Position numbers and translations under genes: made by a program. From assembly GCA_947034885.2 (NCBI GenBank), contig OX344758.2, forward strand, positions 17,325,067 to 17,389,066: a stretch of DNA of 64,000 bases, read 5' to 3'. Under the pieces are notes generated by a model, which was not told the DNA's origin, ran no database searches, and worked only from the letters and a program-made list of their open reading frames with translations. The DNA is from Thuidium tamariscinum. Lineage: Eukaryota; Streptophyta; Bryopsida; Hypnales; Thuidiaceae. Each line of letters starts with the position of its first letter. Position 1 is the stretch's first letter. Below are positions 1-64,000 of this stretch, in pieces.

Positions 1-31
1 TTTGACAAAGTGGTAGTGGTTTGGGATTCAG

Positions 32-3000
32 GTGGAAAGCAAGGTGCTCGAGGGACCCAGAAGCGATTTTGATGGATTTTTGGGCGCTTGTGATGAGCTG
101 CATAAAAATGTTGAGTATCTGACTCTTAATCGAAGTTTGAAAGCGAGTGACACGGCTCTGAATCAAGCTAGAGATTTGTTTGGCAAAGGCATGAGCCGCC
201 TTGAAGAAGAGTTCAAGGTGGTTCTGACAAATCACAGGTCAGTGCACTGCGAATGGGAGGCTCTTGTTCCAGTTTTGCTGCTGGATAATTTTTTTATTTT
301 TGTTGTTTATTGTCAGCCCCAAGTGATGCTCGATATGAGACAAGTGCTAGAAGTAAAATTAGCATGTTAGGGCCCATCGTTCACATACTGAATTTGTTGT
401 GTCTATTAAGAGTTATGACACGTGGTTCTAGGAGTAGTGATAGTACCTAGATTGTTAAATCAATGAGTTTCTGAACTTGCAATCGATGAAGATTATATTG
501 AAAATTATTGAGAATTATTTCGAGGATTGTATTGAAGATTACAATGAAGATTATAGGGAGATGGACATGTGAAAATTATACTTCTCTGTTTGGGTTAGAA
601 ACATTTGTGATTAGGCACTTGCTTGAGGAGTTGGCGTCTTTGTGCTCGCTAGAGTGACTCATTTGCAGCAGATGAGGCGAAGAATTTATGGCCAGGGGTA
701 TATGTGGACTGGGATTATGAGTGCAAGATCGGGAAGAAAATGCTATGTTATGCTGGCGCTGACAGCTGAGATTTTCTTGTTGTTTTGTGCTCTTTTGTAG
801 CAAGCCAGCAGATCCAGCCCGACTTATGGAAACTTTGCCAATCCCTGGGAAGCATGTGCCAGAAACACCACCGAATGGTGGGGGTGAAGAGGTGAAGCTA
901 TTGCTGACCAATACTCCTCATAACGACAAGGCTCTGAATCCTCCAGTTCTTCCGGTTCTGATATCACCAAAGGTTGTTCCCCAACTACACGAGATGGCAC
1001 AACGCCTGGTTGCTGCTGGCCACCATCAACAATGTTTAAAAACCTACAGGTGCTTATTTACGATCTGTGTATGCCCCTTATTTACCCTATCGGTTTAAAA
1101 TACAGACGTTAGTGACGTACATAAGCATGTGAGAATGAATGAGATATTTTGTGGTAGTTGAGTGTGCTGAAGGTATTGAAAGTGATTCTTTCATCTATAT
1201 AGTCATTGACTGCAGGGATGTTGTTAACCCAAATGGTCAAAACGACTGCTCTCATATCTACAAGAGTTGAAATATATTGTTTTGAAATATTGAGGATGGT
1301 AACTATCTATACAAATAGAAAGACGAAATCATGTCATACAGTATATGTCTTGGAAGTTACTATAACTGGCTGCCAGCTTCCAACGTGGAAATTTATCTTC
1401 AGTTTGGGAACACAGCGTTAAGGTCATGGCTGGCAGTTTTAAGAACTCTATTGTTTAGTAGAAATTCACACCCGGCATTGATGTGAGTTGGCTCAGGGAG
1501 GTGAGAGCTTCAAATTTGGAGCTAAGTTTACGAAAGCTGGGAGTTGAGAGGTTGAGCAAAGATGACATTATAAAAATGCCATGGGAGTCACTTGAGGGCA
1601 AGATTACGAACTGGATACAGTACATGCGCATCGCTGTAAGCATCCCTTCCTTCCAACGTTGCATTTCCATACCCCTTCTGGGATTAGTCTTATTCTACCT
1701 GGCCTCAAGTCTTAATTTCTAAGTGACCAATAAAAGGGGTCGCTTCCATATCTACTGGATTTGAAATAATTTATGAAGGAGGCTTCAAGTAACGTAACAA
1801 AAGAAAGCAGGAATCATGTCCCACATTTTTAAACAATGGATATATGTTTAAAAGCTGCTGAAATTGATTATTTGCTTCCAATTGGACTTTCGATTTTTAG
1901 TTTGGGCACTTGAGGTTTAAATATTAATGGCACAGGTGATGTTCTGTAATTGAGGGCTATTGCAGGATCTTTATTTATTTTTTGGTGCTTAATGTTGGGA
2001 TGCTCACTTCAGCGGTTTTATATATGTTCAGATAAAGCTTCTCTTTTCCACAGAGCGGAAGCTATGTGACCAGATATGGGTCGGCCTCGACCCACACAGA
2101 GAAAAATGCTTTGCAGACGTGACTGATTCTAGCGTTCACATGCTATTGAGCTTTGGGGAAGCTATCGCCAAGAGCAAAAAAACACCGGAGAAACTTTTTG
2201 TGCTACTTGATATGTATGAAACGATGCGTGACCTTCAGCCTGAGGTGATTGATTCTCTTTCCTTAGTCAACCACTAACCTCTGGAGGACCAAGAATTCCA
2301 ATTGGGCGTCATATTATTTCTACCAATTTTGAGGAGATTATAACTTTCTTTATGTAACTTTGGCCCTACACTTGCTCTTCACTGATTCTGGTAAAAGTTG
2401 TGTGCGTGAAATTCTCTCGAAAATTCCTCACTGGTTCAAGGTAATTGTTGGCACTTCTTTTTTATATGTTTTAAACGGGAAGTAAGATTTCAATGGCAAA
2501 TTCGTTTACTGTTATAAGAATAGAATCTATGTACTAAATCTTAGTTGACCGTGTGCAGATTGAGCAAGTATTTTCAGGTGATGCAGCTACAGGCATGCGG
2601 GAAGCGGCAACAGGCCTTATCAGAAAGTTAGGTCAGACGGCTAAGGACACTTTTGCAGACTTTGAAGATGCTGTGGATAAAGATGCAACTAAAACTCTGG
2701 TTCTGGACGGGACGGTTCACATGCTTACTAGTTATGTCATCAACTACGTCAAATTCCTGCTGGAGTAAGTACCGACATTTTCACTCTGCATAATTTGCAT
2801 TGACTTGTTTTCTTGCTGCATCTCAACTCCCTGTACTTGTAAAGAATTCTTAATCACCTCATCAACGTTTCCTTCTGGGCTTTATTATAAGAGTTCATAT
2901 TCCTCACATGCGTATTATTGAAACCTCTGTCTACTCTGCTTGTGATGATGCAGCTATCAGAACACTTTGAACGAATTGTTCTCAGTCGGCAATGCTGACG

Positions 3001-4730
3001 ACAAAACATCGCATTTGGCAGCTGCTACCAAGCGCATCATGAAAGTGCTCCAAACGAATTTAGAGGGAAAATCGAAACTTTACAAAGACCAAGCGCTTGC
3101 CCACTTATTCCTGATGAACAACATCCATTACATGGTGAAATCTGTCCGTAGGTAATATGCTATTCCTCTGTAATTCGCTGCAGTTCCCTGCTGCTCAGTG
3201 GCCAAGTTAGAGTAATTGTTTGCCCTCCATCTGTCTCTGCATCTGCGTTTTCCCGTAGTCTGAACACTGAAGATGGCCTCTGCAGATCAGAAGCGAAGGA
3301 TATGTTAGGTGACGACTGGGTACAGATACAACGAAGAGTTGTCCAGCAGCATGGAATTTCGTATCAACGACAAGCCTGGAGTAAGGTGCTGCAATGAGCC
3401 TCTAATCCTTCTTTACAGAAACTCCTGTCCTCTGCTTTGTTTTCACTTAGAAATGACAATATGCATTTCTAAAATTATTGGTTGTCTTTTGCTTGTCTAG
3501 AATTTTGTGAACTATACGTAAGAAGGTTCTCTTCATGTTAATGTCTTCAGGTATTGCAATACATTACCGGATCAGGTGGTGCATCCAGCGGGGACAGCGG
3601 CATTTCCAAATCGCAGCTTAAAGAGAGGTCTGAAATAGTCTCTTTAAATTATCACATGCTGAAATGTTACTGTACTGTGCTTACCAATTTCTTTTAGTGA
3701 CTAATTCGCAGTGACACTAATTTGACAATTAGGATAAATAAATGTAGTTGTTTTTGCGTGCATGCGTATTTTGTTCTGTCATTCTGTGGTCATTGTTTTC
3801 TTCTAAGTGTGAATGGACATAAAATGTTGGTCCTAGAGCCCATGAACAGTTGGCTCACGATGACACCTAATTGTATTTTCTACGCAGGTTGAAGGGTTTC
3901 AGCTTGAACTTTGAAGATTTATATCTGCGTCAGACTCAATGGACGATTCCTGACAATGAGCTCAGAGAAGCAGTTCGACTGCAAGTCCAGGAGATTATTC
4001 TACCTGCGTACCGGTCGTTCTTGAAGCGTTACAGGTAGCATACAAACTTCTCTTTTATTTTATTTTTATAGTCTTCTTCTGCTTATTCTTCATGCCGAAG
4101 TTTGTGTAATACTCGTATGGCCTGATGATTGCAAGTTTCGAATAGAAATATATAGTTTTCAGATGCTTCTTTCACTACAAACCTCATAACATAATTCTCA
4201 CTGATTTGAAAAATTCAAAACTGTATTCATTATCAAGAAATGCCACTATTTTAGCAATCCACATCACAATTCTGGTGCTGAGTTCATTCTTGGAAATGGT
4301 GAATCACAACATGCTTCTACTGCTTCTGCACTCGTCGCATTTTCATTGAGCAGAAAAGTTTTCACGTTTTTGAACCACTGCTTCGATAGGACAGAAACCG
4401 GCCCACTACTGATTCAGGTTCTTGCGTAAAATGTATAGCTTTCATTCATGACAACCTGGGGTCAATTTTGGATACACCGAGTCTGACTCTTTAAAAGATC
4501 CAACAAAAACTTAGAGTTTAATAATACAAACCATGCTCGTATACTTATTGGGGTGATTTTAGGTGCGTTCACCTTATCTGATATTTACTTTTTTTTGGTA
4601 TTGCAGCGCTATGATCGACGGGAAGCAAAGTGTGAGTAAGTATTTGAAATACAATCCTGATGACTTGGAACGTATGTTGAATGACTTATTCGAAGGCAAG
4701 TCTCGACAAGAACCTAGAGCGCGACAGTAA
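32..4730 (+). CDS. EXO70A: EXO70A-type exocyst complex subunit, 5'-partial
   Basis: EXO70 is a subunit of the octameric exocyst, which tethers secretory vesicles to the plasma membrane. Ten exons join in frame: 32-237, 801-1049, 1497-1635, 2032-2244, 2559-2764, 2954-3151, 3286-3385, 3551-3627, 3888-4034 and 4607-4730. All visible introns are GT-AG. The exons total 1659 nt (552 aa plus TAA), so about 80-90 N-terminal residues of a normal ~640 aa protein lie upstream of the window. Family signatures in order are LRKLGVERLSKDD, LSFGEAIAKSKKTPEKLFVL, TSYVINYVKFLL, LFLMNNIHYMVKSVRR, LGDDWVQIQRRVVQQH and LPAYRSFLKRY, with the short basic tail typical of the C-terminal membrane-binding end. Multi-exon structure is known for the EXO70A clade, whereas the other plant EXO70 clades are mostly intronless. 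No frameshift or stop is seen. The first exon begins at an acceptor (TTCAG, 27-31), so the GTG at 32 is not a start codon. Confidence 0.95.
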
Positions 4731-5134
4731 GGACCATTGATGATGTTGCAGCAACAAGAACCGGTATTATTCTGTGAGATGATGCTTAAAGTTTCAGGTA
4801 CATAAAATCCGAGGAAGATGGGCACATCTCGCTCGTAACAGAAGTAGATGCTTGTTTTGTTTTTTGGTTTCTGCCGTAGGTATAATTCTTTTGTACTCTT
4901 GCCTGAAAAAGGCTCTTCCATTGGAGGTCTGCAATGATGTATAAGCGCTTACATACATTAAATATATTATTCAATCATTCCACACAAATACACGAACTTT
5001 CCATTCTGCTGCTGTTTTCATCGGTATTATTCTGTGAGCATGTAAAGTTTTTTGGCTATTGCAATTCAAAAACTGTCTCAAAACTCCTCTCTAAAAACCA
5101 CGCTCAATTTTTTTTAATCTTTGTTACCTTTAGT
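4731..5134. other. EXO70 3' flank, no gene seen
   Basis: This stretch presumably holds the EXO70 3' UTR and terminator region. Short open frames here are AT-rich and show no domain. No polyadenylation signal could be assigned with confidence. Confidence 0.4.
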
Positions 5135-5250
5135 AAGGTGGGTGCACCCACAAGCGCCATCTACTGTCTGTACAATTCTAAGATCAGTCATACCTATTTG
5201 GATGGAGTGCTTTTAGAAACAAACTTTAACCTTTAATAACTTTTTTAGAA
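5135..5250 (-). mobile_element. TA-flanked MITE family A, truncated copy
   Basis: One terminus only: AAGGTGGGTGCACCC followed by GCGCCATCTACTGTCTG and, about 65 bp on, AAACAAACTTTAACC. The order matches the reverse complement of the right end of the full copy at 5322-5597. The other terminus is missing, so this is a truncated copy. The boundary at 5250 is approximate. Confidence 0.6.
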
Positions 5251-5321
5251 TTTTATTCTCAAATTTGAAATTACTGTGACTTTTAGGATGCAAAATGTGC
5301 ATTTCATTCAGAGTCAATATC

Positions 5322-5597
5322 TAAGGTAGGTACACCCAAAAGCGCCAGTTTTTCTACTGTGCCTAGTTCCTGTTATTATGTTGTTCAAATTTTTTTACAG
5401 TCTTGTTGGTGAGTGAAAGCATGTTCCAACGCACCAAAGAACAGTGAATTTGGATACCGTATGCAAAAGTTATTAACAGTCAAAGTGTGTTTCTGAAAGT
5501 GCCATCTACAGTCTGGGTACATGACTGATTTTGAAAATCTATGCACGTTGTACAGAGCGCTTTAAGGTCAGGTGCCATTTTGGGTGTACCTACCTTA
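5322..5597 (+). mobile_element. TA-flanked MITE family A, full copy
   Basis: A 276-bp non-coding element with terminal inverted repeats: left AAGGTAGGTACACCCAAAAG, right (reverse complement) AAGGTAGGTACACCCAAAAT. It is flanked by TA on both sides, as expected for TA-targeting (Tc1/mariner-like) elements. Internal landmarks shared with other copies include GTGAAAGCATGTT, GCACCAAAGAAC and GCAAAAGTTATTAA. There is no coding capacity, so transposition would depend on an autonomous relative. Confidence 0.85.
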
Positions 5598-6435
5598 GAC
5601 TCTTCCAAATCCAATCATTCAAGAATTACTTTTCTACCAATTACTGATCCAGTCATTCAAGAATTACTTTCCTACCAATTACTTCTTCCTTCCTATGCTC
5701 ACTAATTTGGGACATGTGTCATAATCTTATTGGTCTCAACTTCAAAAAGGACTGAAAAACTCACAATTTAAGCTCTAGTTGGTAATTTGTATTGTGGCCT
5801 TGATTGAAAATGTGAATAGCCTTATAATATTAATTAGACACAATACCATATTCACCTTAGATTCAACCATAGTATTTCATTAATTTGTTATCCTAAAGCA
5901 CTCCTACATCCAATTTCTAGACAACATATAGATTGAAGATTAGGTTTCCTTGTCATTAGAACTTAGATGAAAGTCATCCAAATTTGAAGAGATACTTTAT
6001 GAAGTTGTTGTCCTATCTTAGGGTTGGATTTGGTGTTACTAGAGTACATTTTTTTCTAAAATTACAAATGTAGAAGATTGTCAAGTGGTTGATCAAGTCA
6101 AAATTGCATTGACTCTAGTTTAAACTTGGGATTGCAAAAATTGGTGGTCATTGAATCAAAAAACTCAAAAATTCCAAAAAATCACAATGTCAAGAGAACC
6201 TCATTTCAAATTTATTCCAAGGAAGTTTACTCAAAAAATGACACTAATTTTCTTGTAATTGAATTTGTCCTTTCAAAATTTATAAAAAAATATCGGTGAT
6301 AGTAATGGAGAATCTAACAAGATGAATAGAATCTAAAACTCAAACTACAACTTTTACTTACATCTCAATTGCAGAAGAACTGAACACTTGACCTAAGATT
6401 TGAGGGAATTTTGAGGGAACTCATCGAATATCCAG
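5598..6435. other. Intergenic, nothing recognised
   Basis: AT-rich sequence lies between two MITEs. A short direct duplication (CAATCATTCAAGAATTACTT-like, about 5610-5680) is visible. No ORF with a recognisable product. Confidence 0.5.
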
Positions 6436-6710
6436 TAAGGTAGGTACATCCAAAAGTGCCACGTTTCTAAAAGCACCATCTATAGTGTGCATACATTTTC
6501 AAAATTAGTCATATTCACATACTGTAGATGACGCTTTCAGAAACAAACTTTGACCATTAATAACTTGCATATGATATCCAAATCTTGTATTCTTTGGTAT
6601 GTTGGAACATGCTTTCACTTGCCAACAAGACTCTATGAAAATTTAAACAAGCTAATAACAGTAACTAGGCATAGTATGAATAAGTGGCGCTTTTGGGTGT
6701 ACCTACCTTA
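6436..6710 (-). mobile_element. TA-flanked MITE family A, full copy
   Basis: A 275-bp copy in the opposite orientation to 5322-5597. The ends are TAAGGTAGGTACATCCAAAA and, at the right, GCGCTTTTGGGTGTACCTAC then CTTA. Internal landmarks occur in reverse order (AACAAACTTTGACC, AACATGCTTTCACTTGCCAA, AGTAACTAGGCA). TA flanks both ends. Confidence 0.85.
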
Positions 6711-7235
6711 ATCACACAAGACTCCTTGTAAGAGACCTGAATACTCTCTTGAAGGGAAACCCATTAGGGAACTTTTGGAGAACTTTGAGGGAATTTCAAG
6801 GGAACTTGTCAAATATCTAGTAATCGCGCCAAGTGGTTTATCTGACGTAAAAACAACCTTTCTTCTTGATGGGAACCCTCGCAGTGTGTTTTCAACACAT
6901 CTGTTACACTGCAACCCTTACAGGTTGTATGTTTCAAAATTTCAAAATTTTAAAAAATTTTAAAATTTTAAAAAAATAAAATATATATATATAGTAATCA
7001 CACTTGCCAACTCCTTGGAAACATGTGCTGCAAGATGACTTGAATACTAGATACCAAAAAAAACATCAACAATGTTTTCACCAGAAATAAAACTACATTA
7101 ACTAATGATCAAAAGAATAGAACCCTCTGTTCATAGTGAAAACCCGAAAATGCCATTATAAGATTAAAATAGGGTTAAATTAATCTATCTCACAACAGTT
7201 TATCATACTGTGCATAGCATCATAACTTGCATTAA

Positions 7236-7377
7236 CACTATAAGAAAATAGGGGTATAAATGACTTGTTCACAATGACTACACGAACAACAATGAGTGTA
7301 AAATAGTCATTTCGTAGTCATTGTTGTCGGTACAGTCATTGTGGACAAGTCATTTATATACCCATTTTCTTGTAGTG
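7236..7377. mobile_element. CACTA-type MITE, 142 bp, TSD TAA
   Basis: The ends are CACTATAAGAAAATAGGGGT and CCCATTTTCTTGTAGTG, an inverted pair with the CACTA terminus. The 3-bp flank TAA is repeated exactly at 7233-7235 and 7378-7380, the target duplication length of the CACTA superfamily. The arms continue inward as ATGACTTGTTCACAATGACT against AGTCATTGTGGACAAGTCAT, so the whole element can fold back. Non-coding. Confidence 0.88.
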
Positions 7378-7380
7378 TAA

Positions 7381-9094
7381 ATGCAACAGCCAAACCAATA
7401 CAATATACAACCATATTTCTCTACTTTCAGTTTCTCCCCTAAAAAAGAACTTCAGTGTTGTTGGGGAACGTTGATTTTCGTTCACGAGACAAGTTGAATT
7501 TGTATTCGAGGATTTTGAGGATTCTGGTCTAGCAATTTGAATGTGCCTGTTACAAAATTTTAGAATGCTTTCTTGCGTACATCACTTTAGGTGCCGTTTC
7601 TTTTGAAGAGATATCTTTTTCAGTTTTGGAACAACTCAATGTGGAGAACTGGTAGTGCTCTATACTTTGAGTTTGGTAGAATGCAAAAGTTTGTGAGATT
7701 TGAGAAGCTACAGTTGTTCTAGAATGATGCATTAGTGCGATGATTTCATTTTAAGAAATCTTAGAGGCTACTCTACTTCGTAGAAAATTTGTAGGTTCTT
7801 TCATAGCAGTGCCCGTAAGGTTGAAAGTACCTATTTGTGACGTTGACCTACTGTCGACACAGATTATGGTGGAAACACCGAAAACCGTCCAAATAAGGAA
7901 TTCAGCATAGTTGGAGGCATCTTTTTCTAAAAATGATATTTTTCTAGTACTAGCAAGTGAAAATCAGGAATATTAAAAATTAAAATTAAAATTTTCGGAA
8001 TCAGTATGTAATTTCTAGAAATTTTTCAAGTGTTGGCTCCCTAGACCACTAAAACCGTCCTATAGGTGTACCCTAAACTGAACTCTGCTCAAATCAACTG
8101 TCAGTGAATGAAAATTATACATGTGTCTTACAACTGCATCAGCAAATTAGAATTAAATATTTGTCGGACATTTTAATGAATGCTTATGGACAGATTTAGT
8201 GACACTATAGGGTCTAGGAATAAGCACAGGGACGGAAATGGGTGTTTCTCCCTTACTAAATGGTCATACCAAATTGCAGAACCATAACAAACAAGGCTCC
8301 TATATGTGTTGTAATTAGGTTAGCAATTTAAAAAAGGTCATTAGATGTTTTTTCAGAGATTAGAAGATTGTTTTAGGTCATTCTCAATGCTGGGAACAAT
8401 CAGAATTAAATAATAATAATAATAATTTTAAATTAATTTTTTTCAAAAAAAATAAAATAATTTAATTATTTAATTATTATTATCTGACGTGGTAGTCTCT
8501 TGCCCACATCAGATCACAGACATGGCAACGTTGCCAGCGTTCCCCTCAGTGTATTGATTAAGTTTAGTTACATTAATAGTATGAGGCTTTCACCAGTTTG
8601 CTGGACCAGCATGGCTTTGCACCTATTTCCATTTGTGTAACAATCAAGATATGTGAATTTGAGCCGCATATTGTGAATTTTGATTTGACTGTTTTGGACG
8701 GCAACTCTTATGACCTATTTGCGGTCCCATGTGCGAGGAGTGTACATCTCAAATTTGAAAATGTGTATTGGTATATAGTGGCTAATAATGGCATATTTTA
8801 TTATTGAAGTAGCGACTACAAAGAATTATAGTTTTGGGTTACAAAAAGATTAGAGTAGATGTCTTTGAATAAACCCAAAGATTGTAACAAAGTAAAGAAA
8901 GATAAGATTAGTAATAGTTCATGTGTATTAAGGTTTGATAAATTCATTGGAGAAAAAACCAAGGTTCACATGTGGACCTTGTGCAATTTCAAATCTTTAG
9001 ACTAAGACTTCTAAAGTGACTTTCTAAAATATGCTCCATACTTGGTTCCTCATCATCCTTTGTAGCACCATAACATAAAGTAGCAATGGTATTG
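7381..9094. other. Intergenic; possible AT-cored MITE near 8370-8556
   Basis: No gene is seen. Around 8370-8556 an AT-rich core (TAATAAT runs and their complements, 8410-8485) is followed by CTGACGTGG...CCACATCA and TTCCCCTCAGTG. The TGACGTGG/CCACATCA hairpin next to an AT-rich core is also present inside the MITE at 17609-17856, so this may be a diverged relative. The ends are not clear. Confidence 0.35.
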
Positions 9095-9585
9095 TAGAGC
9101 GACCTTTTGTGAAATAGTATATTTTTGTTCATTACATAAGTTTTTGTTTTCTCTAATAGTTGACCTTTTGTGAAATTATATATTTTTGTTCATTACATAA
9201 GTTATTGTTTTCTCTAATAGCTGACTTTTTGTGAAATAGTATACTTTTGTTCATTACATAAGTTATTGTTTTCTCTAGAAGCTTACCTTTTGTGAAATAG
9301 TATATTTTTGTTCATTATATAAGTTATTGTTTTCTCTAATAGCTCACCTTTTGTGAAATAGATAGTATATTTTTGTTCATTACGTAACTCATTTTATTTG
9401 GAATCTTTTCTTAAAATAATTAGAAAATAGTTAGTTTTCTCTAATAATATATTTTTGTTCATTATATAAGTTATTGTTTTCTCTAATAGCTCACCTTTTG
9501 TGAAATAGATAGTATATTTTTGTTCATTACGTAACTCATTTTATTTGGAATCTTTTCTTAAAATAATTAGAAAATAGTTAGATGA
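9095..9585. repeat. Tandem repeat, about 61-bp unit, plus a larger duplication
   Basis: About five consecutive units contain CCTTTTGTGAAATAGTATAT, TTTTGTTCATTACATAAGTT and ATTGTTTTCTCTAATAGCT. A longer segment that includes TTATTTGGAATCTTTTCTT and AATTAGAAAATAGTTAG then occurs twice (about 9385-9440 and 9535-9580). The copies differ by a few substitutions. No coding frame survives. Confidence 0.85.
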
Positions 9586-9930
9586 CATGAATATTTTTCT
9601 TAAAAATAAGAAATGTCTCCAAAAAAAGGAAATGATTACTTCAAGAAACCTCATCTTGATTTGTCTAAAGTTTGAAATCTTATTTTCAAAGGTGCATTGA
9701 AAGAAATGATAGAGATTGCAAAAAAAAATAGGTAATTTTATCTCTTGAATTGAAGTTTTTTCTAGTAGGACAATAGTTTACACAATTTGCACTTGTTTCT
9801 TTGAAAATGTATAAATTTGTGTACTTTATCTTCTCAAACTATGTTGTAATGAAAAAAGTTAGATCCTATAGTAAGTAGGAAGCCATTAAGAAAGGTTTGT
9901 ATGTACCACTCTTTTTAACATCAAAATAGA
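9586..9930. other. Intergenic, nothing recognised
   Basis: AT-rich sequence with no ORF, RNA gene or repeat that could be supported. Confidence 0.4.
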
Positions 9931-9940
9931 GTGTACATTA

Positions 9941-10099
9941 GGGAGATTATTTGGGTTTACTATGTAGTGAAGTCACTACCATTACCACATTCAAAGTGGT
10001 AAAATCAATATAATTACCACATTCAAAGTGGCAAAATCAGTATAATTACCACTTTCAAAGTGGTAATGGTAGTGAGTTTACCATCATAGTAATCTCCCT
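9941..10099. mobile_element. Small foldback MITE with internal triplicated motif
   Basis: Outer inverted ends are GGGAGATTA (9941) and TAATCTCCC (ending 10099). The inner inverted sequences are CACTACCATTACCAC and GTGGTAATGGTAGTG. Between them a segment of the type ATTACCACATTCAAAGTGG occurs about three times at close spacing, each unit itself palindromic around TTCAAAG. The target duplication is not clear, so the superfamily is left open. Confidence 0.65.
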
Positions 10100-10104
10100 G
10101 TGTA

Positions 10105-12880
10105 CTAAAATATTTATCTATTTTTGAATTGTATTTGTAAATAGCATTAAGATTGTTATTGTAGGATATCAAATAGGTGTTTTCATTAGGCAAGACCATA
10201 ATGAGTATATGCAAAGATGATTTTAGATGACTAATATGATGTAAATAGGAAAAATAGTGTTTGTTTTGCAAGCTCTTTTATTGAACAAAAACAATTTGGT
10301 TTCAAATCAAAATTTAGATATTGATTGTTAAATGTGAAAAAACAATCCCAAAATAGAATGTTTTATAAAACTATGTAGGTTCAATTTTTCAAGCCTAGAT
10401 ATCATTTTCAGTCTCCCAAGATTCATTAGAGAATAATTAGAGAATAATTTTGGTTCCCTAACTTCATCATACAAATAGGTATTACATGTTATTGACTTTG
10501 AAATTTTTTAATTAGTTCACAATTAATTTCCAAAGCTAGACTAAATCCTTTTAAAATTCTCAAGCTCTCCACCAAATTTAAGGCTATCTTTTGGTTTTTT
10601 GAAAGAGAAGGGGGAAATTCATCACATTAAGGAATAAAGTAATTTAGGGTTGTGTCTTGCTTGAAGTAGAATCTCAAAGCTTGTTCAAGAAAGTAAGACT
10701 ATTGTTGTGGTTAATACTTAATACGGGGGTGGATAGAGTTATAAAGGCATTAGAGTGCATTGTCATGGCCTCTCTCGACAAGCTCAACATTGCAGCTAGA
10801 GTATGTGAGTCATGTAGTTGTCAATGTAAGTGCTTGTCTTGTAGTAGACTGGGATTCTTTTTTTAGTTTATTGCTCATTTTTAGGGTTATTGTCTTTGAA
10901 AAATAACTGAAAAGAATGTTTGTAGAATGTTTGATGGAATTCCCTATAACCATGGGGAATTAGTTAGAATTGTTCACAAGTGCTCTAAAAACTCTTTAAG
11001 ACTAGTTTTTAAGGTTTTATTAAGTGTTAGGACGTGGTTTAGCAGTTTCAAAAAAGTTTGAAGCAAATAGCATTTTGGGAACAAATTAGTGTAAAAGCAC
11101 TAAAAATTGGTCCTTATTGGAATTCTCATGAATGGGCCTGACATGTTTAGATTCCAATAGCAATAATGAGAGTTTGATAGGTTCCTAGAAATCTTTGTAG
11201 AAAATTTCCCTAGACATATTCCAATTACGGAACTTAGAAGAAATGGACATCCATCACATATAGAGGTGAAATCTCGTGGAGAAGGACAAATTGCAATTAA
11301 GGAGAAAAGATAGGTGTTTTCACACCCAAAGCATAATGGAGAAGTCAATTTGTAGAGATTTCCTAGTATGGGAATGATTTCTCCCTAGAAGAATTAGTTC
11401 CATAGGTGTTCATTTTATACTTTATTTAGACAATGTAAGTTTCTAGTAAAACTTTGCACTTGACTTTGAAAAGCTTCTTGGAAATTTACCAAAAAGTTTT
11501 GTAATTTTCTAAATTGCAAAAATGACTCCATAAGAAGTCAACTGCTTTTTATCAACAATTGGAAATTCACATAAAATCCCCCGGTGATGGAAAAATCCCA
11601 CTAAAAATTAGGATAGTGTATTTTAGCTTAAATAAGAGATTCGCCAAATTTCAAGACATTCCAACTTCGACAAGTACCAAAACTAGCAACGACAACGACT
11701 TTTAAGAATTTTACTAAATTCTTTGTGAGTTGACCAACGTACGAGGAGCATCCAGTGTCCAATTTGAGTCAACTTGGACTCTTTTCTTACATTCTTGGAC
11801 CTATTTGACAACCCTAGCTAGTCAAGCTTTAAAAAAATTATTTTCAAAAGTTAAATTTTCTATCATTTTCACTAGATCTTAGGGTTAGCTTTTGAGTGCA
11901 ATTTTGCCCTGGAAGTAAGGGGTTGGGGTTGCCCGAGAGTAATTTGGGTCTTTTGAAGCCAATGGAGTTGTTTTTCTGATGATCAAACTAATTTTACAAA
12001 AGTTAGAATGGTTACAGCAATAGTGTAGAGTTTTAAATGTTAATTTTGATTTTCCTATAGTAGTTTAGCAAGTAATTTGAGGGGAGAAGAGGCCTTGAAA
12101 ACATATAAAAGACCTCCCCCTCCTTTCACTTCACACCCTTATATCCTTATATCAAAACCATTTATGCATATTGGACTTACATCAACCACATCCACATTTC
12201 AAGAACTTTGTTGGTATTTCCAAAACTCTCATTTTCATTATAATTTGCCTTCAATTGTGTTTTTTGAGCATTCTTTTGTGTTGTAAAGCTCATTCAAGGG
12301 ACTTAAGGTTCCTTTAAAGTATTTAGACAATTATTGTTGCACCTTAAGAGTACTAACCATTTGCATGTTGTTGTGGTTTCCTTTTAAGTGTTGGTACTAA
12401 TACATTTCCGGTTAGGCTTTTTGAGTGAGATTCAAAACTTGGTTTGGTTTGATTAAAAATCCTCCAGAAGCTTAGATGTTGAGTCCGTATTTCAAGTGTT
12501 GTTTATCATAGTTTTGTACAAAATGCAAAACTCTTAAGTCCTTTTTGTACATGAAACTCTTGTGAATTTGTTCCAAAATTTCAGGTTAAAACTTCTAATA
12601 CGGCCAAGGTATTGCCTTGTGACAAATTTCCAAAATAAACTTTTCAAACATTTCGTAAGATTATTAGAAGTATAGGGGCCATACCACCTCAGAGGCTCAG
12701 ACAGCAAAGCTTCATTCTCAAAACTAACTTTCAATTTTATTTTGCTTGAAAGGGTCCCAATGGAGATCCAAAGTTTGAGTTAAATACCAAATTTTGGCTT
12801 CCAGTGCCAAGGATTGGTCCTAAGACCCACTGAGTTTTTATTAAAAATTCAATTTAGGCCATGAGCCAAAAGAGAATCCT
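10105..12880. other. Long intergenic stretch, no gene recognised
   Basis: Only short AT-rich open frames without domains. Around 12095-12125 CATATAAAAGACC is followed by a pyrimidine-rich stretch, resembling a core promoter or an LTR promoter, but no LTR pair or retroelement ORF is visible. A boundary duplication could not be found. Confidence 0.4.
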
Positions 12881-12883
12881 AGA

Positions 12884-13310
12884 GTGATTAGAGAATTTCC
12901 AAAGTCTAGAGAGGGAAAGGCTTTCAAAATTAAGTGTGGAAATTAAGCCCAAAGCTTTTAGAAGGGAGATTGGGGTTCAAAATCTAAAATCAAATAGGGT
13001 TGACCAGATCAAGAGACCCCCTCTAATGCATTCAGAGCCATAGTGATTGAAGAATTTCCAGAAGTTAGAGGGAGAAAAAAAAAAGGAAGCTTAGAGTGAT
13101 TAGAGAATTTCCCAAGAAATCTAGGGCTTGGAGAAGGGAGATTGAGACTAAAAATCTGAGATCAAATAGGTTGATCAGCTTGAAGAACACCATCTATTGT
13201 ATCTAGAAGTAGGAATGATTGAAGGATTTCCAAAAATCTGGAAAGGAAATTGAAGAGAATTCTAGAATCATTGAGAGAGTTTCCAGGTGCAGGGAAGGGA
13301 AGGAATCCAA
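12884..13310. repeat. Degenerate tandem repeat, roughly 205-bp spacing
   Basis: AGTGATTAGAGAATTTCC occurs at about 12884 and 13089, each followed by a GAAGGGAGATTG-type segment and a GATCAAATAGGxTTGA-type segment. A third, more diverged unit begins near 13215. Copies are imperfect and non-coding. Confidence 0.6.
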
Positions 13311-13311
13311 T

Positions 13312-13917
13312 TAAGGTGGGTACACCCTAAAGCGTCACTTATTCATATTGTGCCCAGTAATTATTATTAGCTTGTTCAGATTTTCATGCAATCTTCTTGG
13401 CAAGTGAAAGCATGTTTTAAGGTAGGAGGTCCTTAAATGGAGCGGGCATTAAAATGGAGCCCTATCTTAAATGTAGACAGTTTGTACATGTTTCTTTTTC
13501 ATAGCCTTCAGTGGTGTAAAAACTATGTACATTTTAGGCAATGCTCCATTTTAGAGCCCTATGCCAGTTCAACTTCAAAATTTGATAACTAATTCCACAA
13601 AGCTCCAAAAAAATGAAACAAATTGGGTTAGATGTCAATTCTACTTGTCTTTCAAGGAAAATTTGCTGAAAAATATTTCTAGAAGTTTTACTTCCCAGAA
13701 ATTCAGTTTCAGCCCTTAGATGGTCCATTATAGGACCTTCTACCTTAACGCACCAAAGAACGAAGGATTTGGATACCATATGCAAAAGTTATTAATAGTC
13801 AAAGTCTATCTTTGAAAGTGACATTTACAATTTGTGAATCTGACTGATTTTTGGAAATGTATGTGCACTGTAGATGGTGCTTTTAGGAACGTGGCACTTT
13901 TGGGTGTACCTACCTTA
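13312..13917 (+). mobile_element. TA-flanked MITE family A, split by another MITE
   Basis: The left end (TAAGGTGGGTACACCCTAAA) and right end (GGCACTTTTGGGTGTACCTA, then CCTTA) match family A, as do the landmarks GTGAAAGCATGTT and CGCACCAAAGAACGAAGG. These two landmarks, adjacent in the copy at 5322, are separated here by a 330-bp insert at 13418-13747. Removing the insert leaves a family A copy of normal length. Confidence 0.85.
13418..13747. mobile_element. TA-flanked MITE family B nested in family A
   Basis: The ends are TAAGGTAGGAGGTCCTTAAA and TATAGGACCTTCTACCTTA, inverted repeats flanked by TA on both sides. It sits inside the family A element between GCATGTTT and ACGCACC. Its right half (AACAAATTGGGTTAGATG, TTCTACTTG, CCCAGAAATTC) resembles sequence at 49860-50040. 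It inserted later than its host element. Confidence 0.82.
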
Positions 13918-15600
13918 AATGAGGAAATTAAATCTAGAGCTTGAGAAAGGAGACTTTATGACTTGAGGTAGATGCTAGTTCTATTTATTTTTAGAAGAAA
14001 ATTTAGAGAAGAATACTTCAAGGAGTTTTGCTTCTCCAATAGTGCAATCAATTAATGAATGGTTGCTCTATAGTTTACACTAGTATTGGGCATGGGTTAG
14101 GTTTTTGAGTTACCAAATGGATAATGATATTCACTTTCAATGGATATCATTGTGCTTGAGGTTAATGCTAGTTCCATTAATTGAATAAAGAATAAAGGTA
14201 TATATCAATAAAATTAGGAATGCCTTGTGGACATCAATGCATTGTTAAGAGTTTTAGCTTTTGAAAAACATAATAGATTGGTATTGGTCCAATGAAATCA
14301 ATCAACTAGAAGTTCACTTGCCCAATTGTTGAAAAGCTAATGGGTATTTTTAATTCACATATATTGGCACTTAAAAGTTAGTTTGTAAACAAATTGTAGA
14401 AATTTTGATTGTTATATATATAGATCAAGAATCTAATACAACACTACATACATGCCAATGAACTTCATCACCTTGTACTATTTAGAACCTCCAATGTTAT
14501 AAAGATTAACTCTACTCATTGCAATCCTCATGATCCAATTGGAATTCATAAAATGGCAATAGTTGTATTCAGAGTTACTATTGTAGCAATTAGTACATTC
14601 CAAGTTCTTAAACCATGGATGTTAATGATATTGTTTACAATAATTTGAATTGCACTCATAGTAATGGTATGAATTGAAGTTAAGTTAAAGTAAATGAAAA
14701 CCTCTAAGATCAGTTAGCAACAATGGTACTTTATTTCAATGTCACTACAATAGTGTGTGGTAAAAGCACCTTTCTCCTTAATATCGCCTCTAAAAATAGT
14801 TGTAGAATAGATATGAGGTGATCTTTAAAAGGACTATATGAACCATTGAGTGCCTAGAGAAAATTTTCTTTACTATTGCAAGAGCCAATCATTCATTGTC
14901 TTTTGTTTCCTCTCATCCCCTTATAAGTTGCATGTGGACAAATTTGAGAGACCTATGGTGAATGAAAGAAGAGCCTACATGTGCTCTATACCTTTGAAAA
15001 TTCATATGTATGACTCAATATATGATTCAGAAATGCTTGGAAAAATCTGAAACCATGTGTCTTGAGTTCCATATCCATTTTTCTTTCTCTGAAAAAAATG
15101 AACTAAAAATATTTGAAACCTATGAAAAAGGTAGACCAACCCTTCACATCACTTTTAGAGCATATTGCCTTGCTACAATACAAGGTAGTAAGACAAATTT
15201 GATAAGCGTATCTAAATTACACTAACACCCTTGCCAAACACTAGTTTCTTCTAGGTTGTTTTTGTCATCAACTACGAGGTCAGTGTCAGTCTTGATGGAC
15301 ATGCATGAAAGAATGAAGGAAATTAGGAAGGTAGGTAGGGATGGTTTCAATTTGAATCTCAAGCTCAAGGAACTAGCAGCTATATTGGCAATTTGGTAAG
15401 TTACTTGGCAAAATGAAAATGGCTTCAATCCAATTGCTTTTTTTTGTAGAAATAGACTTGCAGCAAGTAATTCCTCACTATCTTCTGTGATTACAGAAGA
15501 TACTATTAGTTGCCGCCCTCCCTTCCTCAAAACTTTTACAGGCCATTGATTTTAAAAAAAAATTTAATGCTTACCTTCAAATTCACCATTGATTTGTAAG
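13918..15600. other. Intergenic, no gene recognised
   Basis: AT-rich sequence. Open frames at about 14850-15225 (+) and 15222-15530 (-) encode proteins of 65-102 residues without a recognisable motif. Neither shows codon bias distinct from the surroundings. No repeat with clear ends was found. Confidence 0.4.
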
Positions 15601-15639
15601 AAACCACAAACCGTTGATCTTGTGAGATGTAATCTGAGC

Positions 15640-15960
15640 TGTCCAAACATGAATACGGAATACAGATATGGTATCATATACAAATGCGAATACATAATAA
15701 TATAATACTGATATGAAACTAATACGGATAAGGGTACTAATATGGATACTAATATAGTACATATATTATATATACTAAATATAGATACACATACAAAATA
15801 CAAAATACAGATAATATTGAAATACTGAAATCCCATATTGTTTATCAAGGATATGGTTTCTGATAATTACAAGAGGGGGTAGGGGAGGAAGGGGCTGGGG
15901 AAGAAGGGGGGATATGAAAAATTTAACAATTAAAAAAAAAAAATTTGGGGGGGGGGGGGG
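15640..15960. repeat. Degenerate ATACGGATA-type repeats and G-rich tract
   Basis: About 15645-15830 consists of short, diverged repeats of the type ATACGGATA / ATACAGATA / ATATGGATA. It is followed by a purine-rich G tract (GGGGGTAGGGGAGGAAGGGG, 15875-15915), then poly-A and a run of 14 or more G ending at 15960. Low complexity, non-coding. Confidence 0.7.
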
Positions 15961-16056
15961 AGGCCAGCGGGGTTCAAAATTAATTTTAAATAATTATTTA
16001 AAACCTGTAGGGGGTGTTTTTGAGGGAATTTTTTTTTTAATTAAATTTTTTTAGGT

Positions 16057-16109
16057 GCTGTCTTTTGAGTGCATACTGCCTCTGCCTCACTATGCACTCA
16101 AAAGACAGC
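16057..16109. repeat. Perfect 19-bp inverted repeat (hairpin)
   Basis: GCTGTCTTTTGAGTGCATA (16057-16075) and its exact complement TATGCACTCAAAAGACAGC (16091-16109) are separated by 15 nt. It could be the remains of a small foldback element or a hairpin in a transcript. No function is assigned. Confidence 0.8.
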
Positions 16110-17608
16110 TTCACAACGTTTGTTTGTTGCACTGGATTGCAACCAATTCCTCTATTTCTATATTCTTCTTGAAAGACCTAAATTCTCAAACTCATAACCC
16201 TGCTTGTACCTTGAACCTACTTAAATGTAACTCTAGGTCAAAACCTGAATTTTGCTGCAATGCCACCCCCAAGTTTGGTTGTACTTATTTGTGGTTTTGT
16301 TGCGCAAGTTGAAGATGGAGTTGATGCAATTGGACAGAACGCGAGGGACTCAAATTAAATAAATAGATTACTTAGTAAAGCCCCAAACTAAGAGCTATAC
16401 ACATTACACAAGGACAAGTGTATTGGTTTGAATCCCATTCCTCTGATGAGATCCATATTTCTTTGCTTTTCTATTTTTCTATAGTCCATGTTTTGGATTG
16501 GTGTATATGGATTAGTGTCTTGAGAATGTTATTAGTCAAATTAGGATTCAGAGCCCTATTATTACACTGACCTGTGTCTTTGTGCATCTAAGGACCAAAA
16601 CTTTGCATAGAAAATCCTATTACTAAAAAGAATCAAGCTTTTCTCTATTGGTAGATCCAAAATGTAGCATATTTTTGCTAATATAATACATCTTGTAAAA
16701 CATTGAAATGTCTAACAGACAAAGGCTGAAAAAGTAGAGATTTGGGTTAGATGTTGTAGAAAGCATTGCTAAATTACAGTCACAATGTATTGGTGTTATT
16801 AAAAACGTAATGTAGTCCAAGACATTGCTATAGAGTCAAGATACTTTCAAGATCATCAAGAAAAACAATCATAGCCACATGAACATCCTTGGTCAAACTT
16901 CATTGAAGGAAACCAACAAAAAATTATTGTAGTGAGCTATAAAGTGGTTACCTAAGGTGAAAAAGAAGGTAACAAGTAGGTAGTGTGAGAAAAAAACTCA
17001 CATGACAAATTATGTGACATAGACATAAAAATGTTGACATGCGATGTGAGAATATATAGCCAACCTAAGTTTCAACCATTGATGTTTTTGTGAACATCAT
17101 TTAGGACATACAAGAGTTTCAAGAGAAATTATTTTTGGCATTATTAGTTTTTACTCCCTATGAATGTGACTTAAAAGCACATGTTGTCGATTGTGCAATT
17201 TATGATGTCTCACTAGACACACAGACCTTACGCAAGCCCTAGCAGACGTCATTTTTGATGTCAACTTGACTATGACATGACCTTTTACCCTATTTGAGGC
17301 AACATGCATAGTCATCAACAATTGTTTTCATGTATGACATGCATGGTGACAAGTACCATAAACAAATATGAATTGAGGTACACTACTCTAAGACATTTTA
17401 ACAAAATCTACCCCTACAATTGTGAAGTCAAAGTATAAAATTAAATAGTAGTTTATGTACTATTTTGTAGTTGATCTCTATTGTTGTTTAGGAACTATGA
17501 GAAAGTTTTTAGCTATGAGGTTGTAATTATGCTAATTACAATGTATGAACCTACAACTTCTTCCCAACTAATTGAAATAGAATGTTCACGATAAAATGGC
17601 CAAGTTGC
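16110..17608. other. Intergenic, no gene recognised
   Basis: AT-rich sequence with scattered short open frames. No element ends or RNA genes could be supported. Confidence 0.4.
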
Positions 17609-17856
17609 CATTAGAAGAGATTCGAGGGCAACGGGAGACTGTGAGTTCCCGAAGCAGTGAACACAGGAATGTGGAACTGGCCTTTGCTGACGTGGTCGAG
17701 AGTGTGCCACATCACTGATTTTTTTTTGGACTTCTTTTTGCATTTCAAGATGAAAAATTTTTTTTTTTGAAAAAAAAATTAATTAATTACTGATCGGAAA
17801 CAATTCGGGGAACAGGGCTTTCGCAGTCTCGTGTTGCCCTCGAATCTCCTCTAATG
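17609..17856. mobile_element. MITE with about 30-bp terminal inverted repeats
   Basis: Left terminus CATTAGAAGAGATTCGAGGG then CAACGGGAGACTG. The reverse complement of the right terminus is CATTAGAGGAGATTCGAGGG then CAACACGAGACTG. The interior holds a TGACGTGG / CCACATCA hairpin and an AT-rich tract (ATTAATTAATTA). No clear target duplication was found and the superfamily is unassigned. Confidence 0.8.
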
Positions 17857-17862
17857 CATATT

Positions 17863-18102
17863 CACTATAAAAATCAACTTGTAGTTTTTTTATGTTTAAG
17901 TTGATGGATTGAAGATGATGTCAAATATAGAAACCCATATTTTCATGTTAGCAATAAAGTTCAATGTAACATCTTCATGTTACATTGAACATCATTGCTA
18001 ACATAAAACAACGATTGTAATATTTGACATCATCTAAAATCTGTCAACTTAGACATCAATAGTTATATTAAATGTCACCTAAAACATGATTTTCTTATAG
18101 TG
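17863..18102. mobile_element. CACTA-type foldback MITE, 240 bp, TSD ATT
   Basis: The ends are CACTATAAAAATCA and TGATTTTCTTATAGTG, flanked by ATT at 17860-17862 and 18103-18105. The arms remain complementary almost to the centre (GATGATGTCAAATAT against ATATTTGACATCATC by position; CATGTTAGCAAT against ATTGCTAACAT). At the middle, TTCAATGTAACAT faces ATGTTACATTGAA. Non-coding; the transcript would form a long hairpin. Confidence 0.88.
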
Positions 18103-18271
18103 ATTGAAAGGATTAAATAAATTATTAATTATATATATTAACAATTTTGAGTACCTTCATCAATGATGGATAGAACTTTTATTGATTTGGAGCATTTGAA
18201 AGCCACGTATTCTTCTTGTGTAGTAGAAAACAAATTATTTGTTTACTTGGTAGAAATTCAATTTAAGTTAC

Positions 18272-19146
18272 TTAACCCCTAAAGGACCAAGACAATTTTC
18301 CTATCAAAAAAAACTCAAAACTATTATTTCTATTGTACAGATTAAAACAAAATTTAATTAGTTTTTTTCATATCTAACTATAGGATCTTATACTAGAGTT
18401 GTATGTGAATGTCTAGAAGAAACTTAAAAAAATTTGACATCGTAGATCACAAGATATTTTCATTTAAATGAAAGAAAACAAGTTTTTTTGTACCTTACTT
18501 GATAAGATTTTTTGGCTTTGAATCTTTTTAATTTAGATTTTTTGTACTATTGATTTTGATTTTCTAATTGTTTGTTTTGATGAATGAAGTTGAGAATCTA
18601 TGGAAAAAACCATACTATTAATAGCTTTAAGATTGAATTGAATTGCAATAATCCCAATAATGAGGATGTTCTAGCTAGCAAATATAATCTTGTCTTACAA
18701 TATTTTTAATTCTAAAGTTATAACCAAAGTCCAAAGTTTATCTATTTTATTAAACTTCCATGTGATAATCAAAAATCTTTATCTAATACCTATATGATGA
18801 TGTAGAGTAATTGATCAAATCATTTCATAGAAAAAAATGAACTCACACATACGTGCCAACTAATACTCCCCCTTGTCTAATTTAGAATTCTATGTCCTTT
18901 AATCCCTAAACGTCACAGGAAGAATACCAAAAAGTGAGGAGCTTGATAGGAAAATTGGAATAATCTGAAATTTCCTTGATTATTGAGAACTTCACCATTG
19001 GATTTTGAAATCAACTAGTTGATGAATGTGATTGCATAACTTTAAAGAAAATTCAGGATGGGGATGTTGAGTTTATAACATTTGATCAACACGATATCTA
19101 AGTCCTTAGCATCCAAAAAACGTCCCCTGTGACATTCAAGGGTTAA
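18272..19146. mobile_element. piggyBac-like TTAA-flanked element (diverged)
   Basis: TTAA is followed by CCCCTAAAGGACC at the left, and CATTCAAGGG is followed by TTAA at the right (ending 19146). The CCC...GGG ends next to TTAA resemble the piggyBac arrangement. The related element at 49324-50213 has a much better terminus match. An internal TTAATCCCTAAACGTCACAGG (18899) pairs better with the right end, so a shorter element 18899-19146 is an alternative reading. No transposase ORF. Confidence 0.5.
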
Positions 19147-19214
19147 GTTACCTTTTTCATCCGCCCTCACAGAGTACTGTACTTCAGTTCAGTTACTGTC
19201 GGTGATTACTGATT

Positions 19215-22200
19215 AGCAGCGATCCCAGAACAGAAAAGGCGTATTTCGCCAGGAGGCTCTACTAGACCGTATTTTATAGTCTTTATTTCAACCTGTATTT
19301 TTATACGTAGAGGACGTGATATAAATTGCTTTTTGAAATGGAGTACTCTGTATACATTTATTTTTGATTGTAAACAAAAAGTTGCGACATGTCCAAAAAT
19401 TTTGTATGCCATAAAATGCTATACTTTCTTGCATTTGTAGTTGGAAGTGCTCTGTATTCCAAAAAAATTTGGCAAACAAGCGAAAGTGTTGTGCAAGGCC
19501 ATGAAACTGAAACAGAGTCTGCAAAGGGAAATATTTTTATGTATATTGTAAACATTTACATCTCTTGTGAGAATTGTGGAATGATCATCTAAACTACAAG
19601 ACTGTAAACTAAAAGACTATGAAACCTAAGTAACCAAGTATCAAACCTAAGTAAGTCATTCAATATGAAACCTAACTAAGTCATAGACAAGGGAATTGAA
19701 CCCTCTTTGACTGCCCGGTTTGCAGTATCAATGCCCTGCACAAAACAAAACACACAAACAAACAAAACACACAAACAAAACAAAACATAAATCACATTAG
19801 ACAGATTAGTATAAAAGGAGAAGTCGATGATGATGGCCCACTGCAGCTCCACCACAGGTCCATGTTCTGGCGCACTCCCTCCAAAGCTTGGCCGAGTTGG
19901 GGCAGTCTTCAGCCTTAATTCTAGTGAAGGGCAACTAAAGTACTATCGGAGTAATTTGAGCTCCAAGACTAACTGATCTCATGAAAACTAAAGCATCCAA
20001 GAATCATGGATAAAAATGAAGGATACTACTCCCAGCGCTGCTCCTCCTAGTTTAAGCATCCCCTTGCCGGCCAACCTTAACGGCATTTTTCCATGACTGA
20101 ATTGCCTCCTGGTAAGGGAAATTGGCGAGAGAAAAATACTGCTGGCCAAACATGCGCACAACAAGGGGCAAATGCTTCCCTAGTCTATTTCTATGACAAG
20201 ATTTGAGGAATTTCAGAGTTGAGAAACATCGCTCATCCTCAACCGACCCTAGAACCAAACAGCATCCAATTTCAGCAACTTTGAAGTATTCTGAAATCAG
20301 TTTCTGTAAATGCAAGGATAGGTGCAATTTACGCCACAACTTGATGACAGGGTTCACCTGAAAGGGAGGTCCACAAGCCGCCTCAGCATGGGCTTTCATC
20401 GTTACCTTAAATAAGCCAGCTTGATTATCCAGCTTCGACGCTGACAGTAATTCGGGCACAGTGAAAGGGCTCCCTCCAGCCACCGAATGCACCTCATGAA
20501 GGACTCTAGCAGAAGCGTAGAACTTTTTGAGCACCGCCAAATGGTGGGGAAAACTTTCGTCCGCACCTTCCTGGCGCCAATACTGGGGATAAATTATCCC
20601 GAATGCATCCAGCAGGTCCTGTTGAGGGAACCTCCGATCGAGCTCGTCACAAATGCATTGTGCAATCTCTGCAGATTTAAGCAACAAACCATTAGCAATG
20701 AACAAACTGAAAAGCAACCCACAATGGCAGCCTAAAGCCTAGGAATTGGAATTCAACCTTACCTCCGTGGATCCTGTAGTGAGATATTGAACAGCGAGCA
20801 AGAAAGAAGAGCGACCAAGAAAGAAAAGGCAGGCGAATCCAAGAGCCCCAAAACATTGTGGATTCGTTAATTTAATCCTTTCTACACTTAGTGAAGCAAA
20901 ATGACCTAAAATAACTTCCTACAACTCTGCCTCAAAGATTAGAACCCACAGCCAACAAAAAAAATGGGGAGATTAAATTAGACCTCCGCTGCCTTCTTGC
21001 TGCAGCGCTGAATTGATCATGACCGCCAAAAAAAATTGGGAGACAGAAACGAACACCACTGCTAACCGACTGAAGACGCGAAGAAAAAAAAACGGGAAAC
21101 TGAACTCCCCGGTCTGTTCTGAGGACTTCCAAACATGAACTCATAATCAACAAAAAAAAATGGACCCAAGAAATTAACTCATAATAACTAATGATTTGAA
21201 AAACCCAAGTAAAGAAATCGGAAGATTACACCTGACTAGCTGTTACTTCTATTTGCGCCGATCCTGATCATGGAGCACAAACAATCCGATAAGAAAAACA
21301 AAACTGTAAGTAAATAGTGAATCCAAATTGACTCTATTTCTAACCCAAACCTAACTGAAGCAGCATTGTAAAACGAAACTGAAGCAGACCTACTGCCGCA
21401 ACACCAAAGCCCGCCAGGGAGCTTGACACGCAACTGCCAGCTCCACAAAAAGCTTGACGCAAGCAATTCAGAAAAAAACAAAGCAAAAAGGCAAACCAAA
21501 ATTCCAAGGCATCCATGAAACATAAGCAAACAATACAAAACCGAAACTGAAAAGAAAGAAGACCATACCTGAAAACTGGCGTTGAACATTGTCTTGAATT
21601 CTGTTGAATTCTTCCTGGGAAACAAAAATATGATTCCCAGTCTGCTTGTCATGGCAGCGGCCATAGACCTGGGATTTATCAAAGTTGAATAGCAAATGAC
21701 AGATACCTGACTCTCCATTCAGCTTCCGCCAAGCCAGAGGAATATCGGAGCAAGACAGAGAGATAAGGTCGTCATACCGTTCAAAGTCAGCTCTCGAGTA
21801 AGCTGTCGAGCAGTCCAGGAACATACGAGCTAGCTCACCTTGACATAGCTTTACAGCCTCAAGGAAATCGCAAATGAATATATCACGGGATTGTGACAAC
21901 TTCATCAAGCTGTGCACAACATTTACCAAGGGAATGAAGCAGGCTAGAGAGAGGAGCAATTCAACATCGGCCAACAAATCGAAATTGTCGGCAGCTCCAA
22001 CTACCGGCTTGTGACCAGGCTGGGAAGTCATATCAATCCCCATTTTGATTAACAACGTGCGGTACTCCGACATGATTCGAGCAGCAGGGCTCTTCATAGA
22101 TATCCATCTGGTTTCAACGTTTCTTACCATCTTGTTACCTTTAGTTTCCATGAGATCAGCGAGTCTCTGTAGTTCAGCGTGACGGCGGTTGCTGCGGCAG

Positions 22201-24571
22201 AAGTATGCATATACAGACTGAAACAGAGTCTCAAGGCGAGCAATCATTGGAAACTTGGACAAAGTCTCAACAACAAGGTTCAAACGATGACTTACACAGC
22301 TCGCACCAATCAGAAATGGTGCCCATTTGTCACGAATTTGGGTTGTTACACCCGTTTTTGAGCCTTGGAATGTGCTGACTCCATCAGCACCAAAGCAAAC
22401 CAGTTTAGAAGCAATTTGTTCACGAGTTAAGCCTCCCTCACCCAACAAAGCATGCATGATAACATCAGTGAGATGATTAGCACTACCATTTTCAGAAACA
22501 CATGAGAGGTGTAAAAGATGAGGTACCCTCTCCCAATTCTGCATGGCATAAACGTGCACACCTACCCAACATGTGTTGTCTACAGCTGTGACTTCATCAG
22601 CACTTATAGAAATTATACTGGCAGCCTGCACAACACCTTTCAAAGCAGCAAGAACAGAGGCATGCAAGTGTTCACTGATTTCCCAACCTGTGGTTTCAGA
22701 CCAATGCTTTCTGGGAAGATTTTTTACCTTCAGCTGCCTTAGCAGCTGCTGTTGGCGCTCATAATCACACATTGGATGTCCATGAGAAAGAATATGCAAG
22801 AGGGTTGAGAATTGAACCGCTTTCTTTTTGAAGTCACCCTCCAAGCTGCCAAGCAACTGATCGGCCACAGATCCCGCATTCTTCTGCCCAATCCAGAGCT
22901 TGCACAATTTCAAGTGCTGACAGTCACGTTTGATGTAGACATCGCCCTTCTTCAGGTGTGGTTCGGGAACACCATCCTCCAGGCAACTTCGTTTTCCTTC
23001 ATGTTTCTCCAAGTTGTCTAACTTGGGTACCATGACTTTACGCCTCCCTGTCACGCTTGTGCAGCTCCGACAAATGACCCCAACCACATCGCCATCAGAA
23101 TTGAATTCACCCTCAGCCCATGCAAACTTGCAAGCCCATACCTCTTGCCAACGCCGTGTGATTGTGCTTGGAGCAATTTTGTTCTTCTTCCTCCCTGTCG
23201 CTGGCGCTGATTTGCTTCTCTTTGCCGATGCAGGATCCTCATAAATGGTCGGGGACAAGATTGGTGCTTCCGACGGAGGATTTTGGAGAAGCGGCATCGG
23301 CAGTGAATCGAGGTCCACTGGAGTCGGCATCAAGTATTTGCCAACGCCACTGGTATTGCGGTTGGAACCGAAGGTCCGGACCCGGAAATTGTCAGGCAAT
23401 TTCAATCGTGGGGCCATTGTCCAGATTGCACCACCGCAGCCCAGATCGCACCACCGCAGCCCGGATCTCACCTCAGCAGCACCGATCGCACCTCAGCAGC
23501 ACCAATCGAACACTGCAACAAAACAACCCACTCCAAATCCAGAAGCTACACCTGAATACCCCAACCAAACTCCCCAAGTCAAAACCAAGACTACTGAAAT
23601 GCAAAACATGCACAGAAGCAATGCGGGGGTGGAGATCAGCAATTCAGCACCAAAGCCAACAAATTGACAACCGATGAACATCAGCAGCACAATTGACAAC
23701 AAATATCACCAGAAGAAGACGTCGATGCAAGGGTGCGGCACTGCAGCCTCCGTCTTCCAAGACGCCCCCACCAATCGATCACCGCAAGGTGCAAGCTATT
23801 GAACTTAGCAACAAGCACAAACTTCACAGAAAACAAAGAATTCATGAACATCTCAATGCAAAGGTGCAGGTTGTGAAACCCGCACTCATTATATGGAGGC
23901 TTGAACGCCTTGGAGGCCTGGAGTTTGCAAAGTTGTGAACCAACGTTCACCGATACACCACAATCCGCCTGCACTTCCAAATTGCAGGGACTGCAAGATT
24001 GGAGTCTGACCCCCCAGAGTCCTGACTGCATTGTTGCAGGATTCCAGCAACACGGAATTGGCGCAATGTGGCGCACCGCATTCAAAACGCCTCCAAGGAG
24101 GGAAAGGAGTTTGAAAACTCATCATGTCTTCATGAAGGTCGAGGCACTGATCTCGAGAGCGAAGGACGAAGGAACGGCAGGGATCAGCAAGCGCCATTAA
24201 GGCTAACGAGGAGAATCAAGAGGAGCATTAATGCTAACCTCCGACACTGCAAGTGAGGAATCCTGGCTACCTGCCACGAGTTTTGGCAGACCCCACCTAA
24301 ACCCTAGCGTGCTAAATACGCACCGGTCGATGGAGCCGACCTGCTCCCAGATCAACGGCGTTGGTGAATCCACGCTACTGGATGAAAAGGTGTTCGCCTG
24401 GCCTCGCTATTCGTCAGTTGGATGACGAGTCAGATTTGCGACATGCTGCAGCGCAGCTCAAAGATTTGGCTCAAAATCTGAATCTCAAGGACATTTTTCC
24501 TTTGTACATTTAGCAGATGTCCGGATTTGGTAGAAAAATGGCGCAATTTAGCCAGTTTAGGGATCGCTGCT
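19215..24571 (-). mobile_element. Candidate hAT-superfamily transposon carrying the transposase gene
   Basis: The region around the two-exon transposase gene is bounded by inverted matches: AGCAGCGATCCC at 19215-19226 and its complement at 24560-24571, with weaker similarity on both sides (GATTA / TAATC inside; CTCAC...AGTACT about 50 bp outside on both flanks). The true termini may lie at about 19170 and 24630. No 8-bp target duplication could be identified, so the limits are tentative. Left of the gene, 19227-20051 holds an A/C-rich low-complexity stretch (19741-19795). Right of it, 23418-24571 holds short CCGCAGCCC/CAGCAGCAC repeats and no convincing gene. Confidence 0.5.
20052..23417 (-). 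CDS. hAT-family transposase, two exons
   Basis: Two exons, 23417-21569 and 20668-20052, join at GT-AG sites (TTTTCAG|GTATGG and CTGCAG|AG) to give 821 aa without a stop. The ATG at 23417 (MAPRLK) is preferred; the frame is also open upstream. Residues 66-85 are basic. A C2HC finger of BED/TTF type lies at C116, C119, H139 and C145. The catalytic core shows SADE (D274), FGADG (D345) and CVSHRLN (C374, H377). The C-terminal hAT dimerisation region is about 745-790, with SVEDERCFSTLKFLK. The family cuts and rejoins DNA as a dimer. Because the reading frame is intact and GC-richer than its surroundings, the copy is either recently active or domesticated. A third small exon cannot be excluded. Confidence 0.82.
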
Positions 24572-25053
24572 GATTAGGGGGCGAAGTTCATCCATCCAAG
24601 ATCCCGGTGATGAAACTAGTACTGAGTAGTGAGTAAGCCTAACGAACATTCCCGAGCAGCTGGTCGGAGCTCCGTCGGAGAAGATAACAAAACCATTTTG
24701 CTTCCCACGGATTTTGTCAAGCTGGCTCACTGGCTAGGCTACCTCAGACTTCAATTTCTATTGAATTTCATGTGACATCAGCATCTTCTTCTTTTATTTG
24801 TATTGAATTCATCAACAATTCTGCAACTCAGATTCCCCGAACAAAATTCCAGAGTCATCGAGTTGACAGACAGTTTCAGTTGTTTGCCTCAACTGTTCCA
24901 TCTGTTCCAATTGTTGCCGAGTCGCCACTCTGGTTCCACAAACATTGCTTCTCTTCTTGGCGGAGAAAATATCTGCTGGATGTGCAAGAGAGGGTATCCG
25001 TTTTGTCCTCAACAAGCAAATCTTTGTGATTAGCCGAGTACCTTTGAGGTGGC
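24572..25053. other. Spacer between hAT element and ISN1 gene
   Basis: No gene is seen. The segment about 24985-25050 already resembles the leader repeat that follows (GTGCAAGAGAGG..., ...TTTGTGATT..., ...TTTGAGGTGG). The ISN1 promoter probably lies here, but no TATA element could be assigned. Confidence 0.45.
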
Positions 25054-25385
25054 GGAGTGGTGGCGTTCTTTTGGGTTTTGGGTTTTGGGTTTTGTCGGAG
25101 AAAGTGTCTGATAGTTCTTGAAGAGCAAGCGAGGATCTTCGATATGACCTTCATTTGCATTCTTTGTTTTACTTTGTGATTTGGTGAGAAATTTTGGAGT
25201 GGTGGCGTTCTTTCGAGTTTCGAGTTTCGGGTTTTGGGTTTTGGGTTTTGGGTTTTGCTATCTGTAGTTCTTGAAGAGCAAGGGAGGAGCTCCATTCTGT
25301 CCTTCTCTTGCATTCTCTGTTTCTCTTTGTCATTTGGTGAGTATTTTCGAGGTGTCCAAGTGTTGGCGGTTCTTTTGCGTTTTCA
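25054..25385 (+). repeat. Tandemly duplicated leader of the ISN1 gene with TTTTGGG runs
   Basis: A unit of about 142-160 bp begins GGAGTGGTGGCGTTCTT at 25054 and 25196, with a diverged start GTGTTGGCGGTTCTT near 25360. Within each unit follow TTTTGGG repeats (25069-25095 and 25228-25257), AGTTCTTGAAGAGCAAG, then CATTCT...TTTGTxATTTGGTGAG. The last unit runs to 6 bp before the ATG. GGTGAGTAT at about 25337 and TTTTCAG ending at 25385 could mark a short leader intron. The TTTTGGG runs look like plant telomere repeat but differ from TTTAGGG. Confidence 0.75.
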
Positions 25386-25391
25386 GTGGTC

Positions 25392-27080
25392 ATGGCGCCG
25401 CCATCAGCAGTGGGCGGAGTTGGGAGTTTGCTGCTGCCACCGCCGCCGTGCGTTTTTTCGCTGCGAGGCAAGATGACGCATTTCGCAAATTACCCCAATT
25501 TCGCGGCTGCTGGACACACCTGGTCGACTGGCGGGGGTTTCTCTCGTGGTTTAGATGCACACCACCAAAACTTGCAATTCGTCTCTGTCGGCGTGTCGCC
25601 CAAGGTCTCAAGGTTTAGTGGCAATGCCATTGTTGCTGCGGATGAAATTCCCGGAGTGGAGCTTAGTGAAGCGTCCACGCGTCGCGAACGCGCCGAATTT
25701 AGGTCAAACAGAGCTTCAGTGATTGCGCCGAACACCGACATTGTTGAAGAAAGGGGCAAGTCTTCTTCCCAGGATGTGGAAGAAGCAGCGCGAAGTGGAA
25801 ATTGGTCCGGAAACAGGACAATGAATGGCGCCGATGGGGACGAGGGGCTGGTGAGCTTGCCGGACGGCCAAGGCGGCATGCGCTGGAACATGCTTTTGAG
25901 CAAAGAAGCTCTCGAGGACGCGCACCTCCACCGTGCTTCCAGCGTCACCGACGCGCATGTCCTCCGCCGAAAGGGTCGTCTCAAGGAACAAGATGGCTTA
26001 ATCGAGTTCATCATCTCAATGCACTCGACCCACTCCCCCTTCCAGACCATGGAGAAGTTAGAGCGCTGGGTGCGTGAGCATCTGGAGGATCCGATGCGCT
26101 CCACCTTGAGCCGCCTCATCCCCACTCTCGGCCGCTTCTACACGCCGCTCCCGCTCGTGCGCGCTTTCCACGAGTACGACGAGTTCGCGTCTCTTTCCCG
26201 ACGCCGCTTCGTCCCTCCGAATTTCGCTGAAATTCGACATGTCCTCAACATCGCGCAAGTGCACGCGATTGCTGAGAAGCTTGCGCTCATCACTTTTGAT
26301 GCCGATGGGACGATCTACGCCGACGGGCACCACATTCAAGGAGACAACAAAATGATCGGGCACATCATCAAGCTCATGGAGCGAGGGGTGCACGTCGCCA
26401 TCGTCACGGCCGCGGGCTATCCGGGAAACGCTGCAAAATTTGAATCGCGCTTGGCGGGGTTACTTGAAGCTTTTCAGAAGCTTCGGCTTCCGACTACCAT
26501 CACTTCACTTTTCCATGTTGTTGGCGGCGAGTGCAACTATCTTTTGAAGGTGCATGAGCATTACAAACTGGAATTTGTTCCCGAGGAGCTTTGGATGTCG
26601 CCGGATATGCTGCAATGGTCGGATTCTGACGTGAATGCGCTGCTCGCGGACGCGGAATGCGCGCTTCGCGCCGGCGCGGTTCGACTGCGCATCCCGATTG
26701 AGATTGTGCGCAAACCGCGAGCGGTAGGCGCGGTGCCGTGTGAGCCGACGATTTATGAGGTTTTGGAGGAGCTCGCGTTGACGGTGCAAGTGCAGCTCAT
26801 CGGCTCGCGCCTGCCGTTTTGCGCTTTCAATGGGGGGAATGATGTGTTCGTTGATGTGGGCAACAAGAGTGTGGGATTGCGAGCGCTCATGAGATTTTTG
26901 AAGAAGAAGCCGTGTGAGACGTTGCATGTCGGGGATCGGTTCACTGTCAGTGGGAATGATATGGCCACGAGGTCGCAGTGCTCGATTCTGTGGGTGGCGA
27001 ATCCCGAGGAGACGGCCTTCTTCACGCGCTTGTTGTTGACGGATATTCGGTTAGCGAGACTCCACCCGTACTTGGAGTAG
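25392..27080 (+). CDS. ISN1: IMP-specific 5'-nucleotidase (ISN1 family)
   Basis: ISN1 enzymes hydrolyse IMP to inosine and phosphate in purine turnover. The single open frame gives 562 aa from the ATG at 25392 (MAPPSAVGG). The catalytic HAD-type motif is FDADGTIYADG with D303 and D305. Later signatures are VTAAGYPGNAAKFESRL, CNYLLKV, FNGGNDVFVDVGNKS (about 478) and HVGDRFTVSGNDMA (about 511), which carries a late acidic residue typical of metal binding, ending in WVANPEET. The first ~170 residues are a low-complexity extension rich in A, P, G, S and R. It is absent from the catalytic core and could be a plastid targeting peptide (inference). The gene is intronless and clearly GC-richer than its neighbours. 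No break is seen. The family is well known in fungi and apicomplexans. Confidence 0.88.
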   Translation: MAPPSAVGGVGSLLLPPPPCVFSLRGKMTHFANYPNFAAAGHTWSTGGGFSRGLDAHHQNLQFVSVGVSPKVSRFSGNAIVAADEIPGVELSEASTRRERAEFRSNRASVIAPNTDIVEERGKSSSQDVEEAARSGNWSGNRTMNGADGDEGLVSLPDGQGGMRWNMLLSKEALEDAHLHRASSVTDAHVLRRKGRLKEQDGLIEFIISMHSTHSPFQTMEKLERWVREHLEDPMRSTLSRLIPTLGRFYTPLPLVRAFHEYDEFASLSRRRFVPPNFAEIRHVLNIAQVHAIAEKLALITFDADGTIYADGHHIQGDNKMIGHIIKLMERGVHVAIVTAAGYPGNAAKFESRLAGLLEAFQKLRLPTTITSLFHVVGGECNYLLKVHEHYKLEFVPEELWMSPDMLQWSDSDVNALLADAECALRAGAVRLRIPIEIVRKPRAVGAVPCEPTIYEVLEELALTVQVQLIGSRLPFCAFNGGNDVFVDVGNKSVGLRALMRFLKKKPCETLHVGDRFTVSGNDMATRSQCSILWVANPEETAFFTRLLLTDIRLARLHPYLE

Positions 27081-28966
27081 TCGTGAAATTTTTGTTTTCT
27101 TTTGCAACCATGAGCTTTAACATCGATATGATGGAGAGCAAGAGGTGCCAGCCCTTGCTTGCTGTAAATTCTTAAGCATGTTGAGAGGGTGTTTTCAAAC
27201 CCTAATTGCTACAAGGGAGCGGGCTGTTTTCGAGCCCCAATTTCTCCGAGGTCGTCTTTTTTTATTGCCGAAGTTTTGCCAGATATAGGTCTTGTAGAAA
27301 ACCATGAGCGGAGAGAGGTTTCCCTCGACTTCATGTCATGTGTATGTCGAATTCTCTAGTGAGGCTCACCGAGGCTGGATGCGCTAGAACGCTGAATGAG
27401 GAGGGGCAAATGCAACGATTAGGGTTTGATGCAATTAGAGGTTGGAGATCTAGAGAGCGCTCAATCACAATTACAGTTATAACAGCTATGTACAGATGTA
27501 CAATGATTAAACGTTGTCAATTTGGCTTGATTGTGTGGATCTTCTTCTAGCCTTTTTCTTTTGGCGCAGTTGAAGCTGGTTCCGTTTTCTTAAGTACAGT
27601 AGTTGCGTGTAATTTTGTTATTGAAGATGGGTTTGGAACTGGCAATGGTGCAGCTTCATCCTTAATTTTTGAAACAGCTGCGTTGCTTGTTGGGAGGTTC
27701 TGTCTTTAATTTAGGGTTTAGGGATTCGAAATTCATACCTACTGAAAAAAATTTGATCTCTATATCTAAGAGTTTGCATGATGGTGGAGTAATTAGTATC
27801 TGTTCCTTGGAAAAGATTCTCTAGAGTAAACACTGCAGGTGATCACGGAATTGACCTCATTTGCTGTTTGTGAGGACTTCGTTTGGCTGATGATGAGATA
27901 AAGCTCTCTTGCAGCTCATTGAATATCGTCATTATCTCCTCATTACGATACAAAAAACATTGTGAAATTTACTGCGACCTGTTAGTTTTGAACAAGCATT
28001 TCTTGTCTCTTCAGACCAAGGGAAAGACGCTGTTGAGCAGACCCAATCGGAAATTAGCTATACTTTGTGGATAGAAACGTAGAGGAGACTCTTTGCATCA
28101 CTCTCCGCATTTTAGAAACTGTAGAAGTGCGATTTGGTGTTTAGTATTGAGCTGAGGAGAGATCTTTGGGAACAAGAGGCTCTGAATCTATCGTGATGAA
28201 ATGTTTTTCAGTAGATATGAATTTCTCATGCAATCTTAAGGCCTAGTATCCTATCTTGAGAATTTGAGGTCGCTCTTACTTGTTTTATAAGGGTAGCAGG
28301 GTGGGACGTTGATTTGGCGTGACTGTAAGAAGCAGTGAGTTTTGGGGATTGTACTGATAATTTTAAAACAAGAAGGTAGACTGGTGATATATTAATTGTT
28401 GTGGCCGACCTAAACTGGCTATGCACACAAAAATAGAAGCTTAGCACAAGTCTGGCAATTCTCAAGACCATTGAATGCTCCTTTAGATAGTAAGGAGTAG
28501 TAGATAGAAGCTTGAGAGAATTTCTTTGTGTCTAATACTTATTGCTTCTCAAATGACATAAAAATTAGAGCCTAATATATGGCAAGTCAATCATCTGGAA
28601 AGTTGGAATTAATCGTTCAAAATTGAAGCCTAGAATAAGTACTAAATTCCCCAAACAAAGTTGTACAAATGACTACTCAAAGCCAGTTTCTTCACAACAG
28701 CGTTTCACTCTCCAATCTGCATATGCCGTATCGCAGGGGAATCTGAGCTTACATGCCTACGACAAGTGGGAAATGATTGTTGAGACGGTTTCACAACTTA
28801 CTCTTCTCAAAGGCAAGAGTTGGAAAAGTTCTTTCATCATTTACAGACCCAAAGCACCATCTCAATACCAAGTTTTGCACGCTTCATATATTCGGAGAGG
28901 TCGAACTGGAGGTTGCTGGAGGCATCATTCAATGATATACCACATTTGAGTGACAAGATTGAAAAA
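27081..28966. other. ISN1 3' flank and intergenic sequence
   Basis: No second gene is recognised. Open frames at 27338-27550, 27883-28074 and 28623-28949 are short and without domains. AATTTAGGGTTTAGGGATT near 27707 contains a telo-box-like motif, which may be chance. Confidence 0.4.
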
Positions 28967-29203
28967 TAAGGTGGTACATCCAAAAGTGCAACTGACCTTA
29001 AACTACCATTTACAATTTGTGTACATTTCCAAAATCAAATATGTATGCAGACTGTAGATGGCGCTTTCAAAAACAAACTTTGATCCTTAATGACTTTTGC
29101 ATATTGTATCCAAATGCTACATTCTTTGGTGCATTTGAACAACCCTAATAATAGTAACTAGGCACAATATCAATTTGTGACACTTTTGGATGTACCCACC
29201 TTA
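28967..29203 (-). mobile_element. TA-flanked MITE family A, shortened copy
   Basis: 237 bp, from TAAGGTGGTACATCCAAAAG to TTGGATGTACCCACCTTA. It shares CAGACTGTAGATGGCGCTTT, AAACAAACTTTGATCC and AGTAACTAGGCACAAT with the other copies. About 40 bp around the GTGAAAGCATG landmark is deleted. Confidence 0.8.
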
Positions 29204-29205
29204 AA

Positions 29206-29520
29206 TCTTCTTTCATGATTTGCCTTGGAATTTGAAGTCATAGAGTGAGCTTTGAACAGGGCTGCCTGCTTGATCAACTTGGTCACATTCTGAACTGCCC
29301 CAATCTTAGTGGGATCACCAAGTTTTGTCTTCAGCTTCTTTCCGTAACAAATGTGCTTTCTAATGATCACCGTATGCTTCTCAAGATTCTTTTTAGCCTC
29401 AGAGTCACTCCAGTATTGTGGGAAGATAATGCCCAAACAATACTTTCATGAAATGTGTAGCAGAAACCCACAAAGTGAAATCATCCACCAACTTCTTAGC
29501 AGTAGCTGACAACAGTTAAA
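29206..29520 (-). pseudogene. hAT transposase fragment (C-terminal region), decayed
   Basis: On the minus strand, 29436-29250 encodes MGIIFPQYWSDSEAKKNLEK and then a KLIKQAALFKAHSM segment. These align with GIIYPQYW at residues 640-647 and NQAGLFKVTM at 698-707 of the hAT transposase at 20052-23417. Upstream, 29520-29437 resembles the preceding helix in a shifted frame. The catalytic core and the end of the dimerisation domain are missing. It is a relic of a related but distinct element. Confidence 0.6.
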
Positions 29521-29989
29521 AAAGTAAGATAGATACCATCAAAATGGTGAAATCAAATCATGTATTAGATAATTGATGAGCCATGCTAGCAGTGAATAGA
29601 TTATGTTAGAGTATAACCTTGTTGCAAAGAGAAAAATAGTTACATTCATTTTGTTTATACTGTAAATAATTACAGATTACAGGTGGTCCTTAAGACCAAT
29701 TCGGGTTTAACACCGTGATTACCTCATCTTATCAATTCTAAAGAATGCATCATGTTCTATCGAATACAGATCATTTTTTAATATACTTCATATTCGATCA
29801 TGGTATCGGAGTGTAGTTCTCAACCTCGGTATAGTAGCTAAACACTTAGCTAGAGCAGAGCAGAGTGCATTACTTTGTAGTACTTGCAGTTTGCTTGCAA
29901 GGATTTTTTGCAGTAATGTTTGACACCCAAGAGGAGATCTCAGTGAAGACTCATGTCTCTGAGTCAAATGCAAGGACCATGGGGTCATG

Positions 29990-30179
29990 TAAGGTGGGTA
30001 TACCCAAAAGCACCAGAAAATGGTAATGAGCCTAGTTACTATTATTAGGTTTTTCAAATTTTCATGTAGTCTTGCTGGCAAGTGAAATCATCTTCCAATG
30101 CACCTAAGAATGCAACATTTGGATATAGTACACAAAAGCTATTAAGGGCCAAAGTTAGTTTCTTAAAGCTGCAGTGCTG
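29990..30179 (+). mobile_element. TA-flanked MITE family A, interrupted at the CACTA boundary
   Basis: The left end TAAGGTGGGTATACCCAAAA and the landmarks TGGCAAGTGAAATCAT, CACCTAAGAATGCAAC and CAAAAGCTATTAA match family A. The sequence stops matching within about 20 bp of the CACTA terminus at 30180. The missing right end is not clearly recognisable after 43262. Confidence 0.7.
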
Positions 30180-30560
30180 CACTACTAGAAAATGGATGTT
30201 TTATGACTACAAAAATATGACTAAGGATGATTGGCGACTAGTCGTAGTCATATTTTGACCTTATACATTATGGGCGTATAGAGTACACTCATTGGGAACA
30301 CCAAATACTTCATAGGGAACTAGAGGGAACATGTTTGGGAACATGCAATCATATTTTTCTTGAATCATATTTTGTAGTCATATTTCTATAGTGATGATAT
30401 TTTTTTGTTTTGGGCAACCCAAAATGAATTTAGGCTAGGAAATTGTTGAAAAAGTACCCAGTCATATTTTTTGTTCAGTTATATTTTGTAGTCATATTTT
30501 CCAATAGTCACATTCTATAGTCATATATCTTTATTTGTGTGTGTCTTTGTGTGTGTCTCT

Positions 30561-30563
<3 letters not shown>

Positions 30564-30598
<35 letters not shown>
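30564..30598. repeat. (TA)n microsatellite
   Basis: About 17 uninterrupted TA dinucleotides, preceded by a short GTGTGTCTT-type stretch, within the CACTA left sub-terminal region. Confidence 0.95.
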
Positions 30599-30601
<3 letters not shown>

Positions 30602-30706
30602 AATTCATTTTCTTGTTAGTTTACATTTCTCCAAGGGGTTTCCAAGAAATAGAGAAAAATTTAAGAATTTAATAACAAAAAATAGTAAGTAGATTCCATC
30701 TCAATC

Positions 30707-30878
30707 CACTAGTAGAAAATCTGAAATTTCTGTTGATTTGGTCGCGTTGATCGGGGTCAGTTTTTTGCTGGTTTTGACATAAATCTGTTGAAATCAACAG
30801 ATTTCTGTCAAAACCAGCAGAAAACTGACCCCGATCAATGCGACCAAATCAACAGAAATTTCAGATTTTCTACTAGTG
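30707..30878. mobile_element. CACTA-type palindromic MITE, 172 bp, TSD ATC
   Basis: Two arms of about 86 bp are complementary with only three mismatches and essentially no loop (centre CTGTTGAAATCAACAG). The termini are CACTAGTAGAAAATCT and AGATTTTCTACTAGTG. The 3-bp flank ATC is duplicated at 30704-30706 and 30879-30881. It resembles the host CACTA terminus (CACTACTAGAAAAT), so the parent's transposase may have moved it. Confidence 0.92.
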
Positions 30879-31276
30879 ATCTAGCCAAACAAAAGGAATG
30901 CAAGAAAGATCTCAAACCATGTCTTACACATGTTTTGGTTCCACACAATAATTTCATGTACATTTATAAGCCTAGAAAGTGATGTCTTCAAACACAAACT
31001 TTGTTAATTTTCTTAAAACATATAGCATGTACTATTCAAGGCACATGTTAGGTTGGCATCTCGTGATTACATTTCTAAATTGCTTATTGGGCAAATTGAT
31101 TGCCTAATGTCTTTTACAATTAGTAGTATTCATTTCAATGACATCTTCCATCTTAAACAAGTTATATTTAATTGTATGCTTTTGTGTTCTAGGCTAAAGA
31201 CAATATTGTATAAAATACTCATTTTAAATTGTCAAAGAAAATTTCATATATAGTAATACTTTACATAGCCAAAAAC

Positions 31277-32149
31277 TCACTCGAAATCTCCATTAGAATA
31301 CTGTAAGTCATTCACTTCTATGTTGTTTTGTTTAAGACATTGTAATGTATTTGTAACAACATCAAGTTGTACTTCCACTGCATTAGACAACATGGCCACT
31401 TGCGGTATGAAGTCTTCATACAAGCCTGTAGCTTCCAATCCATGGAAATCGATTGTCTTGTGCAACAATATGCACTCTACTTCAAATGTTGCTTGATGAT
31501 TGGAGAATACTCGAACACCTCTTGGTTCCTTTCAGAGTACCACTTGCCAACCATGCTTGGCCTTGTCTTTTGCAAAAAATATTTGTTCTGTGTGAAGAGG
31601 GAAGGCAAATGATTGTGTTGAGTATGGAATCAATCTATCAAAGTTGACACTAGTGAATCCATATTCATCACACTTCATGGTGGCCCATCACCCTTCATAT
31701 TGGCTACCAACCAATTGCAATATAGGACCACAATTTCAAAATGCCTGTAGTTGAGAGACAAAATTTCCTCCACCCACCCCACATATTCCAACTTTGAAGC
31801 CTTTATATTTCTGTCTTTCACACCTACTCGACAAAGTTGTTGAAAAGTTGCAACTACCCCTGAGTCCATTGTTGTTAATTGCCTCTTACAACTCCAAACA
31901 CAAATGTGATTTCCAAATGCATACAAAGAACGATATGACTTGGCTTGATCTGATGGAGGAAACATTAGAACCTTTACATCTTCTTCAACTTGCTCAGTTC
32001 CAACTTCCAAAGCATGCGAGACTGCCTTAGGAAACCAAATGTGAAATTCTTCAATCCACAATTCTGCTAGATAAACTATATGGCTCTTATATTTCTTTTT
32101 CCTGTAGACTTGGCACTTTTCTTTGCGAGATAACATGTCATCCTCATGT
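31277..32149 (-). pseudogene. CACTA transposase C-terminal part, DUF4216 region, frameshifted
   Basis: On the minus strand, 32136-31675 encodes HIVYLAELWIEEFHIWFPKA, then KLEYVGWVEEILSLNYRHFE and IVVLYCNWLV, a pattern like the DUF4216 start in CACTA proteins. A frame change at about 31680 leads into MKCDEYGFTSVNFDRLIPYS and EQIFFAKDKAWHGWQVVLRK, which is the normal continuation of DUF4216. The last part (31468-31277) has no recognised motif. The frameshift makes this non-functional. Confidence 0.7.
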
Positions 32150-32875
32150 GGGTGATTGCAAGAAATAATTGTCCTTTTTTTTATCCCCTTGACATTCAGG
32201 AGGTAAATTTTTGCTCATAACTTTTCATCTTTTGTTCATTTGAATTGAAACTTGAAATGAAGGTGCCTACAAAAGTTTTACATTTTTTGTAATTTTTAAA
32301 ATTTTTTAAAAATTAGTTTACTATCTTTAAACTACCCCCAATTGGGTGTCTACTTTGGCCATTTTGGGGGATTTTAGTCCTATTTTTGACCCAAAAATGA
32401 AAATTTTGAGTTGAAAATTGGCATGCAAGGACCTCACCTAAAGTTACACAAGACCACAAAGAGATTTTTTGAAAATACTATATTGTTCAACCTCCATGTG
32501 TCGTCAAAGTGACTGACTTTTCGCAAGTGTGGAGAATAAAATTTATTTTTTCCAAAGATGAAATTTGTTGGAAAATAAATTCCTTTACTTAAGAAAAAAA
32601 AGATTTTTCATTTTCATTTTTTGAACTTTTTTATTATTTTTACCAAATTAGTGAAAAAAGAATTATTTTCATTGTATTTTCCATTGTCTATAACATTTAG
32701 AGAAAAAATTTCTTAGATCATAATTTCAAGAGACATGATATTCTCATTTTTCTTCAAATTATCCATATTTTTTTCAATTTAAAAAAAATTTATTCCAAAA
32801 GTCACAGGACTCACAAGACTCACTAATTTTGAGCCATTTTGAGACAAAATTGGTAAGTGTTTCTTGCAACGACCC
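32150..32875 (+). mobile_element. 4-bp-TSD TIR element, subfamily A, copy 1 (TSD ATGT)
   Basis: 726 bp. The ends are GGGTGATTGCAAGAAA and TTTCTTGCAACGACCC, inverted repeats. ATGT is duplicated exactly at 32146-32149 and 32876-32879. The interior is non-coding and closely similar to 42268-42998 (for example GGCATGCAAGGACCTCACCT, AAAGTTACACAA). It lies inside the decayed CACTA transposase gene, so it inserted after that element. Confidence 0.85.
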
Positions 32876-33730
32876 ATGTCTCCTATACCATGCAATAATT
32901 CGTGTGATTTGATTTCCAAAATGCTTTTATATCACCAACTTCAGTCATATAAGCAATTTCATCACTACATGTAGTCATAAATGCAATGACATCACTTTTG
33001 GCAATCACAATTGCATGTAACACTAATTCTACAATATGGATTTCACTTTTTATGTGACAAGATAATACTAGCAATAATATTTTCAAAGGACTTTACCTGC
33101 TCCAATCCTCCAAAGGTGCTGCATTGTTCACTACAAACTCATGGCCCCATTGAAGAAGTTCAGATGAAAAGTGGTGGTTTCATCCACTTCCTTCTAAGAT
33201 TTCATTATACATTGAAGGATCCTCTTTATCATCCTACACTCTTTGGGTGGTCCCTGTATACTCTTGCATATACTCAGTGCAAAAATCCAATACCTCAACT
33301 GCAATGTAGCCTTTATCCATGCTCCCCTCCGGTTGAGCACGATTTTGGATATAACCTTTTAGTGTCTTCAAATACCTTTCGATAGGATACATCCAATGTG
33401 TATGAACAGGTGCACAAATTTCTAGTTCTTCTACAAGGTGGACAACCAAGTGGCTCATGACATCAAAAAAAGATGGTGGAATTCTTTTTTCAACATGCAT
33501 AATGTTATTGCCATGTCAGACCTCAAATCTGCTATAGAATTGAGATCAATGGTCTTCGCACATATTTTCTTGAAAATACGGCTCAACATAATTATGGTGG
33601 AGCAAACCTCCTTTGCCAACATAGTGGGAATACAAAGTGGCAACACTTGTTGCATGAGAACATGGTAATCATGGGATTTTAAGCCCTTCATGCTCCCATT
33701 CATGTGTACACACTTTTTCAATTGACCCAC
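32876..33730 (-). pseudogene. CACTA transposase middle part, DUF4218 region, broken
   Basis: Minus-strand 33730-33455 (GLKSHDYHVLMQQVLPLCIP, then IIMLSRIFKKICAKTID) and 33500-33234 (IPPSFFDVMSHLVVHLVEEL, WMYPIERYLKTLKGYIQNRA, PEGSMDKGYIAVEVLDFCTE) match the end of tnp2 and the DUF4218 domain of plant CACTA transposases. The two pieces overlap in different frames, so a frameshift near 33460-33500 separates them. Everything before DUF4216 follows in the expected order. Confidence 0.8.
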
Positions 33731-34930
33731 ATATTTGGTAGAGGTTCATAGTGACCGGACTCCATCCACAACAACTTGAGTACTTGACAATCTTGTTTGT
33801 TTAGAACATATGATGTCCAAGGTAATATGGCACTTCCAGGTTTCTTCCCAGGTACATGCCAAAGATGTTTACGTATACCTGCTTTTTTCATGTCCAAATG
33901 AACCTCAAGGGTGTCTTTTTCTCCAATTAGAAATTTTAAAAGACTTTCAACAATATTTTTCTCACAATGCATGACATCCAATGTATGTCGAATGAGAAGA
34001 TCTTGCACCATGACATTGGATAGTTAGATTTGCATATCACACTAGAAAATATGACTACATGAAGTCATCTTAGATATATGACTATGTGTAGTCACCAAAT
34101 ACAACTTACATAACTATGCATGTGCATTGAGAGCTTTCCTTCTTTATACATGAGCAACACTACATTTTTCAAGCTATGGATGGCAATCAATTTATAAATA
34201 TTCTTACTTTCCAGTATGGCAAATCATATAGGCATGTCCTCCTCTTTACTCCATCCTCGTGAACTGGATCTAGCATTCACTCCGCTTCATTTCCATGAGG
34301 CATTGTCTTCCATTGTTCTCTTCCTTTTGCATGATGAAGTTGCTTTCGACTACTCATCCTTCTTGGTGGAGGTCTCAAATCCACTTGGCCATCAAATATG
34401 GCCCTTTGCCATTGCCATTGGTGTAACATTGGTAAGTACCGTCTATGCCCAAGGTAAACATTCTTCTTCAATGCTTTTGAACGGCGAGTCACTATTTTGG
34501 GTTCACATATAGGGCATGCCTTGTATCCCTTTGTCACTTGGCCTGAAATTAATCCATATGCGGGGAAGTCATTTACTATCCACATTAGAATACCATGTAG
34601 CTTGAATACTTTGTTTGTAGAATCCTTGTATGATCCGTCCAAGCAATCCACCCCTTTCCATAGTAGTAGAAGTTTGTCTATTAATGGTGCAAGGTACACA
34701 TCTATATTTTTTTTGTCACACTTTCTTTTCTCGGTATGATTAATGTGAGCATCATAAAAAAAAAATTGGTCACCAACCACGGAGGAAGATTGTAGTTTAT
34801 CATCATCACTGGCCAAGTTGAATGGCTAAGACTTTGGTTTTGAATGGATTCACACCATCTAATGCAAGGCCAAGTCTCACATTCCACTCTTCTTTTGCAA
34901 ACCATGGTCATTTGTTATTCACATGATTCC
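33718..34930 (-). pseudogene. CACTA tnp2 transposase N-terminal part, broken
   Basis: Minus-strand 34816-34277 contains NIDVYLAPLIDKLLLLWKGV, FKLHGILMWIVNDFPAYGLI and SGQVTKGYKACPICEP, the core of the tnp2 family. 34011-33718 contains RHTLDVMHCEKNIVESLLKF. A non-matching segment (34012-34215) with CACTAGAAAATATGACTAC and GTAGTCA motifs separates them and may be an insertion or intron. Upstream, 34911-34820 continues the N-terminal part in another frame. Several frame changes show the gene is dead. Confidence 0.8.
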
Positions 34931-34984
34931 AAGCCTTTAAATCTACTATAGATATCATATGAATAACAACATATGATTCCTCCT

Positions 34985-35165
34985 AGTAATGAAGAACAAT
35001 AAATATATGACTCATTGTAGTTTTAAAGAATAGCTTATGACTTTTTGTAGTCATGAAGAACAATAAATATATGACTCGTTGTAGTTATAAAGAATAGTTT
35101 ATGACTTTTTGTAGTCATGAAGAACAATATATGATTCCTTGTAGTCATAAAGAATAATACATGAC
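34985..35165. repeat. Short repeats with TATGACT...GTAGTCAT motifs
   Basis: About three units of 55-67 bp contain GAAGAACAATAAATATATGA, then CTC(G/A)TTGTAG and TTTATGACTTTTTGTAGTCA. The motif is the same as in the sub-terminal regions of the host CACTA element. Confidence 0.7.
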
Positions 35166-35477
35166 TTCTAGTAGTAAAAAACTAGTACTCCTCAATCTTT
35201 GTATTGCAAGAGAGCATGTGTAATACAATATAGTGGAAAGAGGTCATTTACAATAGCCTTTCTTGAGTAGTGATGCGTTGTAATCAATTGTAGTCACTAA
35301 TGAACAATTTTGACTTCAATGACTTATTCAACAACATATGTAACTTGCTGCAATAAGGGAATCATGTGTATGGCGTTTTTTATACATATATGCATAGGCT
35401 ATTAGTCAAATTTATTTGTATAGCTTGCACTTGTAATTGTAATTTAAAGTCAATTTCTAAAAACTATACAATATTTG

Positions 35478-37090
35478 TTCTTGGTGTTCTTAGAAAAAAG
35501 AACCTAATCACCCTCAACCACGGCCCAAAGAAGCCAAAAAGAAAAAAAATATGACCTTTACTACGGATGACCTTCACTACGGATGTGACAATCATTATAA
35601 ATGAAGAAGAAGATAATGTCTTCTCCCAAGACAAAAATAAGACACTAGTAGAGGCAGAATTAGAAGAAGGCAAGAACAACCTCTCTAGTGCTGAGAAAGA
35701 TGAACACACTCCAAGTGCAAAGCCATTGACTGATGTTGTAGATGAGTTGGAGTTACAAGAGGTGAACATATTGAAGCGCATGGCTAAGAATGGTGCGGAC
35801 CAAAAGAATCACGAGAGAAGATGCATAAACTTGACCAAACAACAAGGAAAGAGGTATTCAATATTTACGGTAGCCCTAGCCGCCAGAAGTAGTTTGAGTT
35901 GAAGCATTTGAGAAGAAATTCTCAAAAGATTGATGAAAGGAATCGGGTTGAAGTAGACCATATAGGGTGTCTTATAGGAGTACATAGGACAGAGTGGATG
36001 ACAAAGCTTCATGGGTACTCTCGTGACTTTGATTGGAGTGTCGATGATTTCAAGTCTCACCCTCGACCTCTTTTGTTAGCAATAAAGGACAAAATGTCAT
36101 CAAAGTTTGAATATTGTGGTGGGTTAGAAGATGTTCCCGAGGACATTTTTTTCCAAACTCTACTGTAACAAATGTGGACAAAGAGGTCAAAGATAAAGAA
36201 ATTGATACAATCCGGTGTTAACCTCCCTACAATTGTGAAGGCACACCATGTGGAGAACTTCAAGGCCCTTATGAAGAGGACAGACAAGATAGCATATTCT
36301 GAACGTATGAAGACCGTGCAGCAAAGCATGTAAAATGAATCAAACAGTGCACATTCAGAGGAAGTAGTGAAAACACGCCTAGTAAGTGATGTTTGCATGT
36401 TATCTATATTTTTTTCGTCATGTGATTGTAGAGGGAATTAGGTGACCATAGCATAATAAGTTTGTTATGCTATGTTATACTATTGTAGATATGAAGATCA
36501 CAAGGTATTTCCTATATTGAAATGAAGCTTTTAACAATTTAATGATGTAGAAATGAACAATCATAATGAAGGCACTTGTGTGACAATCATAAATTGAAAA
36601 TTTTGTGATATCATTACTTGTAGTTATAATGAAGAGAATCATATGACTACATGAAGTCACATTTAGATTGTTATATGTTTAGATGTAGTCATAATTATTT
36701 AACTACTCATGTGAGTGCTTGTAGTAATAAATGGCCATTTACATAACTAGTTGCAATCACATTTGGCTATTCATTGGATTTACTTTCATCTTTTATATTT
36801 GCTGAAGTTGATCTTTTGTCTAGGAAATTGAAAAATAATTTTTGTTTTTGTTGCAGACTGCACAATTAGGGAGACCTCCAACACAATTAGAAGTAGAAGT
36901 TGAACTTGCATTGTTAGAGAAGTCACGGAACAATAGCTTGCCTAGTTCTAGAGGGGTGGCAAATAATTCAAGAAGAGGCAACAAAGGTCTTGAAGGGGTG
37001 CAAAAGGAGTTGTATACCATTCAAGATTCACTGAATGAGAAATTGATTGACATTAATGAATTAGTGAATCAACTTTGTGTGAGGTAAGAA
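35478..37090 (+). pseudogene. Plus-strand TnpA-like ORF remnants of the CACTA element
   Basis: Fragments in several frames. 35567-35880 encodes an acidic/basic low-complexity protein. 35899-36168 encodes DHIGCLIGVHRTEWMTKLHG and FEYCGGLEDVPEDIFFQTLL. 36170-36380 encodes a basic stretch with NLPTIVKAHHVENFKAL. 36858-37083 encodes TAQLGRPPTQLEVEVELALL followed by a coiled-coil-like helix ending at LVNQLCV. The last two resemble plant En/Spm DNA-binding proteins (a GRPPT-type motif, then a helical tail). Introns could join them, but stops in between suggest decay. The assignment is tentative. Confidence 0.5.
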
Positions 37091-37228
37091 AGCAAAATGG
37101 AGGAAGAACACATCCATCAACTTCTCAAGTGGGCACCACAAGTGTGGAGGACATAGTCAATGAAGAATTGATGGAGGGAAATCTTAGTAATTGCAAGCAC
37201 CCCCAACCCCATGAGGACAAGGGGAGAA

Positions 37229-37959
37229 GGGTCATTGCAAGTAAACCGGTCCTATTTCGCGTCACAACGCAATCCATTTTTTTTGTTTTCCACTATAACT
37301 TTTGGAGATTAATTCCAATGAACATGAAATTTTTATTGAACATATCTAACTTGAATTTTATTAGATACCTTATTTTTTTTTTAAAAAAAAATCATTTTAT
37401 ATTTAAAAAACATTTTTGTTGAGCTATCACAAAATTACGTTTATGGTTATCATTAAGTTCGCAGTGTCTAAATTTAATGATTTGAAGACAAAACTTTCAT
37501 GGTCTATTTGCATAGGTGTAAAACCTATAAATTTCAAATAAAAATCTAAAAATATTTTTTTTTATGTCCTCCACACGAGTACAAATTTTTTCGCATAGCA
37601 CACAATTTTTGAACATTGATGATGGTTCTACGATCGTTCTTTTGGTCAAATCTCATCAAAATCAACTTTACTCAAATAGAAATTTTTTAGTTTTTCTTAA
37701 AATTGATTTTCCTATTTTTTTACAAATTAAAATGTAGAAGTACTAATTTTCATGAGATTTTGCACTTTTCTGGATTTCCTACTTAGAAATTTTTCCTATG
37801 CCTTTTCTTTCTAGGGTACCTTCTTCTTAAAGGTTTATACATGAAACATGATTTTCACTTTTTTTAAAACTTTTTTTTCTAATTTTAAAATACTCCTTGA
37901 AAAAAAAAACTACGTTTGAAAACGCTACGCTTTTTGCATGGTGTTTCTTGCAGCAACCC
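37229..37959 (+). mobile_element. 4-bp-TSD TIR element, subfamily B, copy 3
   Basis: About 731 bp. The ends are GGGTCATTGCAAGTAAAC and GTTTCTTGCAGCAACCC. The interior matches the copy at 38738-39482 (TACAAATTAAAATGT, TTCATGA, TCTAGGGTA, CTTCTTCTTAAAGGT). The 4-bp flank is not an exact duplication (AGAA / GAAA). Non-coding. Confidence 0.75.
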
Positions 37960-38045
37960 GAAAGTTGCACCTAAAACCCAAGGAGTGTCTCCATCTAAAG
38001 TTGTATTAGCAGATGCAACATATCAAGTTAGTAGAGGGTTCCAAT

Positions 38046-38640
38046 CTATACATTTCCTCCACATTTCGGAATAGTAGTCATTGCCATTGTATGTGTTGTA
38101 GAAGACATTTTTGTTAGAGAAGTATGATGTGTATTTCCAACAACTATTCTTTGGAATTTGTTTTGAATTTTTAGCAAGAAGGGGCTACCAATGGGGTGGA
38201 GACTAGAAACGACAAAGGAAAAACATTGCCTATAGATGAAATGATTGCAAAAGAAGTAGGTGGTGCAAATGGAAAGAAGGATCAGGGAAATGTCAAAAAG
38301 AGGAAGGGGGAGGTAGAGAAGTTGTTTATGGATCAAAGCGCTTGATTCACTCGAGGTACATCAACAATGAAGAAGGTCAGTGAAAAGACAATGAAGGTAA
38401 AGAGTGATTCCTAAGTGTGCTTGTTTTTCAACGTAGTACTTTGTGTTTGTGTTGTTGTACATCAAGTATGCATAGGAAAAGCCTACGTAATGTAGATTTC
38501 TTGTCAATGAATAGGATTGGAGTGGTTTTGAAATTTTGTAGTACTATGTCTTGAGGTTTGGTGGAATGTGGTTGACATTGTTGAATAATGTTTCTAAATG
38601 TGAGACTACTATTGATTGTATATGTGGATGGTATGATCAC
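38046..38640. other. CACTA internal sequence between nested elements, no gene recognised
   Basis: Short frames only. A basic segment at about 38190-38340 (+), with VGGANGKKDQGNVKKRKGEV, could be another fragment of a TnpA-like protein, but it lacks a diagnostic motif. Confidence 0.35.
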
Positions 38641-38737
38641 ACATAGGCACTAATCTTTGTGTGTATGTAACTAAGGCTAGTCATACATTTGAAAATGTAA
38701 AGGAGTGGAGGTTTTTTGTATGTGACTGTGGCCAATC

Positions 38738-39482
38738 AAGTGAATGCAAGAAAGACCTCTACTATTTGGCGTCACACTTTGAGTGACGAAGTTGTCATGA
38801 GCTATAACTTTTGAAGCATTAACTCTTTGAACTTGAAATTTGTATTTAAAATGGATGACATGATTGTTATCAAAAACCTAATTTTCCAGAAATTTTCAAA
38901 AATAATTTTATATTTAAATTCTAATTTCTCTAATTTGTCACACTTTGCAATTTAGGGTTTTTTAGTACTGGAGAGTAATTTTAATTAATAATTTGCAGAT
39001 AATATTTCTAGGGTCTATTTCTACACTAAATAGGCATGTTTCTATCAAAGGAAATTTTAAAAATCATTATTCTCTTTCCTCTACATGTGTGCTAATAGGC
39101 CTCCTTTGCGTACACATTTTTGAACAATCAAGATAGTTTTTGGATCATTATTTTGGTGAAATACCTTTAACATAAAGTCTTCCCAAATGGAAAATTTTTA
39201 GTTTTAAGAAAAATTATTTTCCCTATTCTTTACAAATTAAAATGTGAAACTATAGTGAAAGTTACAATTTTCATGAAATTCAGCACTTTTCTAGTTCTCC
39301 TACTTACAGAATTTTTCTATGCTTTTCTTTCCTAGGGTATCTTCTTCTTAAAGGTATATACATCAAATATATTTTTCACTTTTAAAAAAAATAGATTTAC
39401 TATTTATATAGTACTTTCAAAGAAAAAAGTGAATACTATACAAAATGCTACGCTTTTCAGCAGGTCTTTTTTGCAATGACCC
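38738..39482 (+). mobile_element. 4-bp-TSD TIR element, subfamily B, copy 4 (TSD AATC)
   Basis: 745 bp. The left end AAGTGAATGCAAGAAAGACC is a diverged form of GGGTGATTGCAAGAAA. The right end is GGTCTTTTTTGCAATGACCC. AATC is duplicated at 38734-38737 and 39483-39486. The interior matches the copy at 37229-37959. Confidence 0.82.
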
Positions 39483-40044
39483 AATCATATTTTTGTCTAT
39501 ATCAAAAGTTATAGTCATAATTTTGTTTTTGTAAGAAAATTTTGTCATATTTTTCTCTATGTAATTAGATCCTATTATGGCATTATACTATGTTTTAAGT
39601 AATTGGGAGTAGACACATTTTTCTTTAAATCAATAGGACTAACATGTTGGAGTGAATACTCTATTAGCTAGTTATTTTTTAAAATATAAAACAAATTGTT
39701 TTTATATTTCAATGTACACAAAGGTAGGTACTATTAGTATAGATTGCGTAAGCCAATGTAATTGAATCTAAAGTATTTTTTGTTGATTTCATCATTGGTA
39801 CTATATTTTAGCATGTGCAGACCTATTTAGTGTTTCAATTCCTTAGGAATGCAGTCTAAATCATTGATGCGCATGTAGAGTGGAGGAAGACAATCTCGGG
39901 AGTACCATGTACAAATTCATTCAAATGTCACGGATGAGGAGGCACCAAAAAGGAGAGGGGCAAAGAGGGCCTCTAAAGGGGGCAATGCATTAAAGAAGAA
40001 GAAGCCTTTTAGGAGCCTAAAATTTCCACCGGTGAGAGTTTTGG

Positions 40045-40665
40045 GAGATTCATGTAGGAAGATCATTGTCTTAAAATGTCATAGGTCTTCTTTGTGACAT
40101 TAAAGCATTGCATGACAATGAAGAGTGGGTGCTAGATATTTCAATCCATTATGATAGAGACTTCAAGGTAAAAATCCTAAAAAAGGCTCATTGTGGGGCA
40201 TTCCTAACTAAGCTCCATGTGTGGTTTGATGTTGGAATATGGGCTCTAATTGGAGAGGCACTTCTCCAAGAAGTAGCTAAGTTCCTAGCTATAGAAACAC
40301 CCATGAAGTGGGTTTTTTTGTGGGGGAAAGAAATTAGTGGTCCAATTAGAGATTTGCACAATTTTTTTGAGATGCTTCCAAATGCTTCTAATGACCCCCC
40401 CGGGGTCCTTCAAATGGATTGTGATTCCACTGCAACATCAAAATCACCAGTCATGAACGTATTGAATATTATTTACAGTATGGGTTATAAAAACTACAAA
40501 AGACAATTCCTTGAAAACTATAATGGAACCATTTCAAGCTTTGAGTCGCAACCCTTCAGACATCAAATATTGTATCAAGTCTTTGGACAAGGGAATCAAC
40601 TAGACATCAAAAACAATTGGCTCAGTATGTGTTACAAGTTCATTTTTTCTATTTCAAATTTTTGA
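40045..40665 (+). pseudogene. Orphan ORF inside the CACTA element, 185 aa open frame
   Basis: The open frame 40108-40665 encodes a 185-residue protein with no motif I recognise. Visible features are WVLDISIHYDRDFKVKILKK near the start, a hydrophobic and acidic middle (WFDVGIWALIGEALLQEVAK), and a polar C-terminal half with FGQGNQLDIKNNWLSMCYKF. A splice acceptor-like TTTTAG/CATAG and earlier basic segments (39900-40020, RRGKRASKGGNALKKKKPF) lie upstream, so the complete protein may have been longer and spliced. It may be a second CACTA protein or a captured host fragment. Confidence 0.4.
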
Positions 40666-40765
40666 AAGTTGAACTCATTTTCTTACATTGAATGAAAATA
40701 TTGTAATAATATTTGAAAGTTGAACTCATTTTCTTACATTGAATGAAAATATTGTAATAATATTT
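40664..40765. repeat. 51-bp tandem duplication
   Basis: GAAAGTTGAACTCATTTTCT, continuing TACATTGAATGAAAATATTG and TAATAATATTT, occurs twice in a row starting at 40664 and 40715, apparently identical. It begins just before the stop codon of the orphan ORF. Confidence 0.92.
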
Positions 40766-40970
40766 GGATGTTGTGAAAGTGAGAATGAAGTCATAGCAAG
40801 GTACTTGCACCTCCAAAAATCCAAGTCCTTTGTCCTTGGCCGTAGGATCCAAAGTGAAGGTGTTGGATATTGATGATGACAAGAAAGATTAAGAAAACAT
40901 ACTTGCATATGGAATCATTGTGAATCTTACTGGAGGTACACTTCATGGACGACTCATAGAGGAAGGTAAT

Positions 40971-41155
40971 ATGGTCAATTTTGTTAAAATGGCGGTATTT
41001 TCAAGTGCCATTTTGACATATTCCATGTGCCACTTTGACAAATTTCAAGTGCCATTTTGACATAGAGGCCTAAAGGTAGAGGAAGAAAATGTGCCATTTT
41101 AATAGAATGTCATGCCATTTCATTGGAATACCACCATTTTAACAAAATTGACCAT
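40971..41155 (-). mobile_element. GGTCAATTTTGTT MITE, copy 1
   Basis: 185 bp with ends GGTCAATTTTGTTAAAATGG and CCATTTTAACAAAATTGACC, an exact inverted pair of 20 bp or more. The interior repeats AAGTGCCATTTTGACA-type motifs several times. A second copy lies at 51649-51854 in the opposite orientation. Target duplication unclear. Confidence 0.85.
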
Positions 41156-41754
41156 CAATGTATCCATCATCATCACCTCCATTGTTCCAAGATAAGAAGA
41201 TGCTCTCCTATATGAAGGCAACAACAATGATGACCCTCCAATGGTGCGATTAGGAGATGCTCTGAAGTCTATTACAAAGTGGTCGTTAGAAGCTTTGCAT
41301 GAAGTCTATATATAGACTTACAAAGTGAGTGAGTGTGATGTGTGTATTCAATTTGAATAATGAATGTTTTTGAAGTTTGAAGTTTATCTATGAAACAAAG
41401 TGTTAGTTGGGTAATTAATTGAATAATTGCAAAAGACATTAGCAACTCAATAGCAAATTGTCTCATTATTTTCCAATGTATAGAAAAGGTATTAGGAATT
41501 TCTTATAGAAGGTTATGTAGATACCATACATCCCAATTGTAAATGGAATTATATACAATTTATGGAATGTGACTACACATTCCATTATGAATATCACTTG
41601 TTTGAGTTGTAATTCAAGAAATATATGAAGAAAAATATGATTTGATTGTAGTGATAGAATGAAAACTATAATTTTTGAAATGTAATTGTGTAATTTCAAA
41701 CACAACTGCATTCCGGCTTAGGAGTTATGAATTACAATCTTAGTAAATAGTAAG

Positions 41755-42265
41755 GTTGTTAAAAACATGACTCCTGATAGTCACATTGAACATCAAATGA
41801 AAATATGACTCTTGGTAGTCGCATTGGTCATCTTCAAAAAACATGACACTTGGTAGTCACATTGGAAACTCAAAAACATGACTCTAGATAGTCACAATGT
41901 CACAATGAAAATCATTCAAGAACATGATTCTTGGTAGTGACATTGGACATCATTTAAGAATATCTCTTTTGGTAGTCACATTGAAAATCGTCCAAAATAT
42001 GACTCAATTGTACGTTATGTTACACACATCACTAGAAAAAATGACTAGAAAGAGTCATTTCCTACAAAATTCAAAAAAATAACTGCACAAAGTCATATGA
42101 CACATCAATCCAAATATGACTACGTCATATGCTACGTCAACTCCAACATGACTCTCTATAGTCATATTCCATATCAGCTAAAATATGACTCTCTATAATC
42201 ATATTCTACATCATCCAAAAATATGACTCTTATAGTCATATTCCACGTCAGCCAAAAATATAACT
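41755..42265. repeat. CACTA right sub-terminal repeats
   Basis: More than ten short repeats of about 40 bp with the pattern AACATGACTC(T/C)(T/A)GGTAGTCACATTG change gradually into ATATGACTCT(C)TATAGTCATATT. These are probable binding sites for a TnpA-type protein, in line with the known sub-terminal organisation of En/Spm. TCACTAGAAAAAATGAC at 42030 may be a second, nested CACTA-like end. Confidence 0.75.
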
Positions 42266-42267
42266 AC

Positions 42268-42998
42268 GGGTGATTGCAAGAAACACTTGTCCTATTCTTT
42301 GTCCCCTTGACCTCCAACAGGTAGTTTTTTGCTCGTAACTTTTGCATCGTTTTTTCTATCAACTTGAAATTTGGAATGAAGGTGCACACAAAAGTTTTAT
42401 ATCTTGTGTAATTTTTTCAATTTTTGAAAAATTATTTTACTATTTTAAAATTGCCCCCGATTGGTTGTCTATCTTGGCCATTTTGGGGGGTTTTAGTCCT
42501 ATTTTTGACCCAAAAATGCAAATTTTTGAGCTGAAAATTGGCATGCAAGGACCTCACCTAAAGTTACACAATACCACGAAGAATTTTTTTGAAAATACTA
42601 TACTGTTCAACCTCCACATGTCGTCAAAGTGGCTGACTTTGCGTAAATGTAGAGAATAGAATTTATTTTTTCCAAAGATGAAATTTGTTGGAAAAGAAAG
42701 ACCTTTACTTGGAAAAAAAATTTATTTTTCATTTTTATTTTTTGAATTTTTTTACTATTTTTACCAAACTAGTGAAAAAAAGAGTTATTTTCATTGTATT
42801 TTCCATTGTCTATAACATTTAGAGAAAAAAATTCTTAGGTCTGAATTTCAAGAGACATAATATTCTCATTGCTCTTCAAGTTATCCATATTTTTTTCAAT
42901 TTAAAATAAATTTATTTCAAAGGGTCATAGGATTCACAGGACTCATTGATTATGAGCCATTTTGAGCCAAAACCGGTAAGTGGTTCTTGCAACGACCC
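42268..42998 (+). mobile_element. 4-bp-TSD TIR element, subfamily A, copy 2 (TSD CTAC)
   Basis: 731 bp. The ends are GGGTGATTGCAAGAAACACT and GGTTCTTGCAACGACCC. CTAC is duplicated at 42264-42267 and 42999-43002. It is highly similar along its length to 32150-32875, in the same orientation. It sits in the CACTA right sub-terminal region. Confidence 0.88.
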
Positions 42999-43675
42999 CT
43001 ACATGAAGTCATAAATCAAAAGGCTTTTTTTCTTTCTTTCGAGCAACTCAAGAGAAAGTCAAGCCTCTAAGGATAGTCAACATATACGCCATGTTGGCAA
43101 AAAATGGCTAAATATGGTTAATTATACCCCCCAATGTATATGACTGCAAATATGACTCATGTCCAAAACGACTCATCAGTAACGACTAGACCTAGTCATA
43201 CCATGAATCATCTACAGTGCAGTCATATTTTGCAATCATAAAATATGCATTTTCTAGTAGTTAAGTGCCCTATCAAGTGCAAGCATGCTAATAGGAGCCA
43301 ATTTGTGCGTAACTACTACTTTTTTTATGAATCTTTATTCTATCTCTTGGATATGACTTGAAATATGAACAAAAATTGTAATACATTGTTCTTTAGTTAT
43401 GGCTAATTAACATAATACAAAACAAAAACAAATATGTCAAGTTTTAAGTGTTAAAAGACAAAAATGTAGTTGTAACCACTACTTAATTGGTTGAATAAGC
43501 AACCCATAATAAATGATTTAAAAACTGTTTTGGATGAACAATCAATAATTTTTGGTAGAATATTCAAATATGAATATATTATGGATGACTTATAGATTTA
43601 ATATGGACTATTTTGGATGAACGTGAGGTTCATGTTTGGGCAAGCCTAATTCTGCATCTAGATTTTTTAGGTAGA

Positions 43676-44760
43676 TTCCGGGGGGGTGAGTGTCACCTTT
43701 GGATATAAAAGAGCACTTATTTATTCCATCAAACCCTCTTATTCTCTCTAATTGATCTCTACATGTATGTAGGAGATTAGGACCTAATTTACTTTGAAAC
43801 TCTTGGTGTTTAAGCTAAGAGCCCTTTCATGATCAATTTTGGGCTTGTTGTAACCCTTGATTAATTTATTTTGACCCTTGGAGGCTTGAGAGCCTTCCTT
43901 GGGTATACTTTTGTAGAAACCATAATGTTAACTACATGTGAGGTTCTATTTTATGCCTTTGGGACGTGTGGTAATCCTTGTAGATGATTTGACTGGATTA
44001 CATTGATAGAATACTAATCCTAGAGTTCACCCCCTTATATCTTGGCGATGCCGCTTTGAAGGCCTCTAGTTGTGAAGTAACTTGTGAGAGAATGAGTGAA
44101 GTTGTTGTTATGTGACACTTGGCACTTTTTCCTCTCCCTTTTCTCTTGGCTTAGAAAGTTTGAATAAGTTTCATAAGAATGGCGAAGCTTTGAATTCCCT
44201 AGGGGTCAAACACTAACAATCCATCTTCTTCCCCTTCTTTTAGTTAGAACAATTTGAATAGGTCTAATAGAGACAACAAAGCTTTGAATCCCCTAACAAT
44301 TAAACCTCCCATTTCAAGTCTTAGTGGTGTGTCAAAACGGGTTATCACCATGAAGCTTTGAACCTCCTAGGGATAGAAAGTCTTAGTTGTGTCTCATAAA
44401 CAATTCCTTGAATGGATTTGACCCCCCTTGATATTACCCTTTTCAAAGTTTAGTTTCTAAAAAATTTAAAATTATCCAACACTTAGCTTCCAAAAGTAGA
44501 TGTCCACTCAATAGATAAAGTGAAGAAGGTGAGGGTTATTTTGAAGTAACTTTTTTATATTCTTTTTTTTGAATTATATCTCCCTAGTTAGTCAATGTAG
44601 GATGTGGGTGCTTTATTCCCACCCTCGGAATCAAGTAATCACAACCAAACTCTAGTGTAACTAACTCCTATGACCTATAGGTGTCTAAGCGTCAATCCAT
44701 TGTGCCTTCTAAGCAATGGATCTTCTTACTAGCCTACCTACTCTAATGCGTAGTTTAGTT
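43676..44760 (+). repeat. Long dispersed repeat L, copy 1 (possible LTR)
   Basis: It begins GGGGGGTGAGTGTCACC and shortly after has GGATATAAAAGAGC, a TATA-like element. At 44140-44400 it carries three spaced GAAGCTTTGAA...CCCTAGGGG-type motifs. At 44604 it has GTGGGTGCTTTATTCCCACC. Corresponding segments occur in inverted orientation at 45640-46755 and, for the last part, at 49085-49232. A promoter-like start fits a solo LTR, but no retroelement genes, TG...CA ends or target duplication were established. Confidence 0.5.
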
Positions 44761-44984
44761 CTACTTCAAGCGTTATTCTTTTCCTACCTAAGTGGTTTAA
44801 TTTCTTCTACTTCATGTGTTGGTGCCCTTCTCTTCTTATTCTAATTGTATGTACTTGGTTGTTCCTCTTGACCGTGACGTATTAATTCATTGATCCCACT
44901 TTACTTAAGTATTTTACCGTTCTACTCCATTGCTACGTATTATGCTTTCCTACTTCTACTTTATGTATTTGAGGCTTCTACTTC

Positions 44985-45240
44985 TATTCTATGTATTATA
45001 TTTTTTAATCTACCTCTACGTCTTGTATTATTCTACTCTACATCTATGTCTTGTACTATTCTACTCTACATCTATGTCTTGTATTATTCTACTCTACTTC
45101 TATGTCTTGTATTATTCTATTCTACTTCTATGTCTTGTATTATTCTATTCTACTTCTATGTCTTGTATTCTTTTAGTCTACTTCTATGTCTTACATTCTT
45201 CTATCCTACTTCTACGTCTTGAATTCTTTAATTTACCTCT
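44985..45240. repeat. 28-bp minisatellite, about nine units
   Basis: The unit is TCTATGTCTTGTATTATTCT followed by ACTCTACT, repeating every 28 bp (for example 45071 and 45099), with increasing divergence at both ends. Because 28 is not a multiple of three, all plus frames read as overlapping hydrophobic repeats and stay open for 110-154 codons. This is an artefact and not evidence of a gene. Confidence 0.9.
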
Positions 45241-45639
45241 ATGTATTTTGTTCCCCTATTTTACCATCCGCTATGTGTTTGTTCATTCAACCTACTTCTA
45301 CAAATTTGCTCCTTTATTCTACTTCTATGTGTTTGAGTTGCTTATTGGATTTGTGCCCTTGCCCCTCTTTAACTCACTAATTGCCATTCACTAATTGTGA
45401 TTAAATCACTAGCCCTTTGTCCCTAACTATCCCCTAATTGTATAATCAATTTAAACAAAAAAAGAGTTAGAGTTAGGAACCTACCTCTAGTGCGTGTGTG
45501 ACATCCTTGGGGTCCACGTCATCCCCACCACTCCTCCATTGTTGATTTAATTGATGTTTAATCTCTAAACTACTCCCTAAACTCTAAAAGTTTGCAACCG
45601 GCCAGCCAACAAAGCATTAGATCAGTCCTACAATATGTG

Positions 45640-46755
45640 TCTAACCAGAAAAAAAAGTCTTGATTTAGGCTTGATAGCACCGTAATGGTTGAAACAAGAA
45701 CAAATAAGACTATATTACAAGCTATTTATGTGGCGCCTCTTGGTTAGTCCGACCCGTGCAACTGTTGAGTGCATAGGCGACGTGGCGGATAAGGGGGCAA
45801 CTCCAGCACACAATATGAATGCTCAGTCCTAAATTCCAAGTTGGAACGGGGAATAAAGACTGGATTCAGGGTTAGCGACAGCATGCAAATTGAATCAAGC
45901 ACAAACAAGCCTATGTTCCAAGACTGCCAGTTCCGTGGCATCCCTCGGTTTGTCTGACCCCCGGTTGGGCTTTGCGGACTAGGGGTTGGCCAACCATTGC
46001 GGGATGACTAATTTAGCTAGGAGGGTTTTCCTCCCTTTTAGTGCTTTTCTACTAGACTTTGATCAACAAGACCTATCTAACATTGTATATTTTAGTGGCA
46101 ACTATAAAGATTTTAACCCTTGAGGGGTTTAAAGCTTCGCGGTCCCTATGGGACTTTATAAAACGTTGTAGCTAAAAGAAGGGGAAGATAAAAAGGTTAG
46201 TTACTTTGATCCTTAGGGGGTTCAAAGCTTCGCGGTCCCTATGGGACTTAATCCAATACTGTGCTTAAAAGAAGGGGGAAGAAAAAGACATTAGTTACTT
46301 TGACATTTAGGGGGTTCAAAGCTTCACCATCCCATGTGGGACTATTAAAACTCCATGATCAAGGGAAGAGGAAGAAGAGGAGGTGATACAAAAAGCTACA
46401 TACACTTGTAAGTCACTTCACTAGTTAACCCTTCGGTTCCTCCCAAGTCTCTCTCACAACAACACTCAATGATTCCACAATACTCAAAGTTATCCAATAT
46501 CAAGTTGTATGAATACCACACAGTCAAGCTTGGAGGGGTCTCAAGTCTCCAAGGTGCAAATCACAAGTGCCAAGGATGTAACAACTTCCAAAAACTATCC
46601 TTGAAGGCCTCTTTGGCATAACAAGCCAAAGAAAATCCGACATAACCTGAGCACGATAGTACTTCCCCCAAATTGTGGGGAGTAAGAGAGAGAGAGAATG
46701 AGAAGAAAATGCGCCCCTTTTATAACCAAAAGGGAATAACACCCCCCCCCTTAAT
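45640..46755 (-). repeat. Long dispersed repeat L, copy 2, inverted (possible LTR)
   Basis: In reverse complement it begins GGGGGGGGGTGTTATTCCC, with GGTTATAAAAGGGGCGC soon after, then TCTCATTCTCTCTCTCTCT. This parallels the start of copy 1. Three units of about 93 bp at 46113-46380 (GGGTTCAAAGCTTCGCGGTC then CCTATGGGAC) correspond to the three GAAGCTTTGAA motifs of copy 1. TTCCAAGTTGGAACGGGGAA at about 45835 corresponds to the TTCCCACC part. Within it, about 45645-45770 and 45850-45985 are a diverged direct duplication. Confidence 0.5.
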
Positions 46756-48360
46756 CTACTAAACAAAACTAGATAAGGGAAATAAGATGGGCCGTACATG
46801 TGACCTTTCCCTAAATCTAACTATCCACTTAAGCTCTATGTAATTTGAATTTAGAATTCAAATCTTACCTAAACCTTACAAGAACTTGCAATCTACCTAT
46901 TTTTTTATCTTTCCAAAATCTACAAGTTCCCATATGGAAGTGGTTCCCATATGTTCCCACCTACTTTTTACTTCAAATTCAAATTTACTTACATCAAGCA
47001 CTTGAAGCTTCTTTCATTTTTTTTTGAGGTTGTAATTGCTCCTACATGTGCTGGAAGCTCCTCACATATTCCCCACGGTCATTAGGGCCCAAATCTCCTA
47101 AATTCTCATTAGGGGGCCTTAAACCCCATTTCTTCCACTATATGTTGTCCCAAAACTCTAACTTTGGTAATTTGACTCTGATTTGCAAACGGATTGCGCC
47201 GTTGGGTCCGAGAAGCCATAATTAGCCTAGAAAAAATTCCTAACCCCTTACACTATGCCCTAAATCTCAACAAAAGCTAGTGTAGGTTGAGGTCAAAGTT
47301 GGGATAAATTTTCAACTTTTGGAGTTTGACTTATTTGAACCTCATTCCTTCACCAAGCTCTCAAGTAGATAGAGGGGGGTGGGGGGTGGGGTAGGAATAG
47401 ATCTAACTTAAGTCCCAATACAATGCCGTATACTTCCCATATGCCGGTCAACCTTCGACACCGTCATTTAAATTGTCCATTGTTGAGGGAGGTTGCCGAT
47501 TCGGGGTCTTTTGCTTATCAATATGTCTTGAAACTTGGGGGAGTGCTCCATTGATGTGAAACTTCTTAGCCATATTTTTAGTAGGATTTTAATGCAGCTT
47601 GGGATATTCTTGCGAATTTCCACCCCAAGACTACTGAGGTTGACTGCTCGGGAAAATATCCATAATACTTTGGAGGATTCCCAAACTTTGAAGGGAACCT
47701 CCCATGAGATCCCCCCAAGTGGGTGTGGACTCACATCTCCACTGCGTCTGTCAAAAATTAGGGAAACGCCAGGTACCTACATGTCAAGATTAGTATTTTA
47801 CCCCGTATTCTCTTCAATGCTATGGAGAGCGGGGAATCTCTTCTTAGATTTTCCTATAGGGACTTCCTAATCCAACAAGGCCCTTTTTAGGCTTCTTACC
47901 CTAAATCCCTACAATACTCTCAAATTGTAGTCTGTTTGGCCAAAGTAAGATCTATTTGGGATACACACTATCCTAAACCCTTTCTATTGACCAAATAGTG
48001 TATTGGCACGTAGGATGCCAATACTGTTTTTATCCTCTTTTATGAGTTCTATGGGCCTAACTATGCCTTGGATTGTGTAGGAATCTAAAAAAAAAAGTCT
48101 CCGGTGACGAATCAGGGGCTCACATAGGAGTTAAATTGAAGAAAAATAAAACAAGACCTTAGATAACCATCTATTCCAGTAGCTCCCGTCTAGCATACCT
48201 CTAGTCTAGCACCCCCCTAATGCAACAACTTTCCAATCTTGCACCTTTAGCATGTAGCTTCTGCGCTAGGTACCGGTAGAAGACGCGGTAGAGCTGGGTG
48301 CCGACAACATAGAGATAGGTACTAGCAACATAAGGATCAATAGCAGGCCATGGTCCCTTT
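46756..48360. other. Intergenic, no gene recognised
   Basis: Moderately GC-richer than its surroundings, with several GGGCC/CCCC stretches. Open frames (for example 47535-47870) show no domain. It may be the interior of the element family defined by the L repeats. Confidence 0.35.
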
Positions 48361-48399
48361 GAAAAAAAGTAGATTAGTCGCAATTGGGATAGTTGGAAA

Positions 48400-48700
48400 A
48401 AAATAGGATAAAAAGTAGAAATGGAAAAATAGGATAGAAAGTAGAAAGAAAAAAAGAGGATAGAATTTAGAAGGAAAAAAGTAGATAGGAAATTAGTCAA
48501 AGGGAGAGACAATTAGCGATAAATTATAGAATAGAAATTAGGATAGTTGAAACAAGGAAAAAGCCAACTATAGAATAGTAATTGAGATAGTTAGAATAAG
48601 GAGAAAGCCAACCATAGAATAGTAATTGAGATAGTTGGAATCAGGGGAAAGCCAGTTAAAGAATAGTAATTGGGATAGTTGGAACAAAGGATAGACAATT
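48400..48700. repeat. Purine-rich tandem repeats
   Basis: First come about three units of roughly 29 bp (AAAATAGGATAGAAAGTAGA-type, 48405-48490). They are followed by about four units of roughly 52 bp (TAGAATAGTAATTGAGATAG then TTGGAATAAGGAGAAAGCCA, 48520-48690). Non-coding. Confidence 0.75.
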
Positions 48701-49084
48701 AGAAGACGAAAATTACTAAATGAGAGGCAAGATGAGGAGAGCCAAGGAAAAACAATCAAGGACAAGGTTTGAATATGACGGGGAGCAAAGCAGGCATGGA
48801 AGACCTGACCATGCACCACGGGGAAGTAGGCCATTAATACCACTCTTGAATGGATGCTAAGGTATAGCTAGAATTTAGAAATTAAGATTGTTCTTCAACA
48901 CAAACCCAAAGTAGAAATAGAAAATGATTAGTAAAAGCTAGTGAGGTGAATTAGATTAGCAAGACAAAAGGAGATAAGTTCATCTAATAAAACCAAGGTA
49001 GTCATACGAACTAAAGAAAGTTGTATTAAATTGATCGGAAGTTCCATGGCAGGTCTAAGTAGTTAGAAGGGTTAGGATCCCCAA

Positions 49085-49232
49085 CCCAATTCAATTTGCA
49101 AAGTAGATTAGGTAGGAAAAAAGATCCATTGCTTGCAAGGTACAATGAATTGATACTTAGACACCCATAGAATTTAGAAAACACTTAGAGCCTGGTTGTA
49201 CTTGCTTAATTCCAAGGGTGGGAATAAAGCGC
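49085..49232 (-). repeat. Long dispersed repeat L, partial copy 3, inverted
   Basis: The reverse complement (GTGGGCGCTTTATTCCCACC, GGGTGTCTAAG, GCAAGCAATGGATC, CCTACCTAATCTAC) parallels 44604-44760 of copy 1 (GTGGGTGCTTTATTCCCACC, AGGTGTCTAAG, TAAGCAATGGATC, CCTACCTACTCTA). Confidence 0.7.
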
Positions 49233-49323
49233 CCACCATTATCTAAGGCAAAAGAAATATGCTTAAATTAATGAAAATTTGATGGAAATATTCAAAATTT
49301 GGTGCAAAAGTTTTAATTTTAAA

Positions 49324-50213
49324 TTAACCCTTTAAGGACCAGTCGACCACTTTTTGGTTGATTTTTGCACTCTCAGTCTAATATTGTTCAAAATGCATTT
49401 GATTACAAAAATCTCAAAGAATAACGCAATTAGAGTGTCTCCAAGTGCTTCCAAAGAAACCAATTTCAAGAGAATTGGAGCATCAATGCATTAGCTATGA
49501 GGTTGTAAACTCAAATGGCCTGGACCCTAAAATGAGAAGTGTTCAACAAAAATACAAAAAAATATCAACCAATTTGTGAGATTTTTTTGTATCTTGATGT
49601 CTTGACAAGGCATAAGTGTTTCTTTTTAACCTCATGAATGCCCAAAGTAAACTTATGCATTGAAATATATGTAGCGCAAATTCCAAAGGGTCATTCAAGT
49701 CATTGATTTTTGAGGATTAAAGGAAACAACTCAAATTCCAATAAGTCTCTAAAAGAAAATATGATTTAGAGGTACATTTTTCTTTCTTCAATGTACCAAA
49801 TCTACACATTTCAGAAGGATATTGCTTTTGATGACCACAAATGGCTATTTTTTGTGAACTTAAAAAATTTGTAACTAATTTCAAAAAGCTTCAAAAAAAT
49901 ATGAAACAACTTGGATTAGGTGCCTATTCTACTTGACTCTTGAGAAAAATTTACTAAAAAATATTTAAAGATGTTCCACCTTCCCAAAATTCGATTTTAG
50001 TCCTTAAAAGGTTGATTTATGGACCTTCTATTTTATTTACAGCAATTTGTACCATTGGATGAGCTTGATTTTTTTGTTAGGATGAAGAATCTCCCTTATA
50101 GCAACACTTTATATGGTTTGATCTACGATTACATCCTTAGAGTGGCTACAAAATTCACTTTCTTAAAGAACTACACTTGCCCTCCAAATCAACCACGGTC
50201 CTTAAAGGGTTAA
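49324..50213. mobile_element. piggyBac-like TTAA-flanked element, 890 bp
   Basis: TTAACCCTTTAAGGACC at the left and its exact complement GGTCCTTAAAGGGTTAA at the right. The 13-bp terminus CCCTTTAAGGACC sits between TTAA sites, as in piggyBac elements (TTAA target, CCY ends). No transposase is encoded, so it would be non-autonomous. The stretch 49860-50040 resembles the right half of the MITE at 13418-13747 and ends in GGACCTTCTATTTTA, so a second, older element may be nested inside. Confidence 0.72.
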
Positions 50214-50508
50214 ACATTTGGTGCAACTTTATTGTATAATGAAAATTGGTATACTATTGTATACAATTGCCCTACTAGAAAGTTCACATTCCTTCCAACC
50301 ACCCTTCACCTTTTAAAATTGGACATAGATCTATTTTCTATCAATAACATTAAAAACCATATCAATGAAGCATCCAACAAATTTCATTTATTAGAAAACC
50401 AATTCTATAGGGAATTAATTGAAAAATAAAAAGAATCTTTAGAAAACTTAAAGACCCACTAAACAATCATTTAGATTAAAATTAGCATGCTACAATTCTA
50501 CCTAAGTA

Positions 50509-52361
50509 CACTACAAGAATTTTAGGATTCTATGACTGCGTATATGACTACGTTTTTAATCATACAAGACATATATGACTATGTACAAAAATTAAATGTG
50601 GCAGTCAGTGTAGACGAGTCCTTTATGTAAATGACTAGAGGTTTTTTTTTATCACCATTCACTTTTACCATGAATGTAGAAATGGATGAGAAAAGTGATA
50701 AAGAAAAGAGAGTGAAAAAAACGTTGTTTCAACTACCATGTGGAAAGTGCATTTCCAATATGGACATTCACATGGCCACTCATTTGCAAATCATTTTGAA
50801 GTTGTAAATGATCCATAAAAAATCCAATGTGGACAACCTCGTGGATAGTTATTTGTAAGTCGTTTTGAAGTTGTAAATGACCCATGAAAAATCCAACGTG
50901 GACTGTCATGAAAGAAGTTACAGAGGAGTGGTTTTTAAGTTGTGATGCTTACCAAGTCATTTTTGAATTGTTACACAATACTGCAAAATTAAAACATGAC
51001 TTTGAAATGACTTTTTAACAAGTCCTACTTAACCCTAAACACGCAATGAAAAAAATATTGAAATGAACTGTGTTGTATAAACCTTCTTGTATACCCTTAC
51101 CTATTACATATCTTCTTTGTTGTAGAAGCTCCCAGGCTGGTTTTAGTCTACCATCTAGGAACTCCTTAGATGTCAACTAAAAGATTGATTTTTTAACAAA
51201 TTGCATTGTCTTCAATTGGATGGAGAAGCTCTTTATACAAGTGGGTTAGTGGTAGGTAAGACAATCCATGTGGGATTTTTGAATGAGGGTAAAAAAAGCT
51301 TCATCACTCACTTTTTTGAATGAAGGTAAAAAGGAGCTTCATCACTTGTATAAAGAGTTTCTTCTTCGAGTCATTGATTAGTCACCTTAAAGTGAAGTGT
51401 AGTTGTACAAAATGACAATGTTCTACTTGTTTTGTAATTGGGGTCCAAAAGTAGGAGTTTACAACGTCCACATCATCATTTTGAAGACTCAAAAAATTAA
51501 AAAGAGAGAATAAAATCTGAACTTCACAAATTATACATCTGATAGTTGCATTGGTGACTTTGAAATGACTTAGATGCTCTAGATAAATGACTATTGGTGC
51601 AATAATGAGAGAGTGACAATCTATTGTTTAGTTGAACTCTAAACCTAGATGGTCAATTTTGTTAAAATGGCGATATTCTAATAAAATGGCATGGCATTAA
51701 GTTAAAATGGCACATTTTCTTCTTCAACCTCTAAGCCTCTATGTCAAAATGGTACATGAAATATGTCAAAATGGTACTTGAAATTTGTCAAAGTGGCACA
51801 TGGAATATGTCAAAATGGCACTTGGAATACTGCCATTCTAACAAAATTGACCATCTAGTCATTCTTTTCCAATCAATACTCAACTACTATATAACTAAGT
51901 TTTATAGATATATAGTTTCTAAAGTTCATATCACCTATCTCGATGCTTAATCCATTGAAAAAGCATGGATGAATGTAGTATGAAGCTACTATTGGTTCAC
52001 TCTTCATCATTCAAGCATTTGCATGACTGTATAATGATTATTCTTGAATTTGCACAACTGTAAAATGACTACTGTTGAATTTACAAGACTGTAAAATGAC
52101 TATTCTTGAGTATACATTGTCAACTAGGTGCAATTATGGAGCCCTAGTCATTGTATAGTAGTTTTGAAAACTAAAGGCTACTTCACACTACGGCCATGTA
52201 AGCCAAGAGGCCGTGGTTTTCACAAATTTAATTGGTAGAAATCATGGTTTCTAAAATCTAATTGGTAGAAATCCATGACCTCTCGACTTAGACGGCCACA
52301 GTATGAAGCAGCCCTAAGTCATAGATCAGTTGGTTGTGAAAGACCCCTTTTTCTTGTAGTG
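50509..52361. mobile_element. Non-autonomous CACTA element, 1.85 kb, TSD GTA
   Basis: The ends are CACTACAAGAATTTTAGG and CCCCTTTTTCTTGTAGTG. GTA is duplicated at 50506-50508 and 52362-52364. Sub-terminal ATGACTAC/ATGACTAT motifs lie at the left and GACTGTAAAATGACTATTCT repeats at 52020-52110. No transposase is seen. It contains a younger MITE at 51649-51854. Short open frames inside have no recognisable product. Confidence 0.88.
51649..51854 (+). mobile_element. GGTCAATTTTGTT MITE, copy 2
   Basis: 206 bp, left end GGTCAATTTTGTTAAAATGG, right end CTAACAAAATTGACC. It is the reverse-complement counterpart of the copy at 40971-41155, with extra copies of the internal AATATGTCAAAATGG motif. Nested inside the CACTA element 50509-52361. 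Confidence 0.85.
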
Positions 52362-52780
52362 GTAGGACAATTATTGAAAATCAAGGTAGTAGATGATGTC
52401 AATTCATTTATACATCAAGCTCTACATACAATCTTCAACCTCTTTCAATCAATGGATTATGTACATCTCTACCAAAATTATCAAGCTTTCCACTTGAAAA
52501 GAGATAAAATCACAAAATCCTTAAGAATTTCAAATGTTGCATACACCATCAACAAATGCTAAAATGTTCAAATTCTAGCAATAGCAAATACAATATGTTG
52601 CCAATAGCAAGTAAAATCTCTTCCAATTTGTCAAATTTTTTCAAATTCAACACAAAATGTATTGCTAATGATTACAAATTTACAACTATCAATGTGCACT
52701 TTTAAAATTCTAATTATTACTAAATCTCAACTTTACAAGATATACGTCAATCAAATGTTTACATCCCTAAGACTCAATGA
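52362..52780. other. Spacer before the decayed LRR tail
   Basis: AT-rich, no gene or repeat recognised. It presumably contains the transcription end of the PNL gene if the locus is transcribed through its tail. Confidence 0.35.
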
Positions 52781-53259
52781 AGTGGCAATTATCAATGATT
52801 CAAGGTTTATATTCACAATCTTCAATTCCTAGCTCAAGTGATGCCAACTTTTTCAATTCATAAAGGAAGGCTCTCTAATGCCTCACATCTCTTAAAGACT
52901 AGAATCTTCAACAACCTTGAGATTTTCAAAGGAAGCATGCCCCGCTCTTAAAGCCAATTTATTCTAAATGTGTCATCTTAGTTAAGGTAGGTGGAATCTC
53001 TTTTAGTTGTTCACAACCATTGAAATTCAATCTAATAAGACATGTCAATGATTCAAAGTCCAAATCTTCAATCTTTAGTTGTTTGCATTCATTCTAAGAC
53101 AGATTCTCTAGTGATGCCAACTTTTCCAATCCACGGGGCATGCTCTCCAATGCCTCACATCCTTCAAAGTCTAGAATCTTCAAGGCTTTGAGATTTTCAA
53201 ATGATGCATGCTCCACGCCCCCACCTTCAACTTCTCACAACCCTCAAAGCCAAGTCACT
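52780..53259 (-). pseudogene. Decayed 3' tail of the LRR array
   Basis: Minus-strand sequence still resembles about one and a half of the 288-bp LRR units (for example TTGAAGGTGG, CTCACATCCTTCAAAGTCTA on the plus strand, GCAAATGCC-type LRR motifs). It carries stops and length changes. At the junction, the expected spacing of the AACATG landmark (53271) is shifted to 53263 by an 8-bp insertion (CGTCCACA on the minus strand). The next codons read TGT TTA GAG TGA, with TGA where sister units have TGG. Confidence 0.75.
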
Positions 53260-55860
53260 CTAAACATGTGGACGTGTCATATTAGCAATGGTTGGTGAAA
53301 TCTCTTCTAATTGTTCACATCCCTTGAAATCCAATGTTTTAAGTGATGTCAATGATTCAAGGCTCAAATCTTCAATCTTCAGCTCCTTGCAATCGTTCAA
53401 ATAGAGCTCTTCAAGTAATGCCAACTTTCCCATTCCATGGGGCATGCTCTCTAATGTTTCACATCCTCCAAAGTCTAAAATCTTCAAGGCCTTGAGATTT
53501 TCAAATGATACATGCTCCACCTTCAACTTCTTACAACTTTGAAAGCAAAGCCACTTTAAACATGTCATGTTGGCTATGGATGGTGGAATCTCTTCTAGTT
53601 GTTCACATCCCTTGAAATTCAATGTTGTAAGTGATGTCAATGATTCAAGGTCTGAATTCACAATCTTCAATTCCTTGCAATCTTTCAAATAGAGCTCTTC
53701 TAGTGATGCCAACTTTTTCAATCCATGGGGCATGCTCTCCAATGCCTCACATCCTTCAAAGTTTAGAACCTTTAAGGCCTTGAGATTTTCAAATGATATA
53801 TGCTCCACTTTCAACTTCTTACAACTATGAAAGCTAAGCCACTCTAAACAGGTCATGTTCGCTATGGCTGGTGGAATCTCTTCTAGTTGTTCACAACCCT
53901 TGAAAGTCAATTTAGTAAGTGATGTCAATGATTCAAGGCTCAAATCCTCAATCTTCAGCTCCTTGCAATCAGTCAAGTAGAGCTCCTCTAGTGATGTCAA
54001 CTTTCCCATTCCTTGGGGCATGCTCTCCAATGCCTCACATCCTTCAAAGTCTAAAATCTTCAAGGCCTTGAGATTTTCAAATGATATATGCTCCACCTTC
54101 AACTTCTTACAACTTTGAAAGCTAAGCGATTGTAAACATGTCATGTTGGCTATGGCTGGTGGAATCTCTTCTAGTTGTTCACATCCCTTCAAAACCAATG
54201 TTTTAAGTGATGTCAATGATTCAAGGTTCAAATCTTCAATCTTCAGCTCCTTGCAATCAGTCAAGTAGAGCTTCTCTAGCGATGCCAACTTTCCCATTCC
54301 TTGGGGCATACTCTCCAATGCCTCACATCCTACAAAGTCTAAAATCTTCAAGGCCTTGAGATTTTCAAATGATATATGCTCGACCTTCAACTTCTTACAA
54401 CTTTGAAAGCTAAGCGATTGTAAACATGTCATATTGGCTATTGCTGGTGGAATTTCTTCTAGTTGTTCACATCCCTTAAAATTCAACATAATGAGTGATG
54501 TCAATGATTCAAGGTCCGAATTTCCAATCTTCAATTCCTTGCAATCAATCAAGTAGAGCTTCTCTAGTGATGCCAACTTTCCCATTCCTTGGGGCATGCT
54601 CTCCAATGCCTCACATCCTCCAAAGGCCAAAATCTTCAAGGCCTTGAGATTTTCAAATGATATATGCTCCACTTTCAACTTCTTACAACTATGAAAGCTA
54701 AGCCACTCTAAACAGGTCATGTTCGCTATGGCTGGTGGAATCTCTTCTAGTTGTTCACAACCCTTGAAAGTCAATTTAGTAAGTGATGTCAATGATTCAA
54801 GGCTCAAATCCTCAATCTTCAGCTCCTTGCAATCAGTCAAGTAGAGCTCCTCTAGTGATGTCAACTTTCCCATTCCTTGGGGCAAGCTCTCCAATGCCTC
54901 ACATCCTCCAAAGTCTAAAATCTTCAAGGCCTTGAGATTTGCGAATGATATATGCTCCACCTTCAACTTCTTACAACTTCGAAAGCTAAGCAATTGTAAA
55001 CATGTCATATTGGCTATGGCTAGTGGAATCTCTTCCAGTTGTTCACATCTCTTGAAATCCAATGTTTTAAGTGATGTCAATGATTCAAGGTTCAAATCTT
55101 CAATCTTCAATTTCTTGCAATCATTCAAATAGAGCTTCTCTAGTGAAGCCAACTTTCCCATTCCTTCGGGCATACTCTCCAATGCCTCACATCCTCCAAA
55201 GTCTAAAATCTTCAAGGCCTTGAGATTTTCACATGATATATGCTCCACCTTCAACTTCTTACAACTTTGAAAGCTAAGCCACTCTAAACAGGTCATATTC
55301 GCTATAGCTGGTGGAATCTCTTCTAGTTGTTCACATCCCTTAAAAGTCAATTTAGTAAGTGATGTCAATGATTCAAGGCTCAAATCTTCAATCTTTAGCT
55401 CCTTGCAATCAATCAAGTAGAGCTTCTCTAGTGATGCCAACTTTCCCATTCCTTGGGGCATGCTCTCCAATGTTTCACATCCTCCAAAGTCTAAAATCTT
55501 CAAGGCCTTGAGATTTTCAAATGATACTTGCCTAGTCCTCAATTTCTTACAACTTTGAAAGCTAAGCGATTGTAAACATGTCATGTTGGCTATTGCTGGT
55601 GGAATCTCTTCTAGTTGTTCACATCCCTTAAAATTCAACATAATGAGTGATGTCAATGATTCAAGGTCCGAATTTCCAATCTTCAATTCCTTGCAATCAA
55701 TCAAGTAGAGCTTCTCTAGTGATGCCAACTTTCCCATTCCTTGGGGCATGCTCTCCAATGCCTCACATCCTCCAAAGGCCAAAATCTTCAAGGCCTTGAG
55801 ATTTGCAAATGATATATGCTCCACCTTCAATTTCTTACAACTTTGAAAGCTAAGCGATTG
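53260..55860 (-). pseudogene. In-frame LRR continuation beyond the premature stop (866 codons)
   Basis: Directly after the TGA at 55863-55861 the same frame stays open for 866 codons to 53260. It encodes nine further 96-residue LRR units of the same type as upstream (LESLTSL, GCEQLEEIPPAIANMTC). The first codons after the stop read QSLSFQSCKK, exactly the expected continuation. The region is therefore coding sequence cut off by one substitution. It ends where an 8-bp insertion shifts the frame into an early stop. If the TGA is read through or is an assembly error, the LRR exon would have about 2,830 codons. Confidence 0.8.
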
Positions 55861-58800
55861 TCAACATGTCATGTTGGCTATGGCTGGTGGAATCTCTTCT
55901 AGTTGTTCACATCCCTTAAAATTCAACATAATGAGTGATGTCAATGATTCAAGGTCGAAATTTCCAATCTTCAATTCCTTGCAATCAATCAAGTAGAGCT
56001 TCTCTAGTGATACCAACTTTCCCATTCCTTGGGGCATGCTCTCCAATGCTTCACATCCTCCAAAGTTTAGAATCTTCAAGGCCTTGAGATTTTCAAATGA
56101 TATATGCTCCACCTTCAACTTCTTACAACTTTGAAAGCTAAGCCACTCTAAACATGTCATGTTAGCTGTGGCTGGTGGAATCGTTTCTAGTTGTTCACAT
56201 CCCTTCAAAACCAATGTTTTAAGTGATGTCAATGATTCAAGGTTCAAATCTTCAATCTTCAACTCCTTACAATCATTCAAGTAGAGCTCTTCTAGTAATG
56301 CCAACTTTCCCATTCCCTGGGGCATACTTTCCAATGCCTCACATCCTTCAAAGTTTAGAACCTTTAAGGCCTTGAGATTTTCAAATGATATATGCTCCAC
56401 TTTCAACTTCTTACAACTATGAAAGCTAAGCCACTCTAAACAGGTCATGTTCGCTATGGCTGGTGGAATCTCTTCTAGTTGTTCACAACCCTTGAAAGTC
56501 AATTTAGTAAGTGATGTCAATGATTCAAGGCTCAAATTCTCAATCTTCAGCTCCTTGCAATCAGTCAAGTAGAGCTCCTCTAGTGATGTCAACTTTCCCA
56601 TTCCTTGGGGCATGCTCTCCAATGCCTCACATCCTTCAAAGTCTAAAATCTTCAAGGCCTTGAGATTTTCAAATGATATATGCTCCACCTTCAACTTCTT
56701 ACAACTTTGAAAGCTAAGCGATTGTAAACATGTCATGTTGGCTATGGCTGGTGGAATCTCTTCTAGTTGTTCACATCCCTTCAAAACCAATGTTTTAAGT
56801 GATGTCAATGATTCAAGGTTCAAATCTTCAATCTTCAGCTCCTTACAATCATTCAAGTAGAGCTTCTCTAGCGATGCCAACTTTCCCATTCCTTGGGGCA
56901 TACTCTCCAATGCCTCACATCCTACAAAGTCTAAAATCTTCAAGGCCTTGAGATTTTCAAATGATATATGCTCGACCTTCAACTTCTTACAACTTTGAAA
57001 GCTAAGCGATTGTAAACATGTCATATTGGCTATTGCTGGTGGAATTTCTTCTAGTTGTTCACATCCCTTAAAATTCAACATAATGAGTGATGTCAATGAT
57101 TCAAGGTCGAAATTTCCAATCTTCAATTCCTTGCAATCAATCAAGTAGAGCTTCTCTAGTGATGCCAACTTTCCCATTCCTTGGGGCATGCTCTCCAATG
57201 CCTCACATCCTCCAAAGGCCAAAATCTTCAAGGCCTTGAGATTTGCAAATGATATATGCTCCACCTTCAACTTCTTACAACTTTGAAAGCTAAGCGATTG
57301 TAAACATGTCATGTTGGCTATGGCTGGTGGAATCTCTTCTAGTTGTTCACATCCCTTAAAATTCAACATAATGAGTGATGTCAATGATTCAAGGTCGAAA
57401 TTTCCAATCTTCAATTCCTTGCAATCAGTCAAGTAGAGCTCTTCTAGTAATGTCAACTTTCCCATTCCTTGGGGCATGCTCTCCAATGCCTCACATCCTT
57501 CAAAGTCTAAAATCTTCAAGGCCTTGAGATTTTCAAATGATATATGCTCCACCTTCAACTTCTTACAACTTTGAAAGCTAAGCCACTCTAAACATGTCAT
57601 GTTAGCTGTGGCTGGTGGAATCGTTTCTAGTTGTTCACATCCCTTCAAAACCAATGTTTTAAGTGATGTCAATGATTCAAGGTTCAAATCTTCAATCTTC
57701 AACTCCTTACAATCATTCAAGTAGAGCTCTTCTAGTAATGCCAACTTTCCCATTCCCTGGGGCATACTTTCCAATGCCTCACATCCTTCAAAGTTTAGAA
57801 CCTTTAAGGCCTTGAGATTTTCAAATGATATATGCTCCACTTTCAACTTCTTACAACTATGAAAGCTAAGCCACTCTAAACAGGTCATGTTCGCTATGGC
57901 TGGTGGAATCTCTTCTAGTTGTTCACAACCCTTGAAAGTCAATTTAGTAAGTGATGTCAATGATTCAAGGCTCAAATCCTCAATCTTCAGCTCCTTGCAA
58001 TCAGTCAAGTAGAGCTCCTCTAGTGATGTCAACTTTCCCATTCCTTGGGGCATGCTCTCCAATGCCTCACATCCTTCAAAGTCTAAAATCTTCAAGGCCT
58101 TGAGATTTTCAAATGATATATGCTCCACCTTCAACTTCTTACAACTTTGAAAGCTAAGCGATTGTAAACATGTCATGTTGGCTATTGCTGGTGGAATCTC
58201 TTCTAGTTGTTCACATCCCTTCAAAACCAATGTTTTGAGTGATGTCAATGATTCAAGGCTCAAATCCTCAATCTTCAGCTCCTTGCAATCAGTCAAGTAG
58301 AGCTTCTCTAGCGATGCCAACTTTCCCATTCCTTGGGGCATACTCTCCAATGCCTCACATCCTACAAAGTCTAAAATCTTCAAGGCCTTGAGATTTTCAA
58401 ATGATATATGCTCGACCTTCAACTTCTTACAACTTTGAAAGCTAAGCGATTGTAAACATGTCATATTGGCTATTGCTGGTGGAATCTCTTCTAGTTGTTC
58501 ACATCCCTTAAAATTCAACATAATGAGTGATGTCAATGATTCAAGGTCCGAATTTCCAATCTTCAATTCCTTGCAATCAATCAAGTAGAGCTTCTCTAGT
58601 GATGCCAACTTTCCCATTCCTTGGGGCATGCTCTCCAATGCCTCACATCCTCCAAAGGCCAAAATCTTCAAGGCCTTGAGATTTGCAAATGATATATGCT
58701 CTACCTTCAACTTCTTACAACTTTGAAAGCTAAGCGATTGTAAACATGTCATGTTGGCTATTGCTGGTGGAATCTCTTCTAGTTGTTCACATCCCTTAAA

Positions 58801-61047
58801 ATTCAACATAATGAGTGATGTCAATGATTCAAGGTCGAAATTTCCAATCCTCAGCTCCTTGCAATCAGTCAAGTAGAGCTTCTCTAGTGATGCCAACTTT
58901 CCCATTCCTTGGGGCAAGCTCTCCAATGCCTCACATCCTCCAAAGTCCAAAATCTTCAAGGCCTTGAGATTTGCGAATGATATATGCTCCACCTTCAACT
59001 TCTTACAACTTCGAAAGCTAAGCAATTGTAAACAGGTCATGTTGGCTATGGCTGGTGGAATCTCTTCTAGTTGTTCACAACCCTTGAAAGTCAATTTAGT
59101 AAGTGATGTCAATGATTCAAGGCTCAAATCCTCAATCTTCAGCTCCTTGCAATCAGTCAAGTAGAGCTCCTCTAGTGATGTCAACTTTCCCATTCCTTGG
59201 GGCATGCTCTCCAATGCCTCACATCCTCCAAAGTCTAAAATCTTCAAGGCCTTGAGATTTTCAAATGATACATGCTCCACCTTCAACTTCTTACAACTTT
59301 GAAAGCAAAGCCACTTTAAACATGTCATGTTGGCTATGGATGGTGGAATCTCTTCTAGTTGTTCACATCCCTTGAAATTCAATGTTGTAAGTGATGTCAA
59401 TGATTCAAGGTCTGAATTCACAATCTTCAATTCCTTGCAATCTTTCAAATAGAGCTCTTCTAGTGATGCCAACTTTTTCAATCCATGGGGCATGCTCTCC
59501 AATGCCTCACATCCTTCAAAGTTTAGAACCTTTAAGGCCTTGAGATTTTCAAATGATATATGCTCCACTTTCAACTTCTTACAACTATGAAAGCTAAGCC
59601 ACTCTAAACAGGTCATGTTCGCTATGGCTGGTGGAATCTCTTCTAGTTGTTCACAACCCTTGAAAGTCAATTTAGTAAGTGATGTCAATGATTCAAGGCT
59701 CAAATCCTCAATCTTCAGCTCCTTGCAATCAGTCAAGTAGAGCTCCTCTAGTGATGTCAACTTTCCCATTCCTTGGGGCATGCTCTCCAATGCCTCACAT
59801 CCTTCAAAGTCTAAAATCTTCAAGGCCTTGAGATTTTCAAATGATATATGCTCCACCTTCAACTTCTTACAACTTTGAAAGCTAAGCGATTGTAAACATG
59901 TCATGTTGGCTATGGCTGGTGGAATCTCTTCTAGTTGTTCACATCCCTTCAAAACCAATGTTTTAAGTGATGTCAATGATTCAAGGTTCAAATCTTCAAT
60001 CTTCAGCTCCTTGCAATCAGTCAAGTAGAGCTTCTCTAGCGATGCCAACTTTCCCATTCCTTGGGGCATACTCTCCAATGCCTCACATCCTACAAAGTCT
60101 AAAATCTTCAAGGCCTTGAGATTTTCAAATGATATATGCTCGACCTTCAACTTCTTACAACTTTGAAAGCTAAGCGATTGTAAACATGTCATGTTGGCTA
60201 TGGCTGGTGGAATTTCTTCTAGTTGTTCACATCCCTTAAAATTCAACATAATGAGTGATGTCAATGATTCAAGGTCCGAATTTCCAATCTTCAATTCCTT
60301 GCAATCAATCAAGTAGAGCTTCTCTAGTGATGCCAACTTTCCCATTCCTTGGGGCATGCTCTCCAATGCCTCACATCCTCCAAAGGCCAAAATCTTCAAG
60401 GCCTTGAGATTTGCAAATGATATATGCTCCACCTTCAACTTCTTACAACTTTGAAAGCTAAGCGATTGTAAACATGTCATGTTGGCTATTGCTGGTGGAA
60501 TCTCTTCTAGTTGTTCACATCCCTTAAAATTCAACATAATGAGTGATGTCAATGATTCAAGGTCGAAATTTCCAATCTTCAATTCCTTGCAATCAGTCAA
60601 GGAGAGCTTCTCTAGTGATGCCAACTTTCCCATTCCTTGGGGCATGCTCTCCAATGCTTCACATCCTCCAAAGTTTAGAATCTTCAAGGCCTTGAGATTT
60701 TCAAATGATATATGCTCCACCTTCAACTTCTTACAACTTTGAAAGCTAAGCCTTCTTAAACATGTCATGTTGGCTATGGCTAGTGGAATCTCTTGTAGTT
60801 GTTCACATCCCTTGAAAGTCAATTTAGTAAGTGATGTCAATGATTCAAGGTCCGAATTCTCAATCTTTAGTTGCTTGCAATCAGTCAAATAGAGCTTCTC
60901 TAGTGATGCCAACTTTGACATTCCATTGGGCAATTTCTCTAACATTTTACATCCCCTAAAGTTTAGAATCTTTAAAGCTTTGAGATTTTGAAATGATGCA
61001 TGCCCTACCCTTAGCTTCTTGCAACCTTGAAAGACAAGTTGTTGCAA
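53271..61047 (-). repeat. LRR-coding tandem array, 27 intervals of exactly 288 bp
   Basis: The landmark AACATG/AAATATG (codons for ANMTC) recurs at 61047, 60759, 60471, ... 55863, 55575, ... 53559, and would fall at 53271 but for the terminal 8-bp insertion. That is 27 steps of 288 bp with no net indel. Each unit encodes 96 residues made of four 24-residue LRRs: KLKVEHISFENLKALKILDF, GCEALESMPQGMGKLASLEK, LYLIDCKELKIGNSDLESLT and LIMLNFKGCEQLEEIPPAIA, plus short linkers. Long stretches are identical between units, whereas the first units (about 60760-61250) are more diverged and probably the oldest. Confidence 0.95.
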
Positions 61048-64000
61048 ATATGGCATATTGGCAATTGGAATCCTTTCTAATTGTTCACACCTAGTAAAAT
61101 GTAATGTAGTAAGTGATGTCAATGATTCAAGCTGCAAAGTCTCAATTTTTAGCTGCTTACAATTTGTGCAGTTCAATTTCTTCAAAAATACCAACTTTTC
61201 TAAACCAAGGGGCATATACTCAAGGGATTCACATCCTTCAAAGTCTAGAATCTCCAAAACCTTGAGACTTTCAAATGTTGTATTAATTGATGTCAACTTT
61301 GTACATTTTTGGATGTATAATGATGACAATGATGGCATGTTTTGAAATCCACTTGATATATTTGTAAGGTTATAACATTTTTGTAAGCATAATGTCTTCA
61401 AGGTCATATATTCAATTGTTGTGTTTGGAAAAGTCTTCATCAATTGAAAATTGCATAATTCTAATACTGTGAGTTGTTGAAGTTCACGGAGTTGCAACAG
61501 GCTTGTGAGTTGGTTGGTAGTATTGGAAAAGACATCCCCATCATCAATGTTGTTTGTTTTGTATGAAATTCGAAGGAATTTCAATCGATGTGTTAGTTGA
61601 ATCAATTTTGCAACATTGCTCAAATCATTGTATACTTCAATATTCAAAAGCAATAAGTTGGGGAGGTCAACCTTCTCAATTGGATTGAAATCTTTGTCTA
61701 TATTCACTCCAGTAATGCTAATTCCTCGAGCATTTTGAACCTCCTGAATCACAAAGTTTCATTACTAATTGGTTATAAGTTGATCATCAATGAAACTAAA
61801 AATATCTCAATGAATGTATTCCTCAAGATTTAGATCTAAACCAATATTTTTGTATTATAATTATTAAAAAAATGGAACAAATTCTCAATTGCATAACATA
61901 CCTCTTTATTTGATAATTCTAATGATTGAAAAGTTTGCTTCCATTTTCGTCTACCTCCAAATCCTCTTCTTGAGATTCTCCGCCCCATGTCACGTATTGA
62001 ATCATGCATGCTTACAAAACTAGCATCATTTATTTTGATAAGAGAATTGTCTCTTAGGCTTGCAATTATGGTTTTTGTATTATCCTCCAAATAATTCACT
62101 ATGGTATCTTCTCGAATGTCTTCCAACCATACATCCTTACAAAAGAAGCATGCTATATCCAAAAACACTTCTTTCTCTTCAATATTAAGCATATCAAAAC
62201 TAATCTCTAATCTTCTCCCCACATCTTCGGGGGCATCATATTCTCCTCTTTTCAATCTTTGTAAAGCTCGCTCCCAAACACGAAGGCGCTTTTGTCCATT
62301 TAAACAAGAGCCCATCACTTCTAGGCTTAATGGATGGCCACCACAAGCTTCAACTATCTTCTTGATGAGTTGATTCATATGTGGTATCATTGAACCTTCA
62401 TTCTTGAAGGCATGTTTGGAGAATATATCTATAGAATGGTGATAATCCAACATTGGAACTTCAAATTTGCTATCTTCTTTGATCATGCCTCTCAAGGTCT
62501 TCCAATCACGACTAGTAACAATCAATTTGCTACCTTCCAAACTAAACATTCCTGCTTCTAAAAACATATCCAAGTGATCTTCTTCGGTGACATCATCCAA
62601 GATGAAGAGTACTTTTTTTTGTTTAAGCATTGAAGTCAATATGAGTTTTCCCTGAGCAAGATCATTGGCTTCTTGTTTTTGTCCCAATTCCTTCAAAATC
62701 CGATTCATTTCTATTAAATGATCACTCTTAAGATCACACATAATTGTAGTCCACTTAGATGAATCATTGATTGGCAATGCCTTATTCAAATAATCCTTAA
62801 AAGCCTTCACTAATGTTGTTTTCCCAATACCACTTACTCCAATAACACCAACCATGGATTTATTCCAAAGAAACTTTTCTAAGGTCTTGGTTTGTAAATC
62901 AAGGCCACGACACTTGAAAAGTATTGATGAATCAATGATACCCTATGCACAATAGAGTTTTCACAATCAGCAAATTGAAAAACTACCACAATCAATAACA
63001 TTTAAGGATTTACTTCAAAAAAATTGAAAATTGGATAATCAGTCATTCCTCTAGTATGAGCTCTAATTCATAATTTAGAGTATACAATTAAGCTTAGAGC
63101 ACTTTCAAAATTCAAATTGTACATACCTCGATACATTCGTCACTTGTTTTTGGAACATAAAATCTCCAAATATTATCAATGATAAATGTCCATATATACA
63201 ACCACCATTGTCCAATTGTTGCAATAGAAGATGAAAATTGCTTAAACTTATTGAAATGTGAAAAAGTTTGAACTTCTTTCATCAATGTCTTATTAGTACA
63301 TCGAGTCTTCAAGTCCTTCTTCTTTATCTCCATCAAACTTGTGTGTATTTTTGCAAACGAAGGTCTTCCATTTGGATCCATAGCCAAACAATCTTCAATT
63401 AACGACCGCAATTCTCGACAAAGAGAGATGCCCATTAAGGCCACTTTTTGTCTTCTAGCAATTTCAAAAGGACTAGATCCAAAATCTTCAAATTGTTTTT
63501 GGAGTAATATATCACAACAAACTAATCCAAAACTAAACACATCAGGTTTTAAAGGATCAAACATCATATTGGCCTTCAATGCTTCAGGAGCAATATATAT
63601 AGGAGTCCCACGAATACCACTTGGCATATCAAGAATATTGTCCTTCACTTCATCCTTAGAAATGCCAAAATCAATTAGTTTGGCACAAACATAACCATCT
63701 TCTTTTAACTCCGGACATTGCATTATATTCACCACAACATTAGCTGGCTTCAAGTCACGATGTGCAACTTTCATGTCATGAAGGTATAATACTCCACTAG
63801 CAATTTGAAGCATTAAATCCAACTTGGCAGGGAATGTAATCTTTTGATTTAGATCTTCAAAAAGCATTTTATGAAGACTCATTTCGCCTTTTTCCATTCC
63901 AAATTGAAGGTGATTCTTTCCAAACAAATCCTTAAAAGAACCACAATAGAATAACTTGATGATGTTGGGATGATCCAATTGTGCCATAATCCGCACTTCT
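55861..64000 (-). CDS. Protein kinase-NB-ARC-LRR (PNL) immune-receptor-like gene, partial
   Basis: Predicted intracellular immune receptor. Exons: 64000-63127 (kinase, 5' end off the window), 62942-61902 (NB-ARC), 61743-55861 (LRR), with GT-AG introns, both phase 0. Kinase: starts in helix C (EVRIMAQLDHPNIIKLFYCG); catalytic loop HRDLKPANVVV, DFG in LIDFGISK, GTPIYIAPEAL, DVFSFG. The lysine and glycine loop lie outside. NB-ARC: P-loop GVSGIGKTT, kinase-2 VLFILDDVTEED, RNBS-B GSKLIVTSRD, GLPL-type GGHPLSLEVMG, RNBS-D FLDIACFF, MHD in SMHDSIRDMG. The LDDV-T and FLDIACFF forms resemble TIR-class NB domains. LRR: about 230 diverged residues, then the 96-residue repeats. Length here is about 2,597 residues to the TGA at 55863-55861, which interrupts a repeat (MTC-stop for MTCL). 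It may encode a truncated receptor or be a recent pseudogene. Confidence 0.88.
61744..61901 (-). other. PNL intron 2 (NB-ARC to LRR)
   Basis: Donor GAG|GTATGT at 61902/61901 and acceptor GATTCAG|GAG at 61744/61743. 158 bp, phase 0. The frame would stay open into the intron for 21 codons before a stop. Confidence 0.85.
62943..63126 (-). other. PNL intron 1 (kinase to NB-ARC)
   Basis: Donor GAG|GTATGT at 63127/63126 and acceptor GCATAG|GGTATC at 62943/62942. 184 bp, phase 0. The exon after it begins GIIDSSILFKCRGLDLQTKT, the pre-P-loop segment usual before NB-ARC domains (the GLDLQ...L pattern), which supports the junction. Confidence 0.82.

Follow-up and report, generated by a model that had tools for sequence, protein, structure and literature searches.

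A probable coding satellite in the LRR exon of a putative kinase-NB-ARC-LRR immune receptor of Thuidium tamariscinum

Our analysis of a 64,000-nucleotide stretch of the Thuidium tamariscinum genome (the window; contig OX344758.2) indicates that its long LRR exon is quite probably the sensor exon of a PNL-class NLR, with an LRR domain that forms a coding satellite reshaped by intragenic unequal exchange. In the first-pass annotation the exon was already likened to a coding satellite open to unequal crossing-over or gene conversion, and this view is supported by higher-order blocks of units, a homogenised middle between diverged edges, a locus-specific consensus, and copy numbers of about 3 to 49 among 13 loci. 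That annotation went on to propose a receptor that may vary quickly in unit number, and hence in ligand surface or oligomer geometry, between individuals.

The domains and predicted introns (Table 1) identify the gene as a putative kinase-NB-ARC-LRR immune receptor of the PNL class, encoded on the minus strand. A protein kinase domain is present at the N-terminus (Pfam Pkinase 3.8e-32, residues 233-471 of the kinase exon with its flank, L009), with HRD, DFG and APE motifs. The NB-ARC exon, which holds P-loop and MHD motifs, has Roq1 as its best PDB match (7e-31), with 7crb (annotated as an NAD+ hydrolase) also among the best, and is closer to TNL than to CNL proteins as judged by best matches rather than by a tree. 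The introns predicted at the PK/NBS and NBS/LRR borders are both in phase 0, with exon ends on codon borders. The first-pass annotation had recognised an LRR receptor exon and missed its NLR identity; a surface receptor reading was set aside once the NB-ARC domain had been found. The 230 residues ahead of the kinase gave no Pfam family above the cut-off, and the PDB matches of the kinase exon (E <= 1e-12, best 60 of 76) all start at residue 207 or beyond. A possible Cbl-N or MLKL-like four-helix identity for these residues was set aside.

Table 1. Features of the candidate receptor gene, in window coordinates.
Feature	Position	Strand	Basis or remark
Protein kinase exon, 3' part	63127..64000	-	Pfam Pkinase 1.5e-30; exon runs past the window, ORF of 547 codons
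Intron 1, GT..AG, phase 0, kinase/NB-ARC border	62943..63126	-	predicted from sequence and frames
NB-ARC and Roq1-like winged-helix exon, without internal stop	61902..62942	-	Pfam NB-ARC 3.5e-30, WHD_ROQ1 8.6e-13
Intron 2, GT..AG, phase 0, NB-ARC/LRR border	61744..61901	-	predicted from sequence and frames
LRR exon: diverged 5' LRRs, then 288-bp array; one internal stop	53260..61743	-	frame, sequence
5' edge units (two, diverged); unit 1 orthologous to first units of other loci	60841..61410	-	consensus identity, clade
26 units (3 to 28) of exactly 288 bp in register, each encoding 96 aa	53353..60840	-	unit scan
974-bp block, copy 1 of longest exact repeat	59219..60192	-	exact match
In-frame TGA, unit 20	55861..55863	-	other 25 of units 3-28 have TTA
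974-bp block, copy 2, 20 units downstream, past the TGA	53459..54432	-	exact match
Decaying, out-of-frame 3' end of array	52990..53259	-	TRF edge, sequence

Tandem repeat analysis, which the first-pass annotation had proposed, returned a single array (TRF, 52990-61163) with a period of 288 bp, 28.3 copies, 89% matches and 0% indels. Each unit encodes four 24-residue LRRs, as had been read from the sequence at first pass, and units 3-28 (n = 26) follow one another in the same frame at exact 288-bp steps. The array noted at first pass is confirmed: the unit scan (29 units) contains 26 exact 288-bp steps, one of 282 bp, left by a 6-bp deletion in the second unit (5' edge), and one of 304 bp at the decayed 3' end. 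Past the point at which the frame of the LRR exon terminates (53262-53260), the repeats decay. Mean pairwise identity between units is 91.2% nt and 86.5% aa, with 75% aa for the lowest pair (26 of the 29 units, those below 78% identity to their own consensus being left out of the mean-identity and selection counts). Identity to the array's own consensus falls to 0.61 and 0.66 in the two 5' edge units and to 0.61 in the last unit. Stretches of several hundred identical bases, also noticed at first pass, were confirmed by at least six exact matches of 300 bp or more within the array, the longest reaching 974 bp. The units are arranged in larger blocks (A B C D x), visible as 11 colinear close pairs; when unit order was shuffled 5,000 times, such pairs numbered 0.96 on average and 7 at most, and chance periodicity was set aside on this ground. 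The shuffle, unit matrix and register-position counts were confined to units 3-28, leaving out units 1, 2 and 29 onward. The four-gamete test was failed by 709 of 2,080 site pairs in the window array.

The 363-Mb genome contains 13 such loci, the window included, with TRF copy numbers of 2.8-49.3, and the reading as a one-exon curiosity was set aside. First units are orthologous across loci and interior units are homogenised within each array. This is concerted evolution, because 167 of 177 interior units have their nearest neighbour in their own locus while none of the 13 first units does (6 of 13 for last units; all 203 units found were counted). In the tree, a single clade holds all 13 first units and nothing else. 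The window's interior units are not cleanly grouped there, and recent duplicates (L012/L013, L015-L019) are intermixed. An array-specific consensus was obtained at 12 of the 13 loci; L020 had too few units for one. At the locus on contig C5 (hereafter C5), units share 95.7% nt and 92.4% aa identity (49 of 50 units), and 201 of 465 site pairs failed the four-gamete test.

LRR arrays were also found in 11 of 15 other sampled NB-ARC loci, picked by ranking spacing and clade rather than at random from the 99 NB-ARC rows outside the family. The window exon is therefore no isolated oddity among the NLRs of this genome. Six LRRNT_2-type LRR genes, selected for long open frames among 105 hits, contained no array (0/6; no TRF array of at least 200 bp within 2.5 kb), and adjacent LRRs in all six are merely 40-47% identical (2 to 12 motifs each). 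Rice Xa1/Xo1 and flax L/M are published cases of plant NLRs with near-identical LRR repeats, in the part of the account covered here (PMC7004385).

In the assembly, from which both copy number and the TGA are taken, a private TTA>TGA change, overlooked in the first-pass annotation, breaks the frame of the window copy in unit 20, and would cut its product to about 17 full units with an LRR exon of 1,960 codons. These 17 or so units are still more than 11 of the 12 other loci have in their arrays, and the NB-ARC and kinase exons of the window copy are both open. Across the family, 5 of the 13 loci (counted with the window) have a stop or frameshift in the NB-ARC domain, and the LRR exon of C5 is open over 4,926 codons, through 49 units. 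Units past the window TGA stay homogenised with the units ahead of it.

Amino-acid diversity between units peaks at LRR register positions 6, 8, 10 and 5. By the xxLxLxx rule, positions 5, 6, 8, 10 and 11 are assigned as exposed, and this set came 32nd out of 42,504 in the window array and 6th for the 12-locus mean (L020 being left out of the selection table). Position 11, which belongs to it, is nearly invariant, and the enrichment was missing in L010 and L015 (ranks 5,174 and 5,328). Substitution events were pooled over 7 of the 13 loci, picked as divergent (L015 and L020 were left out of the event counts). Outside the exposed set, 292 N and 270 S events were counted where neutrality predicts an N fraction of 0.73 (p = 1.6e-25), which shows purifying selection on these positions. 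At the exposed beta-strand positions as a set, the event counts detected no constraint, with 202 N of 267 events where a fraction of 0.761 was expected (p = 0.60). Since changes at these positions run at the neutral rate by event count, positive selection is unproven and was set aside as a proven result.

These neutral counts at exposed positions, together with the TGA in unit 20, the several broken paralogs and a homogenisation that persists across the stop, would be consistent with a neutral coding satellite without adaptive role, in which recombination expands and contracts the repeats, LRRs past the first 15-20 hardly matter, and the window copy is a decaying pseudogene. We consider this unlikely, though worth keeping in view, given that positions other than the exposed ones are under purifying selection across arrays, that the NB-ARC and kinase exons of the window copy are open, that C5 stays open over 49 units, and that the six LRRNT_2-type LRR genes carry no such arrays. 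Selection might instead keep homogeneity itself, if near-identical units served self-assembly or the binding of a repeated ligand through many equal sites. The very high identity of C5 units would fit such a multivalent scaffold, as would a product longer than the LRR-domain range published for plant NLRs (PMC9585916, part covered), but the most variable positions are the exposed ones, contrary to equal sites, which makes it improbable. Our estimates overlap: the preferred reading concerns identity and concerted evolution, and the neutral and scaffold alternatives concern use. Repeats collapsed or expanded during assembly are a very improbable source of the array. Short reads do misassemble such genes, according to the parts of two accounts covered here (PMC7004385, PMC12222747), but the contigs span 24-48 Mb where seen, the 26 in-register units carry unit-specific variants, and 12 of 13 arrays have a consensus of their own.

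The array shows in-frame repetition of a four-LRR unit and past duplication of multi-unit blocks. If the exon is indeed the sensor of a PNL-class NLR reshaped by intragenic exchange, gene conversion and unequal exchange between sisters or homologues would continue to cut and paste units. The concave binding face may thereby alter its length and pattern with the fold kept intact, and the kinase would signal after a pathogen molecule binds.

The flax L and M rust-resistance genes contain few repeat copies, the number of which has been changed by unequal exchange. They resemble the Thuidium genes in their near-identical LRR repeats, within a TIR-class NLR, and differ in unit length (about 150 aa, against 96 aa in Thuidium), in the part of PMC7004385 covered here. 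The same part describes the rice Xa1/Xo1 zfBED-NLRs, in which near-identical LRR units in tandem, 93 aa (279 bp) long, vary in number between genes, and reports near-identical LRR repeats at a single locus among more than 1,000 NLR sequences from two rice genomes (PMC7004385). The rice and Thuidium systems are both plant NLRs with near-identical tandem LRR units and gene-to-gene differences in number. Xa1/Xo1 genes have three to five full units, a zfBED and CC N-terminus and one locus (PMC7004385), whereas in Thuidium the N-terminus is a kinase, the units are 96 aa long and number up to about 49, and several NB-ARC clades are involved. The BED family was absent from Pfam scans of the window gene, in which the N-terminus is a kinase.

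Fungal NLRs of high internal conservation (WD40 repeats in HET-D/HET-E; ANK, TPR) share with Thuidium the concerted evolution of near-identical sensor repeats with hypervariable sites within them, in the parts of these accounts covered (PMC4986451, PMC12222747). Their repeats are WD40, ANK and TPR, with no LRR, whereas Thuidium has LRRs in a plant-type NLR (PMC4986451). Such conservation was defined as repeats more than 85% identical across at least 100 aa (PMC4986451), a value exceeded by the window array at 86.5% aa as a pairwise mean rather than by that paper's program. Functional het-d/het-e alleles usually have 11 repeats, and allelic recognition has been demonstrated for them, whereas the Thuidium family is known from genome sequence (PMC12222747, part covered). 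The PNL class of Physcomitrella has a similar PK-NBS-LRR structure with phase-0 introns at the PK/NBS and NBS/LRR borders (PMC3352924); the parts covered of two accounts do not mention near-identical arrays (PMC3352924, PMC3991678), and one gives 8,594 LRR-like versus 475 NBS-like sequences (PMC3991678). Published plant NLR LRR domains with more than 30 LRRs are comparable in LRR number, but range over 1,000-3,400 aa against about 4,900 codons in the C5 LRR exon, and near-identity of their repeats goes unmentioned in the part of the account covered (PMC9585916). No publication on homogenised arrays of LRRs in bryophytes came up within the literature searches made. Rice Xa1/Xo1, flax L/M and the fungal NLRs are the precedents; scale and breadth are what is new here.

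The usual view is that plant NLRs owe most of their diversity to gene duplication, allelic change and domain integration. Our results suggest that in-gene copying and shuffling of repeats is a way to rebuild pathogen sensors without new genes. Near-identical LRR repeats characterise an entire family of kinase-NLRs here and recur in 11 of the 15 other NB-ARC loci sampled, versus one locus in rice (PMC7004385, part covered). If this holds, such plants would be a place to observe the recombination of receptor surfaces and would offer a parallel, with another repeat fold, to the fungal NLRs of high internal conservation, while the folding and oligomerisation of an NLR with 80 to 200 LRRs would pose a structural puzzle. 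It is also a warning that these genes may be misreported in short-read assemblies. More tentatively, and as a possibility that we rate below even, the NLR repertoire of this plant may diversify mainly within genes: in most NLR clades the LRR sensor would be a coding satellite, with a period of, for instance, 72, 141, 144 or 288 bp, that recombination continually rebuilds, with sensors of up to about 200 LRRs turning over in face and length faster than by gene duplication, in effect a germ-line shuffling of receptor surfaces.

Tandem repeat analysis bore out the 288-bp coding LRR array claimed in the first-pass annotation: TRF detected a single array with a period of 288 bp, 28.3 copies, 89% matches and 0% indels, and each unit encodes four 24-residue LRRs. 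Shifted by 144 positions, the unit consensus still agrees with itself at 52%, and the 288-bp unit therefore probably arose as a doubled pair. Mean identity between units was 91.2% for DNA and 86.5% for protein (26 of 29 units). Blocks of units (A B C D x) occur repeatedly, many of them at five- and six-unit spacings, and the longest exact repeat pair measures 974 bp, its copies lying 20 units apart. Unit order was far from random, with 11 colinear close pairs versus a mean of 0.96 and a maximum of 7 in 5,000 shuffles.

The window ends inside this minus-strand gene, which is read in the order kinase, NB-ARC, LRR. Extended by the genomic flank (L009), the kinase exon lies in a 547-codon open frame whose residues 233-471 match Pkinase. 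The Pfam match starts only at profile position 28, so that the glycine-rich loop of the kinase looks degenerate. Residues 1-230, ahead of the kinase domain, are shared with the family locus L011 and matched no Pfam family above its cut-off. Both introns are predicted from their splice sites to sit between codons, and phase-0 introns at the same two borders are described for the moss PK-NBS-LRR (PNL) class, which its authors, in the text available, found in mosses only (PMC3352924). By the four sequence features examined, the window locus is a member of this class, on which basis the plant is probably a moss. Kinase-NLRs are also reported outside mosses, as in wheat Tsn1 (PMC11218826, in part).

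Features of the window
Feature	Position	Strand	Basis
Kinase exon	63127 upward	-	Pkinase match (Pfam)
Intron 1, GT-AG, phase 0, kinase/NB-ARC border	63126-62943	-	inferred from sequence
NB-ARC and Roq1-like winged-helix exon	62942-61902	-	Pfam; best PDB match Roq1
Intron 2, GT-AG, phase 0, NB-ARC/LRR border	61901-61744	-	inferred from sequence
288-bp LRR array	52990-61163	-	TRF
Units 3-28, in register	60840 to 53353	-	unit scan
579-codon open frame, strong match to ISN1 (IMP-specific 5'-nucleotidase), 1.6e-95	25341-27077	+	Pfam
674-codon open frame, no match at E <= 0.001	21471-23492	-	Pfam
Tandem repeat, 61/147 bp	9101-9581
Tandem repeat, 28 bp	44954-45335
Tandem repeat, 44 bp	48525-48687

The ISN1 family is known mainly from fungi and Plasmodium, and finding an ISN1-like frame in a plant may merit attention.

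In the assembled sequence, unit 20 carries a TGA, absent from the first-pass annotation, in place of the TTA of the other 25 units, and translation is predicted to end after 1,960 LRR-exon codons, with about 17 full units left. The repeats past the stop stay in frame up to 53262-53260, beyond which the gene decays out of frame. Units beyond the TGA are homogenized with those ahead of it, the 974-bp pair straddling the stop.

The array is present elsewhere in the genome (363 Mb, 19 contigs), as found by DNA search. A protein search with the NB-ARC gave at least 113 matches; 14 of them, with identity of >=74%, correspond to 13 loci, the window among them, and all 13 were analyzed. The largest arrays by TRF copies were those of the locus on contig C5 (49.3) and the window (28.3), followed by L013 (15.1), L011 (13.6), L018 (13.4), L012 (13.1), L014 (12.8), L010 (11.7), L019 (10.3), L016 (8.3), L017 (7.3) and L015 (2.8), with 2.8 copies at period 272 in L020. 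The LRR exon of C5 reads through 4,926 codons without a stop (4,921 if counted from the predicted acceptor). Its array holds 50 detectable units, each of the 49 steps measuring exactly 288 bp, and contains exact copies as long as 1,151 bp. The NB-ARC is broken by a stop or frameshift in five of the 13 loci (L012, L015, L016, L017, L020); the array of L016 is open to its end. Among the other eight, the LRR frame runs through the whole array in C5, L011 and L018, and in L014 and L013 it falls some 265-515 bp short; it halts after about two units in L019, L010 has stops ahead of its array, and the window array is interrupted by the TGA. In L016, L018 and L019 the final repeat follows a 260-bp rather than a 288-bp step, apparently through a 3'-edge deletion common to the three loci.

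Of the 203 units from the 13 loci, none of the 13 first units had its nearest relative in the same locus; 167 of the 177 interior units did, as did 6 of the 13 last units. A homogenized middle with diverged edges is the classical mark of unequal exchange. In the ML tree the 13 first units formed one clade with nothing else inside, and the interior units of C5, L010, L011 and L014 formed clades without foreign units. The smallest clade holding the window's interior units included 25 foreign units, which we provisionally attribute to its second, diverged edge unit being counted as interior. L012/L013 and L015-L019 are close relatives and intermixed in the tree, as is expected of recent duplicates.

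Amino-acid diversity between units was highest at register positions 6, 8, 10 and 5, which we take to be exposed positions of the LRR strand; position 11, also placed in the exposed set, was almost without variation. In the window, piN/piS was 0.76 in this set versus 0.22 elsewhere, and the set ranked 32 of 42,504. In ten of 12 loci the set ranked no lower than 167, and for the mean it ranked 6; the enrichment failed in the two others (L010 and L015). The C5 ratio of 3.76 versus 0.26 elsewhere rests, for the exposed figure, on 17 N and 2 S events. When events were pooled over seven divergent loci, exposed positions stood at the neutral proportion (202 N, 65 S; expected 0.761 N, p = 0.60), whereas the remaining positions had a deficit of N (292 N, 270 S; p = 1.6e-25). 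These counts therefore show constraint outside the exposed set and no net constraint within it; they do not establish positive selection. The four LRRs of the unit have 5, 6, 6 and 7 different faces in the window, whose 26 units combine them in 16 different ways. In the array, 709 of 2,080 site pairs fail the four-gamete test, which points to reassortment inside units.

TRF-visible LRR arrays were found in 11 of 15 other NB-ARC loci sampled. Nine had a 72-bp period (in one alongside 144), L025 had a period of 141 bp, and L036 had periods of 72/144/432 bp. Adjacent LRRs were 58-85% identical in these 11 loci; of the four loci lacking arrays, three had values of 30-41%, and no LRR motif was found in the fourth, L033. 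In six LRRNT_2-type LRR genes from this genome, no array was seen and LRR identity was 40-47%. Given these counts, the homogenized state looks tied to NLRs in this genome, within a non-random sample. In two NB-ARC loci with 72-bp LRR arrays, L031 (C10:12815600-12819100) and L022 (C6:18285000-18291000), the repeats can also be read in a second frame that stays open for hundreds of codons and could be either an array by-product or an overlapping frame.

The most likely reading of these patterns is a kinase-NLR whose concave LRR face would be the sensing surface. In-register recombination between units would add, remove and overwrite them in 288-bp multiples, so that frame and fold would outlast each exchange, and the exposed residues would supply variety. 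By analogy with the literature on other kinase-NLRs, the kinase may be the signaling part; in N. benthamiana, the response to the N-terminal kinase of wheat Tsn1 is described as reliable, and the response to that of a Physcomitrella NLR as modest and variable (PMC11218826, in part). For rice, the portions available of PMC7004385 report full near-identical 93-aa repeats (five in Xa1, four in the Xo1 candidate, three in Nb-xo1_5), confined to that one locus in a set of >1,000 sequences from two genomes, and name flax L and M as the other case. Plant NLRs with LRR domains of 1,000-3,400 aa are known (PMC9585916, in part). Fungal NLRs show, in the parts available, the same evolutionary pattern, but with WD40, ANK and TPR repeats (PMC4986451; PMC12222747). 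The window locus works like a high-internal-conservation NLR outside the fungal group, and we take as new here the scale (28 and 49 units), the LRR fold at such scale, the kinase N-terminus and the genome-wide breadth.
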